Origin: a virus | DNA length: 27,475 bases | IMG/VR virus record: IMGVR_UViG_3300030041_000065 | Coordinates: 1 to 27,475 of that record | Strand: one strand, 5' to 3' | Shown here: in pieces, positions 1-27,475 of the stretch | Layout: every line of letters begins with the position of its first letter | Numbering within the stretch: the stretch's first letter is position 1 | Notes under the pieces: generated by a model | The model's database searches: none | Told to the model about the DNA's origin: nothing | Seen by the model: the letters and a program-made list of their open reading frames with translations, nothing else | Made by a program: the position numbers and the translations under genes

Positions 1-34
1 CTTTCTGGGACATGACCGCAAGGGAATCTGTCAT
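1..34 (-). CDS. Partial small CDS, 5' end only
   Basis: Only the first 11 codons are in the window (MTDSLAVMSQK...), running off the left edge. The start overlaps the stop of the upstream gene in an ATGA junction, the same coupling used throughout this operon, which is the main reason to call it. No function can be inferred. Confidence 0.5.
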   Translation of the reverse strand, partial: MTDSLAVMSQK

Positions 35-231
35 GATTTTTCACCATGAATTTCAAATAGCTTTTGCCCTACTTTGGCTCTCATTTCTGAAAAGAAATTA
101 GGCATGTTGGCAAATTTTAATTGCCCAAGTAAGTAGTAAGCTGTTTCATATTTTCCGTTCATTACAGCCATCTCCACATCTATAAGAGTTCTAATCATAT
201 CGTGAAGATATATGTTATCGTCCTTTAGCAT
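31..231 (-). CDS. Small hypothetical phage protein, 66 aa
   Basis: A 66-residue, mostly helical soluble protein of unknown function; I do not recognise a family. Its start overlaps the end of the upstream gene by 17 bases and its stop overlaps the next start in ATGA, so it belongs to the long minus-strand operon that starts near 4737. No membrane segment or cysteine motif is visible. Confidence 0.65.
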   Translation of the reverse strand: MLKDDNIYLHDMIRTLIDVEMAVMNGKYETAYYLLGQLKFANMPNFFSEMRAKVGQKLFEIHGEKS

Positions 232-418
232 CTATCACATTTCCTTGCTTCATCATGGCTAGTTGGATTTCAAGGCATTGGGAAATCATGCGCTGAACAT
301 CTTCTTTTATCTCTTCAATATCTTCCGATGTGTCATCACTAATGGCCCAGCTTTCTTCCAATAGTTCAATTTTATGTTTTATTGACTGCAATTCTTGCAG
401 AAAAGTTTTATCGCTCAT
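215..418 (-). CDS. Small hypothetical coiled-coil-like protein, 67 aa
   Basis: A 67-residue acidic protein with heptad-like spacing of Leu and Ile (about residues 7-55), suggesting a short coiled coil. The family is unknown. It begins with the ATGAGCGATAA start context that also carries the upstream gene's stop codon, giving an 11-base overlap. It is part of the minus-strand small-gene operon. Confidence 0.65.
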   Translation of the reverse strand: MSDKTFLQELQSIKHKIELLEESWAISDDTSEDIEEIKEDVQRMISQCLEIQLAMMKQGNVIDAKGR

Positions 419-593
419 TATTTATTCCTTTTTCATATCCTCGTTTATATCCTTCCTGAAAAAAATCCTTAAGTGCTATCTCGATCGTTAATACATCTTT
501 ACTTCCCGAATAAGTGCCACCTTTGCCATATATTAATCTAAAAAATTCCATTGATTCCATGTAACCTGGCGGATTGAAATTATTATCGCTCAT
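408..593 (-). CDS. Small hypothetical phage protein, 61 aa
   Basis: A 61-residue soluble protein whose C-terminal half (about 35-60) reads as an amphipathic helix rich in Lys, Gly and Tyr. Its ATG directly follows the TAA of the upstream gene (TAAATG), and it ends in the 11-base overlap with the next gene. No family is recognised. Confidence 0.65.
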   Translation of the reverse strand: MSDNNFNPPGYMESMEFFRLIYGKGGTYSGSKDVLTIEIALKDFFQEGYKRGYEKGINNER

Positions 594-779
594 TTATATC
601 CCCAAATATTTCTCTAAACTAAGCTCGAATAACCATAAAAATCTAAACGCCCCTAAGTACAGGCATATCTTAGCTGCTATCATTAACCCCATTGCTATTT
701 TATATTTGTTCTGATCAAGGATTACAGCCAGCGCCCCAAACAGAAATGAGAGCAGTAAAAGCGTTGAGGCGTGAGTCAT
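594..779 (-). CDS. Small membrane protein with two predicted TM helices, 61 aa
   Basis: The sequence shows two hydrophobic stretches (about residues 4-21 and 28-50) split by a short polar loop with Asp, Gln, Asn and Lys, so an inner-membrane hairpin is likely. It starts within an ATGA overlap and precedes a small lipoprotein-like gene on the transcript's 5' side. A holin role is possible from topology alone, but there is no endolysin nearby, so the function stays unassigned. Confidence 0.65.
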   Translation of the reverse strand: MTHASTLLLLSFLFGALAVILDQNKYKIAMGLMIAAKICLYLGAFRFLWLFELSLEKYLGI

Positions 780-925
780 CTACAAAACGCCTCACCATCT
801 GCTATAACTATACATCTCATGTAATGTTCATCCATTTCACGTTCATTTGAGCAGCCATTTAACGTGAAAGCAATTATTCCCATTCCGATTACGAATATCC
901 AAAGTGGCCAAAAGTATTTACCCAT
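776..925 (-). CDS. Small lipoprotein-like protein, 49 aa
   Basis: From the ATG at 925 the protein has a short N-terminus, a hydrophobic segment (about residues 5-22) and then an LNGC lipobox with Cys at about 25, followed by a polar tail with two more cysteines. This looks like a signal-peptidase-II lipoprotein. The chosen start gives an ATGGGTAA overlap with the upstream stop; an upstream in-frame ATG at 958 would add 11 residues and overlap by 41 bases. Its outer-membrane-type signal and place next to a two-helix membrane protein recall spanin or superinfection-exclusion genes, but nothing proves either. Confidence 0.55.
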   Translation of the reverse strand: MGKYFWPLWIFVIGMGIIAFTLNGCSNEREMDEHYMRCIVIADGEAFCR

Positions 926-1097
926 TTTTTTCATCCAATTCAAAGTCAACCGTTTCACCTAATTTTATTTTATTCTTTTTCATATCTTTCAGAAACTTTT
1001 TATATCGTTCGGCTGCGCTTTCGTAAAGATTATTATCGACGGCGAAAACATGCAATTGCTGTTCGGGGGTTAATTTGTAGAATTCTTCGTCATCCAT
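918..1097 (-). CDS. Small hypothetical protein, 59 aa
   Basis: A 59-residue charged protein, mainly helical by composition, of unknown function. The start at 1097 sits in an 8-base ATGGATGA overlap with the upstream gene; an alternative ATG at 1106 adds three residues and has a slightly better AGAG site. The C-terminus EKNG is shared with the upstream protein because both genes end in the same kind of overlap. Confidence 0.6.
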   Translation of the reverse strand: MDDEEFYKLTPEQQLHVFAVDNNLYESAAERYKKFLKDMKKNKIKLGETVDFELDEKNG

Positions 1098-1293
1098 TTT
1101 TCTCATTCACTCTTTTAATATCTTCACGATTATGCGGATTAGTTTTCATTAAGATGTGATGTTTTAGCTCTTCCATGACACCAAGCGCTCCGAGCCTCGC
1201 TTCATGCAAAAACATTTGAGAGGGATTATTTAGCTCCAAAGCTACATCGGCGGTTTTTTTGGCTATCCAATCTAAAACATCATCGGTTGTCAT
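1090..1293 (-). CDS. Small hypothetical helical protein, 67 aa
   Basis: A predicted all-helical protein of 67 residues (70 if the ATG at 1302 is used). The region around residues 25-50 has an amphipathic pattern. The family is unknown. It overlaps the membrane-protein gene upstream by 14 bases or more, and its own end carries the next start, so translation is probably coupled. Confidence 0.6.
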   Translation of the reverse strand: MTTDDVLDWIAKKTADVALELNNPSQMFLHEARLGALGVMEELKHHILMKTNPHNREDIKRVNEKNG

Positions 1294-1447
1294 TTTTTCC
1301 ATATTGTTTTTCTCTTAATTCATCAATTCTGTTGTACATTTGATCAAGCGCTTTGGTATGCAAAAAGTCCCTTACGATAATAATGACCATCATAGGAAGG
1401 ATGCAAGAACCCATTCCTAACATGATTTTCCATACTTCAGGAGTCAT
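1280..1447 (-). CDS. Single-pass membrane protein with C-terminal helix, 55 aa
   Basis: This 55-residue protein has one strongly hydrophobic segment (about residues 8-25, rich in Met, Leu and Ile) followed by a charged C-terminal helix with coiled-coil character (about 30-50). It fills what would otherwise be a gap, overlaps the upstream stop by 11 bases and has a GGTGA ribosome site five bases before the ATG. An inner-membrane anchor with a cytoplasmic helix is the likely topology; the role is unknown. Confidence 0.6.
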   Translation of the reverse strand: MTPEVWKIMLGMGSCILPMMVIIIVRDFLHTKALDQMYNRIDELREKQYGKNDNR

Positions 1448-1619
1448 ATTTCACCATTGCTTGCATGACCATCATAGTTTGATCTTTTCCAAAAAAAGCT
1501 AAGGCTATGCCACCTATTGGTTGATAACCCTCATCAATTCTTTCTTCAACTTCTCGGGATAATTTATAGCTCTCTCCATGCACAGCAACTATATATTCAA
1601 TTATCTTTCTATCGCTCAT
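1437..1619 (-). CDS. DUF1737-like protein, 60 aa
   Basis: The C-terminal half has the hallmark pattern of the small DUF1737 family: an acidic helix, then EGYQPIGG, a beta stretch and a terminal QAMVK motif (about residues 28-57). Family members are small phage and bacterial proteins of unknown biochemical role. A second member lies in this operon at 3666-3836, so the window holds two divergent paralogues. The start is the ATGAGCGATAG overlap context. Confidence 0.65.
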   Translation of the reverse strand: MSDRKIIEYIVAVHGESYKLSREVEERIDEGYQPIGGIALAFFGKDQTMMVMQAMVKYDS

Positions 1620-1785
1620 TTAAAGCCTTCCTTATTTTAACCACTTCTTCAATAAGCATTTCCAGCATATCAGTATTCTTTTGGCCCATAATTGCCAGGT
1701 CTGCTACGTATTTCAGGTTATGCAAAGCTTGTAATGCTTTCAATACGATGTATTTTTCTTCTGTTTCAAGAATATCATCACTCAT
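1609..1785 (-). CDS. Small hypothetical helical protein, 58 aa
   Basis: The ATG at 1785 is preferred over an upstream in-frame start at 1830 because AAGGA lies seven bases before it and it overlaps the upstream gene by only 8 bases. The 58-residue product is amphipathic, with Leu/Ile/Val spacing that suggests a helical bundle or coiled coil. No family is recognised. Confidence 0.6.
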   Translation of the reverse strand: MSDDILETEEKYIVLKALQALHNLKYVADLAIMGQKNTDMLEMLIEEVVKIRKALNER

Positions 1786-1945
1786 TTTTAATCCTTGATT
1801 GCCTTCCCAGCATATAACAGGTGCATCCAATTTCTATTACCGACGATCTAATATCGGCATATTCCCCTTCAATATGGAGCTCAAATATATCATCTATCAT
1901 TTCAATTAACTTAGAATGAAATTCGTTAAATTCTTGCTTATCCAT
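1778..1945 (-). CDS. Small hypothetical protein, 55 aa
   Basis: This 55-residue ORF starts in a TGATG overlap with the upstream gene and ends in an 8-base overlap with the next start, filling the space between two firmer genes. It has an acidic N-terminal helix and a CTC cysteine pair near residues 41-43. Function is unknown. Confidence 0.6.
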   Translation of the reverse strand: MDKQEFNEFHSKLIEMIDDIFELHIEGEYADIRSSVIEIGCTCYMLGRQSRIKNE

Positions 1946-2268
1946 CAATTCATCCCTCTTTTAAGATAATCTTCATACATCAGAGTAATTGAATCATCAA
2001 ATTTTTGCTTGTATGCCTTCAGCAATCCCTCTAAGTCGGATGTGCCGCCATACTCGATATTTTCTATAGCCATTCCGTGAGCATTCACCATGGCTGCAAC
2101 ATAGGCAACTTGAGCTATTTCATGATAGATAAAACCGCACAATAAATGCGGCAATCCTTCGGTGTGAAAAGCAAGGAATTCCTTAAAATCTTCTAATATT
2201 GAAGCAGTTAAATCATTACACTTTTCTGTTGTTTGTGCGTTATCGTTAAAATCATCGTTTACTTTCAT
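1945..2268 (-). CDS. Hypothetical phage protein, 107 aa
   Basis: The start at 2268 forms ATGA with the upstream stop and has AGGA upstream; an in-frame start at 2313 would add a very basic 15-residue extension overlapping the upstream gene and is less likely. The core (about residues 20-80) reads as helical, with hydrophobic faces and a His/Glu/Asp scatter. I do not recognise a family. Confidence 0.65.
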   Translation of the reverse strand: MKVNDDFNDNAQTTEKCNDLTASILEDFKEFLAFHTEGLPHLLCGFIYHEIAQVAYVAAMVNAHGMAIENIEYGGTSDLEGLLKAYKQKFDDSITLMYEDYLKRGMN

Positions 2269-2525
2269 TCTTGAATGTCCTTTTCTCGTCCTTCTCTTTT
2301 TCTCTTTATCCATTCATCTACGATTTCATAACTGCCATGACATAATGAAGGGCATCTATTATAAACATAGCAAATTATATCAAACATATGATATCTATTA
2401 TTTTCATCAGCCCTTCCGAACGCCTCCATTAAATCATTTGCCATGACTGCCGTTAAGAAATCCCCCAACGGCACGCCATCTTTCACATAAGCATCGATGC
2501 ATTGTTTTGTGAGTTCTGGAATCAT
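2265..2525 (-). CDS. Conserved small phage protein, 86 aa
   Basis: The central motif pattern (GVPLGDFLTAVMANDL, then GRADENN, then YNRCPSLCHGS and a final EWI) matches a widespread family of unnamed phage proteins that I recognise by pattern but cannot name. It starts in a TGATG overlap with the annealing-protein gene upstream, so the two are probably co-translated. The biochemical role is unknown; context suggests the replication and recombination set. Confidence 0.7.
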   Translation of the reverse strand: MIPELTKQCIDAYVKDGVPLGDFLTAVMANDLMEAFGRADENNRYHMFDIICYVYNRCPSLCHGSYEIVDEWIKRKREGREKDIQE

Positions 2526-3292
2526 CACACGCTCGCTAATCTAGTATTGCATTCCGACGCTATCTCTTTAGCCTGCGCATTGGTAAGCTGTTTATAAGAA
2601 GCCACTTTATATTTAGCGTGAATATCCTTAGAGTTCATTTTAGCTTTAAACACAAGTTCACTAAGTTTAAAAACTTGGTCTTCGGTTAGGAATGAAGAGA
2701 CAACGGGTTTTGCATCTTGCTGGAATGGAATCGGATTATCCATCTGATAGCCAATTTTCAAATTACTTTGAGGGGTCTCTAATATTTCTCCTGTCTCCAT
2801 GTCAACGTTAAGCTTTACAGCGCCTTGAATAGAATCGGTCTCTGATTCATCTAGGAAGCCTAGCCCACTTATGGATAGCGTAACCCTGCGCTTTGCTTTG
2901 GTCTCAGCCTTCATCACCGCGTTAGCTAAATTATCCCCTGACAAGCCTTTCAAGTTAACCGCGCCTGTAGCGGAGTCGCTCCTGCCATGCCTGTTAGTGG
3001 CCTCAGCGGTTACAATATATAGATCGTCAATCTTTTGTTTGTCTACGATCTTTAATGATATTCCATGCAAATCCCTTAGCTGTTCAGTGCAGTTCTTGCC
3101 AGCATATAAAACCTCTTTACCCTGAAAGCGAATAAACGCTAATGGCTGCGTTAATGGATTTAATCCAACAGAATCACAGACTTGCTTGTAATACATTACC
3201 TTTTCGTCGGGTTTTAACTTACTCAGATCGCCCTCAAGAATGACCTTTGCTAATGCTTGTTCTTTGCTTGTCACGGTTAATTCATTGCTCAT
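2525..3292 (-). CDS. Putative RecT/ERF-like single-strand annealing protein, 255 aa
   Basis: The segment around residues 25-150 carries a conserved phage pattern: YYKQVCDSVGLNPLTQP, then KAETKAKRRVTLSISGLG and LDES, typical of phage recombination proteins often grouped with RecT/ERF-like annealing proteins. Such proteins bind single-stranded DNA and pair complementary strands during phage replication and repair. The start at 3292 has GGGG seven bases upstream; an earlier in-frame start at 3346 would add a hydrophobic 18-residue leader inside the upstream gene and is rejected. The C-terminal 70 residues look like a variable linker plus a small helical domain (about 205-255). A general single-strand DNA-binding role is the main alternative. 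Confidence 0.6.
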   Translation of the reverse strand: MSNELTVTSKEQALAKVILEGDLSKLKPDEKVMYYKQVCDSVGLNPLTQPLAFIRFQGKEVLYAGKNCTEQLRDLHGISLKIVDKQKIDDLYIVTAEATNRHGRSDSATGAVNLKGLSGDNLANAVMKAETKAKRRVTLSISGLGFLDESETDSIQGAVKLNVDMETGEILETPQSNLKIGYQMDNPIPFQQDAKPVVSSFLTEDQVFKLSELVFKAKMNSKDIHAKYKVASYKQLTNAQAKEIASECNTRLASV

Positions 3293-3293
3293 T

Positions 3294-3473
3294 TTAATAC
3301 CCCATATGACAATCAAGAAGAACGAAATATTCATCACAATCATCATACTGAGTCACTTCCAGACCTTGAAGTCTAAAAATACATTGGTCATTCTGTCCAT
3401 ATCCTTCTATGTTTAAATTTCCATAATCATTTTTAATCTTTTCAAGCATTATAATTGCTTCCTTTATATTCAT
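3294..3473 (-). CDS. Small hypothetical protein, 59 aa
   Basis: A 59-residue product beginning with an ATGA overlap to the upstream gene and stopping one base before the annealing-protein start. The N-terminal third is a likely helix and the remainder looks like short beta strands with several Asp and Cys residues. No family is recognised, but the tight spacing supports a real gene. Confidence 0.6.
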   Translation of the reverse strand: MNIKEAIIMLEKIKNDYGNLNIEGYGQNDQCIFRLQGLEVTQYDDCDEYFVLLDCHMGY

Positions 3474-3655
3474 TTTGTCATCATCCGTACTTTAAATATA
3501 TTCTTGCTCACTACAGCCACAACTCTATATGTGACCGACTTTCTAAGAACATCATTGTAACTCATTCGTTTATAACCATATTCAGTTAAGACAACCCTAT
3601 CGCCTGGCGATAGATAGTGGTCGTATTGTTCAATTTCTTCAGTATCCTTTGTCAC
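3470..3655 (-). CDS. Small hypothetical protein with beta-barrel-like pattern, 61 aa
   Basis: I chose the GTG at 3655 because AAGGA lies seven bases upstream and the codon follows the stop of the upstream gene; the longest frame (from 3712) would overlap that gene by 47 bases. The product contains a PGDRVVLTEYG turn and a run of alternating Val/Ile strands (about 15-58), suggesting a small SH3-like or OB-like barrel. Function is unknown. Confidence 0.55.
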   Translation of the reverse strand: MTKDTEEIEQYDHYLSPGDRVVLTEYGYKRMSYNDVLRKSVTYRVVAVVSKNIFKVRMMTK

Positions 3656-3665
3656 TTGGCAATCC

Positions 3666-3836
3666 TTATTTGTAAAAAGCCATAGCCTGAAAGTAATAGT
3701 AAGGGCCTTCACCTTTTATAATGAGAGGCCCATTTAATTCCCATCCTTTTTTAATGAGCTCATTAATGGCTTTAACAATCTGATCTAAATCATCCCTAGA
3801 TATAATGGTCCACTTTTCCAATTCAGGAAATTTCAT
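3666..3836 (-). CDS. Second DUF1737-like protein, 56 aa
   Basis: The product has an acidic helix (about residues 15-30), then KKGWELNG, a short beta stretch and a terminal YFQAMAFYK motif. That is the same layout as DUF1737 and as the protein at 1437-1619. The gene starts in a TGATG overlap with the gene upstream. Its role is unknown, but two members in one operon suggest a duplicated function with diverged partners. Confidence 0.65.
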   Translation of the reverse strand: MKFPELEKWTIISRDDLDQIVKAINELIKKGWELNGPLIIKGEGPYYYFQAMAFYK

Positions 3837-4147
3837 CACTTAGCAATCCTCAGTGTCCTTGCTCCAGGAGATATTTTAACATATTCATTATACAAATCGG
3901 GATTGCTTTCTTTAAATGTTTTAGTATCAAAGCGCTCAGAATCCTTTGCATAAGCCCATGTTGCTACAGTCTTTGGGATGCCGTGCTCATCCACACTGAT
4001 AAGCTCTTCATGCTCCGAAACGATATTGTAAAGGCGCTGAACAAGATGTTTTTCTTGCTCAGCCAAAGTGTCTTTATAATCGCGTACACGTTTAATTTCA
4101 GCTAGTAATTCTATCGCATCACTATTTACTATCATTTCGCTAGTCAT
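3836..4147 (-). CDS. Conserved phage protein of the recombination region, 103 aa
   Basis: An N-terminal helical coiled-coil region (about residues 10-45) is followed by a C-terminal motif with RFDTKTFKESNPDLYNEY and a final RTLRIA. This C-terminal pattern recurs in phage proteins encoded near YqaJ-type exonucleases and annealing proteins, as far as I can recall. No exonuclease is seen beside it here. The ATG at 4147 overlaps the upstream TAA (TAATG) and is preferred to a TTG at 4153. Confidence 0.6.
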   Translation of the reverse strand: MTSEMIVNSDAIELLAEIKRVRDYKDTLAEQEKHLVQRLYNIVSEHEELISVDEHGIPKTVATWAYAKDSERFDTKTFKESNPDLYNEYVKISPGARTLRIAK

Positions 4148-4293
4148 TACCAAATACCCCTATTCTCTTGATTCATATCATCGGCACGTTCAGCGCAATC
4201 ATCTTTATATTGCTGCTCTTCGTCTGACTCGAAGATATCCTGTTCGTAGTATTTATTTTCATCATATTCCCAGATTAGATCGTCTTTGGTCAT
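4147..4293 (-). CDS. Small acidic hypothetical protein, 48 aa
   Basis: A 48-residue, very acidic and Tyr/Gln-rich protein. It starts in ATGA with the upstream stop and ends in TAATG with the next start, so its frame is bracketed by two coupled junctions. Strong negative charge is typical of small phage proteins that bind host proteins or mimic DNA, but that is only a possibility here. Confidence 0.55.
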   Translation of the reverse strand: MTKDDLIWEYDENKYYEQDIFESDEEQQYKDDCAERADDMNQENRGIW

Positions 4294-4502
4294 GGCTCTA
4301 TTCTCCCAAGTCTTTCATCGTTTCTTTCAAGTATTGCACTAAACGTATCCCAGTTTTCATAACCGTATATCTTTGCTGCGAACTCATACAGATGAGCCAT
4401 TTTATAGTGAACGCCATCCACGCCTTTTCCTTTGCTCCAGAATGTTTTAACCCTATCCTTTATGGTATTCCTTGATGGGAAATGTTCATCAATTTTAATC
4501 AT
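4290..4502 (-). CDS. Small hypothetical protein with GY-NW helical motif, 70 aa
   Basis: The C-terminal part has AAKIYGYENWDTFSAIL (about residues 42-58), resembling the short helical GY-x-NW repeat seen at the N-terminus of some glyoxalase-superfamily and related bacterial proteins. Start choice is uncertain: 4502 gives an ATGATTAA overlap, while 4508 and 4532 are in-frame alternatives, with a GGA near 4508. Function is unknown. Confidence 0.55.
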   Translation of the reverse strand: MIKIDEHFPSRNTIKDRVKTFWSKGKGVDGVHYKMAHLYEFAAKIYGYENWDTFSAILERNDERLGRIEP

Positions 4503-4737
4503 TTTCATTTTGTCCGTTATATTGCAAGTCAAACATCATCTTAAGATATCTTTTTCCTTTATTTCCCGACAATATATTTATTTGCTGGATAATCTCAGTA
4601 GCTACAAAGTTAATTTCCCAGTCTTCATTGTTAATTTCTTTTGTGCATTCTGTTAAATCAAAATGTATCTCATCATCCATCTGTAAGTTATTCTCTAATA
4701 TCATGGCTAATATACTTCTAACTGTAGTAGCGCTCAT
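4495..4737 (-). CDS. First gene of the left operon, hypothetical, 80 aa
   Basis: This 80-residue protein is the first gene after the minus-strand promoter at 4783-4811, with GAGGTG just before the ATG. It has an N-terminal helix, an acidic middle and a helical C-terminus. Promoter-proximal position implies early and strong expression. No family is recognised. Confidence 0.65.
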   Translation of the reverse strand: MSATTVRSILAMILENNLQMDDEIHFDLTECTKEINNEDWEINFVATEIIQQINILSGNKGKRYLKMMFDLQYNGQNEND

Positions 4738-4782
4738 TTATTCACCTCTATTCAAAGTCATTCAATTTCAATTCACAAAATC

Positions 4783-4811
4783 ATTATATGTAAAACACTT
4801 TCGTAAATCAA
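4783..4811 (-). promoter_or_regulatory. Sigma70-type promoter for the left operon
   Basis: On the minus strand, TTGATT at 4811-4806 and TATAAT at 4788-4783 are separated by 17 bases. Transcription would begin near 4776 and read the gene starting at 4737. The 12-base ATGTAAAACACT (plus-strand sense, 4788-4799) lies in the spacer and recurs at the minus-strand promoter near 11650. Confidence 0.75.
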
Positions 4812-4814
4812 CAC

Positions 4815-4842
4815 TTGTAATTAAATATATTTCTGTTATTAT
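4815..4842 (+). promoter_or_regulatory. Sigma70-type promoter for the rightward early genes
   Basis: TTGTAA at 4815-4820 and TATTAT at 4837-4842 are separated by 16 bases, with a start expected near 4849 and a very short leader to the ATG at 4862. Its -35 box lies three bases from the -35 of the leftward promoter, so one regulator could control both directions. Confidence 0.6.
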
Positions 4843-4861
4843 GGCCTCCATAGGAGAATTT

Positions 4862-5038
4862 ATGTATATCAAAAGAGACAAAAGACCTGAAAAGGTGCCC
4901 AAGTGTCGCACCAAATGCAAGAATATCAACATTCGAGTCACGCCGAATGAGCATGAGCGCATTAGAAAGACAGCCGAATCAGAGGGGCTTAACATTACTC
5001 AGTGGTTTGAGCGACTTATATTTGGGGAAGACAAATGA
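4862..5038 (+). CDS. Ribbon-helix-helix-like DNA-binding protein, 58 aa
   Basis: A basic N-terminus with two cysteines is followed by NINIRVTPNEHERIRKTA and GLNITQWFERLI (about residues 21-53). This fits a ribbon-helix-helix (Arc/MobC-type) fold: one strand then two helices. Such proteins bind DNA as dimers and often control their own promoter. It is the first gene after the rightward promoter and has AGGAGA just before the ATG, so autoregulation of the divergent region is plausible. A relaxosome-accessory (MobC-like) origin is the alternative. Confidence 0.65.
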   Translation: MYIKRDKRPEKVPKCRTKCKNINIRVTPNEHERIRKTAESEGLNITQWFERLIFGEDK

Positions 5039-5238
5039 AAGAAATCATGATTAGGGACAAGGTCATTTCCCTTATTGATAGAATGCGCGGCAAAGAAACT
5101 ATCGATCGCATGGAACGCGATAGAAAGATTGCTCGCATATCTAATATAATCACGCAAGAAATTGATTCGGCGACTGAAAAGTATAAGAAGCATTTGTGTA
5201 CTTTTATACATCATACAATTAAAGACGAATTAAAATGA
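5035..5238 (+). CDS. Small hypothetical protein, 67 aa
   Basis: The gene starts in ATGA with the end of the ribbon-helix-helix gene. The 67-residue product is strongly charged and helical, with alternating Arg/Lys and Asp/Glu (about residues 10-45). No family is recognised; co-translation suggests a link with the DNA-binding protein upstream. Confidence 0.65.
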   Translation: MKEIMIRDKVISLIDRMRGKETIDRMERDRKIARISNIITQEIDSATEKYKKHLCTFIHHTIKDELK

Positions 5239-5420
5239 GTGATGAATATATAAGGCAGCTCATTCAAGAAACGGATGACGAAATTGCAGATGCTTTTCGT
5301 TTTTCCCAGCAAAGTGGGTATATAGCAGGAAATATGATAGCTTCCAGCATATTCAAGAAATGGATTATGTTAAAAATAGAGCTGTATAGAAAACTTGGGA
5401 TAATTGAAGATCTAAAATGA
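5235..5420 (+). CDS. Small hypothetical protein, 61 aa
   Basis: It starts in ATGA with the upstream stop, using the ATGAGTGATGA context seen at other starts in this phage. The 61-residue product is helical, acidic at the N-terminus and more hydrophobic in the second half (about 28-55). Function is unknown. Confidence 0.65.
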   Translation: MSDEYIRQLIQETDDEIADAFRFSQQSGYIAGNMIASSIFKKWIMLKIELYRKLGIIEDLK

Positions 5421-5548
5421 AAGAGGAATTTTATATTTGGCTTGGTTGTGCGCTTATGTTCTTAGCTTTGCTTTTATCTATTGGGGCAATTGCGGAATGG
5501 GCAATGACGCATCAATCAGAGATTAAAAAAGAGTGTGAGTGCAAATGA
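5417..5548 (+). CDS. Single-pass membrane peptide, 43 aa
   Basis: The product has a short N-terminus, one hydrophobic segment (about residues 6-27) and a polar tail ending in CECK. It is linked on both sides by ATGA overlaps. A small inner-membrane peptide is likely; there is no evidence for a specific role. Confidence 0.6.
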   Translation: MKEEFYIWLGCALMFLALLLSIGAIAEWAMTHQSEIKKECECK

Positions 5549-5733
5549 TTGGCGAGATTCAAGACAAGGTTAAAGCGATTAAAGAAAAGCACCTTAACGA
5601 AGAAAACATTATGACTTATTTTTATGGCAACGAAGCAAGCGAAGAAGAAAAAAAAGCATATAGAGTCGGCGCTTTAAATGCTTTAGATGAGGTTTATTTT
5701 TTTCTTGAAAAGCTAGCATTAGATTATTATTAG
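5545..5733 (+). CDS. Small hypothetical acidic protein, 62 aa
   Basis: The ATG at 5545 overlaps the upstream TGA (ATGA) and is preferred over the GTG two codons earlier. The 62-residue product is helical and acidic, with Glu/Lys-rich segments. It is the last gene before the structured non-coding region, and its 3' end contains a candidate promoter for that region. Confidence 0.6.
   Translation: MIGEIQDKVKAIKEKHLNEENIMTYFYGNEASEEEKKAYRVGALNALDEVYFFLEKLALDYY
5705..5733 (+). promoter_or_regulatory. Candidate promoter for the structured RNA locus
   Basis: TTGAAA at 5705-5710 and TATTAG at 5728-5733 are 17 bases apart. A transcript would start near 5740, exactly where the first potential RNA helix begins. 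The -10 box is imperfect, so this is a candidate only. Confidence 0.35.
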
Positions 5734-5739
5734 AATTAA

Positions 5740-5865
5740 GCCTTCACCACTCGTTAGGGGTAACTGAGTTTTTAAAGCGTGAGGGCTATTTATTTGGGAA
5801 AGAGGATGCCCTAGGCTGCCGCTGGGGAAAGCCCACTCTAACGAGTGACCGACTAAGCAAGGTCA
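5740..5865 (+). ncRNA. Putative structured RNA with a 12-bp long-range helix
   Basis: Bases 5748-5759 can pair with 5836-5847 (10 perfect Watson-Crick pairs between CACTCGTTAG and CTAACGAGTG, plus one G-U and one G-C). Inside, GGGCT (5783-5787) pairs with AGCCC (5830-5834). A competing 8-bp helix joins 5740-5747 to 5779-5786 and shares bases with the inner helix. A 5-bp hairpin (5846-5850 with 5861-5865) follows. No coding frame fits and the DNA is richer in G and C than the genes around it. I do not recognise a known RNA family. Confidence 0.5.
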
Positions 5866-5897
5866 TGAATTAACATGGGAAGGTCATCTTAAGAACG

Positions 5898-5933
5898 AGG
5901 CGTCGGCACACGCCTACTCTTTCCCTCTTTTTT
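5898..5933 (+). terminator. Hairpin followed by T-run (candidate terminator)
   Basis: AGGCGT (5898-5903) pairs with ACGCCT (5910-5915) around a 6-base loop, and six T residues follow at 5928-5933. The T-run is 12 bases past the stem, which is far for an intrinsic terminator, so this may be an RNA structural element instead. Confidence 0.35.
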
Positions 5934-5953
5934 GGCATTAACGGGTCTAAACC

Positions 5954-6016
5954 GCCAAGGTGCCCCCTGATGTGGGGTGTCATGTGCAAGGATAAAAACC
6001 TTGGTGCCTCTTTTTT
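5954..6016 (+). terminator. Alternative-hairpin terminator or attenuator candidate
   Basis: CCTTGG at 5999-6004 can pair with CCAAGG at 5955-5960, or its first five bases with CAAGG at 5987-5991. A further hairpin of up to 8 bp with G-U pairs (5959-5966 with 5974-5981) overlaps the first option. Six T residues follow at 6011-6016. Mutually exclusive stems before a T-run are the layout of an attenuator or RNA switch, but no ligand or leader peptide is evident. Confidence 0.35.
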
Positions 6017-6080
6017 GGCGCATTAGAATTCGTTGGTTAGTTAGTCCTTCCCAACGGTCCGTGAGATTCGGGCGTGCGCC
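6017..6080 (+). ncRNA. tRNA-like three-way fold lacking a D-arm
   Basis: A 7-bp closing helix (6017-6023 with 6074-6080, last pair T-G) is followed by TA as at tRNA positions 8-9. Then comes a 6-bp hairpin CGTTGG/CCAACG (6031-6036 with 6051-6056, 14-base loop). A 5-bp, 7-base-loop arm (6057-6061 with 6069-6073) directly abuts the closing helix. The closing helix and last arm match tRNA acceptor and T-arm geometry. There is no D-arm, the loop lacks the TTC signature and no CCA is encoded, so it is not a normal tRNA. Confidence 0.45.
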
Positions 6081-6088
6081 TTTTGTCT

Positions 6089-6160
6089 TGCACAGTAAAA
6101 TTTGCAGTGAATTGAACACGCATTGCATTGCCGGTTCTTAAATACCAACGGCCTGTGCAC
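6089..6160 (+). ncRNA. Second multi-helix RNA element
   Basis: TGCACAG (6089-6095) pairs with CTGTGCA (6153-6159), a 7-bp helix. Directly abutting its 3' strand is an arm with GCCG (6130-6133) paired to CGGC (6149-6152). A weak GTG/CAC hairpin (6107-6109 with 6117-6119) has a 7-base loop. The layout echoes the tRNA-like fold just upstream but with poorer arms. It ends shortly before the ribosome site of the gene at 6187. Confidence 0.3.
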
Positions 6161-6186
6161 TTTATTGGAGAGATTGGGAACGTAAT

Positions 6187-6351
6187 ATGGTCACTTATTT
6201 AACTAATTTTGAACTAAGAACAATGCTAGAAAAACATTTCGATGAACTGCCGATTGAATTCTACGTAGAGGGTCTTGGTTGTTTTACATTCAATCAATTA
6301 GTGATTGACGACTCCGGTTCCTTTCCGAGATTATCTATAGAGCTTGAATAA
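6187..6351 (+). CDS. Small phage protein of the TN-x-EL/DELPI type, 54 aa
   Basis: The N-terminal region (TNFEL...LLEK-like spacing, then DELPI at about residues 19-23) aligns with the start of the protein at 6541-6714, so the two are probably paralogues. Small phage proteins with a helix followed by a short beta unit of this kind are common, but their function is unknown. GGGA precedes the ATG. The stop overlaps the next ATG by one base (TAATG). Confidence 0.6.
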   Translation: MVTYLTNFELRTMLEKHFDELPIEFYVEGLGCFTFNQLVIDDSGSFPRLSIELE

Positions 6352-6548
6352 TGATTAGCACTCAAGCGAGATTGCGCTCAATCTATTATTTAGAAGATGT
6401 GCTTAGACGTTTGCGAACATCCATTTTGCAGACAGCTTTATTTGACGATAAAAAAGCAAAACGACTTGCAACTTACGAGCATAAAATTAATTTAATTTAT
6501 AGAGATTTGCTTGAGAACGAATCAGAGGCGGTATGCTCTGATGACTAA
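6351..6548 (+). CDS. Small hypothetical helical protein, 65 aa
   Basis: A 65-residue basic, helical product (about residues 3-55 amphipathic) with no recognised family. It begins at the TAATG junction and ends with an 8-base overlap (ATGACTAA) into the next gene, so the three genes from 6187 to 6714 form one coupled unit. Confidence 0.6.
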   Translation: MISTQARLRSIYYLEDVLRRLRTSILQTALFDDKKAKRLATYEHKINLIYRDLLENESEAVCSDD

Positions 6549-6714
6549 CGCCGAACTGCAAGCCCTGCTAAAGCAATATCCTGATGAACTTCCCATTATG
6601 CTAGAAGTTTTTGATATTCGGTCAACTCTGGAATCAATGGACATAAATGTTTATCGTGCTAATGAAAAATCTAGAATAGATGCTCAATATATTTGCATTG
6701 AAGGGAAAGTCTAA
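6541..6714 (+). CDS. Paralogue of the 6187 protein, 57 aa
   Basis: The product begins MTNAELQALLKQYPDELPI and shares the TN-x-EL, LL and DELPI positions with the protein at 6187-6351. The ATG at 6541 is preferred over an upstream in-frame start at 6511 because AGAGGCGG precedes it and the overlap is then 8 bases. Function is unknown. Confidence 0.6.
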   Translation: MTNAELQALLKQYPDELPIMLEVFDIRSTLESMDINVYRANEKSRIDAQYICIEGKV

Positions 6715-6715
6715 A

Positions 6716-6763
6716 GCCAACTAAGCGCCACGCATGAGGTCATTGGCATGATTGCAAGGCGCT
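6716..6763 (+). other. Potential pseudoknotted RNA stem in a 234-base gap
   Basis: AGCGCC (6724-6729) pairs with GGCGCT (6758-6763). GCCAA (6716-6720) can pair with TTGGC (6743-6747), crossing the first stem as in a pseudoknot. The rest of the gap from 6764 to 6948 shows no convincing gene or promoter beyond AGAGG before the ATG at 6949. Confidence 0.25.
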
Positions 6764-6948
6764 CAGCTAACTAGTTATGTCAGTATTAGCGGATGTTTAA
6801 ACTAAAACGACAATTTTAGAATAGCATTCATCATGAAGTGGTGGAAAGAAGAATTAATATCGGTTAGTGTATCGGCAATTTAAATCACAGCGCCCTAAGA
6901 TTTCCCGTGGAAAGTGAATCTTTAGAGCGCCCAAAGAGGTCCGTTTCT

Positions 6949-7599
6949 ATGGCGCAAATTATCACATCGCAAGCACAATCAATCAACCCTTCATGCTACC
7001 ATTCGTCGGTTGTTGGCGATCTAACAACATTTAAACCCACTCGGCTACCTTTATATCGATTCAGGGAACTCAAGAAAGAGCATCACAAGGCTTGTCTAAA
7101 ATCGATATCAGACTTTGAATACAAGCCGACCACCAAGTTCATTTATGAAACCATCATCAATAATTGCGACAAGGAAGGCTCGTCCCGCATCGCTCATTCA
7201 ACGATAGCCAAGAAGCTTTATATCTCTCGCTCTACGGTCATGAGGCACTGCAAACGCTTAGAGGCTGATGGCCACATCATTACTTATAAAAACGGTTGGC
7301 AGGAATCAAATACAACTGTTGTGATAGCCATACAACATTGGAATATTAACAAAAGTGTCAATTCGCAACACAATCATACCCCAGGCGAAGAGCCGCCGAA
7401 GAACGGCTCAAGTCCGCCTGGGAACAATGAACAGAAAGAGGTCGAAGACGCCTGCCCTATGGGGCGCGTCTCTCCCAAAGAGGCGGAATGGGACGACCAC
7501 GTAGCCTACAAGGAGCCAACAGAGGCTGAAAAGGCGGCGGTATCTGAAAGGTTGAAGGCTTTGAAAGAGCTGCATGGATTAAGACATAGGAAACATTGA
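6949..7599 (+). CDS. Winged-helix DNA-binding protein, likely replication initiator type, 216 aa
   Basis: Residues about 60-120 form a helix-turn-helix/winged-helix domain of the HTH_36 type: SRIAHSTIAKKLYISRSTVMRHCKRLEADGHI followed by a short wing. Phage replication proteins of the lambda-O kind and replisome organisers carry this domain at the N-terminus. The C-terminal part (about 140-216) is low-complexity, rich in Pro, Glu and Lys, with no ATPase motif, so helicase loading would need a partner. The ATG at 6949 has AGAGG about ten bases upstream; a GTG at 6907 would add 14 residues. A transcriptional regulator is the alternative. Confidence 0.65.
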   Translation: MAQIITSQAQSINPSCYHSSVVGDLTTFKPTRLPLYRFRELKKEHHKACLKSISDFEYKPTTKFIYETIINNCDKEGSSRIAHSTIAKKLYISRSTVMRHCKRLEADGHIITYKNGWQESNTTVVIAIQHWNINKSVNSQHNHTPGEEPPKNGSSPPGNNEQKEVEDACPMGRVSPKEAEWDDHVAYKEPTEAEKAAVSERLKALKELHGLRHRKH

Positions 7600-7629
7600 T
7601 GAACATTATACCATTATCAGGGTTGTTAA

Positions 7630-7836
7630 ATGACTAAAAAGACAACTGAAGAAATGCTAGAATTTTACAAACGCAAAAAGCGGGCCTTTGAAAAGGTTAC
7701 CCCATGGTCAGATGAAAATATAAGGGCGAAACTTACCGAGCCCGAAAAAATAGAAAACTATGATCGCAACCGAAAGCTAATGAAGGATTCCATCGAGGAA
7801 GGTATAGCCTATTACTCTCAGGCTAGAGAGGTTTAA
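7630..7836 (+). CDS. Small hypothetical protein, 68 aa
   Basis: A 68-residue, highly charged helical product of unknown family. It follows the winged-helix gene by 30 bases and is immediately followed, without a gap, by the next ATG. It is probably part of the same transcript. Confidence 0.65.
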   Translation: MTKKTTEEMLEFYKRKKRAFEKVTPWSDENIRAKLTEPEKIENYDRNRKLMKDSIEEGIAYYSQAREV

Positions 7837-8043
7837 ATGACTAAAGACGCAATTATTAAGCAACTTATTATTTCCAATATCAGAAAAGATTGGGATCAGA
7901 AAGATGAAATGTGTTTTTCGTTAGATTGGAAGTGTACTAAATTAACTTATAGTATCGAAGCCAATAAAGATAAATCGCTGGCTGACATGGTGAATTGGTT
8001 TTACGACAAGATTATGGAGTTGAGCGATAATGACAAACCTTGA
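7837..8043 (+). CDS. Small hypothetical protein, 68 aa, paralogue of the next gene
   Basis: The C-terminal region (KSLADMVNWFYDKIMEL, about residues 46-62) resembles the same region of the following protein (ESLDQVIDWFYYTVLQC), and both have a central strand-rich part. The two genes overlap by 14 bases. They look like a tandem duplication of unknown function. Confidence 0.65.
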   Translation: MTKDAIIKQLIISNIRKDWDQKDEMCFSLDWKCTKLTYSIEANKDKSLADMVNWFYDKIMELSDNDKP

Positions 8044-8248
8044 ACCCATTGTCAGGAAGCTCATAAAAACTCTTCTCTATAAATACCATGAAGCAAACCA
8101 ACTTCATTCGTGGTATTTACTTTATGAGGGTAAGACATTTACAAAGATCTCTCAGCCCGATGAAAGTTTAGATCAAGTCATTGACTGGTTTTACTATACT
8201 GTTTTACAATGCGAGAATAAAGAAGAGGCTTGTCAGGAAAAGAAATGA
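8030..8248 (+). CDS. Small hypothetical protein, 72 aa, paralogue of the previous gene
   Basis: This product shares the N-terminal LIK/LII helix and the DWFY C-terminal helix with the upstream protein, at low overall identity. It ends in ATGA with the next gene. The function is unknown; the tandem arrangement suggests diverged subunits. Confidence 0.65.
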   Translation: MTNLEPIVRKLIKTLLYKYHEANQLHSWYLLYEGKTFTKISQPDESLDQVIDWFYYTVLQCENKEEACQEKK

Positions 8249-8427
8249 GCAAAAACAAATGTAATACGGTCATCAATAAAGCCAGGATATGTAAAGACCA
8301 TTTGACGACTATTTTGGGGATTGCTCAAGACATTGACTATCCTTTATTTACGCATATTAATTCAACAATATTAGAGCTTGAAAAGATAGTTCATGAAAGT
8401 AGATCTTTGAGGGAAGGTTATGACTAA
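8245..8427 (+). CDS. Small hypothetical helical protein, 60 aa
   Basis: The ATG at 8245 overlaps the upstream TGA (ATGA) and is preferred to the start five codons earlier. The product is basic at the N-terminus and helical throughout. It ends in an 8-base ATGACTAA overlap with the next gene. No family is recognised. Confidence 0.6.
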   Translation: MSKNKCNTVINKARICKDHLTTILGIAQDIDYPLFTHINSTILELEKIVHESRSLREGYD

Positions 8428-8695
8428 ATCCTATATCGATCCAACGAATGCGCTTGCTAAGCAAGAAGCGGCAGCTATTGCAGCTAAAGAGCGCTTAAAC
8501 GCTAGGGGTATATATTACCCCATATGTGATAGTAGTCTTTCGCCTGACGAGAATTACCAGCGTCTAATAGATTACTCTGAGCTAGAAGCAAGAGAGATAG
8601 TGAAGATATTGCGGGAACCTACTGGCGGTCCAAGACCATTGGAGATTGATAATGTGAAACCTAAGAGCAAAGGATGGGAAGGTTATAGTGATTAA
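8420..8695 (+). CDS. Hypothetical phage protein, 91 aa
   Basis: The N-terminal half is an Ala/Glu/Lys-rich helix (about residues 10-30) and the remainder is Pro-containing and polar. It ends in an 8-base overlap with a GTG start. The function is unknown. Confidence 0.6.
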   Translation: MTKSYIDPTNALAKQEAAAIAAKERLNARGIYYPICDSSLSPDENYQRLIDYSELEAREIVKILREPTGGPRPLEIDNVKPKSKGWEGYSD

Positions 8696-9017
8696 CTGCC
8701 ATTGCGCTGCAATTGATTCCTCTGAATGTGTATGCTCTCGAATATTTTCCAAATCATTTTTAACAAGAATGGGGATATCAAAAGCCCTTAAAGCTTTAAA
8801 AGCCAGAAATGATAATAGAAAATATATGGCAGAGCTTGAAAATAACAAAAAGATGTTAAAAGTATTAAAAGCTGGTGATTGGATATGCAATGAGCATGGC
8901 GTTCCAATAGGTGTTTTTGATGGATTTCAAATCCAAAATAGAGGATGTTTCTCATGTGAAGTTCAGGAAGGAAATACCGCTTTTTATGATTTCAAAAAGA
9001 ATGGTAGATTATTATGA
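8688..9017 (+). CDS. Cys-rich hypothetical protein, 109 aa
   Basis: The GTG at 8688 has GGGAAGG upstream and overlaps the previous stop by 8 bases. The N-terminus carries closely spaced cysteines (CHC at 4-6, CVC at 14-16), followed by a basic helix (about 28-60). A C-terminal domain with GDWICNEHG and GCFSCEV may bind metal. If translation began at the in-frame ATG near 8770, the N-terminal cysteine pairs would be lost. No family is recognised. Confidence 0.55.
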   Translation: MINCHCAAIDSSECVCSRIFSKSFLTRMGISKALKALKARNDNRKYMAELENNKKMLKVLKAGDWICNEHGVPIGVFDGFQIQNRGCFSCEVQEGNTAFYDFKKNGRLL

Positions 9018-9109
9018 CTGAATACCACCAAGGAATGTTAGTAGGCTTTTTCTTAACTGTTGCAGGAAATATTTTAGGCGCAATACTGTATTGCTGGTGG
9101 AATAAATAG
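9014..9109 (+). CDS. Tiny single-pass membrane peptide, 31 aa
   Basis: A 31-residue product with one hydrophobic segment (about residues 8-29) and a Trp-rich end (CWWNK). It starts in ATGA with the upstream stop. A small inner-membrane peptide is likely; the role is unknown. Confidence 0.5.
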   Translation: MTEYHQGMLVGFFLTVAGNILGAILYCWWNK

Positions 9110-9118
9110 GTGAATACA

Positions 9119-9346
9119 ATGATTGACATAAAAACCCAAATTTACAACCATTTCTATACACGTAAGAAACATTTTATCCTGGGTAAGCCACAGTTAATCA
9201 TTAACGAAGGCAAAGAAATGTTTACTATTTCAGCGGACTACAAAGGTTATCCTGCTTTTAGGGTTGACCACGGAGTAGCGCATATTTATTTTACGGATGT
9301 AGATGAAATCGTACAATTTATAGAAAAGCACAAGCATGTCATGTAA
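9119..9346 (+). CDS. Small hypothetical protein, 75 aa
   Basis: The ATG at 9119 has AGGTG five bases upstream; the GTG inside that site (9110) is an in-frame alternative adding three residues. The product appears to be a mixed alpha/beta domain with a C-terminal helix (DVDEIVQFIEKH). Function is unknown. Confidence 0.6.
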   Translation: MIDIKTQIYNHFYTRKKHFILGKPQLIINEGKEMFTISADYKGYPAFRVDHGVAHIYFTDVDEIVQFIEKHKHVM

Positions 9347-9506
9347 ATCATGCCAAGATAGGTTGGATAAGATAAAACGCTTTGCAACAAGGTTGTTTTA
9401 TCCTGAGCATAAATGTGATTATGTTCAAACGGGAATTTGGTATAATGAAGAGAATACGAGTATGCCATTGTTAAAATGTAGAATATGTAAAAAGGAACAA
9501 AAATGA
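9336..9506 (+). CDS. Zinc-ribbon-like protein, 56 aa
   Basis: The product has a CxxC pair at residues 3-6 and a second CxxC at 48-51, with an additional Cys and His between them, so a single zinc-ribbon fold is likely. Such small proteins bind nucleic acid or protein partners. It overlaps the upstream gene by 11 bases and ends in ATGA with the next gene. Confidence 0.6.
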   Translation: MSCKSCQDRLDKIKRFATRLFYPEHKCDYVQTGIWYNEENTSMPLLKCRICKKEQK

Positions 9507-9784
9507 CAGTTAAACAAATGATTTTGCAAGCCAATGAGAATATTAAAGAAACTGCTAAGATATTAGCGACTATTTACCATGATATAGAATTTGAGTTAGA
9601 CCCTTCTTTAATTGAAAACTCTAACATGGCGCTAGGTGAGCTTATTAAATGCATCAAACATTTAGCGTTAATCAATGGCAACATAACGGGTGATGAGTTA
9701 ATGCCTCGCGAAGGCAGATCGCCAAAGCCCGAAATGACTAATGATGAGCAAGCCAAAGAAGCGTTAGGCCAATTAGTTAATTAA
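9503..9784 (+). CDS. Hypothetical phage protein, 93 aa
   Basis: A 93-residue helical, acidic product; its C-terminal third is polar with several Pro and Glu residues. It starts in ATGA and abuts the next ATG without a gap. No family is recognised. Confidence 0.65.
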   Translation: MTVKQMILQANENIKETAKILATIYHDIEFELDPSLIENSNMALGELIKCIKHLALINGNITGDELMPREGRSPKPEMTNDEQAKEALGQLVN

Positions 9785-9985
9785 ATGAAAGTGATTTTTC
9801 GGGCCTCTTTATTTGATAATCCAAACATGTACTATCAGGTAGTAGAGGCCGAAGAATCTGTTATAACGATGAGACATAGAATATATAAAATTAATCAGAA
9901 TATCCTTAAGAAGGGCGGTAAATATTCTTGTGTTGACCCTTCTTTGAGATATGTACATTTGGAAAAAGATGGACAAGAAGATTAA
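9785..9985 (+). CDS. Small hypothetical protein, 66 aa
   Basis: The product is strand-rich at the start (about residues 1-25), then basic. It directly follows the previous stop and overlaps the nuclease gene by 17 bases. The function is unknown; coupling to the nuclease suggests a related role. Confidence 0.6.
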   Translation: MKVIFRASLFDNPNMYYQVVEAEESVITMRHRIYKINQNILKKGGKYSCVDPSLRYVHLEKDGQED

Positions 9986-10415
9986 GCCAAAACAATTCAA
10001 AGGTGACTCAATCAAGGTAGTCGCTCGCGCTAAGCAGCCAAAAACGATAGACCCCACGCATTCTCAGCTATGCAAAGCCATAGTTGATTACATGCGAAGC
10101 AAACACCCTGATAAGCTTTTCATACATATACCTAACGAGGGTAAACGCAGCCCACAACAAGGTAAGAAGCTTAAAGATGAGGGGCTATTGCCTGGCGCGT
10201 TTGATTACCTATTATGCCATGTGAGGATTACCCAGCAGCCTGATGCTACATATAACTATGACCCTGGTATCTTCATAGAGGTTAAAGCCAAAAAGGATAA
10301 GCTGTCAAACGTCCAAAAGGAATTTATGCAGCGTGCTTTAGGTTCTCATTATTCTGTCATGGTTGTTAACAATATTGATGATTTTATGATAGAGATAGAT
10401 GAGTATTGCAAATAG
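9969..10415 (+). CDS. VRR-NUC domain nuclease, 148 aa
   Basis: This is a stand-alone VRR-NUC nuclease of the PD-(D/E)xK superfamily, which cuts branched or structured DNA. Visible motifs are IPNEG (about 55-58), GLLPGAFDYLL with Asp79, and IFIEVKAKKDKLSNVQKEF with Glu104, Lys106 and the Q-K pair at 116-117. Phages use such enzymes for junction resolution or recombination. I chose the ATG at 9969 because GGA lies six to eight bases upstream; the ATG at 9951 would add six residues. It lies on a different transcript from the annealing protein at 2525-3292. Confidence 0.85.
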   Translation: MDKKIKPKQFKGDSIKVVARAKQPKTIDPTHSQLCKAIVDYMRSKHPDKLFIHIPNEGKRSPQQGKKLKDEGLLPGAFDYLLCHVRITQQPDATYNYDPGIFIEVKAKKDKLSNVQKEFMQRALGSHYSVMVVNNIDDFMIEIDEYCK

Positions 10416-10458
10416 GCATGCTATAGTTAAATTGTCACCCAATGCGGAGACTTCAACC

Positions 10459-10746
10459 ATGTCTATGACTGCTTTTGCATCCATGATAGAAAAAGTAGAG
10501 ATTGCAGCTAAGAACAACGCCGAAACAGTTAGTGATCACCAAGCTAAAGCCGATGATGTTTTGAGGGTTCTTAGCAAAAAAGATTCCACTATATCGCACC
10601 ATTACAAAACAACCCACACTGATGAATCTTGGTCAGAGTCTAAGACCGAGGTAGATGATGAAAAAGAAGCTCAAGCAACCACAGAGCATAAAGAGGTCAA
10701 GAAAAAGAAGTGCGGTTGCTTCGGTGGATTATTTGCTAAGCGTTAA
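10459..10746 (+). CDS. Charged hypothetical protein with Cys-Gly-Phe tail, 95 aa
   Basis: GGAG lies nine bases before the ATG at 10459, so this start is preferred over 10399, which would overlap the nuclease gene. The middle is very polar (Asp/Glu/Lys/Thr), probably disordered, and the C-terminus is a basic run followed by CGCFGGLFAKR, which could be a membrane-associated or modified tail. Its TAA interleaves with the TAA of the convergent gene in a shared TTAA. Confidence 0.6.
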   Translation: MSMTAFASMIEKVEIAAKNNAETVSDHQAKADDVLRVLSKKDSTISHHYKTTHTDESWSESKTEVDDEKEAQATTEHKEVKKKKCGCFGGLFAKR

Positions 10747-10838
10747 ATAACCCCTAACTGTATTGCCACAACAAAAGTTATCATCAATGCGGTATATGTT
10801 ATGCCAAACAATGCCCATTTAATTTCTAAGTCGTTCAT
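10743..10838 (-). CDS. Tiny single-pass membrane peptide, 31 aa
   Basis: A hydrophobic segment spans most of residues 8-31 after a short charged start, ending in LGVI. AGGGG lies just before the ATG, giving GGGGTTATATG, the same context used by another gene of this operon. It is the last gene of the short minus-strand operon and is convergent with the gene before it. Confidence 0.5.
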   Translation of the reverse strand: MNDLEIKWALFGITYTALMITFVVAIQLGVI

Positions 10839-10848
10839 ATAACCCCTT

Positions 10849-11082
10849 TTAACATGTCCTAGGTGTGCAATACTCAAACTGATGTTTTTCTTCAAACTCT
10901 TTTCGAGTCTTTTCAATTAATTCTTTTTCTGATTCAGGCATCTTAGAATAAATATATCTAGATCGATATATACAGTCATGGCCTATCTTCATTGCAAGTT
11001 CGTCACTTTTTATTCTTATTTTTCTCTGGCGAAGATCGTAAAGTTTACTGCTTGCTTCGTTTATTTCATCTTCTAAACTCAT
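10849..11082 (-). CDS. Small hypothetical charged helical protein, 77 aa
   Basis: A 77-residue coiled-coil-like product, rich in Lys, Arg and Glu, with two cysteines near the C-terminus. It starts in an ATGA overlap with the tiny membrane peptide gene upstream and has GGGG before the ATG. The function is unknown. Confidence 0.65.
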   Translation of the reverse strand: MSLEDEINEASSKLYDLRQRKIRIKSDELAMKIGHDCIYRSRYIYSKMPESEKELIEKTRKEFEEKHQFEYCTPRTC

Positions 11083-11168
11083 ATAACCCCCAACATTCTA
11101 AGTGCCATTAAAGCTACTGACATCCAGATGGTCATCAGTAGAGCAAATTGTGTTAAGAAGGTTTTCAT
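11079..11168 (-). CDS. Tiny Met-rich membrane peptide, 29 aa
   Basis: A 29-residue peptide, mostly hydrophobic, with several Met residues and a LGVI end like the peptide at 10743-10838. Both ends are in ATGA overlaps with real genes. It probably inserts in the inner membrane. Confidence 0.5.
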   Translation of the reverse strand: MKTFLTQFALLMTIWMSVALMALRMLGVI

Positions 11169-11476
11169 TGATAGTTCTCACTTTTTTTAATGAAATCAGT
11201 ATTTCTTATCAAGAAATATACTGAGTTTTTATTATTTCCAAACTCAATCGGCTCTCCTATTTCATCAATTACTAAGCAGCCGCAATTTCCATCTATGGCA
11301 TATAATGCGCGGCAATTCTTATAAAATCCGTCCTCGTATAAATCATAATTTAAACCTTCTATGGTTTCAAAAACTATTCCATCACCATAAGAATATAAAT
11401 CTTTTTTATAAATTCCACCCATATCAGTTAAGTATTCAATTATTGCTTGACGCGCTTTTATATTATAGCTGCTCAT
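11165..11476 (-). CDS. Hypothetical protein, 103 aa
   Basis: The product has an N-terminal helix (about residues 6-20) followed by a strand-rich, Tyr/Gly/Asp-rich domain and a helical end. No family is recognised. It starts one base after the stop of the upstream gene and ends in ATGA. Confidence 0.65.
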   Translation of the reverse strand: MSSYNIKARQAIIEYLTDMGGIYKKDLYSYGDGIVFETIEGLNYDLYEDGFYKNCRALYAIDGNCGCLVIDEIGEPIEFGNNKNSVYFLIRNTDFIKKSENYQ

Positions 11477-11477
11477 T

Positions 11478-11591
11478 TTATATTCTCTCTATTTTGTTTA
11501 TTTCTTCAAACTTACCAAACTCAGTCAATGCTATTAGTTGTTTGTCAGTATAAAAACCAGAACTTTTATCTATAAATTCAACTCGCCACAT
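11478..11591 (-). CDS. Small hypothetical protein, 37 aa
   Basis: This is the first gene of the short minus-strand operon, with AGAGGA seven bases before the ATG and about 30 bases after the predicted start of transcription. The 37-residue product is too short to classify. Confidence 0.5.
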   Translation of the reverse strand: MWRVEFIDKSSGFYTDKQLIALTEFGKFEEINKIERI

Positions 11592-11629
11592 TTCTATTTC
11601 CTCTCAAGTGATAACGATTCAACAAGATC

Positions 11630-11659
11630 ATTTTACATCAATGTAAAACACTAAATCAA
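11630..11659 (-). promoter_or_regulatory. Promoter for the short leftward operon
   Basis: On the minus strand, TTGATT (11659-11654) and TAAAAT (11635-11630) are 18 bases apart. The 18-bp palindrome at 11631-11648 covers the -10 box and part of the spacer, which fits repression by a dimeric regulator. Confidence 0.6.
11631..11648. promoter_or_regulatory. Palindromic operator candidate
   Basis: TTTTACAT and ATGTAAAA form a perfect 8+8 palindrome around a 2-base centre. It overlaps the leftward promoter. The right half extends into ATGTAAAACACT, which recurs in the left operon's promoter at 4788-4799. Confidence 0.55.
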
Positions 11660-11701
11660 GTCCGTTTGTCTTTTTTATCGTCTGTCGATGAAACGCCCAT
11701 G

Positions 11702-11748
11702 TTGATATCTAAAGATATCAGCTCAGACATGACATCTTTAGATATCAA
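11702..11748. repeat. 15-bp inverted repeat with GATATC cores
   Basis: TTGATATCTAAAGAT (11702-11716) is perfectly complementary to 11734-11748, with a 17-base spacer. GATATC occurs at 11704, 11714 and 11741. It lies between the divergent promoters and codes for nothing, so it is a regulator-binding site or origin element. Confidence 0.6.
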
Positions 11749-11866
11749 TTAACAATCATCACATAGACAATTAACACCAGAATAGTCAGAGGCCAATAAC
11801 CACGGGGCTTGTCATCGGTATGTTATCGAACTTTATTTAACATCGTCACATAGCATAATTAACAAC
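11749..11866. repeat. Two imperfect 30-bp direct repeats with phased TTAACA
   Basis: The segments 11749-11778 and 11837-11866 are closely similar (shared TCACATAG and AATTAACA). Each begins and nearly ends with TTAACA. The four TTAACA copies sit at 11749, 11771, 11837 and 11859, all spaced by multiples of 22 bases. The arrangement resembles iterons or a helically phased operator. Confidence 0.55.
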
Positions 11867-11886
11867 CCGTGGACGTTTGGCGACAC

Positions 11887-11915
11887 TTTGGTGGACGATC
11901 GAGCTACGTTATAAT
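11887..11915 (+). promoter_or_regulatory. Promoter for the packaging/head genes
   Basis: A perfect TATAAT at 11910-11915 lies 17 bases after TTTGGT (11887-11892), or 16 after TTGGTG. The weak -35 suggests activation. GTGGACG occurs at 11869 and 11891, flanking the -35 region 22 bases apart, and could bind an activator or repressor. Confidence 0.6.
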
Positions 11916-11947
11916 CTCGCCCCCAACACGAAATTGAGACTTAACCC

Positions 11948-12115
11948 ATGAAAGATATGACGATAGTAAATAGAAGAAACTTTAGGCAGGAATACAACTT
12001 ACTTAGACAAGAGTGCGAAGAAGTTAGAAAGCATAATATAATACTTAAGAGAGAAATGCTTAAGTTAATGAGTTTAGTTTCCAAATCTAAAATGGTCAAT
12101 AATTGTACAAATTAA
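11948..12115 (+). CDS. Small coiled-coil-like basic protein, 55 aa
   Basis: The product is rich in Arg, Lys, Glu and Leu with heptad-like spacing (about residues 12-46). It is the first gene after the promoter at 11887-11915, with a leader of about 25 bases and only a weak GAG ribosome site. The function is unknown; it could be a regulator, since it precedes the late genes. Confidence 0.5.
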   Translation: MKDMTIVNRRNFRQEYNLLRQECEEVRKHNIILKREMLKLMSLVSKSKMVNNCTN

Positions 12116-12152
12116 GTTGGGCGTGCTAATGTAAAACTGCAAATACTTTTAA

Positions 12153-12164
12153 TCCTTGCAAGGA
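12153..12164 (+). promoter_or_regulatory. Ribosome site inside a palindrome
   Basis: The AGGA of the ribosome site for the gene at 12174 is the right half of the 12-bp palindrome TCCTTGCAAGGA. In RNA, TCCT could pair with AGGA around a TGCA loop and hide the site. Confidence 0.35.
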
Positions 12165-12173
12165 ATTAAACAA

Positions 12174-12362
12174 ATGAAAGATTCACAAGTTCATGACTAC
12201 ACGGAAATGAAACAAGACACTCATTACAATGGTGTTCCATCTTGGTACGGAAAACACGTTGATAAACAACTTGCACAGCAACCAAAATATTGCGAACCAG
12301 GCGAGCCAAGTGATTCAATGAAATCGCCACACAGAAATACACAAGTTGGTCCAAAGATCTAA
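12174..12362 (+). CDS. Small polar hypothetical protein, 62 aa
   Basis: The ATG at 12174 has AAGGA eight bases upstream. The product is polar, rich in Gln, His, Pro and Ser, with no clear secondary structure, and may be disordered. It lies directly upstream of the terminase genes. No family is recognised. Confidence 0.6.
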   Translation: MKDSQVHDYTEMKQDTHYNGVPSWYGKHVDKQLAQQPKYCEPGEPSDSMKSPHRNTQVGPKI

Positions 12363-12405
12363 TATCATTTTCTATTGCACATTTGCCTAGCGCAAAGAAA
12401 GTTAC

Positions 12406-12427
12406 GAGAGCGTCTTAGGGCGCTCTC
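12406..12427 (+). terminator. Stem-loop before the terminase genes
   Basis: GAGAGCG (12406-12412) pairs with CGCTCTC (12421-12427) around an 8-base loop. Only TGCTTATT follows, so termination would be weak; it may instead process or stabilise the message. Confidence 0.4.
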
Positions 12428-12447
12428 TGCTTATTAAAGGATTAAAA

Positions 12448-12894
12448 GTGAATAGTGAGCATCCGCCAAGTAGACCGAGGCCGCTTGTAGATAGCGTTCT
12501 ATCGCACCCTAAAGGCGCTTATAAGTGGCAAAAGAAATACGATCCCGCAATCAATGAATATATTCCCGCTTTATATGAAGGTGGTCGCACGGATTGCCAG
12601 GTTGCTGTTGATATCGGAATTCATGAATCAACGTTCTACGATTGGATAAAACTATATCCTGCATTTGCTGATGCCGTTAAATACGGCAAAGCAATTAGTA
12701 AAGCGTCAATGTCTCAAGTTGCATTAGATGCGGTTTACAAAGAACGAAAAATTAACGACAAAGTTTGGCATATTATGATGAGAAATTGCCATGGCTATGA
12801 TAAAGCTGTTATCGACCCAAAAGAACAAGAAGAGAAAGACCGCCAAGAACAAATCAATAATCGGGCGCAAGAGATTATTAATGCCGAGACTTAG
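12448..12894 (+). CDS. Terminase small subunit, 148 aa
   Basis: The small terminase subunit recognises phage DNA and starts packaging with the large subunit. Residues about 45-75 form a helix-turn-helix (DCQVAVDIGIHESTFYDWIKLYP) that would bind the packaging site, and the C-terminal charged helix (about 120-148) would form the oligomer or contact the large subunit. AAAGGA lies eight bases before a GTG start. The length is close to the 162 residues of P22 gp3. The gene overlaps the large subunit gene by 14 bases. Confidence 0.8.
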   Translation: MNSEHPPSRPRPLVDSVLSHPKGAYKWQKKYDPAINEYIPALYEGGRTDCQVAVDIGIHESTFYDWIKLYPAFADAVKYGKAISKASMSQVALDAVYKERKINDKVWHIMMRNCHGYDKAVIDPKEQEEKDRQEQINNRAQEIINAET

Positions 12895-14392
12895 TGATGA
12901 GGGCAACGAAGCGCAAGCCCAATTAAAGGCACGCCTTTTAACAGACTTTCTATTTTTTATGAAAACATTCTTCCCGCTTGTTACGGGTAGAGACTTTTTG
13001 ATAAGCAATCCTAAAAACCGTGAATCACATTTTCTTACCATTGCTAGAGAGTTTACACTTGCGTCTAACCTGGAAGTCTTGTCTATTCTTTGTAATGTTC
13101 CTCCTGGTAGCGGCAAGTCAACTATTTGCAGCATGTGGGTTGCCTGGACGATGGCTCGTTGGCAGAACAGCCAATATCTATATATTTCCTACGGTAAGAC
13201 CCTCGCTACAAAGCACACGGAATTCACTCGTAGAATAATTCAAAACCCTTATTATAAAACGATGTTTGGTATAGAGGTAAGGCATGATAGCAAAGCAAAA
13301 GACCACTTCCAGACTATCCAGGGCGGCTCAGTTAAGGCGTTTGGTTCATCAGGAGCAATTACGGGGCAAGACGCTGGCTTGCCAAACTGCAATCATTTTA
13401 CCGGGGCAATTATATTAGATGACATGCACAAGCCAGACGAAGTCCACTCAGACACCATTAGGCAAACCGTCATTGACAATTATCGTGAGACTATCTTACA
13501 GCGCCCACGAGGTCCGAATGTACCAATTATTTTCATTGGTCAGCGATTGCATGAAGACGATTTGCCGGCATATATGCTCAGTGGAAACGACGAGCGAACC
13601 TGGAAAACTATAATACTCAAGGGCATTGATGATAACGGTAATGCGCTCTATCCCGAAGTGAACAGCCTGGCATCATTGCTGGATAAGCAAGAAAAGAATC
13701 CCTACGTATTCGCCTCCCAGTATCAACAAAATCCGATTCCGGCTGGTGGCGCATTATTCAAAGATAACTATTTCTTAAAGCTTCCTGAAGAACCTGAACT
13801 TATATGCACCTTTATCACTGCGGATACGGCAGAAACTGCAAAGAGCTACAACGATGCATCGGTATTTAGCTTTTGGGGTCTTTACTATGTGAAAGAGACT
13901 AGCCGAACATCCAACAGATTAGCCCTTCATTGGTTAGACTGCGTTGAATTGAGAGTAGAAGCTAAAGACTTAAAAGACGAGTTCATGTCATTTTATGGCG
14001 ATTGCATGACGCATAAGAATCAACCACTGTTTGCAGCGATAGAGAAAAAATCAACAGGTGTGACGCTGATAAGCGTGTTAAGCGATATGCGCGGCTTAGA
14101 GATAAGAGAAGTGAAGCGAACAAAGATAAGCGGCTCAAAGGCTACTAGATATCTTGAAATGCAACCCACGCTAGCAAGCAAGCTTGTTACCTTCACTGAA
14201 GGCGCAAGACATGCAAATATGTGTATTACTCACATGATGAAAATAACGGCCAATGACACGCATCGCTGGGATGATATTTGCGATACATGCTATGACGCTG
14301 TAAAGATTGCTCTCATAGACAAGAATGCTAATCACGAAGCTTACTACCAACCCTCATTCATTCCCGAATCATATGCAGGTATGTTCACATGA
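12881..14392 (+). CDS. Terminase large subunit (packaging ATPase-nuclease), 503 aa
   Basis: This motor pumps DNA into the procapsid and cuts it. The N-terminal ATPase domain shows a Walker A motif VPPGSGKST (about 73-81) and a Walker B motif IILDDMHKP (about 178-185). The RNase H-like nuclease domain begins near TADTAETA (Asp315) and continues with IEKKSTG (Glu388) and WDDICD (about 463-468). The ATG at 12881 is chosen because the longer frame overlaps the small subunit gene by more than 100 bases. The length matches P22 gp2 (499). It ends in ATGA with the portal gene. Confidence 0.93.
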   Translation: MPRLSDEGNEAQAQLKARLLTDFLFFMKTFFPLVTGRDFLISNPKNRESHFLTIAREFTLASNLEVLSILCNVPPGSGKSTICSMWVAWTMARWQNSQYLYISYGKTLATKHTEFTRRIIQNPYYKTMFGIEVRHDSKAKDHFQTIQGGSVKAFGSSGAITGQDAGLPNCNHFTGAIILDDMHKPDEVHSDTIRQTVIDNYRETILQRPRGPNVPIIFIGQRLHEDDLPAYMLSGNDERTWKTIILKGIDDNGNALYPEVNSLASLLDKQEKNPYVFASQYQQNPIPAGGALFKDNYFLKLPEEPELICTFITADTAETAKSYNDASVFSFWGLYYVKETSRTSNRLALHWLDCVELRVEAKDLKDEFMSFYGDCMTHKNQPLFAAIEKKSTGVTLISVLSDMRGLEIREVKRTKISGSKATRYLEMQPTLASKLVTFTEGARHANMCITHMMKITANDTHRWDDICDTCYDAVKIALIDKNANHEAYYQPSFIPESYAGMFT

Positions 14393-16752
14393 GATCTTTC
14401 AAAGACGACAAAAGTAAACCCAGAAAAGATGAGATGACAGTCAAAAAGTGCAAAGACTTTATTGAGAAGTGGAAAACGTACTTTAAGTTCAACGTCGACG
14501 AATACCACAACATGCACAGATTCGTGATGGCAACGCAATGGAATGAAGAAGAAACAGACATTCTAAAGAGCTTCAAGAAAGTGCCTTTGCAGTTCAATAA
14601 GCTATCAACGCTTATTAATACCCTGCTTGGCGAGCAGCAACAAAACACACCACAGATTGAGATAGTGCCCTTGTCAAATTGTACAGAGGAAGTTGCAAAG
14701 CTTCGACAGATTGTCGTTAAAGATATCATGATGTCTACTGATGCAAAGACAGTCTATCAACAAGCAGCTAGCCAAGCATTTATAGGCGGCTTTGGTGCAT
14801 TCATAATTGACACAGCTTACACGCATGATAAGAGTTTTGACCAAGATATCGTTTATCGTTCAATCAGAGACGCAACTAGATGTTATTGGGACATCGGCGC
14901 AGAGCACATTAACAAGATTGACGGTCAAAGATGTGGCTATATCACACGCATGACACGCGCCAAGTTTAAACAAATCTATGGTGAAGAAATAGAAAATAGT
15001 GTATCAGGCGAAAGCGCAGGCCGCGCAATGGCTACTAATGATGAGATAGCTGCAGCGGTTGAAACAACTATTCAGGGCGATTTAGGCTTTGGCTGGTGTG
15101 ATGATAACTCTATTACAATCATCGATGACTATGAGCGCACATACGAAACTGACACGCTATACAAACTCACGAACGGTGATTCACTCAATCAGCAAGAGTT
15201 AGATGAGCTTATAGAGTCCTCACGTGAACATATTGAAATGATGCGTCAAAAACAAGAAATGCAAGCTATGCAATCAATGCTGGGAGGGGGTGATTACGGT
15301 ATGAACCCTCAAGCTATTATGCCTCAACAGATGCAAGGCGGCATGGGCATGATGCAAGAAGGCCCTGAAGGCATGGAACCTCAGATGATGCAGCCAGAAC
15401 CAGAAATAGAGATGATGCCCAATGAAGACGACAGGATGGCGTTATATGTGGATGGTAAGCTTGTGCGCATTGAAGACGAGCGAGAATACAAGAAATCGGT
15501 ATTCATTCATAAGAAAATGGCCGGAGATTACATTTTAGAAGAAAGTGAATTCCCAGCAGAAGACTGTCCGGTTATCTTTGTTGACCAGAATTCCACCTAT
15601 GACAAAGAGGGCAAGCAGATTTGCCGGTCATTTATAACTGATGCTGTCGATGCTCAACGCTTTTTGAACTATCTCGGGACACAAATTGCATACCTACTTA
15701 AGATTAGCCGCTGGGATCAGTTTATAGGCTCAAAAGAAAACGCTAGAAGCCCGCAAACCCAAAAGATTTGGACAAATCCCGCTGCCGTTCAAGGGTTGCT
15801 GATGTACGATGAATCGCCCACAGGAATGAAGCCAGAGCAATTGCGCCCACCTGAGCTGCCTATGAGCTTAATCAATCAATACCAGCGCGCTATTGAAGAT
15901 ATGTACACATCAACTGGCATGTATCCCTCACGATTAGGGCAAGAGGGCAATGAGATATCAGGCGCGGCTATAGATGCACGCACACGACAAGGCTCATATC
16001 CTACTTATGTTGCATTCAACTCTATTAACCGAGCTATCACAGCCGGAGGTAAAATCGTTAATCAAATGATTCCGCGCGTTTATGATACTCAGCGTGTCTT
16101 ATCTTTGATGATGCCAGATGAGGGACAAAAAAATATCACTGTTAACCAACAGATGGATGAGTACGGTGAGAACATCAAGAACGATATCAGAAAAGGAAGC
16201 TTTGATGTTCGCTTGCAGGCTGGTCCAAGCTATGAAGGACAAAAAGCAGAGGCGTTACAGTCACTTAACCTTGCATTACAAGGGAATCCACAGATATTCA
16301 ATCTTGTTGCCGACTTGTATGCAGAAAACTTACCACTTACCAACACTCTTGAACTTAGGAACCGCTTTAAGACTTTGGTACCGCCTGAAATTATTGAAGC
16401 AGGTAAAAGCGGAAAGATGCCACAAGAGGCGCACCAACCTAGCGCTCAAGACCAAGCTGCGATGGCCGAAGCTCAATACAAGAAACAAAAGATTGAACTA
16501 GAAAAGCAAAAGCTACAAATGGAAATGCAAGAGCTGCAAGCTAAACTTGAGATGGATCAAAAAGAGATGCAACTCAAATACCTTGAGCACACCGCTTCAC
16601 TCGAAGAAGCCAAGCTGCGTTACATGTCAGAAACAGATAGAACGCATAGTGATAATGCTATAAGTCATGCAGATAATATAACAAAAATGATGGTTGAAAA
16701 TATGAAAGCAAAAAAGGAGAACAAAAATGGAAATACCCAACAACGTAGATGA
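14389..16752 (+). CDS. Portal protein, P22 type, 787 aa
   Basis: The portal forms the 12-fold ring at one capsid vertex through which DNA passes. The long sequence, the domain layout and a C-terminal Gln/Glu/Lys coiled coil (about residues 690-760) match the P22 portal with its barrel, which is 725 residues long. Residues 284-343 form a Met/Gln/Gly-rich insertion (16 Met in 60) not expected in the conserved core. The start overlaps the terminase stop (ATGA), and the end overlaps the scaffold gene by 26 bases. Confidence 0.85.
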   Translation: MRSFKDDKSKPRKDEMTVKKCKDFIEKWKTYFKFNVDEYHNMHRFVMATQWNEEETDILKSFKKVPLQFNKLSTLINTLLGEQQQNTPQIEIVPLSNCTEEVAKLRQIVVKDIMMSTDAKTVYQQAASQAFIGGFGAFIIDTAYTHDKSFDQDIVYRSIRDATRCYWDIGAEHINKIDGQRCGYITRMTRAKFKQIYGEEIENSVSGESAGRAMATNDEIAAAVETTIQGDLGFGWCDDNSITIIDDYERTYETDTLYKLTNGDSLNQQELDELIESSREHIEMMRQKQEMQAMQSMLGGGDYGMNPQAIMPQQMQGGMGMMQEGPEGMEPQMMQPEPEIEMMPNEDDRMALYVDGKLVRIEDEREYKKSVFIHKKMAGDYILEESEFPAEDCPVIFVDQNSTYDKEGKQICRSFITDAVDAQRFLNYLGTQIAYLLKISRWDQFIGSKENARSPQTQKIWTNPAAVQGLLMYDESPTGMKPEQLRPPELPMSLINQYQRAIEDMYTSTGMYPSRLGQEGNEISGAAIDARTRQGSYPTYVAFNSINRAITAGGKIVNQMIPRVYDTQRVLSLMMPDEGQKNITVNQQMDEYGENIKNDIRKGSFDVRLQAGPSYEGQKAEALQSLNLALQGNPQIFNLVADLYAENLPLTNTLELRNRFKTLVPPEIIEAGKSGKMPQEAHQPSAQDQAAMAEAQYKKQKIELEKQKLQMEMQELQAKLEMDQKEMQLKYLEHTASLEEAKLRYMSETDRTHSDNAISHADNITKMMVENMKAKKENKNGNTQQRR

Positions 16753-17692
16753 TATGTTGCGCGAAGCAATGACAGGTCAGAAGCTTGACCCATTGCCAGA
16801 GAAGGCGGCTGATGTTCCACATGAAACATCTGATATTAGTAGCGCAACTACCGCAAGCACCGCACCAAAAGCAGATTTACCGCAAGAAAAGGTTGTTGAT
16901 GTCCCTATTAAGCCAGCATCAAAGCCAGAAAAGCCAGAGACCAACGAATACGGGGACGCCACCGAAAATGGATTAGAGAAAGCTCATAGTCCAGATTCGA
17001 CCAATGAATACGGACTAGAGACTGAAGCGCCAAAAACCTACACAAAAGCTGAGATGGATGAATATGCTAACCGCCTTATGCGTGAGCGTGTAGCAAGGTT
17101 TGAGCGTAACAACCAACAGCAACCTACTCAGCAACAGCAACAACAGGCTGCACAGCAAGGCTTTCAGTACGATGAAAACTCAACGCAGGATTGGCAGCAA
17201 CAGTTAGAACAATTCTTCGACCAAGCCGCCGACAGGCGTGAGCAACGAAAGGCCGAGGCATTACAGGTTGCCGTTCAACAAGAAGAAATGCAGCAGCTAG
17301 GGACAAAGTTTCAATCTGGCATGAGGAAATTTGATGACTACCATGCTGTCTTAGCTGGCAAAAAAGTCACTGATGCCATGGTAATGGCTGCAAGTGATAT
17401 TAACGACCCAGCGGCCTTATTTTACGCTGCTGCTAAGCGCATGCCTGATGAATTGGCTAAGATTGCAGAGATTAAAAGCCCGTACGCCCAAGCAGCTGCT
17501 ATTGGCAGATTAGACGAAAAACTAAGGAAAGCATCAGTGAAAGTAAGCAGCGCACCTAAGCCGATTAGCCCTACGAAAACTGATACAACGACAGCATTTC
17601 AGCCTAAGCAGACATCTGGCAACGAGCTCGATGATTTGCTCCTGGCTGATAAAAAGAGTCGCTTAGCTAGTATTTCCTCTCGTAGACGTTAA
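16727..17692 (+). CDS. Scaffolding protein, 321 aa
   Basis: The scaffold directs coat assembly and leaves the procapsid before DNA entry. The protein is polar, Gln/Ala/Glu-rich and helical. It has a repeated NEYG element (about residues 67-105), a YTKAEMDEYANRLMRERVARFERN helix and a Gln run near 130-140. The C-terminus is basic (SRLASISSRRR), fitting electrostatic coat binding as in P22 gp8 (303 aa). AAGGAG precedes the ATG. Identity rests on position between portal and coat plus composition. Confidence 0.75.
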   Translation: MEIPNNVDDMLREAMTGQKLDPLPEKAADVPHETSDISSATTASTAPKADLPQEKVVDVPIKPASKPEKPETNEYGDATENGLEKAHSPDSTNEYGLETEAPKTYTKAEMDEYANRLMRERVARFERNNQQQPTQQQQQQAAQQGFQYDENSTQDWQQQLEQFFDQAADRREQRKAEALQVAVQQEEMQQLGTKFQSGMRKFDDYHAVLAGKKVTDAMVMAASDINDPAALFYAAAKRMPDELAKIAEIKSPYAQAAAIGRLDEKLRKASVKVSSAPKPISPTKTDTTTAFQPKQTSGNELDDLLLADKKSRLASISSRRR

Positions 17693-18288
17693 GTCTGATA
17701 GTTCTTAAGATAAGAAATCGCGGCCTCTAATCTTTCAATGGAATCATTCATTGATCCTAGCGAAACATTGCATTTATGGCATAAGAGGCCGCGAATCATT
17801 CCTGTATTATGGCAATGATCTACTGCTAATTTTTTTGGGCCATCCTTATTATTAGACTTCATTGATTCAGGATTATTGCAAATAGCGCAAACATTATTTT
17901 GCTTTTGAAGCATTTCTTCATAAGATTTCTTAGGAAGCTTTATCTTTCCATTCCAGACGAAAATATCTTTTTTATACTCATTTCTTTTTTTATGGCCATG
18001 AACCGCAACAAAGCTATCTTCACATCTTTTCAGGCAGTACTTACAAGAAACCCAAAGCTTATCTTTGTATCTGTATTTAATTTCATCTATGTTTAGAGGC
18101 CCATGCGTCTTGCATATCTTTATTATTCCTTCTGGAAGATCTTTGGGGGGTATTTCATAAGTTTTGTACTTACTCTTTCTTGATCGGTGAAGTTGGCAAA
18201 TACGTCTATTTTGTTTTTTATCTCTCGGCCTGTCACATCCAGGAATAATACAAATTTCATCTGAGCAACTAGAATATTCATTAGACAT
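17689..18288 (-). CDS. Endonuclease VII-like HNH homing endonuclease, 199 aa
   Basis: The C-terminal domain carries CAIC (134-137), LAVDHCHNTG (Asp157, His158, His160) and LLCHKCN (170-173), the signature of the recombination endonuclease VII/HNH fold with a zinc site. The N-terminus has further cysteine pairs (CSDEIC, CDR, CQLH and CKYC), likely a second zinc module for target recognition. It is antisense between scaffold and coat, and its stop interleaves with the scaffold stop in TTAA. GAGAGG precedes the ATG. A homing endonuclease invading the structural operon is the likely explanation. Confidence 0.85.
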   Translation of the reverse strand: MSNEYSSCSDEICIIPGCDRPRDKKQNRRICQLHRSRKSKYKTYEIPPKDLPEGIIKICKTHGPLNIDEIKYRYKDKLWVSCKYCLKRCEDSFVAVHGHKKRNEYKKDIFVWNGKIKLPKKSYEEMLQKQNNVCAICNNPESMKSNNKDGPKKLAVDHCHNTGMIRGLLCHKCNVSLGSMNDSIERLEAAISYLKNYQT

Positions 18289-18328
18289 AAAGACCTCTCT
18301 ATAGAAAAGAAGATTAATTTGGCTTAAT

Positions 18329-18359
18329 ATTGAGACTGATGTGTATTTCCAGTCTCAAT
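18329..18359. repeat. 10-bp inverted repeat between the HNH gene and coat gene
   Basis: ATTGAGACTG (18329-18338) and CAGTCTCAAT (18350-18359) are perfect complements around an 11-base loop. Neither side has a T-run, so this is not a typical terminator. It may be a binding site or a stabilising stem-loop in the coat leader. Confidence 0.5.
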
Positions 18360-18476
18360 CACCATCAATTGAGCATGTACTTAAGCGTGTAATTTATTGT
18401 CTTCCGCTGGACAGATAGGAATGAAGATTGATTTTTCAGTCTTTGTAGTTATTTGTTTATCAGAAGGTAATATACC

Positions 18477-19751
18477 ATGGCACTCAATACGTTCCAAGTG
18501 ACGCAATATGTCTTAAATGACGTTTTTATTAGATTCTGGAACTCATTATCATTTGCTCGTGTTTCCAATAGAAACCTCGAAGGCGATTTTAAAAATCTCA
18601 AATACGCTACAGGTCAGACAGTCAACTATCGCCTGGAAGAAAGATATCTAGGTGGTGAAGGCGCGACAGCAGTTGAAGAAGCTCGTATTCAGATAATCAG
18701 ACCTCTCACCATTGAAAAGCAATTTCACGTTATGTTGGGTTACAACACTTTCGAATTAACTTTCGATCGCGCACGTGACGAACCATATCTTGAAATGTGC
18801 AACGCTCCTCGCGCCAAAACACTTGGTAACAAAGTTGAGAAGTTCATCTGTTCAACCAAGTTTCAATTGCAAACCTATCAAGCAGTTGGCACACCTGGCG
18901 TAGCTATTGACCAATCAACCATCTTTGACGCTGACGCTTACATGACTGAACTTGCTATCCCTGAAGATGGCAAACGTTATGCTGCTATTTCACCGCGTAC
19001 CGCATCAAGCTTGAACAACTCATTGTTTAATGCGTTCAACATGACTGTCAACACGGGCGCGCTAATCGATGGATTTATCGGCCATTTAAGTGGTTTTGAC
19101 TTCTTCAAAACTAACTTTTTGGTACGCCAAGTTGCAGGCGCAGGTGAAACAGGCGCAGGCGCTCCCGCGGGTTATCAACTCGCTGGAACTATCACCAATG
19201 GTCCTATTGCGGCTGGTAATGGCAATTTAACAGGTATCGGCACAACTACTTTTGCTGTAACAGGCTTGATTGCTTCACAAGCAATTGCATTCAACGTTGG
19301 TGACATCGTTACTATCGCAGCGGCTTCTAATGTGTTCATGGTTAATCCTTTAACCTACCAACCATTAACAACCACAGCACAATTTGTTGTAACCGCGGTA
19401 GCAGCATCTAGTGCCGGTGGCACTGCAACTGTAACTGTTAGCCCAAGCGTTGTAACAACCGGCGCTGAGCAAAATATCTCTGCCGCTATCCCTAACGGTG
19501 CGCAGTTATATATGGCTCAATCACATAACGTTTCCTTGATGTTTCATACTCAGGCAATCGTGTTTGCAGCGCCTCCAATTAAAGAACTCAAAGGCGGCGT
19601 GGAAGCGGTTACCTCTTACTCAGACCTCTACAAGTTGGCATTAACTGCAACTTTAGGCGCTGATATTCGTAACTACCAACAATTAGATCGTGTTGACGTT
19701 CTTGCGGGTTGCACAATCAACCCTGAGTTCGCTGTAAGAATGATGTCTTAA
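18477..19751 (+). CDS. Major coat protein, P22 fold with I-domain, 424 aa
   Basis: This is the shell subunit. The N-terminal region, the segment LEERYLGGEGATAVEE and the length (P22 gp5 is 430 aa) match the P22 coat family. Residues about 235-345 form a strand-rich insertion (GTTTFAVTG, GDIVTIA, TATVTVSP), corresponding to the telokin-like I-domain of P22. AAGG lies about ten bases before the ATG. The gene is noticeably richer in G and C than its neighbours, fitting strong expression. A strong terminator follows at 19768-19801. Confidence 0.9.
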   Translation: MALNTFQVTQYVLNDVFIRFWNSLSFARVSNRNLEGDFKNLKYATGQTVNYRLEERYLGGEGATAVEEARIQIIRPLTIEKQFHVMLGYNTFELTFDRARDEPYLEMCNAPRAKTLGNKVEKFICSTKFQLQTYQAVGTPGVAIDQSTIFDADAYMTELAIPEDGKRYAAISPRTASSLNNSLFNAFNMTVNTGALIDGFIGHLSGFDFFKTNFLVRQVAGAGETGAGAPAGYQLAGTITNGPIAAGNGNLTGIGTTTFAVTGLIASQAIAFNVGDIVTIAAASNVFMVNPLTYQPLTTTAQFVVTAVAASSAGGTATVTVSPSVVTTGAEQNISAAIPNGAQLYMAQSHNVSLMFHTQAIVFAAPPIKELKGGVEAVTSYSDLYKLALTATLGADIRNYQQLDRVDVLAGCTINPEFAVRMMS

Positions 19752-19767
19752 AACGCTCTCAACGTTT

Positions 19768-19801
19768 CTCCCGCATGGTACGCAACGTGCGGGAGTTTTT
19801 T
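19768..19801 (+). terminator. Rho-independent terminator after the coat gene
   Basis: CTCCCGCA (19768-19775) pairs with TGCGGGAG (19788-19795) around a 12-base loop and is followed at once by six T residues. It would cut most transcripts after the coat gene and lower expression of the tail genes. Confidence 0.9.
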
Positions 19802-19817
19802 AAACTAAGGAGCACTT

Positions 19818-20015
19818 ATGACCGGCGAACACGTAATATATCAAGGTCGAACTATTCCTAAAGATGGCTTTAGAGCTTTCATCTATGGTTTTGGTGGCGT
19901 TCAAAAACTTGTTGAATCATGGGAAGAATATGAAAAAAATATCTCTTCGGGCTCGTGGTTTTCGACAAAGAATGCAGTTCCGACTAAAAAGCCTTATGAA
20001 AAAGGCAATAAATAA
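19818..20015 (+). CDS. Small hypothetical structural-module protein, 65 aa
   Basis: AAGGAG lies just before the ATG. The 65-residue product is basic at the C-terminus with a GDM-free, strand-helix core (about 5-45). It sits between coat and the gp4-like gene, so a head-completion or assembly role is plausible, but no family is recognised. Its TAA overlaps the next ATG by one base (TAATG). Confidence 0.65.
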   Translation: MTGEHVIYQGRTIPKDGFRAFIYGFGGVQKLVESWEEYEKNISSGSWFSTKNAVPTKKPYEKGNK

Positions 20016-20752
20016 TGACCACCATTAAGCAATTCCTTGACGATAGTTATCGACTGATAAACCCTAGCAATCCTACACAACCATTGCACGGGAATGATTT
20101 ATCTTTTGGATTGAGAAGACTCAACGACTTGCTAACATCGTATGCCGCTGATGGCCTTATGATGACGATTGCGTCAACGCAAACCGTAGCGCTAACAGTC
20201 GGCCAAGAATTTGTAACTGCAGGCCCTCCCCCACCCGTTACGGTGCCGCCTACGCCTCCTTTGTATGATATCAGCATAGGACGCATGGCAAATTGGGAAA
20301 GTGCATGGTTAAACTTAATGGGCGTGGATTATCCGCTAGTATTCAAGACGCAAGACCAGTGGCATTCGGCATTTAAATACCAACCATTGTCTGGTTTGCC
20401 AAGATTTATTATTCCTTTTCCTGATGTGCAAAGCGTTTCATTTAGAATATATCCATCACCCAGCCAGTTCTTTCAGTTTTTCATTAGGGGAAAATTTCAA
20501 TTGCCTCCTTATATGTCCACCGATGACACGATGCTGACATTGCCAGGCTATTACAATCGATACTTCCTATTTGCCGTAGCTAAAGACTTAGCCATGTTTA
20601 AAGGCAGGATGGCAGCCTGGACGCCAATGTTAGAAGATGAATTGATGAAGGCCGTTAAGATTATACAGGCTAATTCTGAGGTAGATTTAGCTATTGTTGG
20701 CGATGAAGAGAGTTTGTTGAATGGCTCATGGCGAGTGAGGGCTGGCGTGTGA
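20015..20752 (+). CDS. gp4-like head-completion/tail adaptor protein, 245 aa
   Basis: The N-terminal part (FGLRRLNDLLTSYAADGLMMTI, about residues 33-54) is typical of phage adaptor proteins of the gp4 kind. These sit below the portal, close the filled head and begin tail assembly. A Pro-rich loop (about 71-86) precedes a strand-rich middle and a helical C-terminus. It is longer than P22 gp4 (166 aa). Position after coat and before the gp10-like gene supports the call. Confidence 0.65.
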   Translation: MTTIKQFLDDSYRLINPSNPTQPLHGNDLSFGLRRLNDLLTSYAADGLMMTIASTQTVALTVGQEFVTAGPPPPVTVPPTPPLYDISIGRMANWESAWLNLMGVDYPLVFKTQDQWHSAFKYQPLSGLPRFIIPFPDVQSVSFRIYPSPSQFFQFFIRGKFQLPPYMSTDDTMLTLPGYYNRYFLFAVAKDLAMFKGRMAAWTPMLEDELMKAVKIIQANSEVDLAIVGDEESLLNGSWRVRAGV

Positions 20753-20787
20753 GTCAATTAACTTATACCATAAATGGCCGCATAGAT

Positions 20788-20816
20788 TTAGACGCAAGTC
20801 GGTGTGGTGTTATAAT
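20788..20816 (+). promoter_or_regulatory. Promoter for the second homing endonuclease
   Basis: TTAGAC (20788-20793) and a perfect TATAAT (20811-20816) are 17 bases apart. A start near 20823 gives a leader of about 22 bases to the ATG at 20845. Confidence 0.6.
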
Positions 20817-20844
20817 TTCTCTTTTTAAAATGAAAGAGGAAACG

Positions 20845-21624
20845 ATGGTTAAGTTAATAGATATATCATCTGGTGAGATCAATGGTTTTAAAATAATAAA
20901 AGATTATGGTCGTTCAAACAAAAGAAGGCAGGTTGATGTTATTTGCAAGGGATGCCTAAAAGAATTTAAAACCGATATATCGGATCTTAGAAGAAAGAAA
21001 AGCTGCGGATGTCTTCCTTCATCACATCATTATTCTTTGCCAAGCGAAATCAACGGATTTAAGATTTTGAAAGATCTTGGAAGAGAGAAAGGAAAAACAA
21101 GAAAAGCCTTGGTTATATGCAAAGAGTGCAACCAAGAAAAAATAATGGATGCTTATTATTTAAAAAATAGAAAGCATTGCGGGTGTTTGCGCCCGGAAGA
21201 AATGGAATGCTCTTACAGAAGATCTCATCCTAGATTAGTTCAAATTTTCAAATGCATGAGAGCGCGTTGTTATTATAAAAAAGATAATAATTTCCATAAT
21301 TATGGCGAAAAAGGAATTAAAATTTGTAATGAATGGCTTGAAAAGCCTGATTTATTTTGCGAATGGTCTCTAAAAAATGGATACAATGATAATTTATCCA
21401 TTGATCGCATAGATAATAATAAAAACTATGAACCAAATAACTGCAAATGGTCAGATTCCAAAGATCAAGCCAGAAATAGAAAAGGAATTAAATTATCAAT
21501 GGACAAGGCGAGATCGATTAGAAGAGAATCTTTAACCGAATCTATTGAGGATCTGGCCGTTAAATATAATGTTGCTATCGGAACAATTAAGCATGTTCTG
21601 GCAAAAACTCGGTGGGCAGAATAA
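20845..21624 (+). CDS. HNH homing endonuclease with twin zinc-finger repeats, 259 aa
   Basis: The catalytic part has LSIDRIDNNKNYEPNNCKW (about residues 184-202), a classical phage HNH motif, preceded by a CMRARCYYKKDNNFHNYG segment. The N-terminus holds two about 55-residue repeats, each INGFKI(I/L)KD, then CxxC, then CGC (about 12-56 and 69-114), likely zinc modules for DNA binding. The C-terminus has a helix-turn-helix (about 222-256). GAGG lies six bases before the ATG at 20845; the longer frame from 20728 lies inside the previous gene. The stop TAA overlaps the next ATG, so it sits exactly at a gene junction. Confidence 0.85.
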   Translation: MVKLIDISSGEINGFKIIKDYGRSNKRRQVDVICKGCLKEFKTDISDLRRKKSCGCLPSSHHYSLPSEINGFKILKDLGREKGKTRKALVICKECNQEKIMDAYYLKNRKHCGCLRPEEMECSYRRSHPRLVQIFKCMRARCYYKKDNNFHNYGEKGIKICNEWLEKPDLFCEWSLKNGYNDNLSIDRIDNNKNYEPNNCKWSDSKDQARNRKGIKLSMDKARSIRRESLTESIEDLAVKYNVAIGTIKHVLAKTRWAE

Positions 21625-23402
21625 TGGCATTCAAAGAATTTCCACCTACAGAGTTACTTCCAATCTTCTGCTTTTTTGACAGACAGCGATTTATTTCTGC
21701 GGGTTCAATGGACTGCGCTAATTGGTATTCTATCTCCATGCCTGATGGCAAGAATGGCCAAGCTCTCTACCCTTGCATGGGAAGACAACATATAACTGAT
21801 GGCTTTGGTCAAAACAAACTCATATTCAATACCGAGCCATCCAAAGTATTTAAATCTGTAAATTTCATTTATGTTATAGATGGCACAAGTGTTATTCAAA
21901 TTGACCAATTTTTGAATCAAATTTTTGTTGGCAGTATTCCACTTGGTTCAACTTGCTGGTTTGCTTATCTTCCTGTGGGAAATGTGACCTATGTCGGCCT
22001 AACGACCGGCACAAGTATGTTTATCATTACTGTGACATTTGTGAAAGTGACAGACTCTAATTTGCCCGTTAATCCTTTGTATATAGCCACATTTGGTAAT
22101 AGTTTCGTCGTTAGTAGCGCTAACACTCCTAATTATGGTGTTTCAGCGGTGAATCTTGGCGGTGTTCCATTAAATCCTGCAACTTGTTTCACGGAAAATG
22201 GTGCTCCTATATTCAATAGGGCGTCAGGCGTTATAGGGCAAATGGGTGTATTACATAACCAGCTTTATATTTTCTGTGATTTTACGACAGATATCTGGTC
22301 CAATATTCCAACACAGATAACGTCAGGCGGCGTAACCAGAGATTTTCCATTTAAACTAAGCTCTTCTTATAATTGGGATTACGGGATTGCAGATCCATTA
22401 TCATTAAGCATTGATTTTGGCATGATGACTTGGCTTGCCAAGAATTCTACGGGATTGCGCACATTTATGACTTCAAATGGTCAGCAACCTACGCCGATAT
22501 CAACACAGGCTATTAATGTTTTATTACAAAATTCCAGTGATACCATTGATGGGGTTAGCCCCTTCATTTCTGGGCCGGTTAATGGCTTCTTATATCAATA
22601 TGAAAATACGATATTTTACCGAGTATCTGCTGGTTCTTATTTAAATTATCTTCAGTTAGATATTCAAGATTCAGCAAGTGCCCTTGAGTTCAATTTCTCT
22701 ACTCAAAAATGGGGGAGAGTGATTGAATTAAATGGTGAAAGAAACCGCATTCAAAAGCATGTATTTTTCATTAATAAGCATCTTGTTACTGTAATGGGTG
22801 ATAATGCAATATACGAGATGGCTGGTAATATTTATCATAATGAATTAATTACACCTAATACTAATCCGCAAGATGTGAACGCATTCACTAAATATCCGAT
22901 GCGCTACGAGCTTATCACGCAACAAATATTTGAACCCGATTATTCTGAGTTCATTACAGATTACGTGCAAATTGACTTTGTATTTGGTGACAAGACATTT
23001 TATAAAAACAATGCGCCATTTGATAATACAGTATTTATCATTACTGAAGATAGTAACCCCGATTGCCCAACATTTGTTATCACAGAGGATGCGGGGACGA
23101 CCGGCGATCCAATTTTTGTTATCACCGAAGATGGTAATACCCCTGGCTTTAGTGATAATCATTACAATGCGCTATTTAAGCCTTATATAGCCCTTTATGC
23201 CTCCGATGATGGCGGCGTAACGTTTGAATCCTATGATTTAAGAGAATTCTCGCCGTTAGGCGAATATCGCTGGATTATGCGATGGTATGAGATGGGAACT
23301 TCAAGAAACAGGGTTTACAAGCTCATCTGTGTGAGTTCGGCACCTATTGTCATACTTGGCGCGGTTCACTCAAGACGCAGGGCAAGCGGAGGCGCAAACT
23401 AA
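21624..23402 (+). CDS. gp10-like packaged-DNA stabilisation/tail hub protein, 592 aa
   Basis: The protein is strand-rich with blades such as FIYVIDGTSVIQID (about residues 77-90) and GVLHNQLYIFCDFTTDIWS, fitting a beta-propeller tail-hub protein like P22 gp10. That protein plugs the portal and holds the DNA in. Gene order supports this call. It is longer than P22 gp10 (472 aa), partly because of a threefold F(I/V)ITED repeat near residues 470-505. The ATG at 21624 overlaps the endonuclease stop; a GTG at 21612 would add four residues. Confidence 0.7.
   Translation: MAFKEFPPTELLPIFCFFDRQRFISAGSMDCANWYSISMPDGKNGQALYPCMGRQHITDGFGQNKLIFNTEPSKVFKSVNFIYVIDGTSVIQIDQFLNQIFVGSIPLGSTCWFAYLPVGNVTYVGLTTGTSMFIITVTFVKVTDSNLPVNPLYIATFGNSFVVSSANTPNYGVSAVNLGGVPLNPATCFTENGAPIFNRASGVIGQMGVLHNQLYIFCDFTTDIWSNIPTQITSGGVTRDFPFKLSSSYNWDYGIADPLSLSIDFGMMTWLAKNSTGLRTFMTSNGQQPTPISTQAINVLLQNSSDTIDGVSPFISGPVNGFLYQYENTIFYRVSAGSYLNYLQLDIQDSASALEFNFSTQKWGRVIELNGERNRIQKHVFFINKHLVTVMGDNAIYEMAGNIYHNELITPNTNPQDVNAFTKYPMRYELITQQIFEPDYSEFITDYVQIDFVFGDKTFYKNNAPFDNTVFIITEDSNPDCPTFVITEDAGTTGDPIFVITEDGNTPGFSDNHYNALFKPYIALYASDDGGVTFESYDLREFSPLGEYRWIMRWYEMGTSRNRVYKLICVSSAPIVILGAVHSRRRASGGAN
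23031..23132 (+). repeat. Three tandem F(I/V)ITED coding repeats
   Basis: FIITED, FVITED and FVITED begin at 23034, 23073 and 23115, 39 and 42 bases apart. The DNA copies differ at third positions, so the repeats are old and kept at the protein level. Confidence 0.7.
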
Positions 23403-23713
23403 TGCCTTTATTCTTGGATAGGATTGACGCTGCCCCATTGCAAGATGATGATTTCTCATTTTCATTCAATTCATGGGTATCAACTACAGTTGATTCACTG
23501 AACGAAATCATTATAGATATACAGAATCAGTTTAATGGGATTGGAACGCCCTACGGCCCTGTCACTTTAACGCAGGCACAAATCATCACATTAAACACTG
23601 CGGGCCTTTTAAGTGATGGCGTGCTCATTTATTGCACAGACCATATCCCACCATGTTATGTGGGTCGAATATCGGGCGCTCTAGTTCAATTTTCAACGAC
23701 AGCGTTTCCTTAA
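23402..23713 (+). CDS. Small tail-region protein, 103 aa
   Basis: The ATG overlaps the gp10-like stop (TAATG). The C-terminal part (YCTDHIPPCYVGRISGALVQF, about 77-97) resembles a short strand-rich motif seen in phage tail or structural proteins. It occupies the place where P22 has the tail needle or gp14 genes, but it is far shorter than the needle. The function is inferred from position only. Confidence 0.6.
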   Translation: MPLFLDRIDAAPLQDDDFSFSFNSWVSTTVDSLNEIIIDIQNQFNGIGTPYGPVTLTQAQIITLNTAGLLSDGVLIYCTDHIPPCYVGRISGALVQFSTTAFP

Positions 23714-23722
23714 GGAATTATT

Positions 23723-24352
23723 ATGGGTTTATTTGATATGTTCTCAAGCTTTCTCAACCCTGGGAAGGGCTATAAAAAAGGCCAAGAGCAGCTTGATAAG
23801 TATTATCAGCAAGGGCAAAACTATTTACAGCCTTATCAGCAGCATGGTGAAGAGGCTTATGGGCATCTTAATGAGGCAATGCAAGACTTGCTTAACCCCT
23901 CTGGGCTTCATGATAGATGGCTTCAGGATTATCAGCAAAGTGATGCGGCTACGATGGCCCAGGAACGCGCCATGAATCAAGGCAATCGAGCAGCTAGCTC
24001 AATGGGCCTCAGTGGTTCATCACCCGCATTGCAAGCCATTCAAGCCGGTACAAATCAAATAGGCGCTGAAGACCAACAAAGATACATCGAGCAGATGATT
24101 CAGCAATACCTGCAAGGTGCGGGATTAGCTCAAGACATCTATGGAGTCGGCGCTAATGCAGGTAATCAGTTGAGCAATAATGCTACCAATATGGGGCAAA
24201 ACTCCGCTCAGATGAAATTTAATCAAGTAAATGCTCCCGGTGAATTATTTGGTAAATTATTGGGTGCAGGTGCCAATTTATATGGAGCACAGCAAGGCGC
24301 TAACGCTATGAACAATATGTCCAAAGCTTGGTCAACAACTGGGGGCCAGTAA
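23723..24352 (+). CDS. Putative DNA ejection protein, gp7-like by position, 209 aa
   Basis: AAGGA precedes the ATG. The protein is Gln/Asn/Gly/Ala-rich and helical with low-complexity blocks, typical of internal virion proteins that leave the head before the DNA. Its length (P22 gp7 is 229) and order support an ejection role. There is no catalytic motif. The stop overlaps the next ATG (TAATG). Confidence 0.6.
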   Translation: MGLFDMFSSFLNPGKGYKKGQEQLDKYYQQGQNYLQPYQQHGEEAYGHLNEAMQDLLNPSGLHDRWLQDYQQSDAATMAQERAMNQGNRAASSMGLSGSSPALQAIQAGTNQIGAEDQQRYIEQMIQQYLQGAGLAQDIYGVGANAGNQLSNNATNMGQNSAQMKFNQVNAPGELFGKLLGAGANLYGAQQGANAMNNMSKAWSTTGGQ

Positions 24353-25782
24353 TGCCATTAAATATCCCAAATTATACTGGCGGCGCAGAGGCTCTTCAAA
24401 GAGGGGTGGAGCAAGGCACAGGTTTATGGCAACAAATGATGGGGCATGGGATAAATCTTGGGAAAATGCACCAACAAGGTCAGCAATTTAACCAAACTTT
24501 AGGTTTTAATGAAAAACAATTAGCGCAACAGCATATGCATCATCAAGATACTATTGGCATACAGATGAAACAATTAGAGCAGGCTGCCGCTTTATTGCCT
24601 TATCAAATTCAACATTTAATAGACCAACACCAGATAACACCTTATCAAGCACAAAATTTATATGCTCAAGGTATGAGCCATTTAGCTCAAGCTAAAAAGG
24701 ATATGATGTTTGCTAATTTGTTAGATCCAAACGGTGGACAAATGTCTATGCCTGGACAGCAATCCAACATTATGTCTCCTCCTGTTCAGCCTCAAGGCAT
24801 TATGAACCCACCAATGCAAGCGCAAAATATGCAAATGCCTATGGGCCAAAGAAGTGCGCCTATGCAGCAAGCTCCTATGGGAATGGCTCCTCAAGGTCAA
24901 CCACATCAACAACGGTCTAATGTTCCATATCCGCAACAAGCACAACCACCTGCACAGCCAGCACAGCAAACCGTAACGCCAGAGCAAATTAAACAGGAAG
25001 TGGCTCAGTCTTCAGGATTTATCGATCCAGCAGATTTAAAACCAGGCGAAACAGTCACCATAAGACCTGCTCAGCCTGGAAAAGAACGGCTTGATAATGT
25101 AGCTGGATTGATGGGAATTCCAGGTGTGACGCCCACTGTCGTTGATGGCGTTCAATATGAAAGATGGCCTAGCGGTAAATTAACAGCGACAAGAACAGGT
25201 GCAAGCCCAGAGCAAAAAGCTGAACTTGAAACCAAAAAGAAAGAACAGCAAGAAACAAATAAACGCCATGTGATTGAACGTCAAAAATTAGAAGAAGAAT
25301 TGCCGAAGGCTAAAAAAGATTATGAATTAATTGAACAGTTAGAAAAATTGTATGAAAAAAATAAAGGCCATGAAAAAGAATGGTGGGGAAATGTTGTCCC
25401 TGGAAAACTTGGAGAAATACAGGGTGGCTTAAGAAAATATTACGCAAAGGGTGAAGATTATGGTCGCATACAAGATATCACGGGGAAATTAGTAGGCAAA
25501 CAATCCAATGAATACTCTTCTAGGGGTCTTCAAACAGGCTTGCAGATGGCTGAAAAAAATAAACCAGGATTCAATGAAGATTACAGCATTGCAAAAGGTA
25601 AAGTATTGCAATTAAAAGAAAGTGCCAAAAAAGGATTAGATATTGCTGAAAAGCGCCTAAAAGATTTACAAAGCGGAAAAGCAGGAAAATCAGAAGGTAA
25701 TGAACCTGAAGAAACAAAAACTATTAATGGTAAAACTTATTATAAATATGCTGATGGATGGCATGACGAGATGATTAAGTAA
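24352..25782 (+). CDS. Putative DNA ejection protein, gp20-like by position, 476 aa
   Basis: The ATG at 24352 overlaps the previous stop and is preferred to the start eight codons earlier. A Gln/His/Leu helical N-terminus (about 10-120) is followed by a Met/Gln/Pro-rich low-complexity stretch (about 129-212), then a mixed domain and a Lys/Glu-rich coiled coil (about 285-460). P22 gp20 is 471 aa and occupies the same order. Such proteins help form the periplasmic channel for DNA entry. Confidence 0.6.
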   Translation: MPLNIPNYTGGAEALQRGVEQGTGLWQQMMGHGINLGKMHQQGQQFNQTLGFNEKQLAQQHMHHQDTIGIQMKQLEQAAALLPYQIQHLIDQHQITPYQAQNLYAQGMSHLAQAKKDMMFANLLDPNGGQMSMPGQQSNIMSPPVQPQGIMNPPMQAQNMQMPMGQRSAPMQQAPMGMAPQGQPHQQRSNVPYPQQAQPPAQPAQQTVTPEQIKQEVAQSSGFIDPADLKPGETVTIRPAQPGKERLDNVAGLMGIPGVTPTVVDGVQYERWPSGKLTATRTGASPEQKAELETKKKEQQETNKRHVIERQKLEEELPKAKKDYELIEQLEKLYEKNKGHEKEWWGNVVPGKLGEIQGGLRKYYAKGEDYGRIQDITGKLVGKQSNEYSSRGLQTGLQMAEKNKPGFNEDYSIAKGKVLQLKESAKKGLDIAEKRLKDLQSGKAGKSEGNEPEETKTINGKTYYKYADGWHDEMIK

Positions 25783-27475
25783 TGGCCAAAATAACCGATC
25801 CTACATTATTAGCTGAGCTTGAAACGCCACAAAAAAGCAGTCGCGTTACAGATCCGGCTATCTTAGCAGAGCTGGAAGGGAATCAAGGGGCAGCTAATCA
25901 AGAAGCTCCTTATAAGCCACAAGGGTGGGGATCTGTTGGGGGTGATGTTGGTCGCTTAGCCATGGGCGCTATCCCAGAAGCATTGCGATCTATCCCAGGA
26001 TTAATACAGGGCGCGGGAAATCTTGCGCTTGAAGTTGGTCAAAATGAAGTACAGCCAGGGAAAATAAATCCTAGAATTGCAGCATCTGTAGCTATTGGAT
26101 TCCCAGACTTTATAAGAAAAGTATTAAATCAGCCTGGCCGAGGGGTTGAATATCTTGGTGAGAAAGCAATAGTTTCTCCTGAAGCTCATCAGTATGGCAA
26201 AAAAATGCAACTTCCTGAAACGGGATTGATGGAGAAGTTTTTAGGAAAAACAACAGAAGGTGAACAGTTTGCGCATGGTTTAGCACCGTTTATTTTGCTA
26301 AGAAATCAATTGGCAGCAGCTCCCGCAACAACTACCGGAGCTATTGCAGGTATTGAGGGAGAAAATCCCTTTGCTGGCGCTCTCTTGGGTAAGGCCGCTC
26401 AAAAGACAGGCGAGGCCGTTGGCGGTCTTAAAAAAGAATTTCAAAATAGAAAAATATTAAATGAATTAAAATCCGAAGGTAATACCTATGGAGACGAATT
26501 AAAAGCCAATGTAAATGAATTACAAGCCAAGCTTCCCACTTATGAAGAAAGTATAAAAACAGCTCAAGAGCAAGCCGCCGAATCTGCCCAAGCATTGCAA
26601 AAAGCCGAAGAACTTCAAGCACAAGCTACGGCTAATCATCCTTCTGAATTTGAAAACATTCAAAATGAAAAGTTTAGAATTCAAGAAGAAGGCATAGAGG
26701 CTGAACAGCAAGCCTTTGCTAAACAGCAAGAAATAGCACAGCAAGAATTAGCGCAACAACAACAAGCATTAGCTGCACAGCAAGAGCAAGCTCAAAAAGC
26801 ACAAGAAGCGCAGCAAAACCTAGAAAATATTAAATATGAAACTGGCCATGCTTCATCTTTTGCTTTGAATAACAAGATTAGAAATAATCAGGAAGCTTTG
26901 CAAGAATTGAATCAGCAAATAGAACAAGCGCCTGATATTTCACATTTGCCACAAGCAGAAAAGATATTTGCAGAATCTGAAAAGCAATTAGCAGAAACTG
27001 AAAAACAATTAACATCGAATGAATTTAAATTAAACAGAATGCTTGGGGAAGGTAGCGCACATAATGCACGCGTTGCTAAGATTATTTTTGAAAAGCAAAA
27101 TGAAGTCGAAAAAGGAATCGATAAAGAATATAGGGATATTGGAGAAGCCTCAAAGGATTATAATATTCCATTAAATGAAAACCCTGAATTGGTTCAGTTG
27201 GAAAAAGACTTGAGAGCAATGGCTCCCAATGCTACTGATGCTGAGTTTGCAAAATTATTTGAAAAAGCATCTAAGCAATTAGGTGTTACGCCAGAAAAAT
27301 CAGTGCCAGCCAAAGAATATTTACAGAAATATCGTTCTAAAAGAAATGAAGGTTTTAATTTGATACGCCAAAGTAATGATAAAGGCGGAAGTTCTACAGT
27401 AGAAGGAAAAATGCTTAGGGACGCTGGTCAAAAAGCATTATCCGATGCTGACAATATGCTTTCTACCTATCAGCG
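25782..27475 (+). CDS. Large ejection protein, gp16-like by position, partial (564 aa visible)
   Basis: The frame is open from the ATG at 25782, in a TAATG overlap, to the end of the window without a stop, so the C-terminus is missing. The N-terminus has a short tandem repeat (TDPTLLAELE, then TDPAILAELE), a pattern common at the start of large phage internal proteins. A Gly/Ala/Leu-rich region with hydrophobic character (about 45-110) is followed by a very long Gln/Glu/Ala coiled coil (about 230-420). P22 gp16 has 609 residues. Any enzymatic domain would lie beyond the window. Confidence 0.6.
   Translation, partial: MAKITDPTLLAELETPQKSSRVTDPAILAELEGNQGAANQEAPYKPQGWGSVGGDVGRLAMGAIPEALRSIPGLIQGAGNLALEVGQNEVQPGKINPRIAASVAIGFPDFIRKVLNQPGRGVEYLGEKAIVSPEAHQYGKKMQLPETGLMEKFLGKTTEGEQFAHGLAPFILLRNQLAAAPATTTGAIAGIEGENPFAGALLGKAAQKTGEAVGGLKKEFQNRKILNELKSEGNTYGDELKANVNELQAKLPTYEESIKTAQEQAAESAQALQKAEELQAQATANHPSEFENIQNEKFRIQEEGIEAEQQAFAKQQEIAQQELAQQQQALAAQQEQAQKAQEAQQNLENIKYETGHASSFALNNKIRNNQEALQELNQQIEQAPDISHLPQAEKIFAESEKQLAETEKQLTSNEFKLNRMLGEGSAHNARVAKIIFEKQNEVEKGIDKEYRDIGEASKDYNIPLNENPELVQLEKDLRAMAPNATDAEFAKLFEKASKQLGVTPEKSVPAKEYLQKYRSKRNEGFNLIRQSNDKGGSSTVEGKMLRDAGQKALSDADNMLSTYQ

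Follow-up and report, generated by a model that had tools for sequence, protein, structure and literature searches.

What kind of element is a 64-nt stretch that, within a non-coding gap of a phage genome, can fold into something resembling a tRNA deprived of its D-arm? Is it an RNA under selection, is it a tRNA or a tmRNA in any accepted sense, and does it act in trans or on the transcript that contains it? The stretch, here termed E3, belongs to what will be called the window, i.e., the whole DNA analysed, 27,475 nucleotides of a 27.5-kb virus record with a P22-type portal and coat. From the letters alone, the original prediction had read in it a 7-bp closing helix, an adjacent TA, a 6-bp hairpin with a 14-base loop and, directly abutting the closing helix, an arm of 5 bp with a 7-base loop, and every one of these parts was recovered at the coordinates collected in Table 1.

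Table 1. Coordinates of E3, its parts and its neighbours in the window.
Feature	Position	Strand	Description
E0	5739..5787	+	Closed element, 9-bp helix with hairpin; z -2.6; conserved GAATTAAGCC flank in alignment
E1	5796..5925	+	Three-way-junction RNA; invariant core AAGAACGAGGCG..CGCCTACTC at 5891-5919; match to Arthrobacter phage DNA
E2	5934..6008	+	75-nt closed element; rod-like MFE; z -1.0, not significant
E3	6017..6080	+	64-nt three-helix RNA; fold z -3.9; orthologue at 3453-3514 of the relative L115
E3 closing helix	6017-6023/6074-6080	+	7 bp
E3 unpaired strand	6024-6030	+	UAGAAUU, including the UA (6024-6025) adjoining the closing helix
E3 middle hairpin	6031-6056	+	6-bp stem (6031-6036/6051-6056), 14-nt loop
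E3 T-arm-like hairpin	6057-6073	+	5 bp (6057-6061/6069-6073), loop UGAGAUU (6062-6068); abuts the closing helix directly
U-rich linker	6081..6089	+	UUUUGUCUU, from the sequence; directly 3' of E3; a U-rich flank follows each element in both arrays
E4	6090..6158	+	Closed element made of a 6-bp helix, a 7-bp hairpin and a last arm that abuts the closing helix; z -2.0
O-like replication initiation gene	6907..7599	+	PHROGs replication initiation, E 1e-8; downstream of the array

The fold itself is well defined, with an MFE of -25.5 kcal/mol, 75% of the ensemble in the three-helix structure, two further base pairs placed by RNAfold within the middle loop, and equally good folds in none of 200 shuffles. 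A strict descriptor for D-armless tRNA-like RNAs, composed after the fold was known and therefore supportive rather than independent, finds a single match in the whole window (E3) and none in 60 dinucleotide shuffles of it. The acceptor/T-arm-like geometry without a D-arm, as originally proposed, corresponds to a real RNA fold. The reverse strand of E3 folds almost as well, and the strand is thus not fixed by folding; E3 is taken as being on the + strand because the flanking genes and the neighbouring element E1 are co-directional, the latter being assigned to that strand from the orientation of its copies in tRNA clusters.

Whether such a fold has been maintained can be asked of a relative, the contig IMGVR_UViG_3300048822_000082 (L115), whose terminase is 87% identical to that of the window phage and which is collinear with the window around the E3 site, a site that blastn itself does not align. 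The same three-helix RNA is encoded there at positions 3453-3514, and one gap pair suffices to align both copies. Six of the 22 pairs have both bases replaced with pairing preserved (columns 16-39, 18-37, 19-36, 20-35, 23-32 and 44-54), a count that comes from two distinct copies among all the sequence searched, from which the structure had also partly been read. Pair 6-59 has been lost from both strands together, leaving an acceptor-like helix of 6 bp in L115 against 7 bp in the window. Overall, 90.7% of the cells of the alignment are paired, compared with 33-43% when the partners are slid, and the observed pairing values were reached by 3 of 500 shuffles. While the helices vary, all three unpaired loops stay conserved, i.e., UUAGnAUU following the closing helix, yUAGUy capping the middle arm (26 nt long in both phages) and the UGAGAUU loop of the last arm. 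The search for compensatory changes in a homologue, which the original prediction had put forward as its own test, has thereby been carried out with a positive outcome, and the compensatory helix changes between the two copies are those of a functional structured RNA in the generic sense. That E3 is a selected RNA structure can be stated with high confidence, whereas its function is something that we infer. Coding by the overlapping frames 5889-6128 (-) and 5977-6141 (+) was also considered and rejected, as it clashes with the paired changes and with a 1+1-nt deletion.

How close is this RNA to tRNA? As anticipated in the original prediction, it is neither a normal tRNA nor a tmRNA: ARAGORN calls neither at E3 in its bacterial or mitochondrial modes, no Rfam 15 family reaches the gathering score, and permissive Rfam filters are equally negative, riboswitches included; tRNAscan-SE and a tmRNA search had been suggested beforehand as negative controls. 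The cloverleaf with a D-arm is absent, with no RF00005 match, and so are the TTC signature and an encoded 3' CCA, in whose place the two copies carry GCGCC-UUUU and GCGCC-UCUU; a CCA might be attached at a later stage. The features of tmRNA (the signature GGnUUCGAC of its tRNA-like domain along with UUCGA and CCA, and the mRNA-like domain) are missing as well, in line with the negative Rfam result. E3 is not a member of any named family tested here, and is modestly but clearly new. What it does share with tRNA is the coaxial arrangement of the acceptor-like helix and a T-arm of 5 bp and 7 nt, in which, as judged from the sequence, both phages retain G53, U54, a purine at 57, A58 and C61; these include the T and A (U54 and A58) whose conservation at the T-loop pairing positions had been pointed out originally. 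U8-A9-G10, following the closing helix, is kept in both phages too. The loop UGAGAUU departs from the UUCRA of the TPsiC loop in both copies, positions 54, 57 and 58 being kept and 55-56 not, and the L115 version of this arm, GUCGG-UGAGAUU-CCGAC, would become a standard T-arm (GUCGG-UUCGAUU-CCGAC) by exchange of positions 55 and 56 alone, which in tRNA are the contacts to the D-loop, absent in E3. Furthermore, when a covariance model built from the two copies only was run on 857 kb, in which tRNAs make up 0.85% of the bases, its two best other matches were real tRNAs (L008 and L041) in exact register, albeit weak ones (E 0.66 and 1.5). T-loop hairpins are found in many RNAs, and UGARAUU is also the generic T-loop form of the hairpins of FMN and cobalamin riboswitches; judging by this motif, the tRNA likeness may be a coincidence, the loop being of the generic T-loop form and not that of the TPsiC loop of tRNA.

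By architecture, the nearest known system is the tRNA-like domain of tmRNA (RF00023), which also lacks a D-stem and shares with E3 a 7-bp closing helix, a single strand replacing the D-loop, one middle helix and a 5-bp/7-nt T-arm abutting the closing helix; E3, however, is shorter and without the GGnUUCGAC D-loop, the UUCGA T-loop, the CCA and the Rfam match. Such a domain occurs alone in Stenotrophomonas phage Jojan60 (L004 1583-1665), which encodes one of 83 nt, with 61.8 bits to RF00023, CCA included and no mRNA-like domain, just 3' of its copy of E1; E3, too, lies 3' of an E1. D-armless mitochondrial tRNAs resemble E3 in their size (~60 nt), the short strand replacing the D-arm and the retained T-arm, but E3 has a 26-nt middle arm and no readable 7-nt anticodon loop, apart from the negative result in the mitochondrial mode of ARAGORN. 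The stable RNAs C and D of T4 (rnaC and rnaD; L193) likewise are structured, lie in or next to a tRNA gene cluster and have no known function, although they are longer (139 and 119 nt), have no sequence relation to E3 and, in the case of rnaC, carry a true TTCGA arm. The put antitermination RNA of HK022 resembles E3 in being structured and in its place, within a lambdoid-type genome, in the early operon; it consists of two stem-loops with no three-way junction. The T-loop hairpins of FMN and cobalamin riboswitches share with E3 the UGARAUU-type 7-nt loop, though not a riboswitch match in Rfam.

E3 does not stand alone. The original prediction had placed it in a phage non-coding region, which holds, but had missed that the gap (5733-6187) contains an array of closed RNA elements, E0 to E4 (5739-6158), with a U-rich 8-mer (5-7 T of 8) after each, and that one of them, E1, is a widespread phage RNA found elsewhere inside tRNA clusters. 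The folds of E0 and E1 are well supported and that of E4, whose topology is E3-like and for which no relative was found, moderately so; folding support is absent for E2, whose reading as a cloverleaf was rejected given its rod-like MFE. The array stands among co-directional early genes just ahead of an O-like replication gene, and it is this downstream gene that places it in an early operon; promoter-like sites were not found in 5600-6180, nor terminators at the array in a terminator scan. An array also occupies the corresponding place in L115, where E0 (by position, 3362-3403) and E3 have counterparts; that phage has no E1 and no tRNA. After the E3 orthologue, L115 carries at 3523-3582 another element (9-bp GC-rich closing helix, one hairpin on the 5' side, a 17-nt A/U-rich strand, z -4.5), for which no counterpart was found in the window. 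In the leader of the replication gene (window 6889-6931), a hairpin AGCGCCCTAAGATTT..AATCTTTAGAGCGCC followed by AGAGGTCCGTTTCTATG is conserved in L115 (~4850-4912) with a different stem, a pattern found in these two phages only.

E1 is the wider discovery here, apparently an unnamed and widespread family of phage RNAs. It matches non-coding DNA of Arthrobacter phages over 118 nt, and its 32-nt core is also present in Rhodococcus, Microbacterium and Stenotrophomonas phages; the exact core pattern occurs in 104 stretches of IMG/VR and in 14 of bacterial genomes (mostly Actinobacteria), with no Rfam match in the copies scanned (window, L002-L007). Its three-way junction carries a variable cap, of which there are several subtypes, an invariant strand AAGAACGA and the invariant core AAGAACGAGGCGN(5-12)CGCCTACTC (window 5796-5925; L002-L111, L194-L207). 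Among 97 distinct pattern matches with enough flank, a few of which seem to be fortuitous and lie in coding sequence, the closing helix is fully paired in 65, compared with 8.1% when tails are swapped between copies, and 22 of 38 pairs are changed on both sides in an alignment of 11 copies including that of the window. A tRNA gene lies near E1 in 34 of the 97 cases, as opposed to 12 of 428 control windows from the same contigs, and the tRNAs concerned are always on the same strand (73/73). In clusters, E1 fills the space that separates one tRNA gene from another; in 7 of 9 cases, 6-15 nt lie between the end of its core and the following tRNA. Part of this association in bacterial genomes may reflect the use of tRNA genes as integration sites. 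The record of Jojan60 annotates a hypothetical protein (1471-1611) overlapping E1, and the start of T4 rnaD (L193 1554-1672, -), AGAAACCGGGTCGCTACCGGTAAGTC, resembles by eye the E1 core AAGAACGAGGCGTCGCTACACGCCTACTC, a possible distant relation.

What, then, might E3 do? The main rival to a tRNA-shaped RNA acting in trans is control in cis, in which E0-E4 would be tandem intrinsic terminators or antitermination RNAs (HK022 put-like) ahead of the replication genes, the closing helix and the U tract stopping the polymerase and the loops binding a regulator. In lambda, nutR/tR1 occupies a comparable position, past the first early genes and ahead of those for replication, and the U-rich 8-mer after every element, the place of the array among co-directional early genes before the O-like gene and the absence of promoter-like sites all fit this possible, if rather unlikely, explanation. 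E3 itself combines a 7-bp closing helix and a U-rich tail with a 50-nt branched loop at the apex. Against this explanation, the terminator scan is negative over the array, loops of ~50 nt with conserved motifs are needless for termination, and the copies of E1 in tRNA clusters have no U tract, so that at least E1 is no terminator. E3 could also be a stable trans-acting RNA unrelated to tRNA handling, for instance a base-pairing RNA of the Hfq type or a protein sponge, with a tRNA look that is just a generic T-loop hairpin on a helix. The frequency of such hairpins among RNAs, the lack of a tRNA database match and the conserved apical loop yUAGUy, a potential pairing seed, speak for it, but U8-A9-G10 and the core positions of the T-arm are retained together and the neighbouring E1 has a tRNA-cluster context, which leaves this proposal doubtful.

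Far less credit can be given to the two remaining explanations. A DNA-level element (cruciform, origin or packaging site) would agree with two strands that fold about equally and with a replication initiator gene nearby, yet conserved unpaired loops between varying stems would be unusual for a protein-binding DNA inverted repeat, and E1 next to it is an RNA, judged by its location in tRNA clusters; E3 is very improbably of this kind. A decayed and functionless tRNA gene, as envisaged among the options of the original prediction, would account for acceptor and T-arm remnants with a missing D-arm, but the six pairs altered on both sides and the loops preserved across two divergent phages, together with a middle arm of constant length, make it the least credible of all. 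Since the paired changes maintain the structure, E3 is not a neutral relic, though it may descend from a tRNA.

The preferred reading, to which a probability of roughly 40% is given, takes E3 for a small tRNA-shaped RNA, released by processing, that works in trans as ligand or decoy for a tRNA-handling host factor. The array would be co-transcribed with the rightward genes of the early operon, and the U-rich linkers would be the sites at which it is cut into units; E3 would then adopt a compact fold with the T-loop arm stacked on the closing helix (12 bp, or 11 bp in the relative), the unpaired UUAGnAUU strand substituting for the missing D-arm. Its target might be any factor recognising an acceptor helix stacked on a T-arm: RNase P, RNase Z, EF-Tu, SmpB or a tRNA-cutting defence enzyme. 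In tRNA, the T-arm/acceptor stack is bound by RNase P and the elbow is clamped by RNase Z (PMC4919913), and a shape like that of E3 could therefore be handled by these enzymes. The tRNA-shaped reading is supported by a fold beyond chance, the six paired changes, the conserved loops, the T-arm core positions, the tRNA matches of the covariance model, the tRNA-cluster habit of E1 and the tRNA-like domain of Jojan60; it is weakened by the number of copies (two), the missing CCA, TTC and D-arm, the generic T-loop, a relative with neither E1 nor tRNA, and U-rich tails that fit terminators too. More tentatively still, the E1-type RNA might be arrayed with purpose-made D-armless tRNA mimics that enter tRNA processing and occupy or block a host tRNA-handling factor or a tRNA-cutting defence factor. 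RNAs C and D of T4 have long been known as stable RNAs of unknown function in phage tRNA clusters. Here, a small tRNA-shaped phage RNA is under selection, and the family of its neighbour sits in tRNA clusters as a tRNA gene does; if an action on the tRNA machinery or on tRNA-cutting defence were true, the old stable-RNA question would become testable with cultured phages carrying E1 (Arthrobacter, Rhodococcus, Microbacterium and Stenotrophomonas).

Further copies of E3 were sought in three DNA or protein scans of IMG/VR and in covariance searches of 1.0 Mb, 0.86 Mb and 0.3 Mb plus 45 whole phage records, all of which returned the L115 copy only; a candidate in L190 was rejected as a chance match within a tail-tape gene. 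E2-E4 had no match among the plasmids and cultured phages searched, and nothing relevant on E1 or on D-armless phage RNAs was found in the literature searched. An intergenic structure scan of other terminase relatives gave no E3-like array, the inspected stretches being mostly ordinary hairpins or terminators. Elsewhere in the window, there is a long hairpin TTGATATCTAAAGAT..ATCTTTAGATATCAA at 11701-11750 and a terminator-like one (GAGAGCG..CGCTCTC) at 12405-12430, the latter present in L115 too. A more distant terminase relative (L150, ~3190-3255) carries an intergenic three-way junction of unrelated sequence, with the closing helix CTTGATTAC..GTAATCAAG and z -5.4.
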